In this document: piece after piece, positions 1 through 64,000 of the stretch
How the letters are laid out: each line of letters starts with the position of its first letter
Position numbering within the stretch: the first letter of the stretch is position 1
Assembly: GCF_900102795.1 (NCBI RefSeq)
Contig: NZ_FMWG01000004.1
Location: 62,001-126,000 of the forward strand
Direction: 5' to 3'
Source of the DNA: Epibacterium ulvae
GTDB taxonomy: Bacteria > Pseudomonadota > Alphaproteobacteria > Rhodobacterales > Rhodobacteraceae
Length of the DNA stretch: 64,000 nt
Notes under the pieces: generated by a model
The model's input: the letters and a program-made list of their open reading frames with translations, nothing else
Database searches by the model: none
What the model was told of the DNA's origin: nothing
Made by a program: the position numbers and the translations under genes

Positions 1-5
1 ACAGA

Positions 6-25
6 TGGTACAAATGATCGTACCA
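6..25. promoter_or_regulatory. inverted repeat upstream of rpiR-type gene
   Basis: TGGTAC (6-11) and GTACCA (20-25) form a perfect 6-bp inverted repeat with an 8-bp spacer, just before the ribosome binding site of the first RpiR gene. RpiR regulators bind such dyads and often control their own operon, so this is a possible operator. No second copy was seen before the RpiR paralogue at 5676, and the upstream sequence is cut by the window edge. Confidence 0.4.
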
Positions 26-36
26 GGGGAAGACCT

Positions 37-921
37 ATGAACCAGAACGTTTCAACAAAAGTGCTAGACCGATTGTCTAAGGAATTGGATGAGCTGACAC
101 CCGAAGCGCAAAAAGCTGCGCGCTATGTGCTTGAAAACCCAAGAGATGTTGGGGTTTCAACTGTGCGAGAAATCGCAGATGCGGCAAATGTAAAGCCTAA
201 CACAGTGGTGAGAATGGCGCGCCAAGTCGGCTTCGATGGCTATGACGACTTCCGTGAACCCTTCCGCGAAGCGATTCGAAATGGCGAAGCCTCTTTCCCA
301 GATCGCGTTCGCTGGCTGCAAGATGTGCAGAAAAAAGGCGAAATGGGACATTTGTACGCTGATATGATTTCAGGTGCGATTAAAAATATCGAAGAAACTT
401 TTGCAGGCATTACCGAAGGCGATCTACAGGCCGCAGCTTCTACGATTTGGAATTGCCGAAATGTGTATACCTATGGCGTCGGCGTCAATCACTCCAATGC
501 CAGCAACTTCACATATCTCGCCCGCACCGGGATGGTTCAGTTTTATGCCGTCCCAAGAGCCGGGTCGAATGCCACAGATGACCTCGCATGGGCTGATGAA
601 AGAGATGTGCTGATCGCAATTACATGCAAGCCCTATCGCAGCGATGTCGTCCAAGCCGTGAAAGAGGCCAAACAACAAGGCGTCAAGATCATCGCTCTGT
701 CCGATAGCCCCGCTTCGCCTATTGCACGGATGGCGGATCACACCTTCCAGCTGTCCGTCGAAACGCCTCAGTTTTTCCCGTCCTCCGTAAGCATCATCGC
801 CTTGCTCGAAACATTGCTCAGCTTTGTGATCGCAACATCGACGGATCGAGTCGTGGAGCGGGTCGAAAAATTTCACCAACGCCGTCTGCAACTTGGCTAC
901 TATGAAGAGGAAAATAAATGA
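37..921 (+). CDS. MurR/RpiR family transcriptional regulator
   Basis: This 294-residue protein has the two-domain plan of the MurR/RpiR family. An N-terminal HTH_6 domain covers roughly residues 10-85, with the recognition helix near VKPNTVVRMARQVGF. A SIS sugar-phosphate-binding fold covers about 125-265, including the YGVGVNHSNASNF loop and the DVLIAITCKPYR strand-turn. The start is supported by GGGGAAG 5-11 bases upstream. Its stop overlaps the start of the Rieske gene by four bases (ATGA), so it is co-transcribed with and probably regulates that operon. A paralogue at 5676 shares the same order of motifs and the same C-terminal QRR-LG-Y ending. The inducer is unknown; in this context it may be a betaine-type compound rather than a sugar phosphate. 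Confidence 0.9.
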   Translation: MNQNVSTKVLDRLSKELDELTPEAQKAARYVLENPRDVGVSTVREIADAANVKPNTVVRMARQVGFDGYDDFREPFREAIRNGEASFPDRVRWLQDVQKKGEMGHLYADMISGAIKNIEETFAGITEGDLQAAASTIWNCRNVYTYGVGVNHSNASNFTYLARTGMVQFYAVPRAGSNATDDLAWADERDVLIAITCKPYRSDVVQAVKEAKQQGVKIIALSDSPASPIARMADHTFQLSVETPQFFPSSVSIIALLETLLSFVIATSTDRVVERVEKFHQRRLQLGYYEEENK

Positions 922-2018
922 ACGTAGCTGTTACACATTCACTGGATGCGCATTACTATACTTCTGATGACATTTTTCAGAAAGAACTGAACGGTCTTTT
1001 GGCGCGAACGTGGCAGTTCGCTGGCCATTCTGCAGACATCCCGAATGTGGGCGATTATTTTGCCTTTGAAGTTGCAGGACAAAGCCTCTTTGCAATTCGT
1101 GGCCGTGACAATGTTATTCGCACTTTCTTCAACGTCTGCCAGCACCGGGCCCATGAGATGGTGTCTGGCACAGGTAACACGCGCGTCGTCGTGTGCCCTT
1201 ATCATCAATGGACATATGAGCTAACGGGCGGTCTACGAGCCGGACCAAATATCAAGAATGTTCCAGGGTTTGATCGTAGCAAGATTTGCCTGACCGAAGT
1301 ACGGACCGAAGATTTTTTGGGTTTTATCTTCGTCAATCTGGACAATGAAGCCGCCCCAATGGACGAATGGTATCCAGGTGTGCGCGAAGAAATCTCTGAA
1401 TTCGTGCCGCACATCGACACCTTGGCCCCGCTTGAATGGGTGGAAATTCCAGAAAACTGCAATTGGAAATGCTCCATCGAAAACTATTCAGAGTGTTACC
1501 ATTGCCCCTCCAACCACCCGACCTTCGCCGAAGGGGTGGTCAAACCGGAAACCTATGACATTCAGCCTGCCAAAGACGGTTATGTGCTGCGCCACACAAC
1601 CGAATGTCAGTCTTTGGAAAAGATGACCTATCCGGTTGATCTCGAAAGCAACGCACATGCCGGCGATTATCAAAGTTGGTTTCTATGGCCGATGTTCAGC
1701 TTCCAGTGTTACCCGGGCAATGTCCTAAATACCTATCACTGGCGTGCAAATACGGTTGACACTTGCACCGTCTGGCGTGGCTGGTTCACTGAAAACGGGC
1801 ACGAAAGCGATGTGATCCGCAATCTCGCCATTCAGGACCGGGAAACCACCGTGGAAGAAGACATCCGTCTGGTGGAATCCGTTCACCGCGGATTGAAATC
1901 CAAAGGCTATGTCCCCGGTCCCCTGGTTCTGGACCCGAATTGTGGCGTCTTGAGCGAACATTCCGTCGCAAGGCTCCAGCAATGGATGCGCGAAGCCGTA
2001 GACCAACCCGCGTCCTAA
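918..2018 (+). CDS. Rieske oxygenase alpha subunit, quaternary-amine type
   Basis: The 366-residue protein carries a Rieske [2Fe-2S] site, C74-x-H76 and C93-x2-H96 (CQHRAH, CPYHQW), and a mononuclear iron site with E192-C-Y-H195-x4-H200. This E-x2-H-x4-H arrangement is typical of oxygenases acting on quaternary ammonium compounds (the CntA, GbcA and Stc2 group). Such enzymes hydroxylate the substrate and release an aldehyde or demethylated amine. The next gene is an aldehyde dehydrogenase, which fits an aldehyde product (for example from a choline- or carnitine-like substrate). No classical CntB/GbcB reductase is nearby; the FrhB-like protein and the odd ferredoxin of this operon are the only visible redox candidates. 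The substrate cannot be fixed from sequence. Confidence 0.85.
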   Translation: MNVAVTHSLDAHYYTSDDIFQKELNGLLARTWQFAGHSADIPNVGDYFAFEVAGQSLFAIRGRDNVIRTFFNVCQHRAHEMVSGTGNTRVVVCPYHQWTYELTGGLRAGPNIKNVPGFDRSKICLTEVRTEDFLGFIFVNLDNEAAPMDEWYPGVREEISEFVPHIDTLAPLEWVEIPENCNWKCSIENYSECYHCPSNHPTFAEGVVKPETYDIQPAKDGYVLRHTTECQSLEKMTYPVDLESNAHAGDYQSWFLWPMFSFQCYPGNVLNTYHWRANTVDTCTVWRGWFTENGHESDVIRNLAIQDRETTVEEDIRLVESVHRGLKSKGYVPGPLVLDPNCGVLSEHSVARLQQWMREAVDQPAS

Positions 2019-2075
2019 TTCAAATCAGTCAAAAGCAGCCGAGCACAGATGATTTACCCTCGGCAGGAGAAATTC

Positions 2076-3524
2076 ATGAGTTCTATAAAGGCCTTCTGGC
2101 CGAATTATATCGATGGTGAATGGGTCGACGGCGGCGCAGGCCGGATAGATGTCATCAACCCTGGCACTGGTGAAAAGCTGGCAGAACAGGCAGCGGCAGA
2201 TGCCGCCGATGTCGATCGTGCGGTTCAAGCCGCTCAACGCGTTCATATATCTGGTGCTCTTTCGGGCCTTAGACCGGTTGAACGTGGCCGCATGGTGCAA
2301 GCCATGGGTCGGTTTTTGCTGACTCATATCGACGAAATCGCCGAGGTACTCACACTCGAACAGGGCAAACCTCTTTGGGAAAGCCGGATCGAAATCGAAG
2401 GCGCGGCCCGATATTTTGAATATTATGGCAATCAAGCGGAAACCGTTGAAGGTCGTTCAATCCCATTGGGCGCAGATTACTTCGACTTTACGACCTACGA
2501 ACCATACGGCGTTTCGGCACAGATTATCCCGTGGAATTATCCAGTTGAAATGACGGCCCGTTCTTTGTCAGCAGCTCTCGCGACAGGCAACACGGTTGTG
2601 ATCAAAACGCCAGAGCTCACCCCACTGACCAACGCATGGTTTGCCCATGCCGCTGAATCCGTTGGCCTGCCAAAAGGTACCGTGAATATCCTATGCGGCT
2701 TGGGCCATACAGCCGGTGCTGCACTATCGGCGCACCCATTGGTCAATCAGATCGTCTTTACAGGATCCGTCCCAACGGGGATCGCAATCGCGACTGCAGC
2801 GGCGCAAAACGTGGTCCCATGTGTTTTAGAACTGGGCGGCAAATCTGCTGCGGTGGTTTATGATGATGCCGACCTAGACGCCTTCACCAATGATGTGCGC
2901 TGGGGAATTTTCTTCAACGCAGGGCAAGTTTGCTCAGCAATGTCTCGCGTGATCGTACACGAAAGCGTTCATTCCGAATTGCTTGAACGATTGTCTGCCA
3001 TGGCATCTGATCTGGTGGTTCAGCCAGGTATCGAAAGCCCGGAATTCGGATCAAACATGGGTGCTATGGTCAGCGAAGCGCAGCGTGATCGCGCTTTTAA
3101 AATGGTCGATCAGGCAATTCATCAGGGCGGCAAAGCCGTGATTGGTGGAAACAAGCTGAACAGACCAGGTGCCTTCCTAGAGCCAACAATTCTGGACGTT
3201 GCCCCAGATGTAACCATCGCACAGGAAGAAGCCTTTGCACCTGTTCTATCTGTTCTGAAATTTCAGAGCGATGAAGAGGCCATAAGGATTGCAAACGGCA
3301 CCCCATATGGGTTGGTCGGCGGCGTCTTCACCAAAGATATCAACCGGGCAACCAAAGTTGCGCGTGACATGCGCGCTGGTCAGATTTTTGTAAACGAATG
3401 GTATGCTGGCGGGGTCGAAACGCCGTTTGGGGGCTATGGCAAATCTGGTTATGGCCGGGAAAAAGGGCGCGAAGCGCTTTGGAACTATGTACAGACCAAA
3501 AACATCGCAATCAAATTAGCCTAA
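2076..3524 (+). CDS. NAD(P)-dependent aldehyde dehydrogenase
   Basis: A full-length ALDH-superfamily enzyme of 482 residues. The oxyanion asparagine lies in the PWNYP motif, the general base is E252 in LELGGK, and the nucleophile is C286 in NAGQVCS. An earlier in-frame ATG at 2049 would add nine residues, but GGCAGGAG at 2061-2068 places the ribosome binding site before 2076. It follows the Rieske gene by 57 bases in the same operon and most likely oxidises the aldehyde made by that oxygenase to an acid. Betaine-aldehyde, malic-semialdehyde or succinic-semialdehyde-type substrates are all possible; the sequence does not decide. Confidence 0.88.
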   Translation: MSSIKAFWPNYIDGEWVDGGAGRIDVINPGTGEKLAEQAAADAADVDRAVQAAQRVHISGALSGLRPVERGRMVQAMGRFLLTHIDEIAEVLTLEQGKPLWESRIEIEGAARYFEYYGNQAETVEGRSIPLGADYFDFTTYEPYGVSAQIIPWNYPVEMTARSLSAALATGNTVVIKTPELTPLTNAWFAHAAESVGLPKGTVNILCGLGHTAGAALSAHPLVNQIVFTGSVPTGIAIATAAAQNVVPCVLELGGKSAAVVYDDADLDAFTNDVRWGIFFNAGQVCSAMSRVIVHESVHSELLERLSAMASDLVVQPGIESPEFGSNMGAMVSEAQRDRAFKMVDQAIHQGGKAVIGGNKLNRPGAFLEPTILDVAPDVTIAQEEAFAPVLSVLKFQSDEEAIRIANGTPYGLVGGVFTKDINRATKVARDMRAGQIFVNEWYAGGVETPFGGYGKSGYGREKGREALWNYVQTKNIAIKLA

Positions 3525-3530
3525 TCATCC

Positions 3531-4766
3531 ATGAAGCATCCGCAATCAGTAAAAGACGTTGTGAATGCCGGGCTTTGCATCGGTTGCGGCCTGTGCGAGG
3601 CGTTGGCTCCACGTCGTTGGAAGATGGCCTATACCGATGCGGGGCGTTTGCGCCCTGCTTTGGTTGGGCCGGGTTCAGATGCGGAGATATTGAAGGCCTG
3701 TCCCGGTGCAGTTGCGGTACCTAATCGGGAAACCGCTAAAAACCTTGACCCCATCTGGGGACATTATCACCGGATGGAGGAGGCTTGGGCCGGTGATCCC
3801 GAGAGCCGTTACCGCGCGGCAACCGGTGGTGTGTTAACAGCCTTAGCAAGCCACCTTCTGCACACTGACAAAGCCAAATTTATTCTACATTGCGCCGCAG
3901 ACCCCGACGCCCCGATGAGGACAAAATGGTGTATCAGTGAAACCCCAAGCCAACTCGTCTCTCGCGCAGGGTCTCGGTATGGGCCAAGCGACACGCTTGC
4001 AGGCCTAGAAATCGCACTTGCCAGAAACGAACCCTTTGCAATTATTGCAAAACCCTGTGACGCAGGCGCCGTCCGTGCGCGCGCCAAGATTGATCAGCGA
4101 TTAAACCAAAACCTCGTCGCACTTCTGGCTTTGGTCTGTGGCGGCGCGTCTGATCTTGGTAAATCCACTGCCGTTTTAGACGAATATGAATTAGCCGAAG
4201 ATGAGCTGACGCTTTTTCGCTATCGCGGTTATGGCAATCCGGGGCCCACACGGATCGAAACCCGCGATGGCCGCAGTTTTGAAAAGAACTATCCGGAAAT
4301 GTGGGCGGACGAGAGTGGCTGGCGCATCCAAAGCCGCTGTAAAGTCTGCCCCGATGCACTGGGAGAAGCCGCCGATATTGCCGCAGCAGATATTTGGCCG
4401 GGCGCTGTACCAGAAGGCGAAGATGACGGATTTAACGGTGTGATCACGCGTACATCGGCGGGCGAGGCTCTGTACCAGTCCGCTTGCCGTGCAGGTGACC
4501 TTCTCACAGGGGCTGCGATCACCCCGCGCGAATTCGACGCCTATCAGCCTCATCAGGTGAATAAAAAACACGCACTGGCCGCACGGCTGCGCGGCATGAA
4601 CTCCGCTGGTTCAGTGATCTATGCCCATGACCAAGCCCTGCGCATTGCAGAGCTGGATCGTCGCAACAGGAATGAAGAGATCGGTACATGCGATCGCGTC
4701 CGCATGGGTCGGTTTTTTGAAGAAGTACAAACGTTTTCCGAAGGAGAAACAGAAAATGAACAATGA
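3531..4766 (+). CDS. FrhB-like coenzyme F420 hydrogenase/dehydrogenase beta-subunit family iron-sulfur flavoprotein
   Basis: The 411-residue protein begins with a ferredoxin-like C16-x2-C19-x2-C22 motif (CIGCGLC) and a CPGAV cysteine near residue 60. The FrhB/FdhB domain follows, with FAIIAKPCDAGAVRA, LVCGG, a C-x2-C pair in CKVCPDALGE and the family's DIAAADIWPG stretch. Members bind FAD/FMN and [4Fe-4S] clusters and move electrons between flavin and iron-sulfur partners; most bacterial members do not use F420. It starts seven bases after the ALDH stop and overlaps the next gene by 11 bases. Its position in a Rieske operon that lacks an ordinary reductase suggests it feeds electrons to the oxygenase, which is inference. 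Confidence 0.8.
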   Translation: MKHPQSVKDVVNAGLCIGCGLCEALAPRRWKMAYTDAGRLRPALVGPGSDAEILKACPGAVAVPNRETAKNLDPIWGHYHRMEEAWAGDPESRYRAATGGVLTALASHLLHTDKAKFILHCAADPDAPMRTKWCISETPSQLVSRAGSRYGPSDTLAGLEIALARNEPFAIIAKPCDAGAVRARAKIDQRLNQNLVALLALVCGGASDLGKSTAVLDEYELAEDELTLFRYRGYGNPGPTRIETRDGRSFEKNYPEMWADESGWRIQSRCKVCPDALGEAADIAAADIWPGAVPEGEDDGFNGVITRTSAGEALYQSACRAGDLLTGAAITPREFDAYQPHQVNKKHALAARLRGMNSAGSVIYAHDQALRIAELDRRNRNEEIGTCDRVRMGRFFEEVQTFSEGETENEQ

Positions 4767-5139
4767 CCTTTTTGAACATGGCCTGGAGCAACGCAAAGCA
4801 ACGCTTGGCGCCCAATATGTTGAAAAAAACCTGGCCGCTGCGGACGATTTCACACGCCCATTTCAAGAAGCGATGACCGCATGGTGCTGGGGCTTTGGCT
4901 GGGGTGATGACACGATCGACGCAAAAACACGTTCGATGATGAATCTCTCTATGATCGGCGCGCTCGGGAAAATGCATGAGTGGGAAATCCACTTAAAAGG
5001 CGCGCTCAACAATGGCGTCACCAAAGAAGAAGTCCAATCCATCATCCATGTGATTGGCATCTATTGTGGTGTTCCTCAGTCATTGGAATGTTTCCGTGTC
5101 GCACGCAAAGTGCTGACCGAACGTGGCCTGTTGGACTAA
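4756..5139 (+). CDS. carboxymuconolactone decarboxylase-like (AhpD fold) protein
   Basis: This 127-residue helical protein matches the carboxymuconolactone decarboxylase fold: TRSMMNLSMIGALGKMHEWEIHLKGALNNGVT, then EEVQSIIHVIGIYCGVPQ, is the family's core at about 55-110. It lacks the C-x2-C of the peroxidase (AhpD) branch, so it is more like the cofactor-free decarboxylase/isomerase branch. The start at 4756 is fixed by AAGGAG at 4741-4746 and overlaps the FrhB-like gene by 11 bases, indicating translational coupling. Its role in the Rieske pathway is unknown; it may act on a downstream acid. Confidence 0.8.
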   Translation: MNNDLFEHGLEQRKATLGAQYVEKNLAAADDFTRPFQEAMTAWCWGFGWGDDTIDAKTRSMMNLSMIGALGKMHEWEIHLKGALNNGVTKEEVQSIIHVIGIYCGVPQSLECFRVARKVLTERGLLD

Positions 5140-5146
5140 GGATTCG

Positions 5147-5464
5147 GTGGCTCAGATCACCGATATCGAATTTGATGGCACCTCTCACAAATTCGATATG
5201 GCTGTTGGGTCGACAGGCATGAAAAGCGCCCGCGACAATACCATCAAAGGTATTGACGCCGGCTGCAAAGGCATCTGCGCCAGAAGTCACGTTTATATAG
5301 ACAAGGCTTGGTCAGATCGTCTTCCGTCAAAATCTGAGATCGAGGAAGACATGCGCGACTTTACCTTCAAGCCAGACCTGATGACGTCTCGTCTAACGCG
5401 CCAATGGAAAATCACATCAGAACTGAATGGTTCGATTGTGTACCGTCCCGAACCGCAACTCTGA
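5147..5464 (+). CDS. degenerate adrenodoxin-type ferredoxin lacking three of four cluster cysteines
   Basis: The 105 residues align end to end with [2Fe-2S] ferredoxins of the adrenodoxin/FdVI type: the GIDAxC loop, HVYID-AW-D-LP, E-DM-DF, TSRL-x-Q-K and the PE-Q tail are all present. The cluster loop reads C40-K-G-I-C44-A-R-S-H48, where the family has C-x5-C-x2-C-H. Two residues are missing and the second and third ligands are gone. R85 (codon CGC, 5399-5401) replaces the fourth ligand of the SRLxCQ motif. Only C40 remains. A GTG start at 5147 with AAGGA just upstream gives an uninterrupted frame. It ends the Rieske operon, where a working ferredoxin would be expected. It is either inactive or has a non-redox role. 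Confidence 0.75.
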   Translation: MAQITDIEFDGTSHKFDMAVGSTGMKSARDNTIKGIDAGCKGICARSHVYIDKAWSDRLPSKSEIEEDMRDFTFKPDLMTSRLTRQWKITSELNGSIVYRPEPQL

Positions 5465-5473
5465 GAAACGGGG

Positions 5474-5500
5474 CGACTCACCCAAAATTAAGGTGAGTCG
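5474..5500 (+). terminator. hairpin after Rieske operon
   Basis: CGACTCACC (5474-5482) pairs perfectly with GGTGAGTCG (5492-5500) around a nine-base A/T-rich loop, ten bases after the ferredoxin-like gene. It is followed by TTCCTC rather than a clean T-run, so termination may be weak. It separates the operon from the next RpiR gene. Confidence 0.55.
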
Positions 5501-5675
5501 TTCCTCAAAAACTGCTGAAAAATTGGGGGCTCCGCCGTTCGATGAGCCTATTTTCTGCACAGCAGCATTCAAAGTCGACACTTTTTTACCCCACCTCGAC
5601 ATGGTTCAAAATTCATCCAAATTCTCGAGTTTGTTTTAGTAGACAGATCACCAAACAAATGTTCTAATTTTTCAC

Positions 5676-6578
5676 ATGAATGATTCAAATGTTTGGAAAA
5701 CGAAAAACTCGACCGCTGAAAAACTGCTCGACCAGCTACAGTCGGACATCAAAAACCTGACTCCTGAACTGCGGAAATTTGCAGGTTACCTTCTTGATAA
5801 TCCAAATGAAATTTGCATTTCGTCAATTCGAAAAGTTGCCAAAAACGCGCAGGTCAAACCAAACACGCCGGTCCGTCTATCACAACATCTTGGATTGACC
5901 AGTTATGATGCCTTTCGCGAAATATTTCGCGAAGACATACGCAAAAGCGCGGCTTCATACCCGGATCGCGCCAAATGGCTGCAAAGCCTCTCTGACCGCG
6001 ACGAGATGGATTTTCTATATGCTGCCAGCGCGGAGAACGCGCTTCAAAATATCGAAACGTTTTTCACGGAAACCGATCATCTGGCGATGCAAGAAGCCGC
6101 AAAGGATATCGTTGCGGCCCGACGGGTTTATGCGCTGGGTGTTGGCGTCAACAACGCAATTGTTCAAAATTTTGCCTATCTGGCAAACATGGCGGTGGAC
6201 GGTATCCGTGCGCTGCCCAGCGGTGGCAGTCTACCGGTTGATGCGCTGACACGCGCCGATGAAAACGACCTGCTGATCGCCACGAGCTTTCACCCCTACC
6301 GGCGGGAAGTCAGCGAAGCGATTTCAGCAGCGCTTCAAAAGGGCCTAAAAGTCATTTCGATCTCGGATCGCCCATCCAGCCCGCTTCTAAGCGGAGCCGC
6401 CCACAAGTTTGTGGTCCCCACTTCGACGCCGCAGTTCTTTGTCTCGACCCTTGCATTGACAGCGTTTTTTGAAGTGCTTGTGGGTTTCATCATCGCAGAA
6501 GCTGGCGAAGACGTGGTCAACTCGATTCAGGAATACCACGCGCAACGCCGGGCCTTGGGTGTCTACATTGAAGACTGA
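5676..6578 (+). CDS. MurR/RpiR family transcriptional regulator (paralogue)
   Basis: This 300-residue protein is a paralogue of the regulator at 37-921. The N-terminal HTH_6 region includes VRKVAKNAQVKPNTPVRLSQHLGL-like residues around 50-75 and AFREIFREDIR. The SIS domain at about 135-270 contains YALGVGVNNAIVQNF, DENDLLIATSFHPYRREV and SDRPSSPL. It ends QRRALGVY, like its sister. It precedes the ProX-type binding protein by 85 bases, so it probably controls the betaine transporter, while its sister controls the oxygenase operon. No strong Shine-Dalgarno is visible before the ATG. An additional in-frame ATG three codons away from the start does not occur within the conserved region, so the domain call is unaffected. 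Confidence 0.88.
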   Translation: MNDSNVWKTKNSTAEKLLDQLQSDIKNLTPELRKFAGYLLDNPNEICISSIRKVAKNAQVKPNTPVRLSQHLGLTSYDAFREIFREDIRKSAASYPDRAKWLQSLSDRDEMDFLYAASAENALQNIETFFTETDHLAMQEAAKDIVAARRVYALGVGVNNAIVQNFAYLANMAVDGIRALPSGGSLPVDALTRADENDLLIATSFHPYRREVSEAISAALQKGLKVISISDRPSSPLLSGAAHKFVVPTSTPQFFVSTLALTAFFEVLVGFIIAEAGEDVVNSIQEYHAQRRALGVYIED

Positions 6579-6663
6579 CAAGACCTAAAACCGGCCTCTC
6601 TCCAAAACCAAAAAAAGTGCCTCGAAAAGGGGCCAACTCAATAGTCCACCAAGGAGAAAACCT

Positions 6664-7632
6664 TTGAATACTTATTTGAAACTCACTGCTGCATCCCTCG
6701 CTTTGGGCATCTCTGCCTCTGCAGCTGCCGCAGATTGTGGCGAGGTCACGATCACCGAAATGAACTGGTCCTCTGCCGCCATGGTCACGGCCGTATCAAA
6801 GTTCTTTCTAGAGCAAGGCTATGGATGCGAGGTGACAGCCCTGCCATCCTCCACGGTACCCGCGGTGACCTCCGTTGCAGAAACCGGACAGCCCGACATT
6901 CTGACCGAAATATGGCTGCAAGCAACACCTGCCTATAGCGATCTGGAGAAAGAGGGCAAAATCATCACCGTTGCAAATGTTCTAGAGGACGGTGGCGAAG
7001 AAGGGTGGTGGGTGCCCAAATACCTTGTCGATGAACATCCAGAACTCGCAAAATTAGAAGGTGTTTTGGCAAACCCGGAACTCGTTGGCGCGCGGTTCAA
7101 CAACTGCCCAGAAGGCTGGGGCTGCCGTATTCGTTGGGATAATCTATTGCCAGTCTATGGCGTCGAAGAAGCTGGCATTGAAATCTTCAACCATGGCTCC
7201 GGTGAAACACTCGCGGCGTCCATCGCATCCGCCTATGAAAGCAAAGAGCCTTGGTTCGGCTACTACTGGGGGCCAACATCCATTCTTGGCAAATACCCGA
7301 TGGTTAAAGTGGACCGTGGCCCATACAACGAAGAAGCCTTCACCTGCGCGACCACAGAAGATTGTGCCAATCCACAACCGACGGGTGATGCACCGGCACC
7401 GGTTGTCACTGGCGTAACCCCCTCCCTGCAAAAGCGAGAGCCAGAAGTCGTCGAATTCATGAGCAATGTGGTGTTCCCCAACCAAGTGATGTCTCAACTG
7501 CTGGCATGGCAGGAGGAAAACAACGCATCTTCAGAAGAAACCGCAGTGTTTTTCCTCACCAATCATCAGGACATCTGGGCCGACTGGCTGAACGATGAGG
7601 CAAAATCCAAGCTTGCAGCACTTATCAAGTGA
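6664..7632 (+). CDS. ProX/OpuAC-type glycine betaine/choline ABC substrate-binding protein
   Basis: A 322-residue secreted binding protein. A signal peptide with a hydrophobic core (LTAASLALGISASAAAA) ends near residue 23. The OpuAC domain begins at CGEVTITEMNW and includes a WWVPKYLVDEHPEL segment and several tryptophans suited to an aromatic cage for a quaternary ammonium group. The start is a TTG, supported by AAGGAG at 6651-6656 with a seven-base spacer; no ATG fits the signal peptide. A stable hairpin separates it from the permease gene. Ligand could be glycine betaine, choline, carnitine or a related compound, presumably the substrate of the upstream Rieske enzyme. Confidence 0.88.
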   Translation: MNTYLKLTAASLALGISASAAAADCGEVTITEMNWSSAAMVTAVSKFFLEQGYGCEVTALPSSTVPAVTSVAETGQPDILTEIWLQATPAYSDLEKEGKIITVANVLEDGGEEGWWVPKYLVDEHPELAKLEGVLANPELVGARFNNCPEGWGCRIRWDNLLPVYGVEEAGIEIFNHGSGETLAASIASAYESKEPWFGYYWGPTSILGKYPMVKVDRGPYNEEAFTCATTEDCANPQPTGDAPAPVVTGVTPSLQKREPEVVEFMSNVVFPNQVMSQLLAWQEENNASSEETAVFFLTNHQDIWADWLNDEAKSKLAALIK

Positions 7633-7642
7633 AGCAGCGACC

Positions 7643-7668
7643 AAGCGAGCAGAAATTACTGCTCGCTT
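7643..7668 (+). terminator. intercistronic hairpin between binding protein and permease
   Basis: AAGCGAGCAG (7643-7652) pairs with CTGCTCGCTT (7659-7668) around AAATTA, followed by TT. It lies between the binding-protein and permease genes of one transporter operon. Such hairpins usually lower downstream transcription or protect the upstream message, so more binding protein is made than permease. Confidence 0.65.
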
Positions 7669-7699
7669 TTGATATTTTCGAACGGCGGGACTAGGCGGA

Positions 7700-8737
7700 A
7701 TGACGGATTATTCAGGTACAATTGACGCGCTCGGGCTAAGAGAATGGTGCGATGGGGGTGTCGAGGCTGGCGGTCCGATGACAATGGAGCAGCTGCTCAA
7801 TGCAACCAACGGCACTGCCACAGATGACAAAGGCTTTTTGTCGACCCCATTTCCATCCTTGGATGTGCTTCACAATGCTTGTGGCGCCATCCCCAGAACA
7901 CGCGACATGACGGCTGGAATCGAAGACCTCTTTTTAGCAGTCAAAGCCCCGCTCAAGGCTGTTCTTGATCCGATAACGCAACCCCTAAGCTGGGCCTTAG
8001 ATGGGGCATTGGCAGGCATATTGGCCCTACCTTGGATGGTCACCATCCCTCTGATCATGCTGTTGGTCTTTTATGCGACCCGATCTTTGAAAACCACATT
8101 TATGGTTTTCGGAGGTCTTTTGGTTCTCTCACTCATTGATCACTATACCTATGCAATGCAAACCCTTGCGATCATAATGGTGTGCACTGTTATTTCGGTT
8201 CTGTTTGGCATTCCCATCGGGATCGCAATGTCGCGCAGTGATCGACTTCAGCGTGTATCGCTGCCGATTTTGGATCTACTTCAAACCCTCCCAACCTTCG
8301 TCTATTTGATCCCTCTGATTTTCCTCTTCAGTGTTACCGAAGCCAAGCTTTATGGCATCGCGATTATTCTTTATGCGATTGTACCGGTCATCCGCCTGAC
8401 AGACTTGGGCATCCGCCTTGTGGACAAAGATGTTTTGGAAGCGGTGGATAGCTTTGGCATGAGCTCTCGCCAGCGTCTCATGGGGGTCGAAATACCGCTC
8501 GCCATGCCGAATATTATGGCGGGTGTGAACCAAACCATCATGATGTCCCTCGCGATGGTTGTGATTGCGTCTCTCGTGTCGGCTCCCGGCCTTGGAACGC
8601 TGGTGCTGCGCGGCATCAATAAACTCGAACTCGGTGTGGGACTGGTGGCTGGTCTAGGCATCGTGATCCTCGCCATTCTTCTGGACCGCGTCACCAAAAC
8701 CGCAATGGCACGCGTTAACCGTTCAATGGAGAGCTAA
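7700..8737 (+). CDS. ProW-type glycine betaine ABC transporter permease
   Basis: The 345-residue membrane protein has a long N-terminal soluble segment, then hydrophobic spans from about residue 100. The binding-protein-dependent permease core (about 140-335) includes the EAA-like loop EAVDSFGMSSRQRLMGVEIPLAMPNIMAGVNQ. Length and the large N-terminus fit ProW of the ProVWX/OpuA type. It is followed two bases later by the ATPase gene. Confidence 0.87.
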   Translation: MTDYSGTIDALGLREWCDGGVEAGGPMTMEQLLNATNGTATDDKGFLSTPFPSLDVLHNACGAIPRTRDMTAGIEDLFLAVKAPLKAVLDPITQPLSWALDGALAGILALPWMVTIPLIMLLVFYATRSLKTTFMVFGGLLVLSLIDHYTYAMQTLAIIMVCTVISVLFGIPIGIAMSRSDRLQRVSLPILDLLQTLPTFVYLIPLIFLFSVTEAKLYGIAIILYAIVPVIRLTDLGIRLVDKDVLEAVDSFGMSSRQRLMGVEIPLAMPNIMAGVNQTIMMSLAMVVIASLVSAPGLGTLVLRGINKLELGVGLVAGLGIVILAILLDRVTKTAMARVNRSMES

Positions 8738-8739
8738 TC

Positions 8740-9795
8740 ATGTTTGATCAACAAAGCTCGAAAACCCCAAAAATCGCAATCCGCAATCTGTACAAGATTT
8801 TTGGAACCAGTCCAGAAACAATGGTTGATCTTGCCAAGTCTGGAATGGCGAAACCTGAAATGCTGAAACAGCACCAACACGTGCTGGGTTTGGACGATAT
8901 CAATATCGACATGATGGCCGGGGAAATCACAGTCATTATGGGGCTTTCGGGATCTGGTAAATCTACATTGATCCGTCACTTGAACCGCCTGATCGAACCC
9001 ACCGATGGTCAGGTTCTATTAGATGGCGAAGACGTCACGCAGCTCTCAGCCTCAGGGCTTCAACAACTGCGTCACAAGAAGATGTCGATGGTGTTTCAAA
9101 AATTTGCACTCTTGCCACACCGGACCGTTCTGGAAAATGCAGCACTGGGACCGATTGTGCGGGGCGAACCCGCAGGCCCTGCAAAGGAAAACGCCAAACG
9201 TTGGCTCGAACGGGTCGGCCTTGCAGGCTATGAGGCGAACTATCCGCATCAACTGTCCGGCGGCATGCAACAAAGGGTCGGCATTGCACGCGCCCTATGT
9301 TCTGAAGCTGAAATCATGTTGATGGACGAAGCCTTTTCGGCGCTGGACCCCATCATTCGCACGGACATGCAAAGCCTGCTTCTTGAACTTCAGGAAGAGC
9401 TGCATAAGACGATTATCTTCATCACACATGATCTGGACGAAGCTCTGCGCCTCGCGGATCACCTCGTGGTTCTAAAGGATGGCCGCGTCGTGCAGCAAGG
9501 AGAACCGCAAGGGATTATTCTCAATCCCGAAGATGCCTACATTGAGACATTCGTTGGCGATATCAACCGCGCGCGCGTACTCCGCGTGCGCTCTATCCAA
9601 TCGAGTGATCCAGCCCCTGCCGGATCAGAAACCATATCAGCAACGGCAACGCTCGAAGATGCGATCGAGCGCGCAAAGGGCAACCCTGACGTAATCTTTT
9701 CTGTCTCAGAAGGGAATTCCACACAGGGCAGCTTGAATATGCGACACGTTTTCAAATCTCTAGTCCCGCGTCGCCCTAGTGAAGAAACCAACTAA
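8740..9795 (+). CDS. ProV-type glycine betaine ABC transporter ATP-binding protein
   Basis: A 351-residue ABC ATPase with Walker A GLSGSGKST near residue 70, signature LSGGMQQR near 173, Walker B IMLMDEAFSALDP near 190 and the switch histidine in FITHDLDEAL. The N-terminal extension around KSGMAKPEMLKQHQHVLGL before the first strand is characteristic of ProV/OpuAA. The C-terminal region after residue 245 is short for a paired CBS module (family members are often near 400 residues), so osmosensing through CBS domains may be reduced or absent. It completes the ProX-ProW-ProV transporter. Confidence 0.9.
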   Translation: MFDQQSSKTPKIAIRNLYKIFGTSPETMVDLAKSGMAKPEMLKQHQHVLGLDDINIDMMAGEITVIMGLSGSGKSTLIRHLNRLIEPTDGQVLLDGEDVTQLSASGLQQLRHKKMSMVFQKFALLPHRTVLENAALGPIVRGEPAGPAKENAKRWLERVGLAGYEANYPHQLSGGMQQRVGIARALCSEAEIMLMDEAFSALDPIIRTDMQSLLLELQEELHKTIIFITHDLDEALRLADHLVVLKDGRVVQQGEPQGIILNPEDAYIETFVGDINRARVLRVRSIQSSDPAPAGSETISATATLEDAIERAKGNPDVIFSVSEGNSTQGSLNMRHVFKSLVPRRPSEETN

Positions 9796-9808
9796 CACTG
9801 GCTGCAAT

Positions 9809-9852
9809 CCGGCATGTTCAGAAATGTAGTCTCTCTAAAACATGCCGGTTTT
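9809..9852 (+). terminator. intrinsic terminator after proV-type gene
   Basis: CCGGCATGTT (9809-9818) pairs with AACATGCCGG (9839-9848), followed by TTTT. It lies 14 bases after the ATPase stop and separates that operon from the convergent LysR gene. Confidence 0.7.
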
Positions 9853-9931
9853 CTTGGCGGACGATATAACCTGGCATGCGCGTTGTCAGAGGACCAACAA
9901 TCATTTGCCAAAGCTGCTTGCAAGCCACAGG

Positions 9932-10831
9932 CTATTTTCGCTGTAGGTTTTCCAACAAAGCCAAACATTTCTCAGCAAGCGCGTTTTGCGCCCCATACCG
10001 CGTCAGGCGGGCAAATAGTTTGGTGTTTTTCGAATGCCATGACACAGGTAACTCAATGAGATCGCCGCGGTTTAAATAGTCATCCACAAATCTGCGCCAC
10101 CCTAACCCAAGTCCTTGGCCTGAAACTGCGGCCTGAAGCAGATAGACATAGCTGTCAAATTCTTCAGAGACTTGCCAGCCATTATATTCAGGATGCGCTG
10201 AACTCCAATCATCCCAATCCATCCAACCATAGTTTTCTTTTTGTAACTTCAACAACATGGGCGGATCACATCGCCCTTCCAAAGCGCGTTGCGCCTGCTC
10301 AACTATTTCGGCGCTGCCAACCGGTTTAATTTCTTCGTCGCATACAACGACGTGTTTCCGTTCAGGTGGCTCAGCGGAATATTGAAAGACAATATCCGCC
10401 CCGGTTTCAACTGCTGCTTGAAGCAGGTTATATTCAACGGTCATAATGCGCAGCTCCACATCCCGCCCCATTTTTTGACGCAGGGTGGCATATAGCGGCA
10501 TCAACAACAAATGTGATACGGAATGAGAGCAAACAATCGTCACCCGCTCTTCAACCTGCCGAAGCGACTGAACCGCTGTTTGTAATGCTTCAAGGCTCTG
10601 TACCACGCTCGTATAAAACTGACTGCCTTTTGGTGTCAGGCAAATCGGCGATTTGTCCCGATAAAACAATTCCGTCCCGTATCGGATTTCTAAATTTCGG
10701 ATATGTCGGCTCACTGCGGGCTGAGACGTATTCAATTCTTCTGCTGCGCGCGCAAACCCTTGCAATCGTGCTGCCGCTTCAAAGGCAACAAGAGGGCTGA
10801 GTGAGGGAAGATTATACTTTCGAGATGACAT
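9932..10831 (-). CDS. LysR family transcriptional regulator
   Basis: A 299-residue LysR protein starting MSSRKYNLPSL. The winged HTH covers about residues 8-66 (AAEELNTSQPAVSRHIRNLE), followed by the effector domain. The motif order resembles the GcvA-like branch. An upstream in-frame ATG (10912) would add 27 residues of unlikely sequence, so the start at 10831 is preferred. It is divergent from the racemase-sulfotransferase-PAPS operon starting at 10930, and LysR proteins usually control such a divergent neighbour. Confidence 0.85.
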   Translation of the reverse strand: MSSRKYNLPSLSPLVAFEAAARLQGFARAAEELNTSQPAVSRHIRNLEIRYGTELFYRDKSPICLTPKGSQFYTSVVQSLEALQTAVQSLRQVEERVTIVCSHSVSHLLLMPLYATLRQKMGRDVELRIMTVEYNLLQAAVETGADIVFQYSAEPPERKHVVVCDEEIKPVGSAEIVEQAQRALEGRCDPPMLLKLQKENYGWMDWDDWSSAHPEYNGWQVSEEFDSYVYLLQAAVSGQGLGLGWRRFVDDYLNRGDLIELPVSWHSKNTKLFARLTRYGAQNALAEKCLALLENLQRK

Positions 10832-10929
10832 ATCATTTTTGATATGCTTGGCCGTACGAAAAAGCAATAGAAACACGAAACGCAAACAATCATTCTCTGG
10901 CGCAGTAACCAAACGAACAGAGATGTTTC

Positions 10930-11766
10930 ATGACCAAATACGAGAAGCCGACCAAATGGGCGAACCCCAAGGTCAAACTGTTCCCCCATCAGGTGGGTTT
11001 CACCTGCCCACCCCATGATTACGACGCGGCACCATCAGATTTCTTGCGCATGTCGCCGCGCAGCGTGGGCGTGCATGGCCGGATGCTACACGTACCGGAC
11101 TACGCCCACCGGTTAGATCAGAGGAAAAAGAACTTTGGTCTGCTGGAAGAATTCGTCGAATGCATGGCCAACAATGGCGTCGACGTCTGCGGTCAAGTTG
11201 GATCAAACTGGGTCCATGCCAGTGGGCTGGGTGTCGAAGGTATTCGACAGCATTGCGAAATGCTGAGCGACAAATACCAAACACCATTTCACATGTCTGG
11301 CTACGCAATGGTCGAAGCCCTACGCGACCGGAACGTTGAAAAGGTGGCCCTAAACGCCTGCTACCACCGCGATACCTGGTACCAGGGCACTGTTAACTTT
11401 TTGAAAGAAGCTGGGTTTGATGTCGTTTGGGCCGGCAACTTCTTGGATCAGGGCTGGTTTGCCACACAAGACCAAGTCGATGAGTGCATCTGGTGTTTTG
11501 ACGAAGAACTCATCTGGAAGTCCTTTGATTATACCGCCGAAAAAGCGCCAAATGTGGACGCCTATCTGATCAACGGTATGAGCAATTATCGCCGCGAAAG
11601 TGACGGCATTGCCCAGCGTCCAGTTCACTACGAAGTCGAACTCGAAAAACGTCTTGGCACTCCGGTCATCGGCCACGACACCGCCCTTTACTGGCGCATT
11701 TACAAAAGCTTGGGCATTGCCCCAGCAACACAACAGGGCAGCTTGCTCTCTTCTTTGAAAGGTTAA
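10930..11766 (+). CDS. Asp/Glu racemase superfamily protein (maleate isomerase/arylmalonate decarboxylase-like)
   Basis: The 278 residues show the two-lobed pattern of the maleate isomerase/arylmalonate decarboxylase branch. There is an N-lobe with GVDVCGQVGSNW, carrying a possible catalytic C87, a second lobe starting near KVALNACYHRDTWYQG, and the family's closing motif GTPVIGHDTALYWRIYKSLGI at about 240-262. The second-lobe cysteine usually found in a CT-type loop appears replaced (LINGMSNYR), so the chemistry may differ from a two-cysteine isomerase. It lies two bases before the sulfotransferase gene, so it should act in the same pathway. The family call rests on motifs and fold order; the substrate is unknown. 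Confidence 0.6.
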   Translation: MTKYEKPTKWANPKVKLFPHQVGFTCPPHDYDAAPSDFLRMSPRSVGVHGRMLHVPDYAHRLDQRKKNFGLLEEFVECMANNGVDVCGQVGSNWVHASGLGVEGIRQHCEMLSDKYQTPFHMSGYAMVEALRDRNVEKVALNACYHRDTWYQGTVNFLKEAGFDVVWAGNFLDQGWFATQDQVDECIWCFDEELIWKSFDYTAEKAPNVDAYLINGMSNYRRESDGIAQRPVHYEVELEKRLGTPVIGHDTALYWRIYKSLGIAPATQQGSLLSSLKG

Positions 11767-11768
11767 TC

Positions 11769-12521
11769 ATGCATAAGATTGTAGCTCTGTGGGGCATCCC
11801 ACGCTCAACCTCTACCGCTTTCGAATGGATGATGCGCCAGCGCGGCGATCTGGATTGCCTGCATGAACCCTTCGGCGAAGCGTGGTATCAGGGTGAAAAC
11901 CCCATGTGGCCACGGTTTACAACCGGTGCGAAAACAACAGCGGGGCTGACCTTGGAAAGCGTCTGGGACGACATCAAAGCCCGCGCCGAAAAAGGCCCTG
12001 TGTTCATTAAGGATTTTCCTCACTATATCAATCATATGTGGGATCCTGAATTTCTGTCGAACTTCACCCACGCCTTCCTGATCCGCGATCCGGCGAAAAC
12101 GATCACATCATTGTACAACAAATGGCCGGATTTCGACGAACTCGAGGTCGGATTTCCCGAACAACGCGCGTTATTTGACCTGCTGACTGCGCTACACGGC
12201 ACCCCTCCTCCGGTGATCGACAGTGATGATTTGTTGGAAAATCCCAATGAAATGACAGAAGCGTTCTGTGACTCTGTAGGCATCCCCTTCATCGAAAGCG
12301 CCTTGAGCTGGCAGCCGGGTGGCGATCCCTCCGCGCACAGCTGGTGGGATGGCGGCTCATTCCATTCAAACTTGGCGAAATCAACCGGGCTCACCCCACA
12401 AAAGCGCAAATATATCGATCTGGACAAGACACCAGAACGCGTACGCCGTGTGCATCATCGAATGAAACCCCATTACGACCATCTGTTCCAACACCGCCTT
12501 CGCGTGTCTGAAACCGTTTGA
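11769..12521 (+). CDS. PAPS-dependent sulfotransferase family protein
   Basis: This 250-residue protein has the two PAPS-binding elements of sulfotransferases. The 5'-phosphosulfate loop is WGIPRSTSTAFEWMM (about residues 8-22), and the 3'-phosphate motif is FLIRDPAKTITSLY (about 99-112). H37-E-P-F follows the first loop, as in other small-molecule members. No signal peptide or membrane segment is seen, so it is cytoplasmic. It sits two bases after the racemase-like gene and 12 bases before a fused ATP sulfurylase/APS kinase that makes its donor. Acceptor unknown: a hydroxylated betaine, choline or another alcohol is plausible from context. Confidence 0.78.
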   Translation: MHKIVALWGIPRSTSTAFEWMMRQRGDLDCLHEPFGEAWYQGENPMWPRFTTGAKTTAGLTLESVWDDIKARAEKGPVFIKDFPHYINHMWDPEFLSNFTHAFLIRDPAKTITSLYNKWPDFDELEVGFPEQRALFDLLTALHGTPPPVIDSDDLLENPNEMTEAFCDSVGIPFIESALSWQPGGDPSAHSWWDGGSFHSNLAKSTGLTPQKRKYIDLDKTPERVRRVHHRMKPHYDHLFQHRLRVSETV

Positions 12522-12533
12522 AAGAAGGCCCCA

Positions 12534-14291
12534 ATGAACAAGAAAATTCAAAGTAACTCAAAGTCTTATAAACTTGATTACCCACCTTACGGCCCGATAC
12601 CCGAACTTTATGTCTCTTATGAGTCAGCCCAAAAGCTGAAAGTAGAGGCCGCAGAACTCACAAGCCATACCCTCACGCCGCGCCAGATTTGTGATCTGGA
12701 ACTCCTGATGAACGGCGGATTTTACCCGCTAAAGGGATTTCTGTCCGAAGCTGATTATAATGGTGTCGTTGACGACATGCGACTGGCAGATGGCCGCCTG
12801 TGGCCCATGCCCATTACCCTTGATGTGTCCGAAGGCTTTGCCGATGCCATTGAGCTGGGCCAAGATATTGCCCTGCGCGATCAGGAAGGCGTCATTCTTG
12901 CAACGATGACGGTCACCGACCGCTGGACCCCGGATAAGGCGCGCGAGGCAGAAAAGGTATTCGGAGCCGACGATCAGGCGCATCCTGCGGTGAACTACCT
13001 CCATCATGAAGCTGGCAAAGTATATCTGGGTGGACCAGTCACAGGCATTCAAACCCCGGTCCACTATGATTTCAAAGCCCGCCGCGATACCCCCAACGAA
13101 CTGCGGGCCTTTTTCCGCAAAGTCGGATGGCGCAAAATCGTGGCCTTTCAAACAAGAAATCCATTGCATCGCGCGCATCAAGAATTGACATTTCGTGCCG
13201 CAAAGGAAGCAGAAGCAAACCTGTTGATCCATCCAGTGGTGGGCATGACAAAGCCAGGTGATGTGGATCACTTTACCCGTGTCCGCTGCTACGAAGCTGT
13301 GTTGGACAAGTACCCCGCCTCAACCACTTCCATGTCACTTCTTAATCTCGCGATGCGTATGGCCGGCCCACGAGAGGCGGTCTGGCATGGGCTTATTCGA
13401 CGCAACCATGGCTGTACCCATATTATCATTGGTCGCGATCACGCTGGCCCAGGGAAAAACAGCCAGGGCGATGATTTCTATGGCCCTTATGACGCGCAGG
13501 ATCTGTTTAATGCTCATAAGGAAGAAATCGGCATCGAAATGGTCGATTTCAAACACATGGTCTACGTGCAGGAACGCGCGCAATATGAACCAGCTGATGA
13601 AATCACAGATAAGGACAAGGTGACAATTCTGAATATTTCAGGAACTGAACTGCGCCGCAGGTTGGCGGAAGGGCTGGAAATTCCAGAATGGTTCAGTTTT
13701 CCTGAAGTTGTTACAGAACTCAGAAAAACCAAGCCACCGCGCGCGAAACAAGGGTTTACCGTCTTTTTCACCGGGTTTTCGGGATCGGGAAAATCGACCA
13801 TTGCAAATGCGCTTATGATGAAACTCATGGAAATGGGGGGGCGACCGGTGACATTGCTGGATGGCGATCTTGTACGCAAAAACCTCTCTTCCGAACTCGG
13901 GTTTTCAAAAGAGCATCGCGATCTGAATATTCGTCGCATTGGTTATGTTGCATCCGAAATTACCAAAAATGGCGGCATCGCCATCTGCGCCCCAATTGCA
14001 CCCTATGCCACAACGCGCCGCGCTGTGCGCGAAGACATTGAAGCCTTTGGCGCCTTTGTCGAAGTCCATATTGCAACCACAATCGAAGAATGCGAACGGC
14101 GCGACCGGAAAGGCCTTTATAAACTCGCCCGTGCCGGAAAAATCAAAGAGTTCACAGGTATTTCCGACCCATATGATGTGCCACAAACGCCAGAGCTACG
14201 CTTGGAAACCGAAGGCACTGATGTCGACAATTGCGCCCATCAGGTGGTGCTCAAGCTTGAGCAGATGGGGCTGATCTCTGGCGCATGGTAG
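12534..14291 (+). CDS. bifunctional sulfate adenylyltransferase / adenylylsulfate kinase
   Basis: The 585 residues fuse an ATP sulfurylase (about 1-390) to an APS kinase (about 410-585). The sulfurylase part has the nucleotide-binding QTRNPLHRAH motif near 205 and GRDHAGPG near 300. The kinase part has the P-loop GFSGSGKST near 420 and the DGDLVRKNL and GFSKEHRDLN motifs. Together they convert sulfate and ATP to APS and then PAPS. Plain assimilation to cysteine does not need PAPS in many alphaproteobacteria, and the gene is in an operon with a sulfotransferase, so it most likely supplies PAPS to it. Gene names sat and cysC apply to the two halves. Confidence 0.93.
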   Translation: MNKKIQSNSKSYKLDYPPYGPIPELYVSYESAQKLKVEAAELTSHTLTPRQICDLELLMNGGFYPLKGFLSEADYNGVVDDMRLADGRLWPMPITLDVSEGFADAIELGQDIALRDQEGVILATMTVTDRWTPDKAREAEKVFGADDQAHPAVNYLHHEAGKVYLGGPVTGIQTPVHYDFKARRDTPNELRAFFRKVGWRKIVAFQTRNPLHRAHQELTFRAAKEAEANLLIHPVVGMTKPGDVDHFTRVRCYEAVLDKYPASTTSMSLLNLAMRMAGPREAVWHGLIRRNHGCTHIIIGRDHAGPGKNSQGDDFYGPYDAQDLFNAHKEEIGIEMVDFKHMVYVQERAQYEPADEITDKDKVTILNISGTELRRRLAEGLEIPEWFSFPEVVTELRKTKPPRAKQGFTVFFTGFSGSGKSTIANALMMKLMEMGGRPVTLLDGDLVRKNLSSELGFSKEHRDLNIRRIGYVASEITKNGGIAICAPIAPYATTRRAVREDIEAFGAFVEVHIATTIEECERRDRKGLYKLARAGKIKEFTGISDPYDVPQTPELRLETEGTDVDNCAHQVVLKLEQMGLISGAW

Positions 14292-14367
14292 GAACAAGGT
14301 GACGGATTAAGCCGCCATTGGTCCTAAGACCATACCGTGGACCACGCCCAAGTGAACACAAATGAAA

Positions 14368-14410
14368 GTCAGGCATCCATAACTGATCAGACAAATCAGC
14401 GGGGCCTGAC
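14368..14410. terminator. nested hairpin between convergent genes
   Basis: GTCAGGC (14368-14374) pairs with GCCTGAC (14404-14410), with an inner CTGAT/ATCAG stem. It lies between the convergent sat/cysC and hipA genes. No T-run follows on the plus strand, so its role as a terminator is uncertain. Confidence 0.3.
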
Positions 14411-14511
14411 ATCCCCTACTCTAGTTCAGACATAAATCAGTGCACTTCAAACATATAACATTTTAAAATCAATGTATTAAAGAGATTTCAGCGCGCATTC
14501 AGGCACAAATA

Positions 14512-15741
14512 CTATTCCCAGCCTCTGGCCTCTGCCATTTTGCTATAAATATCCTGCAGCAGCCGCTCAGGCACCTGATGTTTTGCCGCCATTTCCGGCC
14601 AGCAGCTCAGGGCGGCATCCACCGCGTCAATGATTTCATCACGTCGCTTGGCGCGGATACCCCCAACCTCTGCCACTTTCGAAAACGCCGCCCGCCCGGG
14701 GAACCGCCCTTCCCCGGCAATAGCCATGGAATGCTCTCCCCCGGGTCCCAAATCAAAGGTGACGTCAAAAGCGGGGGCAAGCTGCCAGCTGCCGCTCATA
14801 TCCATCAAAAACGCATGATTGCGAATATGGTCATCCCGGCTTATGGCACGCACGTTAAACACCATTCGACGGAACAGTTCTTCGGCGGTGTCCGCCTTGT
14901 TGCGGCAGATCCCCTTGGCCAATCGCATCAACTCCAGATAGTCGAACACGCCGTGCTGCAACCCGGTGTCCAACAGCCCCGCAACAGAGGCCATATGCAC
15001 CCGCCTGCCCGCTTCCCGGTCAAACCGTTGTGTCCCAAAGAAACGCTCCTGTTTTCCCTCAAGCGCAAACATCGGCCGGGAGGTGATCCCCGCCACACGC
15101 ATCATCTCCCCATAGGCAAGTTCCACTTCGATGGAACCCTTTGCATCCATCGATCCCCGGCCCTTGATCAACACAGGCGTCCAGCCCTGCTCCCAGCTGC
15201 AGCGGTGATCTCTCAGCGTCACACCATCCTCTGCAATCTGCGCCATGAACTTTGGTCGCGCACCCTGGCTGCCACCACTCAGCGCGCGCAGGCGTTGCAG
15301 CACATCGATATCGCTGATCTCTTCGATCCGCGCGACATTGTGTTCAAACCAGCCAAGATCAATATCAGAACGCTCAGCGGGTGTGGTGCTTGGGCGATAC
15401 GTCAGCGCCCCCATGCCATGACATCCAACAAAGGCAAGCCGCTGCATATCATCCAGCTCAGTCGTAGAGGCCCCCGTCGCGCGGATCTCGCGGTCCAGCA
15501 GCAACCGCCCCCAACCATCGGGCAAGCTATCTTCAAAAACCCCCGGCAGACCACGCGCACCACGTAAAAGCCCCACCATCCGCCGCGCTTTTACGGGCCA
15601 GATCAGCAGCGGAGAATTGGCAAATTCGCTATCCCATTCAAACGCAAATCCCCGGCGGGTGGGATCACGGCCAAGCTGTCCAATCGGAGTGGCATGGGAG
15701 CTGTCGTCAAAGGCCAGCGTCACATTCAGACGATCGATCAT
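14512..15741 (-). CDS. HipA-type serine/threonine kinase toxin
   Basis: A 409-residue protein with the HipA layout. The N-terminal region contains LPGVFEDSLPDGWGRLLLDRE (about 85-105), and the kinase region includes a GGSQGARPK loop near 160, VLIKGRG, and the catalytic segment RDDHIRNHAFLMD near 305 followed by APAFDVTF. HipA kinases phosphorylate a translation component (GltX in E. coli) and cause growth arrest. Its start overlaps the antitoxin stop by four bases. On a replicon with parAB, this pair probably supports plasmid maintenance or persistence. Confidence 0.85.
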   Translation of the reverse strand: MIDRLNVTLAFDDSSHATPIGQLGRDPTRRGFAFEWDSEFANSPLLIWPVKARRMVGLLRGARGLPGVFEDSLPDGWGRLLLDREIRATGASTTELDDMQRLAFVGCHGMGALTYRPSTTPAERSDIDLGWFEHNVARIEEISDIDVLQRLRALSGGSQGARPKFMAQIAEDGVTLRDHRCSWEQGWTPVLIKGRGSMDAKGSIEVELAYGEMMRVAGITSRPMFALEGKQERFFGTQRFDREAGRRVHMASVAGLLDTGLQHGVFDYLELMRLAKGICRNKADTAEELFRRMVFNVRAISRDDHIRNHAFLMDMSGSWQLAPAFDVTFDLGPGGEHSMAIAGEGRFPGRAAFSKVAEVGGIRAKRRDEIIDAVDAALSCWPEMAAKHQVPERLLQDIYSKMAEARGWE

Positions 15742-16046
15742 GATGTCCTCCGCGCGCGTCGCCGTGCTGTGGTGCTTTGTTCAAGCTCTTCTAGGCTGGT
15801 ATAATCCGGAGCGGGGAAAAGCGTGTGAAACCCGTCGAGTGCATCAAGAGCTTCGGCAATTGCCAGAAGGTTGGCGAGACTGGTAGAGCCATCCTTTTCG
15901 AACCGCTTCAACGTGGCGATTGAAACCCCGCTACGCGCCGCAACGTCCTGCTGGGTGATGTTCAAGGACAGCCGCCGGGCTTTGGCGGATTGGGCAATGG
16001 TCTGTTGCACATCACTAGCGGTTTGCAGCCCTGCAAGAAGTTTCAT
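15738..16046 (-). CDS. HipB-type XRE antitoxin
   Basis: The 102-residue protein has a Cro/C1-type HTH at about residues 20-75 (LNITQQDVAARSGVSIATLKRFEKDGSTSLANLLAIAEAL) and a short arginine-rich tail. It lies directly upstream of hipA with a four-base overlap, the standard order for HipBA modules. It should neutralise HipA and repress the operon. Confidence 0.85.
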   Translation of the reverse strand: MKLLAGLQTASDVQQTIAQSAKARRLSLNITQQDVAARSGVSIATLKRFEKDGSTSLANLLAIAEALDALDGFHTLFPAPDYTSLEELEQSTTARRRARRTS

Positions 16047-16290
16047 ATATGACCTCTTAAATCACATATCAGACGTTATAGCATCAAATTTGATCCCTTA
16101 ATAGATCTTTCAGAACTTCTAATTCACAGAGTTCAAAATCGTGATTTTTTTACCCCGCTCTTGAAATTTTGCGTACAAGTGCCCTCACCATGGGCGCAGG
16201 AGAAAAACAAAAAAGGCTGGCGCTTGGCAACCCCCCACGCAAGGAGAGCGGATCGCGTTATAGCCGCCACCGGTGCTTATTCTGGCCAGA

Positions 16291-16890
16291 TCAAGATGAC
16301 CCCTCAAGCGCTTCTTTAATACCTGGTTTGCTTTTCCACGCGGGCACCGGCTGATCTTCCCCCTCTTTGGGGATATGTGCAGAGGCTTCGACCAGTTTCA
16401 TCTCAGGAATGTAGCGCGGGCAATTCAGATAGATGTGATGGGTCGTCACCTCGACCAAACGTTTTGCACCGGGAAATTCTGTCAGCCGTGGATGATCATC
16501 ATGCACCTGTGCTGTGCCGTTAATCCGCACACGTAAGTACCGTTTGCCTTCCTCAGCCTCAAATCGCATGAACAACATGCCAATGTTTGGATTGTCCTCG
16601 ATATTGCCCAGCGACTTATACATCCGGTTGCCATCAAAATCCGGGAAAACAAGTGTGTTCGACCCGGTGATTTTGACAAACCCTTTCGGCCCCCCCTTAA
16701 ATGAGCAATCCGTGTTTTCGCCCGCGGATGTTGCGAGAAAAAAATATGTCGATTCTGCAATAAAATCACGATACCCGAATTGATCATCGTCAAAGTTGGT
16801 CACCTTAGTGGCTTTGTTGATCAGATCAGCGACTTTGCGCGCGTTATACCGATCTTGCAGCGTGCGGCTGCCCTCCCCAAACATCTCCAT
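16291..16890 (-). CDS. pyridoxamine 5'-phosphate oxidase family (FMN-binding) protein
   Basis: A 199-residue protein starting MEMFGEGSRTLQ, chosen because AAAGGA lies about seven bases upstream. It has the split-barrel pattern of PNPOx-like proteins: YFFLATSAGENTDCSFKGG near 45-65, LVFPDFDGNRMYKSLGNI, NPNIGMLFM, and RVRINGTAQV. Such proteins bind FMN or F420 and are often oxidoreductases of unknown substrate. It is 59 bases downstream of the nitrilase gene in the same direction, so the two are likely co-transcribed and share control by the AraC protein. Confidence 0.8.
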   Translation of the reverse strand: MEMFGEGSRTLQDRYNARKVADLINKATKVTNFDDDQFGYRDFIAESTYFFLATSAGENTDCSFKGGPKGFVKITGSNTLVFPDFDGNRMYKSLGNIEDNPNIGMLFMRFEAEEGKRYLRVRINGTAQVHDDHPRLTEFPGAKRLVEVTTHHIYLNCPRYIPEMKLVEASAHIPKEGEDQPVPAWKSKPGIKEALEGSS

Positions 16891-16949
16891 GATGTGTTTC
16901 CTTTTTCGAAATAAAAGTTGGGCCGGCACAAGGCCGACCCACTCGCTCG

Positions 16950-17975
16950 TTATTGAGCGGCGATCTCATCCGCATCCGCATCGGATGCGTCGCTTGATCG
17001 CACTTGCTCTGCCGCTTCCTGGGGAGAGAGAACGCGACGGAGTTTGGATTTATTGTGCACCAGCGCCAGCGCATCTGGGCGGGAATAATGCCCCGCAGGG
17101 TCAGCTGCGACCTTGGCCATGATGATTTTGTTCATGTCGATGTCAGCAATCACCAAACCTTCTTCGGTTGGGGCAAGATTTTCACCATAGGTCGCCCCAT
17201 CCGGGCCAAACACACGAGAGTAACCGCCGCCCACTTCCATGAACATTTTCTGCTGTTCTGTGGTCACCAACTCATCATAGATTTCCTGAGAAATCATGGC
17301 GCAGGATTGCAGAACAAAACATTGACCTTCCATCGCGTAGGTTTGGTTCGCATTGGTGTTCACCTCAGCCGAGAACCCATGGGTCAACTGATCATACAAG
17401 CTGAACGCAGGCCACGCTGCACAATGAATTTGTTCACCTTGGGCAAACAGGCTATATTTGCTCAACGGTTGGAAATGCTCCCAGCAGCAAAGCGCGCCGA
17501 TTTTACCAAGTTCGGTATCATTCACGATCATGTCGGACCCATCGCCTTCCCCAAAGACAGAGCGTTCAACATGGGTTGGCTTCAACTTACGACGACGCGA
17601 AATGACCTGACCATCTGGGCCAATATGCCATTGCGCCATATAAAGGCTGCCACCATCTCGCTCGGAAACCCCCATCACAACGTGAATATTGTTCCGACGG
17701 GCCGCCGCACAAATCGCTTTCTCTTCGTCGCTGCCCGCTTCAATCGAGTTTTTTACATAGCGCGCGAAATACTTAATCGCAAAGGCCGGTGGACCCATCC
17801 AAATCTGCCAAGGATACCCCGGTAGCCATGTTTCAGGGAAGTTGATCAGCTTTACCCCCTGTGCGCCCGCTTCGTCGATCAATTTTACCGTTTTCTCAAT
17901 GCCACCTTTTAGGTCGATCCAAACCGGCGCTGCCTGAACAGCCGCCACTTTGACCAGATCTTGCTCCATATCCAT
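16950..17975 (-). CDS. nitrilase (carbon-nitrogen hydrolase)
   Basis: The 341-residue enzyme has the full nitrilase triad: E in FPETWLPGYPW (near residue 48), K in RRKLKPTHVERSVFGEG (near 130) and C in GALCCWEHFQPL (near 165). WEHFQPL after the cysteine and the length are typical of true aliphatic/aromatic nitrilases rather than amidases; these convert a nitrile to acid and ammonia. The start at 17975 is preceded by AGGGA; longer upstream readings are not protein-like. It is divergent from an AraC regulator, an arrangement known for inducible nitrilases. Confidence 0.88.
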   Translation of the reverse strand: MDMEQDLVKVAAVQAAPVWIDLKGGIEKTVKLIDEAGAQGVKLINFPETWLPGYPWQIWMGPPAFAIKYFARYVKNSIEAGSDEEKAICAAARRNNIHVVMGVSERDGGSLYMAQWHIGPDGQVISRRRKLKPTHVERSVFGEGDGSDMIVNDTELGKIGALCCWEHFQPLSKYSLFAQGEQIHCAAWPAFSLYDQLTHGFSAEVNTNANQTYAMEGQCFVLQSCAMISQEIYDELVTTEQQKMFMEVGGGYSRVFGPDGATYGENLAPTEEGLVIADIDMNKIIMAKVAADPAGHYSRPDALALVHNKSKLRRVLSPQEAAEQVRSSDASDADADEIAAQ

Positions 17976-18103
17976 TTTTATATTCCCTGTTGGATTTAGT
18001 TTCATTTGTAATTGTGATAGGAAGGCATAGGTATTTCTTGTCTCTGCCGGACAAAAAGCTTGCGCTTGGCGGACAAGAAAGCTGAAATTATGGGGAGGTC
18101 GGC

Positions 18104-19048
18104 ATGCAAACGATGTTTGATACCACGCATGTGGCGCGATCCGAACGTCTGTCCTATTGGCAGGAATCGGCGTGTGATGCCTATTTGCCAATTGCTTGCG
18201 ATTCAAAAGCCGGGACAAGTTTCGAAGGCAAAATTGCCCTTTCACGTTTAAGCCGGTTGAACCTGTCGATCATCAATGCCAGCCAACAAACCGTCTCTCG
18301 GGATCGGCGCATGATTGCCCGCAATGCGGATCGGTTCTTCATGGTAAGCGTCCCGATTGGCGCAGACTGCCGTTTGCATCAAGACACCCGTGAAGCCCAT
18401 CTTAGACCTGGTGATTTTGCGATTTATGCGACGGATCAACCGTACCGCCTCGATTGCTCGGACGGGGTGGACCAGATGGTGATCCAACTGCCATACGAAA
18501 AACTGCGCTCTCGCCTGCCAAATGCTGAAACTCTGACCGCCCGCCGAGTCGACGGAACCAATGCATTGAATCGAATGGCCTATGCCCATTTGCGCCAATA
18601 CGCAGCGGTTCTCGAAGAGCAGACACCAGAAGTCCAACATCTCTTGCAAGACATTATGCTTGATTTGATCGCCGCCTCTTTGGCAACGCTCCATACAGCT
18701 GACTATGAACTCAGCCGACCACAAACCCTGTCATTGATGCGTGCAAAACAGTTCATCCGTGGAAATTTACAGGATCATGATCTGGATCCCACACGCGTTG
18801 CCCAGGCAACAGGCCTGTCGCGCCGGTCTTTGCGCCGATTGTTTGCGGAAAGTGGCGATAGCCTTAGCGGATATTTACGGGATGCGCGCTTGGACAAGGC
18901 GGCGGAAGATCTGCGAAATCCATTGTGCGCCAGCCAGTCCATCAGCGAAATCGCGGTGAAATGGGGCATGGATAATTTCTCACATTTTACGCGCATATTC
19001 AAAGCGCGCTTTGGACAGACCCCAACAGAGTTCCGCAATCAGAAATAA
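18104..19048 (+). CDS. AraC family transcriptional regulator
   Basis: A 314-residue AraC protein. The N-terminal half resembles the AraC_binding_2 sensing domain (RNADRFFMVSVPIG, RPGDFAIYATDQPY). The C-terminal double HTH covers about 215-312 (DLDPTRVAQATGLSRRSLRRLF and SISEIAVKWGMDNFSHFTRIFKARFGQTPTEFR). GGGGAGG just upstream fixes the start. It is divergent from the nitrilase gene with 128 bases between the starts, so it probably activates that gene. Confidence 0.87.
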   Translation: MQTMFDTTHVARSERLSYWQESACDAYLPIACDSKAGTSFEGKIALSRLSRLNLSIINASQQTVSRDRRMIARNADRFFMVSVPIGADCRLHQDTREAHLRPGDFAIYATDQPYRLDCSDGVDQMVIQLPYEKLRSRLPNAETLTARRVDGTNALNRMAYAHLRQYAAVLEEQTPEVQHLLQDIMLDLIAASLATLHTADYELSRPQTLSLMRAKQFIRGNLQDHDLDPTRVAQATGLSRRSLRRLFAESGDSLSGYLRDARLDKAAEDLRNPLCASQSISEIAVKWGMDNFSHFTRIFKARFGQTPTEFRNQK

Positions 19049-19051
19049 AGA

Positions 19052-19082
19052 CCCCGGCGCTCTGCCTAAGGGCACGCCGGGG
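19052..19082. terminator. bidirectional terminator between araC-type and TRAP genes
   Basis: CCCCGGCG (19052-19059) pairs with CGCCGGGG (19075-19082), with an inner TGCC/GGCA pairing, right after the AraC stop. Its position between convergent genes fits a shared terminator, although flanking T-runs are poor. Confidence 0.55.
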
Positions 19083-19111
19083 CCGCACTGTTGCAACAGC
19101 CCCTCACAAAA

Positions 19112-20389
19112 TTAGCCATACAGCATCTGCGGCAACCACAGCGCCAGCGCCGGAAAGAATGTCACCAGCAGTAAGACAATGATCAGCGGCACCAAAAACG
19201 GCATCGTTGCGCGCACACAGCGCTCGAATTTTACACCCGACACCTCCGCCAGAACAAACAGCACCATGCCCACCGGCGGGGTCAGCAGGCCCAGCATCAG
19301 GTTCAGGATCAGCAGAATGCCCAAATGCACCGGATCAATGCCAACCTGATGCGCGATGGGCAGCAGCACAGGCACCAAAATCGTGATCGCGGCGATGGTC
19401 TCCATGAACAGACCAATCACCAACACAATGCACAACATGATGATCAGGACCAGATGCTTGTTTGATGTCAGCCCCAGCAGGTTTTCTCCCAGAATGGTCG
19501 CCACCTGATTGGCCGTTAAAATCCAGGCAAACACAGCCGCGCTGGCGACAATCATCAGGATCGCCGCAGAGGTTTCGATGGTATCAATCGACACCCGCAC
19601 CAGATGGCGCCATGTCAGCGAACGATAGACACACACACCCAGAAACAGCGCATAGCACACCGCAGCCACCGCCGCTTCGGTTGGAGTGAACACCCCGCTG
19701 GCAATACCACCCACAATAATGACCGGCGTCAGCAAGGGTAAAAAGGCGCTTTGAAAGGTCTTGAAAATATACGACACCTGCATCCGCTGATCCCGCGGAT
19801 AGTTCCGCACCTTTGAATAATAGGCCACCATGATCATCAACGCGACGGCCATCAACAAACCCGGAATCAACCCTGCCGTAAACAGCTCTCCAATCGAGAC
19901 CGAGGCCATCACGCCATAGATCACCAGCGGCAACGACGGTGGGATAATCGGTCCAATCGTCGACGACGCAGCTGTGACGCCCACCGAAAAATCCGTATCA
20001 TACCCCGCATCGCGCATGGCCTTGATCTCGACGTTGCCCAGCCCCCCCGCATCTGCAACAGCCGCGCCAGACATGCCCGCAAAAATCACGCTGGCGCCAA
20101 CATTCACATGCCCCAAACCGCCGGGCAACCAGCCCACAAGCGACCGCGCAAAGGCAAAAATCTTAGTGGTGATCCCGCCCGTGTTCATCAGATGCCCGGC
20201 CAGAATAAAGAACGGAATAGCCAACAGCGGAAAACTATCGATGCCGCCAATCATACGATGAATCAGCAAAACATCTGGCAGACCCGCAACCAGAATATAC
20301 CCCAACGACGCCCCGCCCAATGCAATCGCCACTGGAACGCCCAGCAACAGAAACACAAACAACAGAATAAAAAGAAACGTAAGTGCCAT
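19112..20389 (-). CDS. TRAP transporter large permease (DctM family)
   Basis: The 425-residue protein is hydrophobic along its whole length with about 12 predicted spans, as in DctM. Recognisable segments include IPFFILAGHLMNTGGI, the GLGHVNVGASVIFAGMSGAAVADAGGLG stretch near 95-120, TAASSTIGPIIPPSLPLVIYG, and GLLTPPVGMVLFV near 365. Together with the DctQ and DctP genes upstream it forms a complete sodium-driven tripartite importer. Substrate is probably an organic acid; context with nitrilase is suggestive only. Confidence 0.92.
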   Translation of the reverse strand: MALTFLFILLFVFLLLGVPVAIALGGASLGYILVAGLPDVLLIHRMIGGIDSFPLLAIPFFILAGHLMNTGGITTKIFAFARSLVGWLPGGLGHVNVGASVIFAGMSGAAVADAGGLGNVEIKAMRDAGYDTDFSVGVTAASSTIGPIIPPSLPLVIYGVMASVSIGELFTAGLIPGLLMAVALMIMVAYYSKVRNYPRDQRMQVSYIFKTFQSAFLPLLTPVIIVGGIASGVFTPTEAAVAAVCYALFLGVCVYRSLTWRHLVRVSIDTIETSAAILMIVASAAVFAWILTANQVATILGENLLGLTSNKHLVLIIMLCIVLVIGLFMETIAAITILVPVLLPIAHQVGIDPVHLGILLILNLMLGLLTPPVGMVLFVLAEVSGVKFERCVRATMPFLVPLIIVLLLVTFFPALALWLPQMLYG

Positions 20390-20392
20390 AGG

Positions 20393-20953
20393 TCAGACGC
20401 CTGTCGTGCTGAGGTCGCGTTTTTCTTGAATGATCTGCTCAGGGGATTTGCGCAAAGTGACGATCAAATGCCAAAGCGCCACCGCCGCCGCACAAAAACA
20501 CGCCACCGAAACCACGTAATACAGTACAGATTTCGGCAAATCGATTGACACCATATTTGACCGGGTCTTTTGCGCCAGCTCAATGGCCAAAATCCCCGCA
20601 TACCCCCAAAAGGCCGTGGACAGCAGATCCACAAAACCCGAAATCGGTTTAAGCAAAGTCTGGGGGAAATACCGATAGGCAAATTCAAGAAAGATATGGC
20701 TGCCACGACGCACACAGGTAACGCCCCCGACAAAACCCAACATGATCAGAAAATACCGCGCAATCTCTTCGGTCCAGCCCAGACTATCGTTCAAAACGTA
20801 GCGCGTAAAAAACTGCAACGCGACAATCGCAAACAAACATGCAAAGATGAAAAGCGCAGGAATATCCCAAACCTTTACATCTGAAATATCATCCGTGATC
20901 TCTTCCAGATCACCGACGATGGCACCCACACGATCAAACTCTGAACGGTCCAT
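20393..20953 (-). CDS. TRAP transporter small permease (DctQ family)
   Basis: A 186-residue protein from MDRSEFDRVG with four hydrophobic spans (about 40-60, 75-95, 115-135, 155-175) and the DctQ pattern RYVLNDSLGWTEEIARYFLIMLGFVGG. A 48-base upstream extension exists, but the shorter start better matches family length and has a G-rich ribosome binding site. It is four bases upstream of the DctM gene. Confidence 0.88.
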   Translation of the reverse strand: MDRSEFDRVGAIVGDLEEITDDISDVKVWDIPALFIFACLFAIVALQFFTRYVLNDSLGWTEEIARYFLIMLGFVGGVTCVRRGSHIFLEFAYRYFPQTLLKPISGFVDLLSTAFWGYAGILAIELAQKTRSNMVSIDLPKSVLYYVVSVACFCAAAVALWHLIVTLRKSPEQIIQEKRDLSTTGV

Positions 20954-21007
20954 ACCCTGCCCCCAATCGAAATAGGCCCGACAACCTAAGCTATCGGGCA
21001 TCTTTGT

Positions 21008-22000
21008 TTACTCAGCGTCTTTAAGCGCCTGCAGGCTTTCATACAGGTCACCCGGAAATGGCAGATCGCCAGAAGTCAGCGCTGGTGCAACCGCCTTAAT
21101 GAATGGCGCGCGGTCCACTTCATTCACGGTGATGCCTTCCGCACGGAACCAATCCGCCAACTCACCCTCCGCGGCAACGATCTCATCCGTGACCCAATCA
21201 GCAGTTTCGTCCAACGCGCCATATAGAATGGCCTTGTCTTCTTCGCTCAACTGCGCGGCACGGATGCTGGATACAACGGTATAGATCGAGTTGGTAATGT
21301 GACCCGTCAGGTTAATGTTGGTCTGAACCTCATGAAACTTTTTGGCCTGAATGGTGGTCAAAGGGTTTTCCTGCGCATCAACAACGCCCTGTTGCAGCGC
21401 CAGATACACCTCAGAGAACGCCATCGGGGTTGGGTTTGCGCCAATCGCCTGAGGGAACAAAACATAAGCTGGCGCATTTGGAACGCGGATTTTCAGATCG
21501 GCCATATCGTCAGGCGTCAAAATCGGCTTATTCGCCGTCACGTGGCGCGAGCCATAATAGCTGACCGCCGCAATCTCGTTGCCCCCGGTTGCATCGGAAT
21601 AGCCCTGAGACACGCCATCAAAGATATCAGAATCGAAATAGGCTTCCCAATGTTTCAGGTTGCGCAGGGTAAATGGAAAATCTGTCATAGATGCCGGACC
21701 ATAAAGCGTACCCGCAAAACCAGCACCGGTGTAGATGATATCAACAGTGCCCAGACTCAGCCCCTCGTTCAGATCCACCTCTTTGCCCAAAGACGACGCT
21801 GGGAACACTTCGACCTGAAGACGGCCCTCTGTTTTTTCAGCAACCTGCTCAGCAACCATTTCTGCCGCTTTGTGCAACGGATGGCTAACCTCATAAACAT
21901 GTGCAAATTTCAACGTGTCCGCTGCACCAGCAGCAGCCATCATTGCCGTCACAGTTGTTGTGATGGCTGTCGTTTTAATCCAATTTCCGAAGTGAACCAT
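21008..22000 (-). CDS. TRAP transporter substrate-binding protein (DctP family)
   Basis: The 330-residue secreted protein starts at MVHFGNW, placed by GGGAGG upstream. A signal peptide ends near AAAGAADTLK. The DctP domain includes VSHPLHKAAEMVAEQV, the KIRVPNAPAYV segment with the conserved arginine that usually binds a substrate carboxylate, and QQGVVDAQENPLTTI. It is the first gene of the TRAP operon. Confidence 0.92.
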   Translation of the reverse strand: MVHFGNWIKTTAITTTVTAMMAAAGAADTLKFAHVYEVSHPLHKAAEMVAEQVAEKTEGRLQVEVFPASSLGKEVDLNEGLSLGTVDIIYTGAGFAGTLYGPASMTDFPFTLRNLKHWEAYFDSDIFDGVSQGYSDATGGNEIAAVSYYGSRHVTANKPILTPDDMADLKIRVPNAPAYVLFPQAIGANPTPMAFSEVYLALQQGVVDAQENPLTTIQAKKFHEVQTNINLTGHITNSIYTVVSSIRAAQLSEEDKAILYGALDETADWVTDEIVAAEGELADWFRAEGITVNEVDRAPFIKAVAPALTSGDLPFPGDLYESLQALKDAE

Positions 22001-22243
22001 TAAATCCTCCCTAAATGGTCTGGGTCTTTGCCCAAGTTCTGTGTTCAGCAACGCCGCAGACAGCGCGCCCTATCCGGACAAAAACAGAGACCCTCCCAGA
22101 TGCTATTTTTGTCATACCAAAACTAAAGGGAACATCCCGCAAAATCTAAAATGAGTCAATAAAATTGCACGAAATTCGAACCATAACAGTTTTTCAAGAG
22201 ACTAAAGTATTATCTTGGTGTGATCAAAGCGGCAAATTCAGCT

Positions 22244-23002
22244 CTAACCGCCAACGTTGCACAGCCGTGCGACGGTGCCCTTATCGGCAACAATTTCAGT
22301 GCCGTTCAAAACAACCGATTGATCAGACAACAAAAACACCGCAACCTGCGCCAGCTCTTCGACCTTTGGCACCGTGGCATCTGCGTGCCATGACTGAAAC
22401 AGCGTATCCAGCGCCGGATCCTTGGCCGCTTTCGCAACCGCCTCTGTCAGGGTCAGCCCCGGCGACAAAGTGTTCACCCGAATACCATGCGGCCCAAGGC
22501 TCCAGGCCATCGATTGTCCCATTGCACGGATCGCACCCTTGGTGCCTGCGTAGGCCTCATAGGTATGATCCGATGCCGTCGCATGCACCGAAGCTATATT
22601 GACCAGACTGCCACGCGTCTGATCTTTGACCATAATCTGCGCCGCAGTCTGGCACCCGATCAAAACAGACCGTTGGTTGGTCAGCCAAAGCTGATCCCAC
22701 ATCTCAACATCCGCCTCCAGAAACGGGGCTGTCAGTGTCAAACCCGCATTGTTCACCACCCCATCCAGCCGCCCGGTCCGGTCCCGCGCCTCGTGAATAG
22801 CCGCGCGCAACGCATCCGGCTCTCGCACATCCGCCGATACGGCACATGCGCCCTGCCCTGCGATCACCTCTTTAGCTGCCTCAGTATAATCAATTCCAAC
22901 CACCGTCGCCCCAGCCGCCTGTGCTGCCTTTAGAACACCCAGACCAATGCCCGACCCAGCCCCGGTAACAACAATTGTCCGCCCACACAAAGATGCACTC
23001 AT
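22244..23002 (-). CDS. SDR family NAD(P)-dependent dehydrogenase
   Basis: A 252-residue classical short-chain dehydrogenase: cofactor loop TGAGSGIG near residue 14, NNAG near 85, the catalytic serine in NIASVHA near 138, and YAGTK near 152. An aspartate at the end of strand 2 (GIDYTE) suggests NAD preference. It overlaps the start of the sugar ABC permease downstream end by four bases and is the last gene of that operon, so it likely oxidises the imported sugar or polyol. Confidence 0.88.
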   Translation of the reverse strand: MSASLCGRTIVVTGAGSGIGLGVLKAAQAAGATVVGIDYTEAAKEVIAGQGACAVSADVREPDALRAAIHEARDRTGRLDGVVNNAGLTLTAPFLEADVEMWDQLWLTNQRSVLIGCQTAAQIMVKDQTRGSLVNIASVHATASDHTYEAYAGTKGAIRAMGQSMAWSLGPHGIRVNTLSPGLTLTEAVAKAAKDPALDTLFQSWHADATVPKVEELAQVAVFLLSDQSVVLNGTEIVADKGTVARLCNVGG

Positions 23003-23823
23003 TTCACCGCTCCCGCAGTTACCCCAGCCACAATGCGGCGCTGAAAGATCACAAACAAAACCAGCAATGGCAGCGATCCCAACACCGCGGCTGGAAACAA
23101 CATATCAGGCTGAATGTTGGTGTTCCCCACAAAGCGATAGACAGAGATCGTCACGGTGAACTTGTCTTTATCGGTCAACAACAGCAACGGGTAGGTAAAA
23201 TCATTCCAGACCATCAGCATCACAAACAACGACAGCGTCGCCGTTGCCGGCACCAGCAAGGGGCGGATCACATACCAGAACACCTGCCAGTCCGAACAAT
23301 TGTCCAGCTTGGCCGCATCTACCAGATCCTGCGGGATCGCACCGATAAAGCCGACATAAAAGAACACAGCCAAAGGAAGATTCAGCGCACTAAAAGCAAG
23401 GATGATACCCAGATACGTGTCCAGCAAACCCAAGTCGCGAAAAATCACATAAATCGGTGTGATCGTCACAAAGTTTGGGGTCGCCAGCCCCAACGCCACC
23501 AACAACACAAATATGCGCGCCAAACGGCTGGTGTTTCGCGCCAGCGGGAAGGCCGCCATCGACCCCAGCAAGGCCGTCAACCCCGTGACCGAAATCGTGA
23601 TGAACACCGAATTCAGCACCGCGCGGACATAATTCATCCCGCCAAAGGCACGCAGGTAGTTTTCCCAGGCAAACCGCTCTGGCACCCCTAACGGGGCCTG
23701 CGCAATCTCTGTCGCAGTCCGAAAAGACATCGTGATCATATACAGCAGCGGCATCAACATCGCCGCCACCAACACCAGAACCAATGCGTTCAACAAAACC
23801 ATGCGCAGTTTGAAGCCCCGCAT
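22999..23823 (-). CDS. sugar ABC transporter permease (MalG family)
   Basis: The 274-residue protein has six hydrophobic spans and a MalG-type EAA loop, IPQDLVDAAKLDNCSDWQVFWYVIRPLLVPA (about 185-215). It begins immediately after the MalF-type gene (shared base at 23823) and overlaps the SDR gene by four bases. It forms the second half of the channel. Confidence 0.9.
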   Translation of the reverse strand: MRGFKLRMVLLNALVLVLVAAMLMPLLYMITMSFRTATEIAQAPLGVPERFAWENYLRAFGGMNYVRAVLNSVFITISVTGLTALLGSMAAFPLARNTSRLARIFVLLVALGLATPNFVTITPIYVIFRDLGLLDTYLGIILAFSALNLPLAVFFYVGFIGAIPQDLVDAAKLDNCSDWQVFWYVIRPLLVPATATLSLFVMLMVWNDFTYPLLLLTDKDKFTVTISVYRFVGNTNIQPDMLFPAAVLGSLPLLVLFVIFQRRIVAGVTAGAVK

Positions 23824-24689
23824 TATATGTCCTCCCGACGGCGCAGATACCAGTTCTGAAACACAGCCACCATGATCACAATCACCAGCATCACAATCGA
23901 CAAAGCCGACGCAAAACCGAATTTATAGCGGCCAAACAGCTGCTCGATAATCTCCAGGCTCAGCGTGCGTGTCGCCCCATCTGGCCCGCCCCGCGTCATG
24001 ATAAATGGCAGCTCAAAAGTCTTTAACGTCCCAATCGTCGACAACATGATGTTGATCGTAAAAGACGGCGCCAAAAGCGGTATTTCAAGGTACCGAAACC
24101 GCTGCCAGCTGGACGCGCCATCCAACCGGCCCGCCTCGTCAACATCCGACGGAATATTGGCGTATCCGGCCAAAAAAATTGCGGTGGTATACCCCGTGAA
24201 CATCCAGATATGCGCAATCGCAATGGCATAAAGCGCAGTATCCGGGTCGCCCAGCCACCCTCTGGCCAACCAATCCAGCCCCGCCCCACGCAGCAGGGCA
24301 TTCAATCCGCCCGAAAACGGCGAATAGATGAATTGCCAGACATATCCAACCACAACAAACGACATCATCGCCGGAGTAAACAAAGCCGCCCGTGCAAAAT
24401 TACGCACCGCAGGCAATCGATGCAACAACGCCGCAAAACACAGGCCCGCAATCGTCTGCAACACCACAACAACAATCGTGAACTTGGCCGTGATCCACAG
24501 CGCATTCAGGTACCGGCTTCGGCTGACAATCCGGTCATAATTCTTCAGCCCAACCGGCTCTGCCTCACCGACGCCAGCAAAGCTGGTAAAGCTCATCTGA
24601 AATGTCAGCAAAATCGGATAAACAAAAAACAAACCAAGCACGATCAGTGCTGGCAACGTAAACAGAAACATCGACCGGCGGGATGTCAT
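23823..24689 (-). CDS. sugar ABC transporter permease (MalF family)
   Basis: A 288-residue permease with six spans and the EAA loop PSDVDEAGRLDGASSWQRFRYLEIPLLAPS near 200-228. It pairs with the MalG-type permease next to it. A strong hairpin lies between it and the binding-protein gene upstream. No ATPase gene is present in this operon. Confidence 0.9.
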   Translation of the reverse strand: MTSRRSMFLFTLPALIVLGLFFVYPILLTFQMSFTSFAGVGEAEPVGLKNYDRIVSRSRYLNALWITAKFTIVVVVLQTIAGLCFAALLHRLPAVRNFARAALFTPAMMSFVVVGYVWQFIYSPFSGGLNALLRGAGLDWLARGWLGDPDTALYAIAIAHIWMFTGYTTAIFLAGYANIPSDVDEAGRLDGASSWQRFRYLEIPLLAPSFTINIMLSTIGTLKTFELPFIMTRGGPDGATRTLSLEIIEQLFGRYKFGFASALSIVMLVIVIMVAVFQNWYLRRREDI

Positions 24690-24715
24690 AGTCTTACCTC
24701 TTAGGCCTTGGCGCG

Positions 24716-24743
24716 GATCAAAGCCCCCAAAAGGGCTTTGATC
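24716..24743 (-). terminator. intercistronic hairpin between sugar-binding protein and permease
   Basis: GATCAAAGCCC (24716-24726) and GGGCTTTGATC (24733-24743) form a perfect 11-bp stem with a six-base loop. It lies between the binding-protein gene and the first permease gene on the minus strand. There is no strong T-run in that direction, so message stabilisation or partial termination is likely. Confidence 0.65.
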
Positions 24744-24758
24744 TTTCTTTCGCTGCGC

Positions 24759-25991
24759 TTATCGCGCGTCTTCAACGGCCCAATCCCAACGCTCCAGAAC
24801 GTCTTTGTTTGACTTAGACGTATCTAGCAAAAAACCTGTCAGACTATCCCAGATCTCGCCTTCCAATGATTTTGGCCACTGCAACAAAGCAAAAGGGTAA
24901 TTGATGATACCACCATTGGCCCGCGCCGCATCATATGGGGCGGCCAGATCTGGCGAACCGCTGGCGCCATCATCAAACGGCGAATAAGCAGCCTCTGCGT
25001 CCAGCATCACTTGCAGGTTTTCTGGCTTTGCAAACCAATCCACAAACACCTGCGCCTCTTCCTGAAGCGTGCTGCGGGCGGCAATCGACCAGCCAATCGC
25101 AAACAGATCCAGCGCGACACCCGTATCTTTCGACGACGGGATTGGCGCAAAAACATAATCAAGCCCCTCTACCTGACTAAAAGCAGAAATATTCCACGCC
25201 CCCTGCGGCATCATCGCGAAATTGCCACCGGTAAATTCGTTCAGCGCAGAACTCCAAGGGTCCAGCCCCGCCTGCTGGTCTGGATCAAAGCAACGCGCCT
25301 CTTGCAACTCGCGAATAAGGTCGATGCCCGCGTTGAAAGAGGCATTCGCCTCAAAGGTTTCATCCCCGACCCCCAAATCCGCAGGCGCGGCCTCTGATTG
25401 TTCAATGCCATTGGCAATCAGAAACAAAGGTGCCGAAAACCCGCCGGTAAAGATCATTGGATTAATACCCGCATCCGCCAATGCGCCACAGGTGGTCTTA
25501 AGCGCATCAATGGTTGTCGGGGCCTCAGAAACACCAACCTGATTTAACAAACTCATGTTCACAAAATTCCCCATGCCGATCACCTCCAACGGCATGATGT
25601 AATTCGCGTCCCCCAATGCCAGCGCAGAACTGAGATCTGCCGGAATACGGCCGTACCAATCATTGTCCTGCCCCAAAGACTTCAACAATCCGGCACCCCC
25701 CCAGATTTTCACCAGAGGCATATCCGTCATCATAACATCTGGCGCGTCGCCCCCCTGCAAACGGGGCGGAATAACCGTATCAGTATCCAAACGCCCGATG
25801 TAGCTTAGCTCTACCTTGATATCAGGGTGCTCAGATTCAAACTTTTGAATCAACTCAGGCAGGCCTGCAGGCTCTGCCTCGTTGCCCTTCCACGCGGTCA
25901 CATCCAGTGTCACAGGCTCTGCCAATGCCGGGCCCGCGTGCAAGGCAAACGCCGCTGCACCGCAGCACAGGAGTCTCTTTGTTGAATTCAT
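24759..25991 (-). CDS. sugar ABC transporter substrate-binding protein
   Basis: A 410-residue secreted family-1 extracellular solute-binding protein. Start at MNSTKRLL is fixed by GGAGGAG upstream; the signal peptide ends near ALHAGPALAEP. Typical elements are LIQKFESEHPDIKVELSYI and DAPDVMMTDM early on, and GGNFAMMPQGAWN near 240. It heads the operon binding protein - MalF - MalG - SDR. The ligand is probably a sugar or polyol. Confidence 0.9.
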   Translation of the reverse strand: MNSTKRLLCCGAAAFALHAGPALAEPVTLDVTAWKGNEAEPAGLPELIQKFESEHPDIKVELSYIGRLDTDTVIPPRLQGGDAPDVMMTDMPLVKIWGGAGLLKSLGQDNDWYGRIPADLSSALALGDANYIMPLEVIGMGNFVNMSLLNQVGVSEAPTTIDALKTTCGALADAGINPMIFTGGFSAPLFLIANGIEQSEAAPADLGVGDETFEANASFNAGIDLIRELQEARCFDPDQQAGLDPWSSALNEFTGGNFAMMPQGAWNISAFSQVEGLDYVFAPIPSSKDTGVALDLFAIGWSIAARSTLQEEAQVFVDWFAKPENLQVMLDAEAAYSPFDDGASGSPDLAAPYDAARANGGIINYPFALLQWPKSLEGEIWDSLTGFLLDTSKSNKDVLERWDWAVEDAR

Positions 25992-26159
25992 CCGCTTCTC
26001 CTCCAACCTAGATATATTTTTCAAGGCTTTAGCACCGCTTTCCCAACAGCATCCCGGCCAAGTTCACGCCCTCACTCGTGATCTACGCTGATAGAAATCA
26101 GCCACCTTTCAAATTCATAGCACGATATTTCACAAATTGTCGATTATTTTTCACATATA

Positions 26160-26409
26160 AGCGACAAAGCAATATGGCTTCATGAATCCGCGCAATTCGC
26201 TGATACGGTGACGATCTCTCCCAAAAGACAAAAACGCCGATATCCCAAAGGGAAGAGATATTCTTCCCACGGCAACATGTTCCATTGTGTTTTGGGGATG
26301 CACAGCTTCACATCTGTCAGCGCAGGCGCGCACTCTTGCAGTCGGCCAAGGTTGGTGCCGCTCGGATCGCAACCGCACTGATGCCCAACAGTTTGGTCTT
26401 GATATTCAT
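26160..26409 (-). pseudogene. remnant of a secreted protein gene downstream of gntR
   Basis: On the minus strand an ATG at 26409 has an unusually good ribosome binding site (GGGGGAGGGG just upstream). It begins a signal-peptide-like stretch, MNIKTKLLGISAVAI, but stops after about 30 codons. The following 200 bases hold no sustained frame. This looks like the 5' end of a lost binding-protein gene that once followed the GntR gene. The remaining sequence to 26025 has no supported gene. Confidence 0.4.
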
Positions 26410-26439
26410 CGCCCCTCCCCCAAGGGTTCGACGTAATGT

Positions 26440-27171
26440 TCAACCGATGTCGCTGCGATAACGAAACAGCATCGCGCTCCCGCGTGCGATCCTCCACTCG
26501 ATTGGTTTGCCCTCAATGTCAAAGGCCGTGCGCTTGATCACCGCAAGCGCGTCCCCCTCCGCCAAATGCAAGTGTTGTGCGACGCCAGCCGAGGCCAGCC
26601 CAAAGGACAGCTCGTCGGTGGCACGCTTGACCCGTACACCAAAGCGCTCAAAATAAATGGGATACAAAAGTGGCCCAAGTTCTGGCTCTGGAAGATGTTC
26701 GAAGCCGTCAAAAATCTCATTCGGGATGTAAATCTCTTCAAACAGAACAGGCTGATCGGAAAGACTACGCAAACGCACGATCTTGATCAAATCATCTGTC
26801 CCCAACGCCTGAATAGCCTCTGCAGGAGCCGAGCTTTTGCCGCGTAGAATAAGCTTGCTTGTCGGGATCGAAAGCTGCGCGCCGTCGGCTTCGCGCAATT
26901 GAAAGAATCGAAACAACGTCGCATCAAACGATGGCGCACGCACAAACGTGCCTGATCCCTGCCGACGGTCTAACACGCCTTCCTGGACCAAACCGTCAAC
27001 GCCTTTGCGGACGGTCCCCACAGACACGCCAAATTCACGCGCAAGAGCCGCTTCAGAAGGAATAGGATGTTCGGCGATCCAGACGCCTCTGGCGATCTGC
27101 GCCGCAAGCGTATCCCGAAGGCGCACATAGGCCGGCAGCCGCTCATCCAGCACCAGAGTCTTTCTAACCAT
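26440..27171 (-). CDS. GntR family (HutC/FadR-like) transcriptional regulator
   Basis: A 243-residue regulator. The N-terminal winged HTH is at about 15-75 (HPIPSEAALAREFGVSVGTVRKGVDGLVQEGVLDRRQGSGTFV) and the UTRA effector domain at about 95-240 (RVKRATDELSFG, HLHLAEGDALAVIKRTAFDIEGKPIEW), so it belongs to the HutC branch. GAGGAGG sits six bases before the ATG at 27171; the upstream ATG at 27186 lacks a comparable site. It probably regulates the sugar ABC operon downstream on the same strand. Confidence 0.88.
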   Translation of the reverse strand: MVRKTLVLDERLPAYVRLRDTLAAQIARGVWIAEHPIPSEAALAREFGVSVGTVRKGVDGLVQEGVLDRRQGSGTFVRAPSFDATLFRFFQLREADGAQLSIPTSKLILRGKSSAPAEAIQALGTDDLIKIVRLRSLSDQPVLFEEIYIPNEIFDGFEHLPEPELGPLLYPIYFERFGVRVKRATDELSFGLASAGVAQHLHLAEGDALAVIKRTAFDIEGKPIEWRIARGSAMLFRYRSDIG

Positions 27172-28290
27172 AACATACCTCCTCATCTCAGAGGTATGAC
27201 CCGTTATCTATACAGTCAACTAGTTATATATATGAATTTGAAAAAATAGATAGTTGAACAATTTGGCGTACCACGTGCATGTTGATTAAAAGATGATGTT
27301 GATCGCTGACGCCCGGTACGCGCGCGACCGCTTTTGTTCGATTAAACAATAGGCTTGAAATTCTGCAGCGTCACAACATCAAGGATGACGTCGTTGTACA
27401 GGTCACTTTTTCAGGCACCCACAATTCTGAACGGTGCACAGCACTTGGCAAATTAAATCGCAACCGCTGTGCAGGCATCGCCGTCATCACCTTAGATATC
27501 GACGACACCAAATCCCGACAAACTGGTCGCGCAGGGCCTTCGCGATATCCGCCGGAACATAGTGCGTGGCGCCGATATTCCAGATGCCAACGCGCTCACC
27601 CCTCAAGCCTTTTTCACCAAATAGCGCGTCAGAAGAGTCCACCTCAAAGCACATCTCGAAGGTATCTCCCTCGCACCATGTTCGCCGCTCTTAGCAGATC
27701 AGTGCATCAATCTGGTTTCGACCATTTTGACCTGCTCAGCGATCCTCACCTGCAATCAGATCCGATGTGAGTACCTTAGTAGGCTTAACCGACCGGCAGA
27801 ACCTATGTTTCAAATTATCCACACACGATCAAACCGCATTCGATGTACCGCCTCACACTCGCGCTTTGTTAGAATACCTGCATGAACGCAGAGTGATCTG
27901 AGGCAGCGGCTGGCAGCACATAGCGTTACTTAGAACGCAGCAGCGATGCACAGACCCATACCAAAATCGCCAGAGCCCAAAACCTGAACGCTCGTACCGC
28001 CGCAAACGCACTGTTCGACCTATTACTCGGTTAGGTCACATTTATGCCCAAATATCCTAGGCCCCTGGCTATGCCTCGACAGGGTATTCCGATCCGCGGA
28101 ACTTGACCCATTGCCGATGCGATACTGGGTTGATGACCCCTCTGCACGGATCGGATCAAGACGATCAAAACGTGCAAGCACGATCATGCAAATCGCAAAC
28201 AGTCAAAGGCTCTGATCCAAATCACGTACCTCAACCAACGGCGCGCGCATGATACAACAAACTTAGTACGGCTGGTCTTGTCCTCAGGCC
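27172..28290. other. decayed region without intact genes
   Basis: About 1.1 kb with no intact reading frame over 60 codons with a start. Two protein-like traces are visible. One is a LacI-like fragment on the plus strand (annotated separately). The other is a minus-strand stretch at about 27500-27690 reading EGDTFEMCFEVDSSDALFG and VGIWNIGATHYVPADIAKAL, whose family I do not recognise. Beyond 27700 I see nothing clear. This looks like an eroded catabolic segment between the GntR operon and the partition genes. Confidence 0.6.
27312..27530 (+). pseudogene. fragment of a LacI family regulator (sensor domain)
   Basis: The plus-strand frame from 27312 reads AFVRLNNRLEILQRHNIKDD, then VVVQVTFSGTHNSERCTALG and RCAGIAVITLD. 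This is the start of the periplasmic-binding-protein-like sensor domain seen in LacI regulators of alphaproteobacterial sugar operons. There is no start codon or HTH upstream (a stop lies at 27300), and similarity fades after about residue 70. It is therefore a truncated relic. Family call is by motif memory and is not certain. Confidence 0.45.
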
Positions 28291-28346
28291 ATGAATGCAC
28301 CAGCTCCGTTTTCGCGTGTTTGGTATAAACGTCGGTTTATCTCAGA

Positions 28347-28385
28347 CAAAAAAAGCGCCGCCTCCCATGGTTTGGAGACGGCGCT
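28347..28385 (-). terminator. intrinsic terminator of the parA-parB operon
   Basis: On the minus strand the stem AGCGCCGTCTCC / GGAGGCGGCGCT (28374-28385 with 28354-28365, one mismatch pair) is followed by a seven-T run (28347-28354 read in reverse). It lies about 100 bases after parB and is a textbook rho-independent terminator for parA-parB. Confidence 0.85.
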
Positions 28386-28455
28386 GATCGAAATTACCAC
28401 ATCAGGCAAGAGCTCACCGCACTTTGAAATTCATCAATTTGTCAGCGGCTTGAGA

Positions 28456-28479
28456 AAAAATTGCCAATTGGCAATTTTT
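28456..28479. promoter_or_regulatory. parS: perfect 24-bp palindrome, candidate parS centromere
   Basis: The sequence at 28456-28479, centred on TTGCCAATTGGCAA with five flanking A and T on each side, is a perfect 24-bp palindrome without a spacer. It starts four bases after the parB stop codon. Lack of a loop argues against a hairpin terminator, and a proper terminator already exists at 28347-28385. ParB proteins bind such palindromes close to the par operon, so this is the best parS candidate. No second full copy was noticed in the window. Confidence 0.55.
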
Positions 28480-28483
28480 CTTG

Positions 28484-29497
28484 TCACAACCCCTCTTTGT
28501 GATCGAGAAAAAACTTTTCCATCAGGCGACGCAGGTCTTCAACCGACGCATCGCGATCAAATTTCAGCGTGATTTCACGGGCTTTATCCAGACGCTCCAT
28601 GGAAAAAGAGGTGCCTTGCGCAGTGTAGCGATGTTTGCGTTCTTTCGCAGGGGCTTTCTTAGGAGCGTGTCCCTGCCCCGCTTTCTTGAGCTCTGCAACC
28701 ACTTTTACTGCATCGTTCCACGGCATACCATAAGACGTCGCACCAGCCGCCCGCATCGAGGCCAGCCAATCCGCCCGCGAGAGCATCTCTTCACGGGCTT
28801 TGGGCTGCGCAAGGAAAGGTTTCAAAGCGCGAGCATGCAGTTCTTTGATGTCGTTTGAGCTGGGAAAAGCTGCGACAATTTCGTCTGGCAATTTCGCCAG
28901 AAACAAATAGCGCGACAGCCAAGCCTCAGAAACCTGCAACCGCTGCGCCATCGTTTTCTGTTTGCCCCCATAATAAAGCTTTACCGCCGCAGCATAGTCT
29001 TTGGCACGTTCATAGTCCGAAATATCCGCGCGGTCGCGGTTTTCGATATCGGCCAGACGGAAGGCTTCTTCGTCTGACATATCCCGCACTTCGATCAGAT
29101 ATTTGAATTGCGGATAATTATTCGCGCGCAGCCAGGTGATGGCAAAGTGACGTCGCGCGCCGCAGATGACTTCGTAATCGAAATCCTTTTCGCCTTGGAG
29201 ACGACGCACTACTGCCGGGAACTCTTGCCGATTTTGCTGCTGAATGCCTTCGATCAGATCGGCGCAGTTTTCAGGCGTCAGCAATTCGTAGTCCCGATTG
29301 TGGCGCTCCCACATCTTGCAGCGGGCCGGGTCCACCCAATGCAGGGTTTTTTCATCCACTTCGCCGTTCAGCTTGTCGCCGATGGCATTGCCGCGTTTCA
29401 GAAACCGCCCCGCGCCCCGATCCTTTTTGGCGCTGGGTTCTGTGGTGCCAATCCCGCTGAGCACCGCGTCAAAAATGGCATCATGCTTCTTGGTCAT
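28484..29497 (-). CDS. parB: ParB-type partition protein
   Basis: The 337-residue protein has the ParB/Spo0J layout. An N-terminal nuclease-like domain holds the family's GARRHFAITWLRANN (G-x-RR) motif near 115 and the ENRDRADISDYERAKDY motif near 155, which resembles the ENxQRxDLxPxE box. A KorB-like HTH follows near 175-205 (KTMAQRLQVSEAWLSRYLFLAKLP), then a basic linker and a C-terminal dimerisation segment. It binds parS and loads onto DNA for ParA-driven segregation. The four-base overlap with parA shows coupling. Confidence 0.9.
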   Translation of the reverse strand: MTKKHDAIFDAVLSGIGTTEPSAKKDRGAGRFLKRGNAIGDKLNGEVDEKTLHWVDPARCKMWERHNRDYELLTPENCADLIEGIQQQNRQEFPAVVRRLQGEKDFDYEVICGARRHFAITWLRANNYPQFKYLIEVRDMSDEEAFRLADIENRDRADISDYERAKDYAAAVKLYYGGKQKTMAQRLQVSEAWLSRYLFLAKLPDEIVAAFPSSNDIKELHARALKPFLAQPKAREEMLSRADWLASMRAAGATSYGMPWNDAVKVVAELKKAGQGHAPKKAPAKERKHRYTAQGTSFSMERLDKAREITLKFDRDASVEDLRRLMEKFFLDHKEGL

Positions 29498-30696
29498 AGG
29501 AGACCCTCCTGGCTAAGCGCGTCCCGTTGACTGGGCCATGTTTTGCGCATCAGAACTTCGACTTCGCGGCCAATGGAATCCAGATAGGCGCGGCATCGTT
29601 TGTGGGTTTCACTGCGGGTTGCCCCCCCGGTGAGTTCATAGACAGTCATCAGATTTGCTGTTGCATTGTCGATTTCAGCGGAGTCTTTCAAAACCGATTG
29701 CAGCATGTCTCCGGCGAAAACAGCATCCATCATACGTTTGATCGCCACATGGGCGGATTTGCTGTCATTCATTTTTGTCGCAAGGATCTTAATAAATTTA
29801 TACTGATGCGCCCCCCCGATTTTTTCCAGCTCGGCCAGCGTGCTGTTCATCATTTTCAGGAAATGCACGGTTGATCCAAAGTCCACGTTATTGGGTGGCG
29901 TTGGCACCAGAATGGCATCTGCAGCACGCAGAACTGACAAAGAAATCATACCAAGGGCAGGGGGGGGATCGAGGAGGATCACATCAAAATGGTCACGGAT
30001 CGAATTGATCCCATCCCGCAGACGATCCAGCACAAAACCGGATTCACGGGCCATGCGCCCGGCCAGTTCATATTCCGCGTCATACAGACCTAAGTTCGCG
30101 GCCACCATCGCAATGCCAGGCCAGTAGGTGGCGCGCAGCGCATAGCGCAAATCCTGTGGGCCACCATGGCGGAAAAATGGGTACAGGGTTTCTTCGTCTT
30201 CATCGATGTCAATATCGGGGTTCAGGCCAAAGATGGATGTGGTTGACGCCTGACTGTCACAATCAATAACGCAGACACGATATCCCTGCAGTGCCAGGTA
30301 TTGCGACAGATGCGTGACCAGTGTTGATTTCCCGACGCCGCCTTTGAAATTCTGAACCGCTAAAACAAGCGCATCATCTTCTGCAGATCGATGAGGAAGG
30401 GTGCCAAAGATCTCTCGCATGTTGTTTATTTCATGCAAAGCGTATCCTTTGCGACGACCTGTGCGTTCATCCTTTTCGGGTTCAGGGAGGCGGCCTTCTT
30501 TCTCAGCTTCCCGGATGAGGGTTTCAGACCGACCGACCATCTGTGCGGCTGTGCGCACGTTAAAGCGGAGATCAAGCTGTTTCTGGGTATCAGGGGCAAA
30601 GACTTGGTCACGAAGACGGTCAATGACGGAGGTTGCTCGATTTGAGAGGAGATTAAGCTCATCTAATGAGACAGAGGGGAGGATAGGGCTATCCAT
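29494..30696 (-). CDS. parA: ParA-type partition ATPase
   Basis: A 400-residue ParA/RepA-type ATPase of the large (type Ia) kind. An N-terminal HTH-like region (AAQMVGRSETLIREAEKEGRLP, about 50-72) binds the par promoter for autoregulation. The deviant Walker A is KGGVGKSTLVTHL near 123, Walker A' is VIDCDSQASTT near 150 and Walker B is VILLDPPPALG near 240. It is divergent from repB across the iteron region and first in the parA-parB operon. Confidence 0.93.
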   Translation of the reverse strand: MDSPILPSVSLDELNLLSNRATSVIDRLRDQVFAPDTQKQLDLRFNVRTAAQMVGRSETLIREAEKEGRLPEPEKDERTGRRKGYALHEINNMREIFGTLPHRSAEDDALVLAVQNFKGGVGKSTLVTHLSQYLALQGYRVCVIDCDSQASTTSIFGLNPDIDIDEDEETLYPFFRHGGPQDLRYALRATYWPGIAMVAANLGLYDAEYELAGRMARESGFVLDRLRDGINSIRDHFDVILLDPPPALGMISLSVLRAADAILVPTPPNNVDFGSTVHFLKMMNSTLAELEKIGGAHQYKFIKILATKMNDSKSAHVAIKRMMDAVFAGDMLQSVLKDSAEIDNATANLMTVYELTGGATRSETHKRCRAYLDSIGREVEVLMRKTWPSQRDALSQEGLL

Positions 30697-31218
30697 GAGG
30701 TATCACCACTTTTCGTTTTTTTGGGAATTTTGTCTGAAAAGCAAAACTCTCAGCTACGTTTTCTTTTTTTCAAAAGATGACCGATATCGCAACCGTGTCG
30801 TGGCTATATTTTCAAGATAGCGGCGATAAAGACGCTGAAATCTGGCTTATTTTGCCCCTTAAAGCTTGTTCTGATTCTTTGTGTTCAAGTGTTCGTGGCT
30901 TTCAATGCATTGCTTTTAAATAATAAAATAGGTTTGAGCTTACAAATTGGGTGCTAAATCTTACGGATTGGGTGGTTTATTCTTACAAATCGGGTGGGGA
31001 AACCTTACGATTCGGGAAGGTGCTGAATTTCAGGGGTTTTTCGCTGTATTTTGAGTCTTTTACGGATTCAAATCTTACAGATTGGGTGCAGTCGATATCC
31101 TCTTAATCTTACAAATTGGGTGTGTCTTGGCAGACTCACTTATCGTGGATTGACCCCGTGCTTTAGTTTTCTTACACTGAAAAAAACAAAAAGTAAGAGT
31201 TGGGCGTAAGCAGTTGAG
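30697..31218. other. oriV: origin of replication region (oriV) between parA and repB
   Basis: The 522-base intergenic region separates divergent parA and repB and holds no gene. It is A/T-rich and contains six iterons from 30939 to 31122. A TCTTAC...GTAAGA inverted repeat at 31170-31198 lies close to the repB start and may be a RepB autoregulatory site, because CTTAC is also the left half of the iteron. No perfect DnaA box was seen here. The divergent parAB/repB plan is the one described for RepB-type Roseobacter plasmids. Confidence 0.75.
30939..31122 (+). repeat. iteron array, six copies of a 15-bp direct repeat
   Basis: The consensus CTTACAAATTGGGTG occurs at 30939, 30960, 30982, 31004, 31074 and 31108. 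The first and last are identical; others vary at a few bases (for example CTTACGGATTGGGTG and CTTACGATTCGGGAA). The first four are spaced 21-22 bases apart, i.e. two helical turns, so RepB would bind the same face of the DNA. All have the same orientation. They lie upstream of repB. Confidence 0.88.
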
Positions 31219-32250
31219 ATGGGCGAAGAGACAAAGAAACCCTATAGCAGCTTAGATGCAAAGCCAAATGCAGACTCGCTGATTAAACCTGGGGAATTGG
31301 TGGATCTGGTCGAGGTGACGCCGCTGACGTTGAACGATCGGCGGATTTATAACCTGATGCTTGAACACGCATGGGATGAGATCGACAAACCTGTGGTGCA
31401 TCATGTGTCCAAAGCGGTTTTGCGGGGGAGCCATAATTCCAACGACCGCATTGGAGAGTCTGTTGAACGGCTGATGCGGGCGATTGTGAAAGTCTCTGTT
31501 TTGAAAGATGGCGAACCGGCCATCGAGCGGGTGCAGCTTTTGGGGGGCAACATCGAATTGGAACAGCCCGACGGGATGCTTTATTATGAGATCCCGCGCG
31601 CGCTGCGGCGGATCATCAAGAATTCGACCGTATTTGCGCGGTTGCAGAAAGAGGTGATGTTTGCCCTGTCTTCAAAATATGCGCTGACGCTTTATGAGAT
31701 GGTGCAGAAGCGGGGAAATCTGCGGTTTAAATCTTATGAGAAATTCACCCTTGAAGAAATCCGTGGCATTATGGGTGTGCCCAAGGGCAAGCTGACAACT
31801 TGGTCAAATCTGAATTTGCGGGCCTTGTCTCCGGCGGTGGATGAGGTGAATGCACTGTCTGATTATGAGGTGAGCCTGAAACCCTATAAAGAGGGTAGGC
31901 GGGTTGCCGGGGTCATGCTGGAGTGGACGCGGAAGTCTGCGGCGGGACAATCGGCTGCGGACCGAGAGCTGGAATATTCCAAAGTGGGGCGCAAGGCGCG
32001 GATTGAAGGCCGCGTGGAGCCTGTGATTGAACAACCAAAGTTGAAACCGCGCCCCGCCTGGCTGGATCGGGCCGGAGAGGCGTTGCGCACGGAAACCTAT
32101 GAAACCGCGAAACTGCGTTTTCCGGGCTATGATATCTATCATGTGGAGTCTGAATGGCGCCAGTGGATGGCTGACAAAGAGGCGCCGCGCGAACCAGACA
32201 AAGCCTATTTGGCGTTTTTCCGAAAATTTGCAGAGCGCAATCCGATCTGA
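31219..32250 (+). CDS. repB: plasmid replication initiator, RepB type (Rep_3-like)
   Basis: The 343-residue protein resembles the RepB initiators of Rhodobacteraceae plasmids. It has TPLTLNDRRIYNLMLEHAWDEI near 30-52, SNDRIGESVERLMRAI, the FALSSKYALTLYEMVQKRGN winged-helix core near 147-166, and LGVPKGKL-type residues near 185. It should bind the iterons directly upstream, melt the origin and recruit the host replisome. Iterons plus divergent parAB support the assignment. RepA- and DnaA-like plasmid replicases of the same bacteria have different motifs. Confidence 0.83.
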   Translation: MGEETKKPYSSLDAKPNADSLIKPGELVDLVEVTPLTLNDRRIYNLMLEHAWDEIDKPVVHHVSKAVLRGSHNSNDRIGESVERLMRAIVKVSVLKDGEPAIERVQLLGGNIELEQPDGMLYYEIPRALRRIIKNSTVFARLQKEVMFALSSKYALTLYEMVQKRGNLRFKSYEKFTLEEIRGIMGVPKGKLTTWSNLNLRALSPAVDEVNALSDYEVSLKPYKEGRRVAGVMLEWTRKSAAGQSAADRELEYSKVGRKARIEGRVEPVIEQPKLKPRPAWLDRAGEALRTETYETAKLRFPGYDIYHVESEWRQWMADKEAPREPDKAYLAFFRKFAERNPI

Positions 32251-32262
32251 TCTGGAAGTCCC

Positions 32263-32817
32263 TTGCCTTTAATCTGGTTTCGGGCTGTTCTGCAGCAGTT
32301 TGAAGCCAATGTATTGAGTGACCCTGTTCATATGGCAGAGATTAGATCAAAAGGGCGCGTCCCGCGGCATTTGCCTGTCCTGCGCACCCAACCTTATCCG
32401 CCGTTTGCCTTGATTTTGCGGGCGATCTGGTTCGGTGCGCTTGCCGTTTTGTTGCTGCCTTTGGCGCTGGGGTTTATCTTGCTTTTTGTCTTTGGTTTCA
32501 TGGAGCAGATACTGCCGGAACCGGTGTTCATGCTGGGGTTTGTTGCGGGAATGGTTCTGGCCGGATCTGCGGTTATAACCGCCATGGCGATTGGACCTGC
32601 TGCGATTTTGGCGGCTTTGGCTTTTACTTATGGATACGGTGGGTGGCTGGTTGCGACCGTGACAGGAGCGCTGATTGCACTGATCACCTGTTCGTACATA
32701 GATTTTCTAAGGGATCAGTATGTATTGGTGCTGACGTTTGGCGTTTTCTTTGGTGCGGGGTTCTGGGGCTGCGCTTATCGGGCTGTGCCAGAGGTGTTTT
32801 CCGAGCCAAAGCGTTAG
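32263..32817 (+). CDS. hypothetical integral membrane protein
   Basis: A 184-residue protein with about four hydrophobic spans: 50-75, 85-110, 108-140 and 150-170. I do not recognise the family. It starts at a TTG 12 bases after repB, or at an ATG at 32332 that would still keep all spans. It overlaps the convergent LacI gene end by four bases. Location next to repB suggests a plasmid-backbone gene, but nothing in the sequence shows a function. Confidence 0.6.
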   Translation: MPLIWFRAVLQQFEANVLSDPVHMAEIRSKGRVPRHLPVLRTQPYPPFALILRAIWFGALAVLLLPLALGFILLFVFGFMEQILPEPVFMLGFVAGMVLAGSAVITAMAIGPAAILAALAFTYGYGGWLVATVTGALIALITCSYIDFLRDQYVLVLTFGVFFGAGFWGCAYRAVPEVFSEPKR

Positions 32818-33842
32818 GGCAGCAGGGGGGCGGTGCTGTCGCGGGGCACTAGATTGGTTGGGATCTGGTGAATTTGTGCGTAATCACGGCTGCTGTCTTT
32901 GGAGATGCACTCCATCAGCAAGACCGCAGCGGCATAGCCCAATTGAAAGCGGTCCTGGCGAATGGTGGTGAGGGCAGGGGTAACAAATTCAGCCATTTCA
33001 ATGTCATCAAAGCCCACAACGCTAAGGTCGTTTGGCACGCGGATGTCATGACGTTGCAATTCTGAAATCAGGGCGATGGCTTGAATGTCTGAGGCGCAGA
33101 AAATCGCAGTGGGGCGGTCTTTTAGCTTGAGGAACCTTTGGGCAGCTTTGCGGCCGTCGGGCAGGGAAAATCCTGCCGGGATCACCCATTCGGCGCGGGG
33201 CGCAATGCCAAGCCCGGTGAGTTCAGCGACCGCGCCGTCGCGGCGTTCAAGGCTTAGTACATTGCCTTCGGGACCGGTGATATGACCGATTTTTCGATGG
33301 CCCAGATCATAAAGATGACGAATAGCGTCGCGCGCCCCTTGTCGATTGCGTGAGCGCACCGAGGGAAAATCAGCCTGATTGGTCCATTCGCAGGCAAAGA
33401 CGATCTTGTCACGATGGGTCGGGGCGGTGAGAGAGGAAATGGCGTCTTGTGGCAGGCTGCCATCCAGCACGATCATGCCATCTGCGCGCCCGTCATTGAG
33501 GTAATCGATCAGGCGTTCGCCAGAGTCGCGGATCTGGGTCATGCCTGCCACCAGCATGGAATAGCCAGTGCCGCTGAGATGGTCAGAGATGCCTTCAAGG
33601 ATTTCAGAAAAGAAGGGATTGGACAGGTCTGGCAGGATCACAAGCGCTGTGTTGGATCGCTGGGTGCGCAGGTTGCGTGCGGCGCGATTCACCCGGTATC
33701 CGGTCTGCTCAACCGCCTTGAAAACCACTTCTCTGGTGCGTTCAGAGACCTTGTCGGGGGTAGAGAGCGCGCGGGACACGGTTGCAGTTGATACCCCTGC
33801 CGTGCGTGCAACGTCCTGAACTGTAGTGGCTTTTTCTGACAC
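32814..33842 (-). CDS. LacI family transcriptional regulator
   Basis: A 342-residue LacI protein from a GTG start at 33842, preceded by AAGGA six bases upstream. The HTH is at residues 6-30 (TTVQDVARTAGVSTATVSRALS), with the hinge helix near 50-60 (NRAARNLRTQ) and the sensor domain to about 335. It is divergent from the sugar ABC operon beginning at 34011. Two matching palindromes with central AATCGATT in the gap are its likely operators, so it should repress both itself and the operon until a sugar binds. Confidence 0.92.
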   Translation of the reverse strand: MSEKATTVQDVARTAGVSTATVSRALSTPDKVSERTREVVFKAVEQTGYRVNRAARNLRTQRSNTALVILPDLSNPFFSEILEGISDHLSGTGYSMLVAGMTQIRDSGERLIDYLNDGRADGMIVLDGSLPQDAISSLTAPTHRDKIVFACEWTNQADFPSVRSRNRQGARDAIRHLYDLGHRKIGHITGPEGNVLSLERRDGAVAELTGLGIAPRAEWVIPAGFSLPDGRKAAQRFLKLKDRPTAIFCASDIQAIALISELQRHDIRVPNDLSVVGFDDIEMAEFVTPALTTIRQDRFQLGYAAAVLLMECISKDSSRDYAQIHQIPTNLVPRDSTAPLLP

Positions 33843-33869
33843 GAGCTTTCCTTGAATTTGATCTTGGAT

Positions 33870-33881
33870 GTAATCGATTAC
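33870..33881. promoter_or_regulatory. LacI-type operator 1
   Basis: GTAATCGATTAC at 33870-33881 is a perfect 12-bp palindrome with the central CG pair typical of LacI-family operators. It lies about 30 bases upstream of the lacI-type start, just before a TTGACA box at 33890. Confidence 0.75.
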
Positions 33882-33889
33882 CTTTGTTG

Positions 33890-33920
33890 TTGACAAGCTT
33901 ATTTGACTCAGACCAAGAAT
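33890..33920 (+). promoter_or_regulatory. putative promoter of the sugar ABC operon
   Basis: A consensus TTGACA (33890-33895) is followed after 19 bases by AAGAAT (33915-33920), a weak -10 box. The two LacI-type operators flank it, operator 2 directly overlapping its downstream edge, as expected for a repressed promoter. The -10 assignment is tentative. Confidence 0.45.
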
Positions 33921-33932
33921 GTAATCGATTGC
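33921..33932. promoter_or_regulatory. LacI-type operator 2
   Basis: GTAATCGATTGC at 33921-33932, inside ATGTAATCGATTGCAT, repeats operator 1 with one changed base. Its centre is 51 bases, about five helical turns, from that of operator 1, a spacing that permits looping by a tetrameric or paired dimeric repressor. Confidence 0.72.
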
Positions 33933-34010
33933 ATGAAGTGACGATCGCGGGAGTAACGCAATCAAAATCGGAGAAAGGGTGTCAGGTGATGCCCGGTCTG
34001 GGAGGACAAA

Positions 34011-35246
34011 ATGACAACTCTTTTGAAGGGATTTTTGGCGTCCACGGTGTTGACCACCGTTGCGTCTGTTTCATCAGCGGTAGAGCTGGAGGTGACCCAT
34101 TGGTGGACCTCAGGCGGAGAGGCGGCAGCGGTGGTGGAATTTGCCAATGCGTTTAATGCCACAGGCAACACCTGGGTTGATGGTGCGATTGCGGGGTCGG
34201 GGGGGACGGCGCGTCCGATTATCATCAGCCGTATTCTGGGTGGTGATCCAATGCATGCAACCCAGTTGAACCATGGTCGCCAGGCTGAAGAGCTGGTGGA
34301 AGCCGGTTTGATGCTGGACCTGACAGATGTGGCCGAGGCTGAAGGGTGGAAAGAGATTGTAAATCCGTCGTCCCTTTTGGACAGTTGCACGGTTGATGGC
34401 CGCATTTACTGCGCGCCGGTCAACATCCATTCTTGGCAATGGATCTGGTTGAGCCACAAAGCTTTTGCGGATGCAGGTGTTGAGGTGCCCGGCAACTGGA
34501 ATGAATTTATTGCCGCCGCACCCGCGCTGGAGGCTGCGGGGAAGGTGCCGCTGGCGATGGGGCAGCAGCCCTGGCAGACGGCGGGTGCCTTTGATGTGAT
34601 GACCATAGCGTTGGCAGGGCCCGAGGTCTGGACCGATGTTGTGATGAACAAAAATGCCGATGCGGTTCAGGGGGCAGCCTATACGGAAGTCTTTGAAGCC
34701 GCCGCCACCGCGCGCACGCTTGCGGCAAACTCAAATGTGCAGGATTGGAACCTTGCCACCAATCTGGTGATCACCGGGCAGGCCGGGGGCCAGATCATGG
34801 GCGATTGGGCACAGGGTGAATTTGCCTTGGCTGGAAAGACAGCAGGCGTGGATTACACCTGTCTGCCGGGGCTGGGCGTTAATCAGGTGATTTCAACCGG
34901 GGGTGATGCGTTTTATTTCCCAAAACAGGATGATCCCGCAATTGAGGCCGCGCAAAAAGAGCTGGCGGCGTTGTTGCTGTCTCCTGAGGTGCAGGTGGCG
35001 TTTAACCTGAAGAAAGGATCTTTGCCGGTGCGGGGGGATGTGGATCTATCGACGGCAAATGACTGTATGCAAAAGGGGCTGGAAATTCTGGCCTCGGGTG
35101 CAATCCTGCCGGGGTCTGATCAGGCGTTTTCACCTGATACGCAATCAGAAATCAAAGATCTGATGGTGGAGTTCTGGAACGACAGCACGATTTCAGCCTC
35201 GGCGGCACAAGAGCGTTACGCCGATATTATCGCAAACGCAGATTGA
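34011..35246 (+). CDS. sugar ABC transporter substrate-binding protein
   Basis: A 411-residue secreted protein. The signal peptide ends near TVASVSSAVE. The mature part begins ELEVTHWWTSGGEAAAVVEFANAF and includes NIHSWQWIWLSHKAF, the pattern of glucose/mannose-type (GtsA-like) binding proteins. It is the first gene of an operon running to 42406 and under LacI control. The ligand may be a glucoside or monosaccharide. Confidence 0.9.
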   Translation: MTTLLKGFLASTVLTTVASVSSAVELEVTHWWTSGGEAAAVVEFANAFNATGNTWVDGAIAGSGGTARPIIISRILGGDPMHATQLNHGRQAEELVEAGLMLDLTDVAEAEGWKEIVNPSSLLDSCTVDGRIYCAPVNIHSWQWIWLSHKAFADAGVEVPGNWNEFIAAAPALEAAGKVPLAMGQQPWQTAGAFDVMTIALAGPEVWTDVVMNKNADAVQGAAYTEVFEAAATARTLAANSNVQDWNLATNLVITGQAGGQIMGDWAQGEFALAGKTAGVDYTCLPGLGVNQVISTGGDAFYFPKQDDPAIEAAQKELAALLLSPEVQVAFNLKKGSLPVRGDVDLSTANDCMQKGLEILASGAILPGSDQAFSPDTQSEIKDLMVEFWNDSTISASAAQERYADIIANAD

Positions 35247-35289
35247 TCGGCGGCGTTTGGGTCGGGTGTTGGGGTGCCCGGCCTGAACG

Positions 35290-36261
35290 GTGGATGAACA
35301 CACGCTCATGAAGGCTGAATATATGTCGCTCATCTCGACAGAGACAGAAGCTATGCACAGGCAGGATCGCGGTGCGAAAAAGCCCATTCGTCTGTTTCGC
35401 AACTTAAATGCCAAAGTTGCAGCGCTGCCGATGATTTTTACCGCTTTGGTTATTTTCATCGGGTGTACGCTGTGGACCATCTATCATTCGTTCACCAAAT
35501 CCAGATTGCTGCCGGCGCCGGAAAAATGGGTGGGGCTGGATCAGTATGAACGTTTGTGGAGCACCCGGAGATGGCTGGTTTCGATTGAAAATCTGGTGAT
35601 CTACGGAGCCTGCACGCTCGTGTTGAGCCTTGTGATTGGCTTTACCTTGGCGGCGCTTCTGGATCGTAAAATCCGCGGTGAAAACATATTCCGCACCATC
35701 ATCCTATACCCTTTTGCGTTGAGCTTTATCGTGACCGGGCTGGTCTGGCAGTGGATTTTAAACCCTGAATTTGGGATCCAGTCGATTGTGCAGTCTTTGG
35801 GCTGGGAGCGCTTTGCCTTTGATCCCCTGAACAATGGGCAGATTGTGATCTATGGTATTTTGATTGCCGGGATCTGGCAGGGATCCGGATTTATTATGGT
35901 GATTATGCTGGCGGGGCTGCGCGGCATTGATCAAGAGATCTGGAAGGCGGCGCGTGTGGATGGGATCCCCGCCTGGAAGACCTATATTTTTATCGTGATC
36001 CCGATGATGAAACCTGTGTTTATCACCGCATTGGTGATGATCGCGTCGGGGATTATCAAGGTCTATGACCTTGTGGTGGCGCAGACCTCTGGCGGGCCGG
36101 GGATCGCATCAGAGGTGCCCGCGAAATACGTTATTGAGAAGATGTTTGAAGCGCAAAATCTGGGTCAGGGTTTTGCGGCCTCCACCATGATGCTGGTATC
36201 GGTTCTGGTGGTGTTGATCCCTTATATCTACCTGCAATTGGGAGGATCGCGCCGTGGTTGA
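35290..36261 (+). CDS. sugar ABC transporter permease 1
   Basis: A 323-residue permease, six spans, with EAA loop DQEIWKAARVDGIPAWKTYIFIVIPMMKP near 215-240. The first 35 residues are hydrophilic, and later in-frame ATGs (for example 35332) are also possible starts. It overlaps the next permease gene by eight bases. Confidence 0.88.
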   Translation: MDEHTLMKAEYMSLISTETEAMHRQDRGAKKPIRLFRNLNAKVAALPMIFTALVIFIGCTLWTIYHSFTKSRLLPAPEKWVGLDQYERLWSTRRWLVSIENLVIYGACTLVLSLVIGFTLAALLDRKIRGENIFRTIILYPFALSFIVTGLVWQWILNPEFGIQSIVQSLGWERFAFDPLNNGQIVIYGILIAGIWQGSGFIMVIMLAGLRGIDQEIWKAARVDGIPAWKTYIFIVIPMMKPVFITALVMIASGIIKVYDLVVAQTSGGPGIASEVPAKYVIEKMFEAQNLGQGFAASTMMLVSVLVVLIPYIYLQLGGSRRG

Positions 36262-37225
36262 TCTGCCGATGGAACCTTCGGGGCCAAAGCCGCGCGTACG
36301 GCTGAGCCGGGCAAACATCATGCTGTATGGCATTTTGCTGCTGGTGAGCCTGTATTACCTACTGCCGCTTTATGTGATGGTTGTGACCTCGTTAAAGGGC
36401 ATGCCTGAAATCCGTATGGGCCATCTGTTCAGCCCACCGATGGAGGTGACGTTTGAACCTTGGGTGAAGGCCTGGTCTGAGGCCTGCACCGGCATCAATT
36501 GTGATGGGTTAAGCCGGGGATTCTGGAATTCTGTGCGAATTTTGATCCCTTCGGTGCTCGTGTCTATCGGCGTGGCCTCGGTGTCGGGCTATGCGCTGAC
36601 GAATTGGCGTTTTAAAGGGTCTGAGACCTTTTTCACGATTTTGATTTTTGGCGCCTTCATTCCCTATCAGGTGATGATTTACCCGATTGTGATTTTGCTG
36701 CGTGAAGCCGGTGATCTTGTCACGCCGATTGCGCAATCGGCAAACCCGGCGCTGGAACTGTTGGGGCTGGAGCCCTTTGGCAAGGTGCGGATCATGGGAT
36801 CGTTGAGCGGGCTTGTCTTTGTGCATACGATTTTTGGCATGCCCATCCTGACCTTGCTGTTTCGCAACTATTTTGCCTCATTGCCTGATGAATTGTTTAA
36901 GGCTGCGCGCGTGGACGGGGCGGGATTTTGGGGCATTTACTTTCGGATCATGGTGCCCATGTCCCTGCCGATTTTTGTGGTGGCGATTATTTTGCAGGTC
37001 ACAGGGATCTGGAACGATTTCCTGTTTGGCGTGATCTACACCAAGCCGGAAATCTATCCGATGACTGTGCAGCTGAACAACATCGTGAATTCGGTGCAGG
37101 GCGTCAAAGAATATAACGTCAATATGGCGGCAACCCTGCTGACGGGGCTTGTGCCGCTGATCATCTACTTCGCTTCTGGCAAACTGTTTGTGCGCGGCAT
37201 TGCTGCAGGCGCGGTGAAAGGCTAA
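36254..37225 (+). CDS. sugar ABC transporter permease 2
   Basis: A 323-residue MalG-type permease beginning with GTG inside the end of permease 1. Six spans; EAA loop LPDELFKAARVDGAGFWGIYFRIMVPMSLP near 210-240; and the closing GKLFVRGIAAGAVKG common to sugar permeases of this subfamily. The insertion CTGINCDGLSRGFWNSV near 78-92 is also seen in glucose-type systems. Confidence 0.9.
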   Translation: MVDLPMEPSGPKPRVRLSRANIMLYGILLLVSLYYLLPLYVMVVTSLKGMPEIRMGHLFSPPMEVTFEPWVKAWSEACTGINCDGLSRGFWNSVRILIPSVLVSIGVASVSGYALTNWRFKGSETFFTILIFGAFIPYQVMIYPIVILLREAGDLVTPIAQSANPALELLGLEPFGKVRIMGSLSGLVFVHTIFGMPILTLLFRNYFASLPDELFKAARVDGAGFWGIYFRIMVPMSLPIFVVAIILQVTGIWNDFLFGVIYTKPEIYPMTVQLNNIVNSVQGVKEYNVNMAATLLTGLVPLIIYFASGKLFVRGIAAGAVKG

Positions 37226-37228
37226 TCC

Positions 37229-38311
37229 ATGACTTCTGTATCCATTCGCAATCTGGATCTGAATTTTGGCGCGATAAATGTGCTGAAAAATCTGAACCTT
37301 GAGATTGAGCAAGGCGAATTTCTTGTCCTGTTGGGGGCATCGGGCTGTGGCAAGTCAACCTTGTTGAATTGCATCGCAGGCCTGTTGGATATTTCCGCCG
37401 GTCAGATCCATATTTCCGGGCGCAATGTCACCTGGGCAGAGCCAAGCGAACGCGGCATCGGCATGGTGTTCCAATCATATGCGCTTTATCCGCAGATGAC
37501 GGTTGAGGGGAACCTGTCCTTTGGTCTGAAGAACCAGAAGATGGCGCGCGCAGAAATTCAGGAACGGGTGGCGCGGGCAGCAAAGATTTTGCAGATCGAA
37601 CCGCTTTTGAAACGTAAACCAGCCGCTTTGTCAGGGGGGCAGCGACAGCGCGTGGCCATTGGGCGCGCTTTGGTGCGTGATGTCGATGTGTTTTTGTTTG
37701 ATGAACCTCTGTCCAATCTGGATGCAAAATTGCGCACGGACCTGCGGGTCGAGTTGAAGCGTCTTCATCAGCAGCTTGGCAATACAATGATCTATGTCAC
37801 CCATGATCAGGTGGAAGCGATGACGCTGGCAGACCGCATTGCCATCATGAAAGATGGGATTGTGCAGCAGCTTGATAGTCCGGAAGAGATCTATTTGAAG
37901 CCCTGCAATAAATATGTGGCGGATTTTATCGGCTCTCCAGCGATGAACCTGTTCAAGGGGGAAATCGTGACCGGTGACACCCCCGGTTTCGTGGCGAATG
38001 GGATCAACACGGGTCTTGCGGGCTATGGCTTTGAACGCCCTGTCACCGGGGGAGCAGCATGGATGGGCATACGTCCTGAGCATATTTTACTGGGTCAGGC
38101 TTGTGAGGGGGCCACAGTTCAGACTGAGGCCTTGGTCGATATCGTTGAACCCATGGGATCTGACACATTGTTATGGGTGCACTCTGCGGGCCAGCAGATG
38201 CGCGTTCGCACCGAGGGGCAAAGTAAGATCAAATCCGGTGATCGGATCAAATTGGGGTTTAACGCTGCGCAGGCGCATCTGTTTGATGCCACCAGCGAGA
38301 TGCGGCTTTGA
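37229..38311 (+). CDS. sugar ABC transporter ATP-binding protein (MalK/UgpC type)
   Basis: A 360-residue ATPase with Walker A GASGCGKST near 38, signature LSGGQRQR near 135, Walker B VFLFDEPLSNLDA near 155 and the H-loop YVTHDQVEAM. A C-terminal TOBE/OB region (about 240-350) is typical of MalK/UgpC proteins. It completes this transporter. It could also serve the ATPase-less sugar importer at 22.9-26.0 kb, since such ATPases are sometimes shared. Confidence 0.92.
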   Translation: MTSVSIRNLDLNFGAINVLKNLNLEIEQGEFLVLLGASGCGKSTLLNCIAGLLDISAGQIHISGRNVTWAEPSERGIGMVFQSYALYPQMTVEGNLSFGLKNQKMARAEIQERVARAAKILQIEPLLKRKPAALSGGQRQRVAIGRALVRDVDVFLFDEPLSNLDAKLRTDLRVELKRLHQQLGNTMIYVTHDQVEAMTLADRIAIMKDGIVQQLDSPEEIYLKPCNKYVADFIGSPAMNLFKGEIVTGDTPGFVANGINTGLAGYGFERPVTGGAAWMGIRPEHILLGQACEGATVQTEALVDIVEPMGSDTLLWVHSAGQQMRVRTEGQSKIKSGDRIKLGFNAAQAHLFDATSEMRL

Positions 38312-38335
38312 ACCATAGATATAAGGGGATTTCGG

Positions 38336-39100
38336 ATGTCATTTTCTATTCAACTTTATTCACTTCGCGCGGTTCCTGATCAGCTCGCCCTGCTGCAGCA
38401 GCTGGCCGAGATGGGGATCACCCAAGTGGAAGGGTATGGCGGCGTTTTTGCAGAGCCTGAAAGCTACCGCAGGGCAATGGATGCGGCGGGGATTACGATG
38501 CCGACGGCGCATCTGGGTGTGCAGCTGTTTGAGGGGGGCGTTGAATCTGTTGTTGCGCTGACGCAAACGCTTGGGATCAAAAAAGCCTTTGCGCCTTATC
38601 TGGATGAAGCGGAGCGTCCCACCACAAAAGAAGGGTATGCGGCGTTTGCAGGTAAACTGGTGGCGTGCGCGCAGGCGCTTGCGCCATATGGGGTGATCTA
38701 CGGCTGGCACAATCACGATTTTGAATTTGTGCCGCTGGCGGATGGCTCCATCCCCATGGAGGTGATGTTAGAGGCGGAGCCTTCGTTACATTGGGAGGTG
38801 GATCTGGGGTGGTTGCTGCGCTCAGGTGCGGATCCTGTGCTTTGGCTCAATCGATATGCGGGTCAAATACAGGCATTCCACATCAAAGACATCGCTGCAG
38901 AGGGTGAAAATCTGGACGAAGACGGTTGGGCAGATCTGGGGGCAGGCACCCTAGATTGGGCCGCATTGATTGCAACCTGTCAAAGGCTTTGTCCGGATGC
39001 GGATCTGGTTTTGGAACATGATAACCCAAGTGATCCAATACGGTATGCGGTGACTTCGGCCGCGGCGCTTTCATCAATTTTAGGAGGAGACCATGGCTGA
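38336..39100 (+). CDS. sugar phosphate isomerase/epimerase (xylose isomerase-like TIM barrel) 1
   Basis: A 254-residue AP-endonuclease-2-type TIM barrel. It begins with SIQLYSLRAV and carries metal-ligand motifs YGWHNHDFEFVP (near 120), HWEVDLGWLLRSG (near 150) and FHIKDIAAEGEN (near 182). Relatives act in 3-keto-sugar and inositol chemistry (YcjR-like). It overlaps the following dehydrogenase by eight bases, so the two likely act in sequence. Confidence 0.82.
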   Translation: MSFSIQLYSLRAVPDQLALLQQLAEMGITQVEGYGGVFAEPESYRRAMDAAGITMPTAHLGVQLFEGGVESVVALTQTLGIKKAFAPYLDEAERPTTKEGYAAFAGKLVACAQALAPYGVIYGWHNHDFEFVPLADGSIPMEVMLEAEPSLHWEVDLGWLLRSGADPVLWLNRYAGQIQAFHIKDIAAEGENLDEDGWADLGAGTLDWAALIATCQRLCPDADLVLEHDNPSDPIRYAVTSAAALSSILGGDHG

Positions 39101-40208
39101 TTTGAATGTTGGTCTGATTGGATGTGGAAATATTTCAGCGGCCTATCTGCGGCTTGCGCCTATGTTTAACGGCTACAAGATCACCACTGTCGCTGACATC
39201 GATGCAAGTGCGGCGGAAGCGCGGGCAAAAGAATTTGGCGTGCGGGCGGATACTGTTGAAGGGCTGCTGGCCAGTGCGGATATTGATCTGGTGGTCAATC
39301 TGACAATTCCTGCGGTCCATGCGGAAGTGTCGAAAAGCATTCTGAACGCGGGCAAGCATGTTTATTCCGAAAAACCCTTTGTGCTGTCTGTAGAGGAAGG
39401 GCGGGCATTGGCCACGCTGGCAGCAGAAAAGGGCCTGCGGGTCGGGTCTGCGCCAGATACGTTTATGGGCGGCGCGCATCAATTTGTGCGCAACCTGATC
39501 GATGCGGGCACGGTGGGTGAGATTACCTCTGGCACCGCCATGGTGCAGTCTTTTGGGATGGAGCATTGGCATCCCAATCCCGATTTCTTTTATCAACCGG
39601 GAGCGGGCCCTGTTCTGGATATCGGGCCGTATTACATTTCAAATCTGGTGCAGCTGATTGGGCCGGTGAAACGGGTGACGGGGTTTGCGAAATCTGCGCG
39701 CACCACGCGCACGATTGCCTGCGGGCCGCGCAATGGCGAAGAGATCCGGGTCGGCACCCCAACCACCCTGCATGCGGTTTTGGAATTCCATAGTGGTGCA
39801 GTGATTACCTTGATTGCCAGCTGGGATGTCTATGCGCATGGCCATTCCAAGATGGAGCTTTACGGGTCTGAGGGGACCGTTTTTGTGCCGGATCCCAACT
39901 TTTTTGGCGGCGAGGTGCGGGTGACTGCGCGGGATCAGGCGCGTGACCTGACGCAATGGACGCATCCGTTTTCAGTGCCAAATGATGCCGAACAGGCAAA
40001 TTATCGTGGGGCAGGTCTGGCGGATATGGCGCGCGCTTTGGTCGAAGGGGGCGCGCATCGCTGTTCGTTGGAGTTTGCACTGCATGTCGTTGAGGTGATG
40101 ACGGCTATCTTGCAGGCCGGTGAAACCGGGCAGGTGATCGATCTGACAACCAGATGTGACCGTCCTGAACCGATTGGCCCCGAGGCTGCAGCGCAGTTGT
40201 TGGCGTAA
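39093..40208 (+). CDS. Gfo/Idh/MocA family oxidoreductase 1
   Basis: The 371-residue enzyme has an N-terminal Rossmann fold (VGLIGCGNISAAYLRLAP, residues 5-22), the NLTIPAVHAEV segment, the EKPFVLSVEEG motif near 93 (lysine in the catalytic site) and the C-terminal domain with GPVLDIGPYYISNLVQLIGPVKRV. Such enzymes oxidise sugars or glycosides at C1 or C3 with NAD. It is coupled to the isomerase gene upstream. Confidence 0.9.
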   Translation: MADLNVGLIGCGNISAAYLRLAPMFNGYKITTVADIDASAAEARAKEFGVRADTVEGLLASADIDLVVNLTIPAVHAEVSKSILNAGKHVYSEKPFVLSVEEGRALATLAAEKGLRVGSAPDTFMGGAHQFVRNLIDAGTVGEITSGTAMVQSFGMEHWHPNPDFFYQPGAGPVLDIGPYYISNLVQLIGPVKRVTGFAKSARTTRTIACGPRNGEEIRVGTPTTLHAVLEFHSGAVITLIASWDVYAHGHSKMELYGSEGTVFVPDPNFFGGEVRVTARDQARDLTQWTHPFSVPNDAEQANYRGAGLADMARALVEGGAHRCSLEFALHVVEVMTAILQAGETGQVIDLTTRCDRPEPIGPEAAAQLLA

Positions 40209-40226
40209 CCCGAAAAGGAGGCTGTT

Positions 40227-41285
40227 ATGGCGAAAACGATGAAAGGCCCTGGCCTGTTTTTGGCGCAGTTTTTGGGGGATGTTGCCCCGTTTGATTCACT
40301 GCCCAATATTGTAAAATGGGCAGCTGATTTGGGATATAAGGCGGTTCAGATCCCCAGCGGGGATGCGCGCGTGTTTGATTTGGAACGCGCCGCAAGCAGC
40401 CAGACCTATTGTGATGAGGTGAAGGGCATTTGCGCGGTACATGGCGTTGAAATATCAGAACTCTCCAGCCACATCCAAGGTCAGCTGCTGGCGGTGCACC
40501 CGGCCTATGCGCAGCAGATGGATGCTTTTGCGCCGGTCGCGCTGCGGGGTAAGCCAAAAGCGCAACAGGAATGGGCTGCGGAGCAGTTGATGCTGGTGGC
40601 CAAGGCCTCTGCCAATCTGGGGCTGTCAGGATCTGTCAGCTTTACCGGCTCGCTTGCGTTTCCATATCTCTACCCCTGGCCCCAGCGCCCGGCCGGGCTG
40701 ATCGATGAGGCGTTTGCGGAACTTGCGCGCAGGTGGACGCCGATTTTGGAGGCCCATGATGCCGCAGGCGTGGATGTGGGGTTTGAACTGCATCCGGGCG
40801 AAGATGTGTTTGATGGCGCAACGTTTGAACGGTTTTTAGCGGCGGTGGGGGACCACCCGCGCTGTATGATCAATTATGATCCTTCGCATTTTGTGCTGCA
40901 GCAGCTCGACTATCTGGAGTTCATCGATATCTATCACAGCCGCATCAGTGCCTTTCACGTCAAAGATGCTGAATTTAACCCAACCGGGCGGCAGGGGGTG
41001 TATTCCGGCTATGAAACCTGGACCAATCGCGCCGGGCGGTTTCGCTCGCTTGGCGATGGGCAGGTGGATTTCAAAGGCGTGTTTTCCCGGCTGGCCGCCC
41101 ATGGCTATGATCGCTGGGCGGTGTTGGAGTGGGAATGCTGTTTGAAACATCCCGAAGATGGTGCGGTCGAAGGGGCGCAATTTATCAAGGATCATATCAT
41201 CCGTGTCACACCAACAGCGTTTGATGATTTTGCGGCCACTGATATGGATGCCGCCACCTTTCACCAGATGATGGGGATTTCATGA
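40227..41285 (+). CDS. sugar phosphate isomerase/epimerase (xylose isomerase-like TIM barrel) 2
   Basis: A 352-residue member of the same superfamily, about 100 residues longer than the first. It has ELSSHIQGQLLAVHP near 70, a substantial insert (GSVSFTGSLAFPYLYPW), the metal motifs GFELHPGEDVFDG and NYDPSHFVLQQLDYLEFIDIY, and FHVKDAEF. AAAAGGAGG precedes the ATG. It overlaps the next dehydrogenase by four bases, repeating the isomerase-dehydrogenase pairing. Confidence 0.85.
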   Translation: MAKTMKGPGLFLAQFLGDVAPFDSLPNIVKWAADLGYKAVQIPSGDARVFDLERAASSQTYCDEVKGICAVHGVEISELSSHIQGQLLAVHPAYAQQMDAFAPVALRGKPKAQQEWAAEQLMLVAKASANLGLSGSVSFTGSLAFPYLYPWPQRPAGLIDEAFAELARRWTPILEAHDAAGVDVGFELHPGEDVFDGATFERFLAAVGDHPRCMINYDPSHFVLQQLDYLEFIDIYHSRISAFHVKDAEFNPTGRQGVYSGYETWTNRAGRFRSLGDGQVDFKGVFSRLAAHGYDRWAVLEWECCLKHPEDGAVEGAQFIKDHIIRVTPTAFDDFAATDMDAATFHQMMGIS

Positions 41286-42406
41286 GGCGGCTTCAGCTTG
41301 GTATGGTGGGGGGCGGTGAGGGCGCCTTTATTGGGGAGGTGCATCGCATTGCCGCGCGACTGGATGGGCATTTTGATCTGGTGGCGGGTGCGTTTTCGTC
41401 AGATGCTGAACGGGCGCATCAATCCGCGCGGGATCTTGGGGTTGAAGCTGCGCGCAGCTATGCAGATTTTCGCGAGATGGCCAAAGCAGAGGCGGCGCGC
41501 GCGGGTGGGATTGATGCGGTGTCTATTGTGACGCCGAACCATTTGCATGGTGAAATCGCGATGGCCTTTCTGGAGGCTGGGATCGCGGTGATATGTGACA
41601 AGCCGATGACAGCGACATTGGAACAGGCCGAGGCCTTGACTGCGGTTGCAAAGCGCACAAAGACCCCGTTTTTTCTGACCCATAATTATACGGGATACCC
41701 CATGGTCCGGCAGGCCCGCGATATGATTGCACAGGGTGCGCTTGGTGCGTTGCGTCTGATTGATGTCGCATACCTGCAGGATTGGCTGACGCGGCCAACG
41801 GACCCCGCGCACAAGCAGGCAAGCTGGCGCATCAATCCTGATCTGTCAGGGGGCGGCGCCATTGGGGATATCGGCAGCCATGCCTATAATCTGCTGCGAT
41901 TTGTGACAGGGTTAAGGCCCGAAACAGTTTCGGCGCAGCTGCGCAGTTTTGTGCCCGGGCGCGCGGTGGACGACGATGTGCGTGCGACCCTGGCGTTTGC
42001 GGGAGAGACCTATGGCCAGCTGTGGGCCAGTCAGGTGGCTGTGGGCAATGAAAACAATTTGTCATTGAAGATCTATGGGGAGGCTGCCGCGCTGGAGTGG
42101 CACCAGGAGCGACCTGATCAGCTGATCTACACAGAGTTTGGCGCGCCGCGACAGATCCTGACGCGCGGCGGAGCGGGCGCAAATGCTGCGGCGCGGGCCG
42201 TGACGCGGGTTCCGAATGGCCACCCCGAGGGCTACCTTGAAGCATTTGCTACGCTCTACGCCGAGGCCGCATCTGTGCTGCGCGGCGAAGCCTGTGAAAC
42301 GGTGGTGGGCATCGAAGATGGTTTAGAGGGCATGAGGTTTATTGATGCCTGCCAAACGTCATCCCGGCAAGGGGGGGCCGCTGTCACATTTGCCGCGTCT
42401 GATTAG
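41282..42406 (+). CDS. Gfo/Idh/MocA family oxidoreductase 2
   Basis: A 374-residue dehydrogenase. The Rossmann motif is MVGGGEGAFIGEVHR (residues 8-22), followed by SIVTPNHLHGEIA, CDKPMTATLEQAE (catalytic lysine) and GGGAIGDIGSHAYNLLRFVTG near 190-210. Its GGGEGAFIG loop differs from that of the first dehydrogenase, so the two enzymes are not recent duplicates and probably work on different intermediates. It is the last gene of the operon; a bidirectional terminator follows three bases later. Confidence 0.9.
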   Translation: MRRLQLGMVGGGEGAFIGEVHRIAARLDGHFDLVAGAFSSDAERAHQSARDLGVEAARSYADFREMAKAEAARAGGIDAVSIVTPNHLHGEIAMAFLEAGIAVICDKPMTATLEQAEALTAVAKRTKTPFFLTHNYTGYPMVRQARDMIAQGALGALRLIDVAYLQDWLTRPTDPAHKQASWRINPDLSGGGAIGDIGSHAYNLLRFVTGLRPETVSAQLRSFVPGRAVDDDVRATLAFAGETYGQLWASQVAVGNENNLSLKIYGEAAALEWHQERPDQLIYTEFGAPRQILTRGGAGANAAARAVTRVPNGHPEGYLEAFATLYAEAASVLRGEACETVVGIEDGLEGMRFIDACQTSSRQGGAAVTFAASD

Positions 42407-42408
42407 GG

Positions 42409-42438
42409 CCGCCAGCCTTTGTTGTATGAGGCTGGCGG
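42409..42438. terminator. bidirectional terminator
   Basis: CCGCCAGCCT (42409-42418) pairs perfectly with AGGCTGGCGG (42429-42438) around a ten-base loop, between the convergent sugar operon and the YjiH-type gene. Confidence 0.75.
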
Positions 42439-42449
42439 TATATTTCAGA

Positions 42450-43820
42450 TTAGGTCAGACCGTAAAGTCTGCCCATGATGAGAGCGATCGGGACGGCCAC
42501 CGCTGTTTTCAGCAAAAAGACCAACACCAGATCAATGAACCGCAGCGGGATTGCTGATTTCAGCAAGATCGCGCCAGTTTCGCTCATGCAGATGACGGTG
42601 ACTGTACCAGTGATGCAGATCACGAATTTGGTCAGTTGCGAGTCAATGCTTTCTGCGGCGAGGAAAGGCAGCAAGAGATCTGCAAAGCCAACTAGAAAGG
42701 CGGGTGCGGCTTCGCTGGCTTCGGGCATTCCGATTGCAGAAAGCAAAGGTTCTACCGGAATTGCGATAAAGGTGAAGATCGGCGTGAATTCGGTTGCGAC
42801 AAGCGCCAGAATGCCGATGACCACGATGAGGGGAAAGACCGACATGTAAAGTTCAAAGGTTGTGAGCACACCGTCTTTCAGGATTTTGCCCAGACCGGGG
42901 GCTTGCTCTGCCTTCTTGTACGCGATGTCTCGGGCTTGTTGCAGTTTGGTTTGACTGTCGTCCTGTTGTTCGTTCAGCAGCGGGTTCTTCTGGCCCTGAT
43001 AGAAGTCGTCAGATTTGAGCGAAAGGGGCGGAACACGTGCGATGACCATTGTTGAAATCACGCCAACCACAAACAGGGTAAAGAAAAAGTAGAGGAATGT
43101 GCCCACATCCAACCCGCCAATGCTGGTGCTGTAGATAAAGACAGCGGGCATGGAAATGGTGCCAAATCCAAGGCACAGAATGCTGACTTCGCGTGCGGAA
43201 TACATGCCTTTTTTATAGTCTATATCTGCAGCGATAATGCCATTGGTGCCAGAGCCAATCCACGAGGTCGCGGTCAAAACGGACGCCCGGCCTGGTAGGC
43301 GAAACAGCCGTTTGAACAGAGGTTGCAGGTAGACGCCGATGAATTCGACGCCGCCGAAATCCAGCAAAAGCGGCAATAGGGTTGTTGCGAGAAAGAAGAT
43401 CACCAAAAGCGAAGGCATCAGATAGATGATGATAATTTCGCCGGTGTATTCGTTCCAGATCGCCTCGTGACCGATTTTCCAATACGCCATGATGGATAAA
43501 ACCGCAGCGGCTGCGCGGAACAGGACAGAAGCCCATGAGGTTACGAATATGGATCTGAAATATTTGTTCATACCGGCCCCACCGGTGAGCGTGCCCAGAA
43601 GAGAGCCAAGGGCGGAGACCACCATCAGCGCCACGATGACAAGCGGAAGCTGATCTTCGACAGGGGCGCTGATTTTTTCCTGAAGTAATGAGATCAGGAT
43701 GGTGAGTTCGCCGTCCCATTTGAACGGGATCATAAAAAACGCGAACCCGAAAAAGGATCCTATGATCATCTTGATCCAGACCTGGCTGGATTTTTGAGGG
43801 GAGTGAGTGTCTGTTCCCAT
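42450..43820 (-). CDS. YjiH family (nucleoside-recognition Gate domain) membrane protein
   Basis: A 456-residue polytopic protein with about 10-12 spans. The Gate-type stretch ATSWIGSGTNGIIAADIDYKKGMYSAREVSILCLGFGTISMPAVF (about 190-235) and the C-terminal CITGTVTVICMSETGAILLKSAIPL match YjiH-like proteins, probable transporters of unknown substrate, in E. coli found near an isoaspartyl dipeptidase. Start at MGTDTHSPQ is preferred because the 48 residues before it are low-quality sequence. It follows a LysR gene on the same strand. Confidence 0.72.
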   Translation of the reverse strand: MGTDTHSPQKSSQVWIKMIIGSFFGFAFFMIPFKWDGELTILISLLQEKISAPVEDQLPLVIVALMVVSALGSLLGTLTGGAGMNKYFRSIFVTSWASVLFRAAAAVLSIMAYWKIGHEAIWNEYTGEIIIIYLMPSLLVIFFLATTLLPLLLDFGGVEFIGVYLQPLFKRLFRLPGRASVLTATSWIGSGTNGIIAADIDYKKGMYSAREVSILCLGFGTISMPAVFIYSTSIGGLDVGTFLYFFFTLFVVGVISTMVIARVPPLSLKSDDFYQGQKNPLLNEQQDDSQTKLQQARDIAYKKAEQAPGLGKILKDGVLTTFELYMSVFPLIVVIGILALVATEFTPIFTFIAIPVEPLLSAIGMPEASEAAPAFLVGFADLLLPFLAAESIDSQLTKFVICITGTVTVICMSETGAILLKSAIPLRFIDLVLVFLLKTAVAVPIALIMGRLYGLT

Positions 43821-44049
43821 AGCGGTGTCCCGAGTTGGAGCGACCAACCCGTCGAAGGGCCCCGAAGTGAAGCATCCGCAGGAAGGATTGCGGCGCGGGT
43901 TTTTGAGCGTGGTCGATGTTATGTTCAGATTGATCCTGCAAGGCAGGTCAGATCTGTTCATCAATGTGTCACAAGCCCAAAAAATCAGGGAACGCGAATA
44001 ACGTTCGCTCAGCGGTGGATAAACCGTTTCTATGTGGTGATGCGCAGTG

Positions 44050-44949
44050 TCAGGCTGTAAAATTCTCTTTTTGCGCTTCCGCGATCAACCAGTCCCGCAG
44101 CACGATAGAGGCAGAATTTGAAGGTGTGTTTTCATCAATGGCGACGCGATACCAAGTGCACCGGATGGTGCGTTCGTCTGTTTTGACCAATTGGCCTGAT
44201 GCCAGTTCGCGGGCGCAAATGATAGCGTCTGCCAGCACCATGCCTTCACCATCAATGGCCGCTTCGATTGCAAGGGACAGATCAGAATGTACCTTGCCGG
44301 TGTTCCAACGCGTGCTGTCTTGATTAAATTCGGTGAACCAGTGTTGCCAGATGTGGCGCCCATTGTCGTGGATCAGGGGGATATCTACCAAAGCTTTGGT
44401 GTGATTGGCGACAAAGTCTTCTGGAACTTTGAACTTTGCTGCAGCAGGAAAGCCATCAATGGGGAACAGGCGTTCATTGTCGGTGCGGCTTCTTAACAGC
44501 CGTTCCTCGAAATGAACAATGAGATCGACCTGATCTTCGTCAATAGAGGGTGTGCGCCATTCCGACCGTAGGTTGCATTCGATTTTGGGGTGTTGTTCGC
44601 AAAAATCGGTGATTTTTTTCCTGAGCCAGCGAGAGGCAATTGCGGGTTCGGCGGAGATGTTGACCGTTCCAGATTGGGACAGGCGCAGGATATTGTCGCA
44701 GGCATCGCTGAGGATCTGCAATCCATAGGCGATCTGGGGTTCCAGATGTTTGCCGTCTTCGCTCAACTCAATTCGGTTGCTGTGCCGTTCAAACAGGGGA
44801 ACCTGCAGCCAATCTTCAAGGTTTCTGACATGTTGGCTGACGACGCTGTGGCTGACGTGCAGCTCTGCTGCGGCCTTTGCAATGCTGCGATTGCGTGCCG
44901 CAGATTCAAATGCGCGCAGGGCGTTTAGGTGACGAAGAGAGTTGAACAT
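44050..44949 (-). CDS. LysR family transcriptional regulator (GcvA-like)
   Basis: A 299-residue regulator starting MFNSLRHLNALRAFESAARNRSI, with HTH at about 5-64 (AAAELHVSHSVVSQHVRNLE). It is close to the LysR protein at 51355-52269 along its length, for example SRHLNALRAFE, SVVSQH, the AEPA-A-WLRK segment near 100 and the LVHDNGR-like patch near 200. It is divergent from the cysteine hydrolase gene at 45112 and probably controls that island, the YjiH-type gene, or both. Confidence 0.88.
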   Translation of the reverse strand: MFNSLRHLNALRAFESAARNRSIAKAAAELHVSHSVVSQHVRNLEDWLQVPLFERHSNRIELSEDGKHLEPQIAYGLQILSDACDNILRLSQSGTVNISAEPAIASRWLRKKITDFCEQHPKIECNLRSEWRTPSIDEDQVDLIVHFEERLLRSRTDNERLFPIDGFPAAAKFKVPEDFVANHTKALVDIPLIHDNGRHIWQHWFTEFNQDSTRWNTGKVHSDLSLAIEAAIDGEGMVLADAIICARELASGQLVKTDERTIRCTWYRVAIDENTPSNSASIVLRDWLIAEAQKENFTA

Positions 44950-45111
44950 GGATCGACCGTAGGTTTTAGCTTCGCTGAGTGCAAGTTAAATCTAATTTTG
45001 AAATGTCTAGCTAAATCGTAGGCTTGGCCGAAGTTTGCACATTTTGTCATCTCAATTCTTCGAGATTGCATAATTTGCGTGCAATTTAAAGCTTAACCGG
45101 AGGATATGAGC

Positions 45112-45753
45112 ATGGCCAATCCAAACCAAGTGCGTCGAGATCTGATCGAAGGCAATGCTGCGTTGCTGGTGATTGATATTCAAGCCGGCATTTTCATTGG
45201 AGCTGATGATGATCAGCGCAGTATCGATCACATGCCGGGGCACACGGATCGGCTGCGCAAGGCCCGGATTGCCATCGACAAAGCCCGTGAAAGCGACATT
45301 CCCGTTATCTTTATTCAAGAAATCCACCGGGCCAATCTGGTCGATTTCGGTCGTGAACTGGATGGGGAAGAGGATGTGCACTGTTTGGACAACACCCCAA
45401 ACACGGGGATTGCGCGTGCTGAAACTGGATTTCGGGATGATGATTATCTGATCCAGAAACGCCGCTATTCCGCGTTTTATGGGACGGATCTTGAAATTTT
45501 GCTGAAGGGGTTGAAGGTTGAAACCCTTTTGATGGTCGGCGGTTTGACCAATGTCTGTGTGCATTACACCTTTGCGGATGGACATCAGGGTGACTATTTT
45601 TGCCGGACCATTGAAGATTGTGTGGCCGCATCCAGCACCCAAGCGCATGATGCCGCATTGGCGCAGATGGAATATCTGCAAGCGGGCGGTGTGCGCAGCT
45701 TGAGTGAAACGCTTGAGGCGATGGATGCTTATGCAGCCAAACGCGCTGTTTAG
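45112..45753 (+). CDS. isochorismatase-like cysteine hydrolase
   Basis: A 213-residue cysteine hydrolase with the catalytic triad pattern: D in LLVIDIQAGIF (near 22), K in IQKRRYSAFYGTDL (near 118) and C in GLTNVCVHYTFADG (near 146) preceded by the cis-peptide GG-x. Start at 45112 is preferred because GGAGG at 45099-45103 is eight bases upstream; the ATG at 45106 would be too close. Such enzymes are amidases (ureidoacrylate, N-carbamoyl or biuret type). It opens the amino acid/guanidino island. Confidence 0.85.
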   Translation: MANPNQVRRDLIEGNAALLVIDIQAGIFIGADDDQRSIDHMPGHTDRLRKARIAIDKARESDIPVIFIQEIHRANLVDFGRELDGEEDVHCLDNTPNTGIARAETGFRDDDYLIQKRRYSAFYGTDLEILLKGLKVETLLMVGGLTNVCVHYTFADGHQGDYFCRTIEDCVAASSTQAHDAALAQMEYLQAGGVRSLSETLEAMDAYAAKRAV

Positions 45754-45777
45754 CACATTGCGGATCAGAGCGTTCCT

Positions 45778-46704
45778 ATGGCGATCTTAAATTCCAATCT
45801 GGCGGCCGCTTTTCTGGCCCTGTTGGCCTCGGCCATCCTGAGCTTTTCAGATAATTTTGTGGCGGCACTTTCTGAGATTTCCGGGCTTTGGCAGTTTCAG
45901 GTGGTTCGCACGCTGTTTGCGGTGCCCATGATTGTCATCGTTGCGATGCTCTTTGGGATTTCCCTAAGACCGCGCCAGCCCGGGGCTTTGATTTTGCGAA
46001 GCGTGACCGTTGCGGGCGCTTTGCTGGTTTATTTTGCCACATTGGGATTGTTGCCCGTTTCACAAGCCGGTGCCGGTCTGTTCAGCGCGCCGATTTGGGT
46101 GATGTTGTTTTCGGTGACGGGACTAGGGAAGCGGATTGGTCGCCGTCGTGTGGTGGCCATGGCGGCCGGGTTTATTGGTGTCTTGCTGTTGTTGCAGCCT
46201 GATTTGAGCAATCTGACGGCGCTGTCTGTCTTGCCGCTTCTTGCGGGGGCGCTTTATGGGCTGGGGGCCTTGTTCACCAAACACTTTTGTGAAGCTGAAA
46301 GCGCGCCGGTTCTGGCACTGGGGGTGTTTGTCACCATGGGGCTGGCCAGTCTGGGGCTGTTGAGCTTTTTCACGCTTTATCCGCTGCCTGTTGAACAACA
46401 ACAATTTTTCAGCCGAGGCTGGGAGGGGATCAGTGCGCAGTTTCTGATACTGACCTTTGGCCAGGCGGTTGGAGCAACGGTGGCTGTGTCGGTGATTGCC
46501 CAGGCCTACAGGGCAGGGGAAACCGATTTTGTCGCGGTTTGTGAATATTCCTTTCTGGTGTTCGCCGCTGTCTGGTCTTTTGTTTTGTGGGGACAAACAA
46601 CCGATTTTTTGGCGCAGATCGGGATCGTGACCATTCTGATTTCAGGCACGGTCATGTTCATTTTGGATCGCAACGCTGCCAGTCGTGATCGTCAGATCCG
46701 GTAA
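45778..46704 (+). CDS. EamA/DMT family transporter
   Basis: A 308-residue membrane protein with ten hydrophobic spans in two EamA repeats (about 10-140 and 155-295). Repeat features include the FQVVRTLFAVPMI region and SQAGAGLFSAPIWVMLFSV. DMT proteins of this kind usually export metabolites or amino acids. It starts 25 bases after the cysteine hydrolase. Confidence 0.87.
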   Translation: MAILNSNLAAAFLALLASAILSFSDNFVAALSEISGLWQFQVVRTLFAVPMIVIVAMLFGISLRPRQPGALILRSVTVAGALLVYFATLGLLPVSQAGAGLFSAPIWVMLFSVTGLGKRIGRRRVVAMAAGFIGVLLLLQPDLSNLTALSVLPLLAGALYGLGALFTKHFCEAESAPVLALGVFVTMGLASLGLLSFFTLYPLPVEQQQFFSRGWEGISAQFLILTFGQAVGATVAVSVIAQAYRAGETDFVAVCEYSFLVFAAVWSFVLWGQTTDFLAQIGIVTILISGTVMFILDRNAASRDRQIR

Positions 46705-46733
46705 TCAAACTCACTCAATAACTAGGATATACG

Positions 46734-47771
46734 ATGGACTTTAAATTCTCACCACTGGCCTATGTGCCCTTTGTCTCTGTTGAAAATATGATCAAGCTGG
46801 TCAATTCGATTGGGGTTGAGGTCTTTATGTCGGAGTTGGCCGATGCGATTGAAGCGGATTTCAAACGTTGGGAGCTGTTTGACAAGACGCCGCGGGTGGC
46901 GAGCCATTCAGATGTGGGTGTGATCGAGCTGATGCCGACCTCTGATGGTGATATGTACGGGTTTAAATATGTAAATGGTCATCCCAAGAACACCAAAGAG
47001 GGGCTGCAGACCGTTACCGCCTTTGGTTTATTGGCAGAGGTGGACAGCGGGTATCCAAAACTGTTGACAGAGATGACCTTGCTGACGGCGCTGCGCACGG
47101 CTGCGATGTCTGCGCTGGTGGGACGTCATTTGGCGCCAAAGGGATCAAAAACCATGGCGATGATTGGCAATGGCGCGCAATCAGAGTTCCAATGTCTGGC
47201 CTTCAAGGCTGTGTGCGGCATCGAGACGGTGCGTCTTTATGATATCGACCCGGCGGCAACTGCGAAATGTGCAGAAAACCTGGAGAAAGCCGGAGTGAAT
47301 GTGGTGTCCTGCAAAACAGCTGAAGAGGCGATTGAGGGCGCACAGATCATCACCACCTGCACCGCAGACAAGCAATATGCGACCATCTTGACCGATAACA
47401 TGGTTGGCGATGGGGTGCATATTAACGCAATTGGTGGTGATTGCCCCGGTAAGACCGAGGTGGCCGAAGCGGTCTTGCGTCGATCCGAGATTTTTGTGGA
47501 ATATCCACCGCAAACACGTGTCGAGGGTGATATTCAGCAATTGCCTGAGGATTATCCGGTGACGGAACTGTGGCGCGTGATGCGGGGTGAAGCCGAAGGG
47601 CGCACCCATGCGCGCCAGATCACCTTTTTTGACAGTGTGGGCTTTGCGGTCGAAGATTTCAGCGCGTTAAAATATGTTCGTGCAAAGATCGAGGGAACGG
47701 ATTTCTTTGAGCATCTTGATATGCTTGCAGATCCAAAAGACCCGCGCAACCTATATGGGATGTTGAGCTGA
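46734..47771 (+). CDS. ornithine cyclodeaminase
   Basis: The 345-residue protein matches ornithine cyclodeaminase/mu-crystallin. It has KYVNGHPKNTKEGLQTVTAFGLL with the ligand lysine near 78, a Rossmann loop MAMIGNGAQSEFQCLAFKAV near 140, TTCTADKQYATIL and VHINAIGGDCPGKTEV, whose aspartate is catalytic in the family. It converts L-ornithine to L-proline and ammonia using bound NAD. With the arginase-like gene downstream it gives the path arginine - ornithine - proline. Confidence 0.9.
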   Translation: MDFKFSPLAYVPFVSVENMIKLVNSIGVEVFMSELADAIEADFKRWELFDKTPRVASHSDVGVIELMPTSDGDMYGFKYVNGHPKNTKEGLQTVTAFGLLAEVDSGYPKLLTEMTLLTALRTAAMSALVGRHLAPKGSKTMAMIGNGAQSEFQCLAFKAVCGIETVRLYDIDPAATAKCAENLEKAGVNVVSCKTAEEAIEGAQIITTCTADKQYATILTDNMVGDGVHINAIGGDCPGKTEVAEAVLRRSEIFVEYPPQTRVEGDIQQLPEDYPVTELWRVMRGEAEGRTHARQITFFDSVGFAVEDFSALKYVRAKIEGTDFFEHLDMLADPKDPRNLYGMLS

Positions 47772-47774
47772 ACC

Positions 47775-48965
47775 ATGCAGATGCAAGCAGAGATATATTC
47801 ACAGGCGCAAATCATTCTTGACCGTTTGATTGCCTTTCCAACGGTCAGTGATGACAGCAATACAGCGCTGGTGGACTATGTCGATGCTTATCTGCGCTCA
47901 TACGGTGTAGCCCCTGTGCGGGTGCCGCATGGCAGCGCGCCAAAGGACGCGCTTTATGCCCATATCGGACCTGTCATTGAGGGCGCCGTGGTTCTGTCGG
48001 GGCATAGTGATGTTGTGCCGGTCGCAGGTCAGAACTGGGACAGCGATCCGTTTCAACTGACCGAGCGAGAGGGCAAACTGTTTGGGCGCGGAACCTGTGA
48101 TATGAAGGGGTTTGTCGCCCTTGCGCTGGCGACGGTTCCCCATGCGGTGAAGGCGGATTTGAAACGGCCTTTGCAAATCGCGCTGAGCTTTGACGAAGAG
48201 GTTGGCATGACCGGTGCGCCAGTCATGCTGGACCACATGGAGAAGCATGGTGTGCCGCGTGGCGGCGCGGTGATTGTGGGAGAGCCGACATCCATGGATC
48301 TGGTCACCGCCCATAATGGTGGATTTGGCTACAGGGTCCATGTGCATGGATATGAGGTGCATTCCTCTATCATGCACAAAGGGGTGAGTGCGGTTATGAT
48401 GGCGGCACGACTGATTGAATGGGCCAATCAAGTGAACGAAAAGGCGGCCGCGCGCCCGCCAGAAGGGATTAACAAGACCTTTGATCCGCATTACTCGACC
48501 GTTCATGTCGGGGTGATTTCCGGTGGAACAGCGTTGAATATCACGGCCAAAGATTGTGAATTCATCACCGATTTTCGCATTGTGCCGGGTGATGACTACA
48601 CCGTTTTGATGAAGGCGTTTGAAGCCGAAGTTGCCCGGCTTGATGCCGCGATGAAGGCGGTGCGGCCAGAAGCGGGTATCAGTCTTGATCTGGACTTCCA
48701 TGTGCCCGGATTTATGGGGGAGCCAGACAATGCCGCGGTGGCACTGGCCCGGCGTTTGTCGTCTTCCCAGACCGGACGTGTGGTGAGCTTTCTGACCGAG
48801 GCTGGCCTGTTTCAGCAGCGCGGATATCCCACCGTCGTTTGTGGCCCCGGCGATATCGCGCAGGCGCATCAACCCAATGAATTCATCACTTTGGAGCAGG
48901 TCTCAAAAGGGGCGGATTTTATGACCCGATTGGTTGAGGATCTTTGCGCGGATGCACAGAGCTGA
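47775..48965 (+). CDS. acetylornithine deacetylase (ArgE-type M20 peptidase)
   Basis: A 396-residue M20 metallopeptidase. Metal ligands lie in LSGHSDVVPV (near 78), GRGTCDMKGF (near 110) and FDEEVGMTGA (near 140), with GEPTSM near 172 and a dimerisation domain from about 185 to 295. The SHSDVVP and CDMKGF wording is typical of ArgE, releasing acetate from N-acetylornithine. Start could be 47775 or 47781. It begins four bases after the ornithine cyclodeaminase stop, so here it may feed acylated ornithine into catabolism. Confidence 0.88.
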   Translation: MQMQAEIYSQAQIILDRLIAFPTVSDDSNTALVDYVDAYLRSYGVAPVRVPHGSAPKDALYAHIGPVIEGAVVLSGHSDVVPVAGQNWDSDPFQLTEREGKLFGRGTCDMKGFVALALATVPHAVKADLKRPLQIALSFDEEVGMTGAPVMLDHMEKHGVPRGGAVIVGEPTSMDLVTAHNGGFGYRVHVHGYEVHSSIMHKGVSAVMMAARLIEWANQVNEKAAARPPEGINKTFDPHYSTVHVGVISGGTALNITAKDCEFITDFRIVPGDDYTVLMKAFEAEVARLDAAMKAVRPEAGISLDLDFHVPGFMGEPDNAAVALARRLSSSQTGRVVSFLTEAGLFQQRGYPTVVCGPGDIAQAHQPNEFITLEQVSKGADFMTRLVEDLCADAQS

Positions 48966-48967
48966 AG

Positions 48968-49288
48968 ATGGCTTGGTTTATTTTGATGATGGCCGGTGTC
49001 TTTGAAATCGGTTGGGCTGTTGGGCTTAAATATGTGGATGGGTTCTCGAAACCTTTGCCGCTTGTGGTGACGGCATTTTGTATGATCGTCAGCGTCACCC
49101 TGCTTTCGATTGCCTTGCGCGATATTCCCTTGGGCACCGGGTATGCCATCTGGACTGGGATCGGGACCGCCGGGGCGGTGCTGTTTGGTATTTTCTATCT
49201 TGCAGAACCTGCAAGCATTTGGCGACTGATGTCGATTGGGTTGATCCTTTTGGGGGTCTTGTCGTTGAAGGTGCTGCCGTCTTCCTGA
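48968..49288 (+). CDS. SMR family transporter, Gdx/SugE guanidinium-exporter type
   Basis: A 106-residue protein with four spans. G10, E13, W16 and W62 occupy the positions that mark the Gdx (SugE) branch, and GLKY, PLGTGYAIWTGIG and LILLGVLSLK agree. Gdx proteins export guanidinium ion in exchange for protons as antiparallel dimers. Start at 48968 gives normal family length, two bases after the ArgE-type stop. Lying between two M20 hydrolases and a ureohydrolase gene, it suggests that guanidinium or a small guanidino product forms in this pathway. Confidence 0.82.
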   Translation: MAWFILMMAGVFEIGWAVGLKYVDGFSKPLPLVVTAFCMIVSVTLLSIALRDIPLGTGYAIWTGIGTAGAVLFGIFYLAEPASIWRLMSIGLILLGVLSLKVLPSS

Positions 49289-49421
49289 TTTTCGCGGCGT
49301 CACTGACGGAAAATCGATTGCTGAGCGACAGTTATTCGCAAGCTGCGCATTGCGCGGCTTATGCGATAGTGGTGCTGAACCCAAGGCACCTGCCTAAGAT
49401 TTTGTGATCAAAGGATAAAAA

Positions 49422-50579
49422 ATGCTGACAAATTCCGATATTGCTGAACTGACAGAGTTTCGGCGCGCGCTTCACAAACGGCCTGAGCTGTCAGGTGAAG
49501 AGGTTGAAACCGCAGCTGCGATTGTGGAGGCGTTGAAACCTTTGAACCCAGACCGTGTTTTAAAAGGTCTTGGGGGCCATGGGGTTGCGGCGGTGTTTGA
49601 CAGCGGTGTTGAGGGGCCAACGGTGTTGTTTCGCGCGGAATTGGACGCGCTGCCTATTCAGGAAATATCAGACAACCCGTGGAAATCTGAAATCGATGGC
49701 AAAGGCCATCTGTGCGGCCATGACGGGCATATGACGATGTTGTTGGCCTTGGGGCGTCAGATCGCGCGGGAGCCGGTTGCAAAAGGGCGCGTGGTTTTGA
49801 TGTTCCAACCCGCTGAAGAAGATGGCAGCGGGGCCAAAGCTGTGGTGGCGGACCCGGCCTATCAAGAGATTGCAGCAGATTGGGCCTTTGCCATTCATAT
49901 CGAACCGGGGCGCCCATTTGGATATGTTTCCACCAAAACCGGTTTGGTAAATTGTGCGTCTCAGGGTTTAAAGATCAACTTAACCGGTAAAACAGCCCAT
50001 GCGGCTGATCCTGAAGATGGTGTTTCCCCGGCGCAGGCCGTAGCGGCTTTGGTGCCTGCACTGGATGGTTTGGGGCAGGGGGGGCGTTTGGATGATGATT
50101 TTCGTTTGGTAACGATCACTCATGCGCAAATTGGCGCGCCAACCTTTGGCGTGGCACCGGGGGAGGCTGTTATCTATGCCACCTTACGCACGGCGCAGGA
50201 CAGCGCGATGGATCAGATTGACCAAGATGCACGCGCTTTGGCGATGGCTGAGGCGGAAAAACACGGTCTTGATGTTTCGTTTGAGGTTTTTGATGCCTTC
50301 GCAGCCTCGATCAATGATCCTGAGGCTACGGAGATTGCGGTTGGCGCGATGACCGCTATCGACGTCGAGAGCGGTGATTATGGTTTGCCGATGCGTGCTT
50401 CTGAGGATTTTGGTGTCTTTGGCTGGGGGGCCAAAGCAGCGATGCTATGTCTTGGGCCCGGAGATGACTATGCGGCATTGCACAACCCCGACTATGATTT
50501 CCCCGATGATTTGATCCCCGTAGGCGGAGCGATTTTTGAACGCATCACCCGTGATCTTTTGGGGCGTGCAGAGCGCTAA
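49422..50579 (+). CDS. M20 family amidohydrolase (hippurate hydrolase/IAA-amino acid hydrolase type)
   Basis: The 385-residue enzyme has RRALHKRPELSGEE (near 12), FRAELDALPI (near 70), the metal-binding LCGHDGHMTMLLALG (near 98) and FQPAEEDGSGAKA (near 130), which identify the M20D aminoacylase branch. It removes acyl groups from amino acids. AAAGGA precedes the ATG. Its product may feed the arginase-like enzyme encoded 16 bases further on. Confidence 0.88.
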   Translation: MLTNSDIAELTEFRRALHKRPELSGEEVETAAAIVEALKPLNPDRVLKGLGGHGVAAVFDSGVEGPTVLFRAELDALPIQEISDNPWKSEIDGKGHLCGHDGHMTMLLALGRQIAREPVAKGRVVLMFQPAEEDGSGAKAVVADPAYQEIAADWAFAIHIEPGRPFGYVSTKTGLVNCASQGLKINLTGKTAHAADPEDGVSPAQAVAALVPALDGLGQGGRLDDDFRLVTITHAQIGAPTFGVAPGEAVIYATLRTAQDSAMDQIDQDARALAMAEAEKHGLDVSFEVFDAFAASINDPEATEIAVGAMTAIDVESGDYGLPMRASEDFGVFGWGAKAAMLCLGPGDDYAALHNPDYDFPDDLIPVGGAIFERITRDLLGRAER

Positions 50580-50594
50580 CGCAGGAGTGCGATC

Positions 50595-51419
50595 ATGATA
50601 AAACTACTGGGTTTGCCGCAAGACAATAACAGCAGCTATATGACAGGGCCCGCCTTGGGTCCTGCGCGCATTCGGGAGGCGTTTGTTTGCGACTCTGCTA
50701 ATATGTGGACCGAAACCGGATTTGATCTGGGGGATAAAACCCTGTGGCAGGATCTGGGGGATGTGGATCTTGGCGCAAAAGGTGGTAGCGAGGCTTTTGC
50801 TGCGATCCATGATGCGGTTTTGATGACGTTAAAGGACGGGCACCAGCTGCTGTGCCTTGGTGGTGATCATTCGGTCGCCTTTCCGGTGATTGCAGCCCAT
50901 GCGGAACATTACGGCGATTTGAATGTTTTGCATATTGATGCCCACCCGGACCTCTATGATGAGATGCAGAGCAATCCTTTCAGCCATGCGTCTCCTTTTG
51001 CGCGATTGATGGAAAGTGGCAGGATCAAAAGGCTTGTGCAAGTTGGTATTCGCACTCTGAATGGGCACCAAAGGGAGCAGGCTGAGCGTTTTGGCGTTGA
51101 GATACACGAGATGCGGGATCTTAGCGGTGTGTCAGAGATTGCTTTTGAAGGGCCGGTGTACCTGTCTTTTGATTTGGACGCTCTGGACCCGGCCTTTGCG
51201 CCGGGCGTGTCCCATTATGAACCAGGGGGCCTGTCAACGCGCGCCGTTTTGAATATTGTTCACAGCTTCAAAGGCCAGCTAGTTGGGGCGGATGTGGTGG
51301 AATTGAACCCGCATCGTGACCCGGCTGATATCACGGCAATGGTCGCCGCCAAGATCACAAAAGAGCTGATGGGGCGTTTGCTGACAGATGCGCATGCCGT
51401 GTCAGCAGCCATTCGGTGA
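50595..51419 (+). CDS. arginase-family ureohydrolase (plant-arginase-like)
   Basis: The 274-residue protein carries the manganese motifs of ureohydrolases: GGDHSVAF (near 95), HIDAHPDLYD (near 115) and SFDLDALDP (near 195). The following APGVSHYEPGGLSTRAVLNI and GADVVELNPHRD are close to the wording of plant arginases rather than bacterial GTGTP-type agmatinases. Arginase itself, guanidinobutyrase-like or guanidine hydrolase activity are all conceivable. AGGAG lies about eight bases upstream. Its 3' end overlaps the convergent LysR gene by 65 bases. Confidence 0.85.
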   Translation: MIKLLGLPQDNNSSYMTGPALGPARIREAFVCDSANMWTETGFDLGDKTLWQDLGDVDLGAKGGSEAFAAIHDAVLMTLKDGHQLLCLGGDHSVAFPVIAAHAEHYGDLNVLHIDAHPDLYDEMQSNPFSHASPFARLMESGRIKRLVQVGIRTLNGHQREQAERFGVEIHEMRDLSGVSEIAFEGPVYLSFDLDALDPAFAPGVSHYEPGGLSTRAVLNIVHSFKGQLVGADVVELNPHRDPADITAMVAAKITKELMGRLLTDAHAVSAAIR

Positions 51420-52269
51420 AGGTGCTGGCTGCGGGTTTGGTCTGATCTGTTTTGGGGCTTGCGATCGCATACCAGACACAGTGGATGTCGCGATCATCCA
51501 AACGCAGCAAGGTGCCATTGCGTATGGCTTGTTCACAGAGGGTATCGTCTGCGAGGATGATGCCCTCGGCATCGGTTGCAGCGTGAATGGCCAATAACAG
51601 GTCTGAATAGACACGCCCTTTTTCCCATGTCTGGCTTTCGGGTTCATGGGTTGCATACCATTTGTGCCAGATCTCGCGCCCGTTGTCATGAACAAGGGGT
51701 GCGTTTGCCCAATCGATGCGACCATCGCGTCTTGGCAATTTTTCTGCCAGCTCCGGGGCACAGGCGGGATAGCCTTGAATTGGAAAAAGACGCTGTTTTT
51801 TAATACCTTTCTGCGGCAGCCGTGTTTCAAAATGAAGTATGAGATCGGCATGATCTTCGCCCAATTGCGGGGGCTGCCAAGCGGGGCGTAATTCGATGTC
51901 GATATTCGGAAACTCATCACAGAAGGCCGCGATATGTTTGCGCAGCCAAAGCGCTGCGAGGGCAGGTTCGGCGCTGACCACAAGCGTGCCCTTTTGAGTG
52001 GTTCTGAGAAGGTCTGCGCAAGCGTCTTTTAAGGTCTGCAGACCTGCTGAGACGCGTGGCAACAAAGAGCGGCCATCGTCGCTGAGGGTGATCCGATTGC
52101 CTGTGCGCAGGAAAAGGCGGGTGTCGAACCAGGCTTCCAAATTCTTGATATGCTGGCTGACCACCGAATGGCTGACGTTGAGTTCAGCCGCAGCTTTGGA
52201 GATGCTTTCGTATCGTGCGGCCGCTTCGAAAGCGCGCAAAGCGTTCAGATGGCGAAGAGATGTTGTCAT
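51355..52269 (-). CDS. LysR family transcriptional regulator (GcvA-like, paralogue)
   Basis: A 304-residue LysR protein from MTTSLRHLNALRAFEAAARYES, with the HTH at about 5-64. It is a paralogue of the regulator at 44050-44949, and together they bracket the arginine/guanidino island. It is divergent from the cationic amino acid ABC operon (start 52386), which it probably regulates. Upstream in-frame extension to 52404 is rejected because it would overlap the ABC gene. Confidence 0.88.
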   Translation of the reverse strand: MTTSLRHLNALRAFEAAARYESISKAAAELNVSHSVVSQHIKNLEAWFDTRLFLRTGNRITLSDDGRSLLPRVSAGLQTLKDACADLLRTTQKGTLVVSAEPALAALWLRKHIAAFCDEFPNIDIELRPAWQPPQLGEDHADLILHFETRLPQKGIKKQRLFPIQGYPACAPELAEKLPRRDGRIDWANAPLVHDNGREIWHKWYATHEPESQTWEKGRVYSDLLLAIHAATDAEGIILADDTLCEQAIRNGTLLRLDDRDIHCVWYAIASPKTDQTKPAASTFTEWLLTRHAHLSANAPSALL

Positions 52270-52385
52270 GAATACAGCGTAGCGAAAACCATCACTGAGA
52301 GCCAGTTTTTCCTGTTTTTCTAAAATTATCAGCGTCGCTACCCTGTTGGACATCGGATTAACCCCAACAATTGAGAAAGCATCGC

Positions 52386-53180
52386 ATGGCCGCATTTGAC
52401 ACAAATATCGATGCCAACCTATCGCTTGAGGTTCGCGATCTTCACAAATCTTATGGTTCTTTGGAGGTGTTGAAAGGCGTGTCGCTGGAGGCGCGACAAG
52501 GGGATGTGATTTCCATGTTGGGTTCGTCTGGATCCGGCAAAAGCACCTTTTTGAGATGCATCAACCTGCTTGAAACACCCAATGCGGGATCGATCATCGT
52601 GCATGGTGAAGAAATCGAGTTGGGTCACAACAAACACGGTGCCTTTCGCCCCAAAGACAAACGTCAGGTGGAACGCATTCGCGCCCGGTTGGCGATGGTT
52701 TTTCAATCGTTCAATCTGTGGTCCCACATGACCGTTTTGGAAAATGTCATTGCGGGACCGGTTCATGTGCTGAAGCAGCCAAAAGCGGAGGCGATTGAAA
52801 AGGCAAAGGCCGTGCTTGAGCGCGTCGGCATGTATGAGCGCCGCGATTATTATCCCAGCCATATTTCAGGAGGCCAGCAACAGCGCGCGGCGATTGCCCG
52901 TGCTCTTGCGATGGACCCTGAGGTGATGCTGTTTGATGAACCGACCTCTGCGCTTGACCCGGAACTGGTGGGTGAGGTTTTGAAGGTCATCCGGTCGCTG
53001 GCGGAAGAAGGCCGCACCATGGTTGTTGTGACCCACGAGATGGGGTTTGCGCGCGACGTCTCAAACAAGGTGATTTTCCTGCATCAGGGGCTCATCGAGG
53101 AGCAAGGCCATCCTGATGAGATGTTTGAAGCGCCAAAAACCCAGCGTTTCCACGATTTTCTTGCGAATACCCGCGACTAA
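52386..53180 (+). CDS. polar amino acid ABC transporter ATP-binding protein (HisP/ArtP type)
   Basis: A 264-residue ATPase: Walker [10 protein letters not shown] near 43, signature [15 protein letters not shown] near 160, Walker [14 protein letters not shown] near 182 and H-loop [11 protein letters not shown]. The [30 protein letters not shown] insertion is characteristic of HisP-like ATPases for histidine, lysine, arginine and ornithine. It heads the transporter operon. Confidence 0.92.
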
Positions 53181-53237
53181 AAGCGGTGCCCAACGCCGCA
53201 TCCTAAATCCATAAATTCCTCACAGGGAGATAAAGAG

Positions 53238-54011
53238 ATGAAACTGACAAAGACCTTTTTGGCTTCAGCTTTTGCTGTTGCTACATTCATGACAGGTGGG
53301 ATCGCTGCGGCAGAAACCCTGCGTATTGGGGTTGAGGGCGCCTATCCTCCGTTTTCAAAGAAAGAAGCGGATGGATCTTTGTCGGGGTTTGATATCGAGA
53401 TTGCCCAAGCGCTTTGTGCGGAGCTGAACCGTGAGTGTGAGCTGGTTGAGCAGGAATGGGACGGTATGATCCCTGCGCTTTTGGCGCGCAAATATGACGC
53501 AATCGTTGCGTCTATGTCGATCACAGAGGACCGGAAGAAGAAGGTCGATTTCACTGAAAAATACTATGATACGCCGACCCGCTTTATTGCCAAAGAGGGG
53601 GCCGCTTTTGATCTGACCAAAGAGGGAACAGCTGGGCTGAAGATTGGTCTTTTGCGCGGAACAACGATGCAATGTTACGTTGAAAAGCATTTCCCGGAGG
53701 CAGATTTGAAGCTTTATAATACGCAGGAAGATGTGTTTGCAGATCTTGTGGCGGGACGTTTGGACATGCAGCTGAACAATACATTGCAGGCGCTGGATGG
53801 GTTCTTGAACACCGATCAGGGCGCGGGTTTTGCATTCTTGGGCGAAAATCTGGACGATGTTTCCTGCTTGGGAGAAGGCACCGGGATTGCGGTCCGCAAA
53901 GGAGATGGGCTTTCAGCTGAGTTGAATGCAGCGATTTTGGCGATCCGTGCAAACGGCACCTATAAAACCATCAACGACAAATATTTCGAGATCGATATCT
54001 ACGGCAAATAA
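53238..54011 (+). CDS. cationic amino acid (Lys/Arg/Orn-type) ABC substrate-binding protein
   Basis: A 257-residue secreted SBP_bac_3 protein. Signal peptide ends near GGIAAAETLR; the mature part has RIGVEGAYPPFSKKEADGSLSGFDIEIAQALC, IVASMSITEDRKKKVDFTEKYY and GIAVRKGD, the usual blocks of the LAO/HisJ family. An acidic ligand site would bind arginine or ornithine, in line with the catabolic genes nearby. Confidence 0.9.
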   Translation: MKLTKTFLASAFAVATFMTGGIAAAETLRIGVEGAYPPFSKKEADGSLSGFDIEIAQALCAELNRECELVEQEWDGMIPALLARKYDAIVASMSITEDRKKKVDFTEKYYDTPTRFIAKEGAAFDLTKEGTAGLKIGLLRGTTMQCYVEKHFPEADLKLYNTQEDVFADLVAGRLDMQLNNTLQALDGFLNTDQGAGFAFLGENLDDVSCLGEGTGIAVRKGDGLSAELNAAILAIRANGTYKTINDKYFEIDIYGK

Positions 54012-54087
54012 AGCCGGTTTTGCTGCGGGGGCTGTGCGGCCTTCGCAGCCTTTCGCGATGTGTGAAACCTGTTTGAGCGGCGGTCGT

Positions 54088-54777
54088 ATGGAAACAATTA
54101 TTCAATATAGGCAAGTTCTGATTGATGGAACGATTGTGACAGTCTCCCTGGCTGTTCTGTCGTTGTGCCTTTCGATTGTCTTTGGTCTTTTGGGGGCTTT
54201 TGCCCAGCTGTCTGAAGCGGTTGCTCTGCGCCGACTGGGCGGGTTTTATACGATGTTTGTGCGCGGTGTGCCTGAACTGGTTCTGATGATGCTGATCTTT
54301 TTCGGCGGTCAGCTTTTGATCAATGATATCGGACATATAACAGGCCTTTGGGGCTATGTGGATGTGAACCAGTTTTTTGCAGGGGTTCTGACGCTTGGCT
54401 TTATTTTTGGGGCCTATATGGCCGAGACTTTCCGGGGCGCAATCCTTGCGATCCCGGTTGGGCAGATTGAGGCCGCAAAATCTGTTGGCATGTCCGCCCG
54501 ACAGGTCTTTACGCTTGTGACTTGGCCACAAATGGTGCGCTATGCCCTGCCCAGTTTTACGAACAACTGGTTGGTGCTGGTCAAGGCAACGGCGCTTGTT
54601 TCGGTGATTGGGCTGCACGATCTGGTGTGGAACGCGTTTTCTGCAGGGCGTTCGAACCACAAGCTTTTCACGTTCATGATTGCGGTCTTGGCGATTTATC
54701 TTGTCATCACAGCTCTGTCGGATCTGGCTTTGCGTTGGGTTGAGCGGAAATACAACGCGGGCACAAGAAAGGCGTGA
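54088..54777 (+). CDS. amino acid ABC transporter permease (HisQ type)
   Basis: A 229-residue permease with five spans and the amino-acid-type EAA loop GQIEAAKSVGMSARQVFTLVTWPQMVRYALPS near 130-160. Start at 54088 is chosen by family length; a longer frame begins further upstream but overlaps the binding-protein gene. It pairs with the permease that follows four bases later. Confidence 0.88.
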   Translation: METIIQYRQVLIDGTIVTVSLAVLSLCLSIVFGLLGAFAQLSEAVALRRLGGFYTMFVRGVPELVLMMLIFFGGQLLINDIGHITGLWGYVDVNQFFAGVLTLGFIFGAYMAETFRGAILAIPVGQIEAAKSVGMSARQVFTLVTWPQMVRYALPSFTNNWLVLVKATALVSVIGLHDLVWNAFSAGRSNHKLFTFMIAVLAIYLVITALSDLALRWVERKYNAGTRKA

Positions 54778-54780
54778 TTT

Positions 54781-55536
54781 ATGGAAGCTGAACAGAGCTT
54801 TTGGGCGTATTTAAGTGCGTTTAGTGAAACGCAATCGCCGCTGGATTTTGTCTTGATTTATGACAATCTCGACAAATTTTTTGAGGGTGCGCTTGTCACC
54901 TTGCAATTGACCTTTCTTGCGCTTTTGATTGGTGGGCTGATGGCCATTCCTATGGCGCTGGCCCGTGCCAATAAGATCAGTGTTTTGAACCCGATCATCT
55001 GGGTTTATACCTATGCCTTTCGCGGGACGCCTTTGTTGGTGCAGACCTATTTGTTTTATTTTGGGCTGGGGCAGTTTGAAGCCGTTCGGGAGAGCTTTTT
55101 GTGGTCACCCATTTTAAGTGATCCTTGGTGGTGTGTGTTGATCGCCTTCACGCTGAACACTGCCGCCTATACAACAGAATTTCTGCGCGGCGCGATCGAG
55201 ACCACCCCGCGGGGTGAAATTGAAGCCTCTGTCGCGGCGGGGATGTCGCCTTGGTTGCGTACACGGCTGATTGTATTGCCAAACGCCTTTCGGCGGGCAT
55301 TGCCTGCCTATTCCAACGAGGTGATTTTCACTCTGCACGGATCGGTGATTGCCAGCACAGTCACGCTTCAGGATCTTTTGGGGGTGGGGCGCTGGTTGAA
55401 CGGGCGATATTACCTTGCGTATGAAGGGTTTGTGACAGCGATGCTGTTTTATATGGCGATTGTTTTTCTTATCACAATCGCATTCAAAGCGGCTGAAAAA
55501 CGTTTTCTGCGCCATCTGCGGCCGCGTGTCGGCTAA
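54781..55536 (+). CDS. amino acid ABC transporter permease (HisM type)
   Basis: A 251-residue permease with five or six spans, the EAA loop GEIEASVAAGMSPWLRTRLIVLPNAFRRALPAYSNE near 145-180, and FRGTPLLVQTYLFYFGLGQF near 80-100 as in HisM. It is the last gene of the cationic amino acid importer and is followed by a strong terminator. Confidence 0.9.
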   Translation: MEAEQSFWAYLSAFSETQSPLDFVLIYDNLDKFFEGALVTLQLTFLALLIGGLMAIPMALARANKISVLNPIIWVYTYAFRGTPLLVQTYLFYFGLGQFEAVRESFLWSPILSDPWWCVLIAFTLNTAAYTTEFLRGAIETTPRGEIEASVAAGMSPWLRTRLIVLPNAFRRALPAYSNEVIFTLHGSVIASTVTLQDLLGVGRWLNGRYYLAYEGFVTAMLFYMAIVFLITIAFKAAEKRFLRHLRPRVG

Positions 55537-55564
55537 AGAAGTTTACACATAAAGCACAGCGTCT

Positions 55565-55593
55565 GAGGCGGCACCTTCAAAAGGTGCCGCCTC
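55565..55593. terminator. intrinsic terminator after amino acid ABC operon
   Basis: GAGGCGGCACCTT (55565-55577) pairs perfectly over 13 bases with AAGGTGCCGCCTC (55581-55593) around CAA, followed by TTGCTATT. It is one of the strongest hairpins in the window. Confidence 0.8.
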
Positions 55594-55843
55594 TTGCTAT
55601 TCAACCTATAGATTAATTTCTTTAAAATCAGTTTTGCGACACGTGCAGTGCATAGCTCTCACTTGGTCTATTGGAGAGATACTGGTGGGTGGTGGGGCTG
55701 CCTGAGTTGGTTTATCTGGCGTGCGATCTAAAATTAGTGACGGAAAGCCACAAGCGAAGGCCTGCAGATATTCTCAGGCTGGTGTCTAACCTAAGACCCT
55801 CGTTGTGCTGAACAAGTGATCATCAATTGAAAAGGACATTTTT
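55594..55843. other. intergenic region before OpuC-type operon
   Basis: A 250-base gap with no supported gene. A small GCCTG/CAGGC hairpin is present at roughly 55762-55781, and AAAAGGA at 55830-55836 is the ribosome binding site for the next gene. No known riboswitch pattern was recognised. Confidence 0.4.
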
Positions 55844-56521
55844 GTGGAAACACTCGTTTTCATTGGGCAAAATCTTGACGTGATCGCCGAACGGACTGTT
55901 CAGCATGTGAGCATTGTGGGTGTTGCAATCGGGCTTGCCATTCTGACGGGTGTTCCGATTGGTATCCTGATCACGTTGAATGCACGCGCGGCCAGCATTG
56001 TGCTTTATGTTGCCGCGATCATCATCACCATTCCATCCATTGCGTTGTTTGGTCTTATGATCCCGATCCTGTCGTTGATTGGTCAGGGCGTGGGTTATCT
56101 GCCTGCGGTGATTGCCGTGTTGTTGTATTCGCAGCTCCCAATTATTCGAAACACCTATACGGCGATTTCTAATGTTGATCCTGCTCTGCGTGAGGCGGCG
56201 CGGGGGTTGGGGATGACGCCGAGCCAGCGGTTGCGGCGTGTCGAAATTCCTTTGGCGATCCCGGTGGTTATGGCTGGAGTTCGCATTGCGGTGGTCATGA
56301 ACATCGGCATTACGGCCATTGCCGCCTATATCGGAGCGGGTGGCCTTGGCGTGTTTATCGCACGCGGTATTTCGCAATCAGATCCACGTCAGCTGATTAC
56401 GGGTGCTTTGTTTGTGTCACTGCTTGCGATTGTCAGTGATTATTTCCTGATGTGGCTGCAGCGCAGGCTGACACCGGCCTCTTCCTCCTCTCGCGCTGCT
56501 GGTCCCTCAGAACTCGGATAG
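55844..56521 (+). CDS. OpuCB-type quaternary-amine ABC permease 1
   Basis: A 225-residue permease beginning with GTG, supported by AAAGGA seven bases upstream. It has five or six spans and the OpuC-type EAA loop DPALREAARGLGMTPSQRLRRVEIPLAIPVVMAGVR near 120-150. GAGGLGVFIARGI near 165 is also typical. It works with the second permease at 57677. Confidence 0.88.
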   Translation: METLVFIGQNLDVIAERTVQHVSIVGVAIGLAILTGVPIGILITLNARAASIVLYVAAIIITIPSIALFGLMIPILSLIGQGVGYLPAVIAVLLYSQLPIIRNTYTAISNVDPALREAARGLGMTPSQRLRRVEIPLAIPVVMAGVRIAVVMNIGITAIAAYIGAGGLGVFIARGISQSDPRQLITGALFVSLLAIVSDYFLMWLQRRLTPASSSSRAAGPSELG

Positions 56522-56525
56522 ATCT

Positions 56526-57680
56526 ATGATAAAACTCGAAAAACTCTCCAAAGTCTTTGAAACACCCGGCGGCGGGTCGGTGATTGCCGCTGATCAGGTT
56601 TCGATGGAGGTGCCGGAAGGCGAGATCTGTGTTTTGTTGGGACCTTCGGGGTGTGGTAAGACCACAACGCTGAAGATGATCAACGGATTGATCCAAAAGA
56701 CCAGCGGCAAAATCTGGGTGGCAGGTTGCGACACAGACGAGCAGGATCCGGTGCAATTGCGGCGCAGCATTGGCTATGTGATCCAGCAGATTGGCCTGTT
56801 TCCCAATATGACAATCGAAGACAATATCTGCGTTGTTCCCGATCTGTTGGGGTGGGATAAAACAAAGTCGCGTCGGCGTGCAGGTGAGCTGCTAGAGCTT
56901 GTGAACCTTGATCCGGGGATCTTTCTGAAACGCTATCCAAAAGAGTTGTCGGGGGGGCAACAGCAACGGGTTGGCGTAATCCGGGCACTGGCCGCCGATC
57001 CGCCGGTTTTGCTGATGGATGAACCCTTTGGTGCGATTGATCCGATCAACCGGGCTGTTATTCAGGATGAGTTCCTGAAAATGCAAACAGAACTCCGCAA
57101 AACGATTGCCTTTGTCAGCCATGACATCGACGAGGCGATTAAAATGGCGGATAAGATCGCGATTTTCAAAGATGGCGTTTTAGAACAATACGACAGTCCA
57201 GATGATCTGTTGGCCCGCCCTGCAAATGATTTCATTGCAAGCTTTTTAGGGCAGGATCGGACTTTGAAACGGCTTAGCCTGTTGCAGGTTCAGGATGTGA
57301 TGTTTGGTGATCAGGTCAGAGTAATGGCGCGTGATGATCTGGAGAAGGCCCGTGGCCTGATGCGGGAGGTGGGGCACAAGAATATCGTTATGGTCGGGCC
57401 GCGTGGACGGGCGCGGGGGTATCTGCACCTGAATGATATTCTGGACAGTACGGGTAAGGTGGAAGAGCATTATCAAGGTTTGCCCGCAACGGTGAACATT
57501 CGCGACGACTTGCGGTCAGCCGTTTCAAAGATGTTCCGACACGATACGACCTGGTTGGTCTGTGTTGACGACGAAGGTTTCTTCAAAGGCTCTATCACGC
57601 AGCGGGCCATTTCACATGCGTTGGGTGCAACCTATCGGGACAGTGATGTGGCCACGGGCGCCGCTGCGGAAGCTTTATGA
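56526..57680 (+). CDS. OpuCA-type ABC ATP-binding protein with CBS domains
   Basis: A 384-residue ATPase: Walker A GPSGCGKTT near 40, signature LSGGQQQRVGV near 140, Walker B VLLMDEPFGAIDP near 160. The C-terminal 130 residues form a CBS pair (VQDVMFGDQVRVMARDDLEKARGLM and VNIRDDLRSAVSKMFRHDTTWLVCVDDEGFFKGSITQRA), the osmosensing module of OpuC/OpuA ATPases. It overlaps the second permease by four bases. Confidence 0.92.
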   Translation: MIKLEKLSKVFETPGGGSVIAADQVSMEVPEGEICVLLGPSGCGKTTTLKMINGLIQKTSGKIWVAGCDTDEQDPVQLRRSIGYVIQQIGLFPNMTIEDNICVVPDLLGWDKTKSRRRAGELLELVNLDPGIFLKRYPKELSGGQQQRVGVIRALAADPPVLLMDEPFGAIDPINRAVIQDEFLKMQTELRKTIAFVSHDIDEAIKMADKIAIFKDGVLEQYDSPDDLLARPANDFIASFLGQDRTLKRLSLLQVQDVMFGDQVRVMARDDLEKARGLMREVGHKNIVMVGPRGRARGYLHLNDILDSTGKVEEHYQGLPATVNIRDDLRSAVSKMFRHDTTWLVCVDDEGFFKGSITQRAISHALGATYRDSDVATGAAAEAL

Positions 57681-58426
57681 AGATGCAGATTCTGCCTCAC
57701 CAAGAGCGCTTTCGCAGTCGCATAGCCTTTGGGTTGGGGGCTATTCTTGGGATTGGCCTGATGATTGGCGAGCGCGGCTATATCGGAGACACATGGCGGC
57801 TTTATTCCGAAGATATCCTGTTTTTGACGGTCCAGCATATCCAGCTGGTTCTTGTCTCTTCTGGGCTTGCGATCCTTGTTGGGGTGCCTGTTGGCATCAT
57901 GTTAAGCAGACCCCGGATGCAGCGGTATTCAGAAGCCGTTTTGCAAGTGTTTAATATTGGAACCACCATCCCAACGCTTGCGCTTTTGGCCTTGTCGATC
58001 ACGCTTTTGGGGATTGGATTTGTCCCGGCGGTTTTTGGGCTGTGGGCGGCAACGCTTTTGCCGATTGTGCGCAATGTGTTTCAAGGATTGCGGAGTGTGC
58101 CGGACTACCTGAAAGAGGCGGCCACCGGTATGGGGATGACCCCGTTACATATCTTGCGCAGCGTTGAATTACCGAATGCGTTGTTTGTGATTTTTGCGGG
58201 TATTCGCACCGCAGTTGCGGTGAATGTGGGTACGGTTCCGCTGGCCTTTTTGATCGGCGGAGGGGGGCTGGGAGAGCTGATTTTCACCGGCATCGATTTG
58301 AACGAAATGCAAATGCTGATGGCGGGCGCGATCCCTGTTGCTTTGCTTTCGATTGCTGCGGATTGGATCCTGGCAAAGGCGCAATACTGGCTGATCCCGC
58401 GCGGCGTGAACCCGCTGCGCAACTGA
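57677..58426 (+). CDS. OpuCD-type quaternary-amine ABC permease 2
   Basis: A 249-residue permease with six spans and the EAA loop PDYLKEAATGMGMTPLHILRSVELPNALFVIFAGIR near 145-180, followed by GGGGLGELIFTGI. The N-terminal extension before the first span is slightly longer than in its partner. Two different permeases are normal for OpuC systems. Confidence 0.9.
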   Translation: MKMQILPHQERFRSRIAFGLGAILGIGLMIGERGYIGDTWRLYSEDILFLTVQHIQLVLVSSGLAILVGVPVGIMLSRPRMQRYSEAVLQVFNIGTTIPTLALLALSITLLGIGFVPAVFGLWAATLLPIVRNVFQGLRSVPDYLKEAATGMGMTPLHILRSVELPNALFVIFAGIRTAVAVNVGTVPLAFLIGGGGLGELIFTGIDLNEMQMLMAGAIPVALLSIAADWILAKAQYWLIPRGVNPLRN

Positions 58427-58467
58427 CTCAAATAAACAATAATCAATCAACCCAACGGAGGATGATC

Positions 58468-59343
58468 ATGTTCAAATCCATCGCAAAAGCTGCTGTTGCA
58501 GCGACTGCAGTGCTGGCAGGTGCCGCACAGGCTGCTGACCTTAAAGTCGGCGGGAAAGGTTTCACAGAACAGTTGTTGATTGCAGAAATTACCACGCAAT
58601 ATCTGGAAGCTAAGGGGCATAGCGTCGAGAAAATCGATGGTATGGGCACATCCGTTGTGCGGGCAGCATTGGAAAATGGGCAGGTGGATCTGTATTGGGA
58701 ATATACGGGTACGTCTTTGATTACCTTCAACAAAGTTGAAGAAAAACTGGACCGTGAAGCAACTTATGCCAAGGTCAAAGAGCTGGACGCAGAGAAGGGT
58801 ATCACCTGGCTTGCACCGTCAGCGGCCAACAATACCTATGCCCTTGCTGTGCGCGAAAGTGATGATAAGGGCCTGTCAAGCCTGTCTGATCTCGCAACGG
58901 CTTATAATGCCGGTAAAAAGGTCAATCTGGGCGTGAACGCTGAATTTCCAAAACGTCCAGATGGTTTGCCCGGTTTGGAAAAAGCCTATGGGTTTGACAT
59001 TGGCCGCCGGGACATCACACCGATGCAGGGTGGTTTGATCTATCAGGCGCTGAATGAAGGTGAAATTGATGCCGGGCTGGTGTTTGCCACCGATGGGCGG
59101 ATTGCTGCATTTGGATTTAAGGTTTTGGCAGATGATAAGGGGTTTTTCCCGGATTATGCGCTGACTCCAACGGTGCGCACCGAAGTTCTGGAGGCAAACC
59201 CGGAACTGAGTGAGCAATTGAACGCATTGTCGACCTTGATCACGGATGATCTGATGCGCAGCCTGAATGCGCGTGTGGATGTGGAAAAGGTCACCATCGA
59301 AGACGTCGCAACCGAGTTCCTGACAGCGCAAGGATTGATCTAA
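58468..59343 (+). CDS. OpuCC-type quaternary-amine ABC substrate-binding protein
   Basis: A 291-residue OpuAC-domain protein from MFKSIAKAAV; GGAG at 58457-58460 fixes this start. The signal peptide ends at AAQAAD. The mature part has KVGGKGFTEQLLIAEITTQYLE, the motif of choline/betaine/carnitine-binding OsmF/OpuCC proteins, WEYTGTSLITF and GLVFATDGRIAAFGF. A strong terminator follows, separating it from the hydrolase gene. Confidence 0.9.
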   Translation: MFKSIAKAAVAATAVLAGAAQAADLKVGGKGFTEQLLIAEITTQYLEAKGHSVEKIDGMGTSVVRAALENGQVDLYWEYTGTSLITFNKVEEKLDREATYAKVKELDAEKGITWLAPSAANNTYALAVRESDDKGLSSLSDLATAYNAGKKVNLGVNAEFPKRPDGLPGLEKAYGFDIGRRDITPMQGGLIYQALNEGEIDAGLVFATDGRIAAFGFKVLADDKGFFPDYALTPTVRTEVLEANPELSEQLNALSTLITDDLMRSLNARVDVEKVTIEDVATEFLTAQGLI

Positions 59344-59370
59344 GCGCATAAAAACTCTCCTTTTGTCTGA

Positions 59371-59399
59371 GCCGACCTCTGTCGTGAGGTCGGCTTTTT
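59371..59399 (+). terminator. intrinsic terminator abutting the next start codon
   Basis: GCCGACCTC (59371-59379) pairs perfectly with GAGGTCGGC (59386-59394) and is followed by TTTTT (59395-59399). The hydrolase gene starts only 2-11 bases later, so the terminator occupies the place of its leader. Confidence 0.85.
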
Positions 59400-59410
59400 G
59401 GATGGATCGC

Positions 59411-60277
59411 ATGGATAACCAAGATTTACTGCGCTGCGGCGCCGCGCAGATCGCGCATCGCCCGTTTGCGGGGGATGCATTGTTGAATGCACATCTGGAT
59501 ATGATCGCAAGCGCCGCACAAAAGGGTGTTGGTTTTCTGGTGTTTCCGGAATGCTCACTGACAGGCTACCCTGCAGATTTACAGCAGGCTGCGGCAATGG
59601 CATTGCCCGCAGATGATGCACAAATCCTGCAACTGGCAGAGGCTAGTTCAGAGATGGTGAGCGTGATTGGCTTTGTCGAGCGTGGGGCGGATGACAGCCT
59701 TTATAACGCGATGGCATGGGTGTTTCGTGGTGCGGTGATGGCGGTGCATCGTAAGATAAATCTGCCAACCTATGGGCGTCTTGTTGAGGGCGAAATTTTT
59801 GCGCCGGGGACAGGCACAACGCGGATTCATCTGCCCAATGGGTGGCAATGTGGAGGATTGATCTGCGCCGATTTCTGGGATCCTGGCCTTGCATATCTTT
59901 CGGCACTGGCGCGGGATGCGGTGTTGGCGGTGCCATTTGCCTCTACCGAGGAAGCTGTGGGCGACGGGTTTTCCAATGCAGACGGATGGCTGCAAATTCT
60001 GCGCAATCATGCGTTGGTCTACGGCATGCCCGTTGTGGCCAGCAATTGGACAGGTGCGTTTGGCGATATGCGGTTTTGGGGCGGTTCGGCCATTGTCGAT
60101 GCCAAAGGGGATATCGCCGCCTGCGCGGGTCGGGAACCAGATTTGATCCTGGCGGATATTGCGTTGGCAGACACTGAAGCCGCGCGACGGCGCTTGCCAA
60201 CGATCCGGGATCTGTCGCCTGCGATTTTGAGGGCTGAGATTCAGGGCCTTATGGAGCATGATTATGGCGATCCCTGA
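59411..60277 (+). CDS. carbon-nitrogen hydrolase (nitrilase superfamily amidase)
   Basis: A 288-residue enzyme with the E-K-C triad: E in VFPECSLTGYPADL (near 41), K in HRKINLPTYGRLVEGEIF (near 115) and C in GGLICADFWDPG (near 150). The short length and ADFW after the cysteine point to an amidase or N-carbamoyl hydrolase rather than a true nitrilase. An alternative ATG at 59402 lies nearer the terminator. It overlaps the MmgE/PrpD gene by 20 bases. Confidence 0.85.
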   Translation: MDNQDLLRCGAAQIAHRPFAGDALLNAHLDMIASAAQKGVGFLVFPECSLTGYPADLQQAAAMALPADDAQILQLAEASSEMVSVIGFVERGADDSLYNAMAWVFRGAVMAVHRKINLPTYGRLVEGEIFAPGTGTTRIHLPNGWQCGGLICADFWDPGLAYLSALARDAVLAVPFASTEEAVGDGFSNADGWLQILRNHALVYGMPVVASNWTGAFGDMRFWGGSAIVDAKGDIAACAGREPDLILADIALADTEAARRRLPTIRDLSPAILRAEIQGLMEHDYGDP

Positions 60278-61601
60278 CCCTTTCTCTTTTTTACAGGATC
60301 TGGTGTGGGAGGACATTCCTGCTGATGTGCAAGACTTTGCGCGGCTTTTGCTGTTGGATCTCTTAGGGGTTGGTCTTGCGGGCACAGGGACGGATCTGCA
60401 CAAAATCGTGCAACGCTACGCCAGTCGCAATCTGCGTGGAGCGTGTTCCGTTTTATTCTGCGATGCTTCGCTTTCACCAGAAGGGGCCGCATTGCTTGGC
60501 GCAATGACCATCGATGCAATTGATGCCCATGATGGCCATCGGTTGACAAAGGGGCATGTGGGCTGTGCGGTACTGCCAGCGCTTTTGGCTGCTGTGAGCG
60601 ATTGTGAGGTTCCGCTTTCGGGGCATCATTTTCTAACATTGTTGGTCGCAGGGTATGAAATTGGATCACGTGCGGGGATGGCGTTGCACCAAACGGCTTG
60701 TGACTATCATACAAGTGGGGCGTGGAATGCGATTACGGCGGCGGCGCTTTCTGCCCATGTTATGGGCTTGTCAGAGACAGCTTTTGCCCATGCGATTGGA
60801 ATTGCGGAATATCATGGCCCGCGCAGTCAAATGATGCGGGTGATTGATCACCCTACGATGTTGAAGGATGGGTCTGGTTGGGGGAGCATGGCGGGTGTTG
60901 CTGCAGCCTATCTTGCTGCAGAGGGGTTTACGGGCGCTCCTGCTGTGTCTGTGATGGAGGATGAGGTGCAATCTCATTGGTCTACTCTTGGGCAAGATTG
61001 GGAGACCATGCATCAGTATCTGAAAGCTTTTCCGGTTTGTCGTTGGGCGCAACCGGCAGTTCAAGCGGCGCTCGATCTTCAGAAACGTTATAATTTTGCG
61101 GCGTCTGATATTGCCGGAGTTCAGGTCAAAACCTTTAGCGAAGGCACGCGGTTATGGACTGGTATTCCAGAGACAACGGAGCAGGCGCAATATGCGATTG
61201 GGTTTCCTGTTGCAGCGGCTTTGGTTCGAGGGGAGGTTGGATTGCCTGAAATTTCAGAACAGGCTTTTGCGGACCCTGAATTGCGCGCGGTGCTGGACGC
61301 GACACGATTTGAGGCAACAGCTGAGTATGACGCCAAGTTTCCCGCAGAACGTTGGGCAGATATTTCTGTGAAGCTGCAGTCCGGCACCGTGTTATCTGGC
61401 GGGCCGACGACGGCCAAAGGCGATCCCGAAACGCAGTTGACGCGTGAAGAGATCATCGTGAAATTCCATCATTTGGGGCGCGCCGTTTGCGCCGCAGATC
61501 ATCTAAAAGAGATAGAAGCGGCAGTTTTTGCGCTTGATGGCACAACGGTCTCATTTCAGAGATTGTGTGATCTGATTTTTAGGGCGCCTTGTCGTGTATG
61601 A
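60258..61601 (+). CDS. MmgE/PrpD family protein
   Basis: The 447-residue protein has the MmgE/PrpD layout: LLLDLLGVGLAG near 30, ALLGAMTIDAIDAHDGHRLTKGHVGCAVLPALLA near 85-115 (the HxxxxxH/HPG-like active-site loop), AGYEIGSRAGMAL and AFPVCRWAQPAVQAAL near 255. Known members are 2-methylcitrate and other dehydratases or decarboxylases. It overlaps the carbon-nitrogen hydrolase gene, so the two probably act on one substrate, perhaps one imported by the OpuC-type system. Start could be 60258 or 60264. Confidence 0.85.
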   Translation: MIMAIPDPFSFLQDLVWEDIPADVQDFARLLLLDLLGVGLAGTGTDLHKIVQRYASRNLRGACSVLFCDASLSPEGAALLGAMTIDAIDAHDGHRLTKGHVGCAVLPALLAAVSDCEVPLSGHHFLTLLVAGYEIGSRAGMALHQTACDYHTSGAWNAITAAALSAHVMGLSETAFAHAIGIAEYHGPRSQMMRVIDHPTMLKDGSGWGSMAGVAAAYLAAEGFTGAPAVSVMEDEVQSHWSTLGQDWETMHQYLKAFPVCRWAQPAVQAALDLQKRYNFAASDIAGVQVKTFSEGTRLWTGIPETTEQAQYAIGFPVAAALVRGEVGLPEISEQAFADPELRAVLDATRFEATAEYDAKFPAERWADISVKLQSGTVLSGGPTTAKGDPETQLTREEIIVKFHHLGRAVCAADHLKEIEAAVFALDGTTVSFQRLCDLIFRAPCRV

Positions 61602-61617
61602 AGCCTAAAACACGAAG

Positions 61618-61640
61618 GGAGGCAGAATGCCTCCTCTTTT
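61618..61640. terminator. terminator after MmgE/PrpD gene
   Basis: GGAGGCA (61618-61624) and TGCCTCC (61628-61634) form a tight hairpin with a three-base loop, followed by TCTTTT. It stands between convergent genes. Confidence 0.7.
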
Positions 61641-61663
61641 GTGTGTTCAAATGGGTCTTGTTG

Positions 61664-63010
61664 TCAGCTCCAGGGATAGGGGCTGTTGGAAACAGGATGC
61701 AGTTTGCCCTCTGCATAGCGGCTGAACCGGAAAGGCTGCAGCAGTGCGGATGTTTCGCCGGTGATCTCCTTGGCCACAAGCTCTCCGACACCGATCATTT
61801 TATACCCGTGGTTTGAATCGGCGATAATATAGCAGTTTTCGCGAAACACGTCGAAGACGGGGAAACTGTCCGGTGTGAAGCAGCCTACGCCGCCTGAGGC
61901 TTCTTTGTGATATTTTGGCATGGTGCCTGAGAAGCGTTCGTTGCAATGGGCTAGCGCAGAGACCCACATATGGGCGAACTCCGGGGAAGAGACAAATTCC
62001 GGGGAGGACGGGCCGTAAGGATCGATTGCGACATCATTTGCAGCCTTTTCAACGGGATAAGGCATAGCGCCGCCCTGAATGCCACCAAAGTTGAAATCGG
62101 GTTTATAATAGATACCCCACATGTCTTCGGTGAGAACACTGCCGTCTACGTCAGACAGAAGAGGCGCGTCGGTATCGACGTGAACAACCGGGGGCAATTT
62201 CCCGTCGTTGGTTTTGAAACTTTCAGGGTCGACGCGCAAAACGCCTTCCTCCAGCTGCCAGAAGGTCCACATGGGAATGCCGTTATGTACAGCGCCGTCC
62301 GCTCCTTTGATGCTGACACTGTCGGGCAGTTCGGCCATGGTCCAGAAATCACGCACCCAAGGGCCTGCGGCAACCACCAGATAGTCACAGGCAATGTGGC
62401 CTTTATCCGTGTCAACACCGGTGATGGCAGAGCTGGAGCGATTTGCGCCTTTTAGCCCGGTGACGGTCACGCCTGTGACAATGCGCACGCCCTCCTCTTC
62501 GGCCATTTTTGCCAAAGCATAGATCGCGGCTGCATTGTGCGCGTAGCCGCCTTTTTTCTCATGCAGGACAGAAGTGATGTTTTGGGCGCGCCAATCCGAA
62601 AAGATTTCTTTCATGTAGGCGGTGCACTCGGCTTCGCCTTCGATGAAGTCAGAGGTGTATCCGATCGCTTGTTGCTCTTTGTAGATTTGAGCCACGTCTT
62701 CATGCATGGATTCTGCAGAGATCTGTAGATAGCCAACAGGATTATATTGAAACGCTTCGGCATTGGCTTCCCAATGGGTGACCGAATGAGCCATCAATTC
62801 CCGCATGGCAGGTTGGTAATAGTTGTTGCGCACAACACCGCACGCGATGCCAGAGGCTCCGGCTGCGATACCGGATTTATCGATCACAACGATATCTTCA
62901 CCTGTGCCTTTTCCGCTGGATTTGAGCGATTTTGCCAGATGCAATGCAGTCGAAAGGCCGTGAATACCCGCGCCAATGATCAGATAAGGCACGTTTTGAG
63001 GGAAGGACAT
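61664..63010 (-). CDS. FAD-dependent amine oxidoreductase (DAO family, sarcosine/dimethylglycine oxidase-like)
   Basis: A 448-residue flavoprotein. The FAD-binding GAGIHGLSTALHLAKSL is at residues 13-29, the second dinucleotide segment VVIDKSGIAAGASGIACGVVRNNYY near 40-65, YLVVAAGPWVRDF near 210, and the C-terminal NHGYKMIGVGELVAKEI near 405. It resembles the SoxB-like branch of the DAO family, which oxidises N-methylated glycines. It is divergent from the GbcA-like Rieske gene, so it could oxidise the dimethylglycine or sarcosine formed after demethylation. The exact substrate is inferred from context. Confidence 0.82.
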   Translation of the reverse strand: MSFPQNVPYLIIGAGIHGLSTALHLAKSLKSSGKGTGEDIVVIDKSGIAAGASGIACGVVRNNYYQPAMRELMAHSVTHWEANAEAFQYNPVGYLQISAESMHEDVAQIYKEQQAIGYTSDFIEGEAECTAYMKEIFSDWRAQNITSVLHEKKGGYAHNAAAIYALAKMAEEEGVRIVTGVTVTGLKGANRSSSAITGVDTDKGHIACDYLVVAAGPWVRDFWTMAELPDSVSIKGADGAVHNGIPMWTFWQLEEGVLRVDPESFKTNDGKLPPVVHVDTDAPLLSDVDGSVLTEDMWGIYYKPDFNFGGIQGGAMPYPVEKAANDVAIDPYGPSSPEFVSSPEFAHMWVSALAHCNERFSGTMPKYHKEASGGVGCFTPDSFPVFDVFRENCYIIADSNHGYKMIGVGELVAKEITGETSALLQPFRFSRYAEGKLHPVSNSPYPWS

Positions 63011-63298
63011 TGGGGGCTCCGTTTGCTGTTCCGGCCCAGGGCCGATCTGACGGCTAGAATGGGATGTCGCGGGCCCCTGCTTTCAAGAAATCTTGCCGTA
63101 TATTTTTGAAATTGCGTCAGCCGCACGTCGAAACTGTGGATTTGTTCAACTTGTTTCTTGGCTGTGTCTTATGGTCAATCGGAACGTGCATGGGCAAGTT
63201 TGGGGAAGGAGTGATGGAGAATGGCGCAATATCGAAAGTAGGATGATTTGGACCCGTGCTAGGCGTTTGAAAACAACACTATCCAATAGGGTTTTCCA
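63011..63298. promoter_or_regulatory. divergent intergenic region, FAD oxidoreductase / Rieske
   Basis: This 288-base gap separates two divergent genes and must hold both promoters. No clear operator repeat, -35/-10 pair or small gene was recognised. Confidence 0.35.
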
Positions 63299-64000
63299 AT
63301 GTCAGCCATCGATGCCAACAACAGCCTGCGTGTTGCCCTGGACACATGCCAAGAGGGGCATTCGCTGCCGCGTGCGTTCTACAATGACCCAGCGATTTTT
63401 CAGTCCGATATGGAGGGGATCTTTTACCGGGAGTGGTTGTTTGCTGCACCAGAGTGTGAATTGCCCAACCCCGGAGATTTTGTGACGCTGACGGTTCATG
63501 ACGCGCCAATCATTATTTTGCGCGATCAGGATGGGATCATTCGTGCGTTTTATAACTCTTGCCGCCATCGTGGATCACGGTTGTGTAAAAGCCCACGCGG
63601 ACATACGGCGCGGTTGGTATGCCCCTATCATCAATGGACCTATGAGCTGACAGGAAAGCTGATTTCGACCCGCTTTATGGGGGAGGATTTTGAAGCGGAC
63701 AAGTTTCCGCTGCGCCCGGTGCATGTGACATCGGTTGAGGGGTTGGTTTATATTTGTCTGGCGCAAACGCCCCCTGATCTTGAGAAATTTCGAGCAGATA
63801 TAACGCCTTATATTCAACCACATGATCCGCGGCGTACAAAGATTGTACATGAATCCACGATTGTTGAAGACGCCAATTGGAAGCTGGTGATTGAAAACAA
63901 TCGCGAATGTTATCACTGCGCGGGGGCACATCCGGAATTGCTGGTGTCTTTGGTGGAGATGGCTTTGCCAAATGATGCGCGGTTTGCGGATGAGTTGGCG
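63299..64000 (+). CDS. Rieske oxygenase alpha subunit, GbcA-like (cut by window end)
   Basis: The first 234 residues of a Rieske oxygenase; the frame is open to the window edge. It has CRHRGSRL and CPYHQWTYEL Rieske motifs near residues 84-110 and the iron-site segment ENNRECYHCAGAHPEL near 198-213. The NNRECYHC wording resembles glycine-betaine monooxygenase (GbcA) and stachydrine demethylase. Compared with the Rieske protein at 918-2018, it has a 20-residue longer N-terminus and is clearly a different subfamily. Neighbouring FAD oxidoreductase and OpuC-type transporter suit a betaine demethylation path. Confidence 0.85.
   Translation, partial: MSAIDANNSLRVALDTCQEGHSLPRAFYNDPAIFQSDMEGIFYREWLFAAPECELPNPGDFVTLTVHDAPIIILRDQDGIIRAFYNSCRHRGSRLCKSPRGHTARLVCPYHQWTYELTGKLISTRFMGEDFEADKFPLRPVHVTSVEGLVYICLAQTPPDLEKFRADITPYIQPHDPRRTKIVHESTIVEDANWKLVIENNRECYHCAGAHPELLVSLVEMALPNDARFADELA

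Follow-up and report, generated by a model that had tools for sequence, protein, structure and literature searches.

Near the beginning of the window, the whole 64,000-nucleotide stretch of Epibacterium ulvae DNA analysed here, a Rieske oxygenase operon contains a ferredoxin gene in which three of the four ligands of the [2Fe-2S] cluster are gone, which raises the question of whether the product still serves the oxygenase in some other capacity or is the relic of a lost electron carrier. The reading frame runs from a GTG start codon at 5147 to a stop codon at 5462-5464 and encodes 105 amino acids, with no internal stops and no frameshifts. In a phmmer search against solved structures the best match was ferredoxin VI (1e9m, E 6.3e-26, residues 3-105), with further matches to ferredoxin 3hui (1.3e-17), other ferredoxins and putidaredoxins, and judged by these alignments the protein is of the FdVI/putidaredoxin type, with homology beyond chance over the whole domain. 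To ferredoxin VI, putidaredoxin and adrenodoxin it is homologous over its full length, 30 columns being invariant in an alignment of five sequences, but it differs from them in the loss of three of the four cluster cysteines, in a loop shorter by two residues and in the lack of any match to the Pfam model Fer2 (PF00111, threshold 21 bits) at E<=10. The same model scores 44.6 bits on the ferredoxin of the genome designated G415, described below, and 49.1 bits on the window genome's own paralogue. With the ISC ferredoxin model TIGR02007 the window protein reached 22.3 bits, below the curated 132.1 bits, and an AlphaFold2 model built from its single sequence had a mean pLDDT of 35.6, which gives no information on the fold.

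The loss of the cluster site is best seen in the loop, where the canonical ADCGGACACSTCHVYVD is aligned with AGCKGICARS--HVYID in the window. Only C40 (5264-5266) is kept among the four ligands: the second is replaced by R46, whose AGA codon is two changes away from a cysteine codon, the third was deleted together with a neighbouring residue (6 bases, in frame), and the fourth is R85, so that the four-cysteine pattern C-x5-C-x2-C ... C is unmet. This in-frame deletion within the cluster loop is the only indel of the gene relative to ordinary ferredoxins. C40, C44 and H48 (5288-5290) are retained with spacings of 4 and 4, and all three are among the invariant residues of the five-sequence alignment with ordinary relatives; C44 corresponds to a conserved cysteine outside the ligand set. 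By established knowledge of the family, a protein without three of its ligands would be unable to hold a normal four-cysteine [2Fe-2S] cluster. An earlier note on this DNA had described the same open frame with C40, C44, H48 and R85 (CGC), the loss of three ligands, the FdVI-type protein within a Rieske operon and the impossibility of a normal cluster, and on all of these points it agrees with the alignments, with the phmmer match to 1e9m, with the Pfam assignments of the neighbouring genes and with what is established for the family. The loop residues that it gave were also right, but their start had been placed at 5249, five codons early. One of its alternatives, a freshly inactivated gene, finds no support, however. 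Between the inferred ancestor and the window ferredoxin lie 39 amino-acid changes and at least 51 nucleotide changes, at least 8 of the nucleotide changes fall in the cluster site, the deletion not counted, and two hits each are needed to explain 12 of the changed codons, three of which are in the loop; because of these multiple changes, the ligand loss cannot be ascribed to a single recent lesion.

The genes of the operon and the features around them are listed in Table 1. All six genes are on one strand, and because the ferredoxin starts 7 bases past the CMD stop codon, with AAGGA ahead and a hairpin behind, it reads as the last gene of the unit; the hairpin was left unflagged by a terminator scan and has no clear T run. 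The oxygenase is closest to CntA and carries, as SECYHC, the E-C-x-x-C motif which, in the available part of the source, is described for group V Rieske monooxygenases (PMC10952381). Despite this likeness to the CntAB and GbcAB systems, no dedicated FMN/[2Fe-2S] reductase of the CntB/GbcB type is found among the six operon genes at 37-5464, and the GbcA model gives the oxygenase 160.6 bits against a cut-off of 670. At E<=1e-80, none of the 17 other genomes of the genus (one of them, G009, only 67% complete) yields a match to the oxygenase, whereas an FdVI-type ferredoxin is present in 16 of the 17, the exception being G009; for this reason the operon appears to be an addition to the window species, probably acquired by horizontal transfer. 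Downstream, a second RpiR-type regulator (5676-6578) is followed by a glycine-betaine-type ABC transporter (5676-9795 overall). Genes for an arylmalonate-decarboxylase-like protein, a sulfotransferase and an ATP-sulfurylase/APS-kinase lie at 10930-14291, apart from the Rieske operon; at three other loci (L056, L057 and L124) the decarboxylase-like and sulfotransferase genes are found inside the operon, between the oxygenase (RO) and aldehyde dehydrogenase (ALDH) genes, and therefore they probably belong to one pathway with it. Among the 80 loci kept, relatives of the FrhB-like protein (37-71% identity) are spread over Roseobacter-type bacteria, Mesorhizobium, Pelagibacteraceae, Acidimicrobiia and other groups, and some lie near Rieske oxygenases. 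A literature search found no paper on a pseudogene ferredoxin with a Rieske oxygenase, on FrhB with a Rieske oxygenase in Roseobacter or on homarine with a Rieske oxygenase in Ruegeria.

Table 1. Rieske operon, its ferredoxin and adjacent features, in window coordinates
Feature	Position	Strand	Basis
RpiR-type regulator, operon head	37..921	+	Pfam HTH_6 and SIS
Alpha subunit of a Rieske oxygenase, nearest to carnitine monooxygenase CntA among solved structures	918..2018	+	Pfam; phmmer 6y8j E 6e-59
Aldehyde dehydrogenase	2076..3524	+	Best NCBIfam model betaine-aldehyde dehydrogenase, below cut-off; frame open from ATG 2049
FrhB/FdhB-like flavoprotein, N-terminal LCIGCGLC motif	3531..4766	+	Pfam PF04432 E 1.4e-23, PF04422 E 4.4e-13
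CMD-family (carboxymuconolactone decarboxylase-like) gene directly upstream of the ferredoxin	4756..5139	+	Pfam PF02627 E 1.5e-18; 91% to G415
AAGGA, possible ribosome-binding site, 4 bases before GTG	5138..5142	+	Read from sequence
Ferredoxin-VI-type gene, cluster ligands 2, 3 and 4 lost	5147..5464	+	ORF and translation; phmmer 1e9m; no Pfam match
Degenerate cluster loop C40-KGICARS-H48, with C46R and shortened by two codons relative to the canonical loop	5264..5290	+	Alignments
R85 (CGC), in place of the fourth cysteine ligand (alignment column 87)	5399..5401	+	Alignment
13-bp hairpin right after the ferredoxin stop, possible end of transcription unit	5470..5504	+	Fold -22.9 kcal/mol, z -6.5
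Glycine-betaine-type ABC transporter	binding protein 6664-7632, permease 7700-8737, ATPase 8740-9795		

We consider it moderately probable that the gene is a redox-dead and dispensable ferredoxin relic, in slow decay and not freshly dead. The ancestor would have been a normal four-cysteine FdVI-type [2Fe-2S] ferredoxin, encoded at the end of a Rieske oxygenase operon of the quaternary-amine type, and in the window lineage the loss of ligands 2, 3 and 4 would have made electron transfer impossible. The oxygenase may instead be fed by the FrhB-like protein, a possible overlooked electron donor, by an intact FdVI-type ferredoxin or by a reductase-like protein with its own Fer2 domain, and since other donors can feed it nothing would force the cluster to be retained. 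The genome encodes an intact FdVI-type paralogue (53% to the window ferredoxin) and at least three reductase-like proteins of 319-361 amino acids whose Fer2 domain is C-terminal. Pfam also detects FAD and NAD domains in two of these three, and one of them, just past the window end on the same contig (Fer2 at G000:C15:127373), is GbcB-like (276 bits, cut-off 500). Both the identity of the donor and the absence of any remaining function in the ferredoxin are points that we infer.

The history of the same slot in other genomes argues for such a relic. The CMD gene was chosen as marker for counterparts because it lies directly before the ferredoxin. It has a match at E<=1e-35 in 153 of 394 family genomes, from which the best 30 places were taken; with loci from 80 of 115 FrhB-anchored loci, plasmid records and genus searches, 62 distinct CMD loci of at least 74% identity were compared, 58 of them with at least 330 bases downstream. 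A ferredoxin sequence stands next to CMD in three of these, namely the window, G415 and G255; none follows CMD in the remaining 59 (55 with at least 330 bases downstream), and 70 downstream stretches (counting duplicates), searched at higher sensitivity, yielded no further one. In G415, with the gene order rpiR-RO-ALDH-BCCT-CMD-Fdx, the ferredoxin (L186:1171-1491, minus strand) is intact, has four cysteines and begins 6 bases after the CMD stop codon; the two operons differ in the gene upstream of CMD, a BCCT transporter in G415 (Pfam E 4.7e-150) and FrhB in the window. G255, of the genus of G415, has a wrecked ferredoxin in the same slot (L231:13123-13400), its frame shifted, which matches the DNA of the G415 gene at 70.5% (bases 24-152) and 81.5% (bases 256-309); as these two blocks adjoin, about 100 bases are missing from the remnant. 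Neither RO nor ALDH was detected within the 20 kb of sequence surrounding the G255 CMD. At a further locus, in G390 (L233:8743-9385), the CMD-adjacent oxygenase matches fall in two separate pieces covering residues 154-365 only, possibly a broken gene.

The rate of change points in the same direction. FastTree groups the window and G415 ferredoxins with a support of 0.854 and amino-acid branch lengths of 0.95 and 0.17, respectively, and the two are 52% identical, as against 91% for CMD, 87% for RO, 82% for ALDH and 65% for the regulator. Relative-rate counts against six outgroups gave 22-31 changes unique to the window ferredoxin and 6-11 unique to that of G415 (p 0.03 to 1e-4), and the window ferredoxin has thus evolved faster than its intact counterpart. 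No consistent acceleration was seen in RO (16-24 unique changes in the window and 10-16 in G415), in CMD (4-9 and 2-6; p 0.03 with one of four outgroups) or in the RpiR regulator of the operon (27-30 and 39-41). The ALDH, however, is accelerated as well (41-63 against 8-19), and therefore the speed of the ferredoxin is not unique; this acceleration hints that the operon may be a mosaic. The ferredoxin has changed at 20 of 59 near-invariant positions in the window and at 4 of 59 in G415. That count is by itself no proof of decay, since L019, a paralogue that has diverged but keeps its four cysteines, departs at 21 of the 59, although with milder replacements (mean BLOSUM62 -0.33, against -1.1 in the window).

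The rejection of neutrality over the entire branch and the state of the frame weigh against a relic. Pairwise dS is 3.1 to 14.3, above 3 in all five gene pairs, and dN/dS is uninterpretable because synonymous sites are saturated. All that codon likelihood rejects is a model in which the window branch is neutral from end to end (lnL -2972.0 vs -2954.8). When left free, dN/dS on that branch is 0.044, no higher than the background of 0.080 (a gain over one ratio of 0.9 log units), a value left uninterpreted because the branch length is at its bound; in a control with G415 as foreground it is 0.28, and the likelihood gain over the one-ratio model is within 0.8 units. The gene shares with a pseudogene a faster evolution than its intact counterpart, a trait also found in the ALDH, but differs from one in having no stop or frameshift, and it keeps its start codon, a possible ribosome-binding site and its place in the operon. 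If the 18 near-invariant changes were all neutral, the probability of finding no stop would be 0.26, and that of an open frame 0.11, 0.03 and 0.004 at assumed indel/substitution ratios of 0.02, 0.05 and 0.1; if all of the at least 51 nucleotide changes were neutral, the probability of no nonsense codon would be 0.09. With only 5 to 10 neutral changes, however, the probability of no stop becomes 0.71 to 0.47, and for this reason the open frame appears to be weak evidence for retention; it fits a late release from selection.

The main rival reading, which we regard as rather doubtful, is that selection has retained the ferredoxin fold without its cluster, for a part in docking, assembly or regulation within the oxygenase/FrhB system. 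A full-length frame that stays open after at least 51 nucleotide changes, at the low probabilities given above, would be expected of such a subunit, as would the confinement of the sole indel, in frame, to the cluster loop. A precedent exists in the mFDX-like protein (C1-FDX) of complex I in plants and algae, which, in the available part of the report, has a ferredoxin fold derived from a classical ferredoxin and has lost ligands (PMC10069907). According to the same part, the Arabidopsis protein misses one cysteine and binds no cluster, the loss of even one ligand being sufficient to abolish it, yet it is needed for supercomplexes, and most algal versions are without the other three cysteines too (PMC10069907). 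The window ferredoxin resembles these proteins in combining ligand loss with a full-length frame; as far as that part goes, they differ from it in being ligand-less across lineages and in having a demonstrated structural role, while the window gene is one isolated case, in a bacterial operon, known from its sequence.

No comparable conservation is found around the window ferredoxin. Its best family match besides itself is 58% identical (394 family genomes), a class search gave one other match at E<=1e-30 (53% identity, 385 genomes), and a peptide-pattern scan of genome contigs found no close relative. All 37 relatives examined, 18 from the genus (L002-L019) and 19 from the family, keep the four cysteines, and no ligand-less relative was found, at the thresholds used, among the 394 family, 385 class and 17 other genus genomes, collections of one genome per species, with a single assembly for the window species. 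Plasmid ferredoxins are at most 52.3% identical to the window ferredoxin and 67.3% to that of G415; the surroundings of the one on an Alisedimentitalea plasmid include no such operon, and 25 new loci of G415-like ferredoxins in the 394 family genomes have no operon genes within flanks of up to 1.5 kb. A role beside FrhB would also be at odds with the CMD loci: ten have FrhB within 3 kb, and only that of the window has a ferredoxin, none following CMD in the other nine (L057 with only 325 bases downstream). A further locus with FrhB at 3.2 kb from CMD (L050) has no ferredoxin, and a profile search of 80 FrhB loci, of 115 found, detected none. The resulting anti-association between FrhB and ferredoxin at CMD loci is only a hint, with a single intact counterpart behind it. 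A fold kept for another purpose predicts that changes concentrate at the cluster site, and the data lean that way but leave it unproven, with near-invariant changes at 7 of 13 cluster-site positions and 13 of 46 elsewhere (p 0.11, non-significant); some of those elsewhere are radical (V24G, L72R and L98S, by alignment columns).

Accordingly, the docking or scaffold subunit of the earlier note, while possible, gains no support from conservation, no ligand-less relative having been found, or from the non-significant cluster-site concentration. To its question of whether the cysteine-less loop is conserved in homologues from related operons, the loci compared give a negative answer: the G415 gene is intact, the G255 gene is a wreck and no relative examined shares the loop. 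The same note would have taken its reading as refuted by four cysteines in all orthologues of the operon together with relaxed selection on this copy. Half of this is seen: the one intact counterpart found, in G415, has four cysteines, and the window copy evolves faster, while relaxed selection is unmeasurable with saturated dS.

A different metal centre, in which C40, C44 and H48 would coordinate one metal ion or a bridging cluster within a monomer or across a dimer, is quite improbable. The three residues are kept, and one metal ion is bound in the structure of the plant mFDX-like protein according to the available part of its description (PMC10069907). On the other hand, nothing in the sequence demands such a centre, and the window protein may simply have inherited these residues, which do not vary among the ordinary relatives aligned with it. 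A sequencing or assembly error in the loop, conceivable with a single assembly, is scarcely credible in view of independent lesions more than 100 bases apart (the six-base in-frame deletion, the multi-hit codons and R85) and of 39 amino-acid changes across the whole protein.

If the ferredoxin is a relic, as we favour, the locus would document an electron-transfer part dropping out of a transferred oxygenase operon, with three lineages representing the intact gene, the cluster-less gene and the wreckage. Were it still in use, bacteria would have a counterpart of the ferredoxin that plant complex I carries without a cluster; the full version of this idea, a bacterial ferredoxin kept cluster-free as a docking, assembly or sensing partner of a Rieske oxygenase that now receives its electrons from an FrhB-type flavoprotein, seems to us unlikely. 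In either case, the operon raises the question of where Rieske oxygenases obtain their electrons when an FrhB-like protein accompanies them and no dedicated reductase is encoded alongside.
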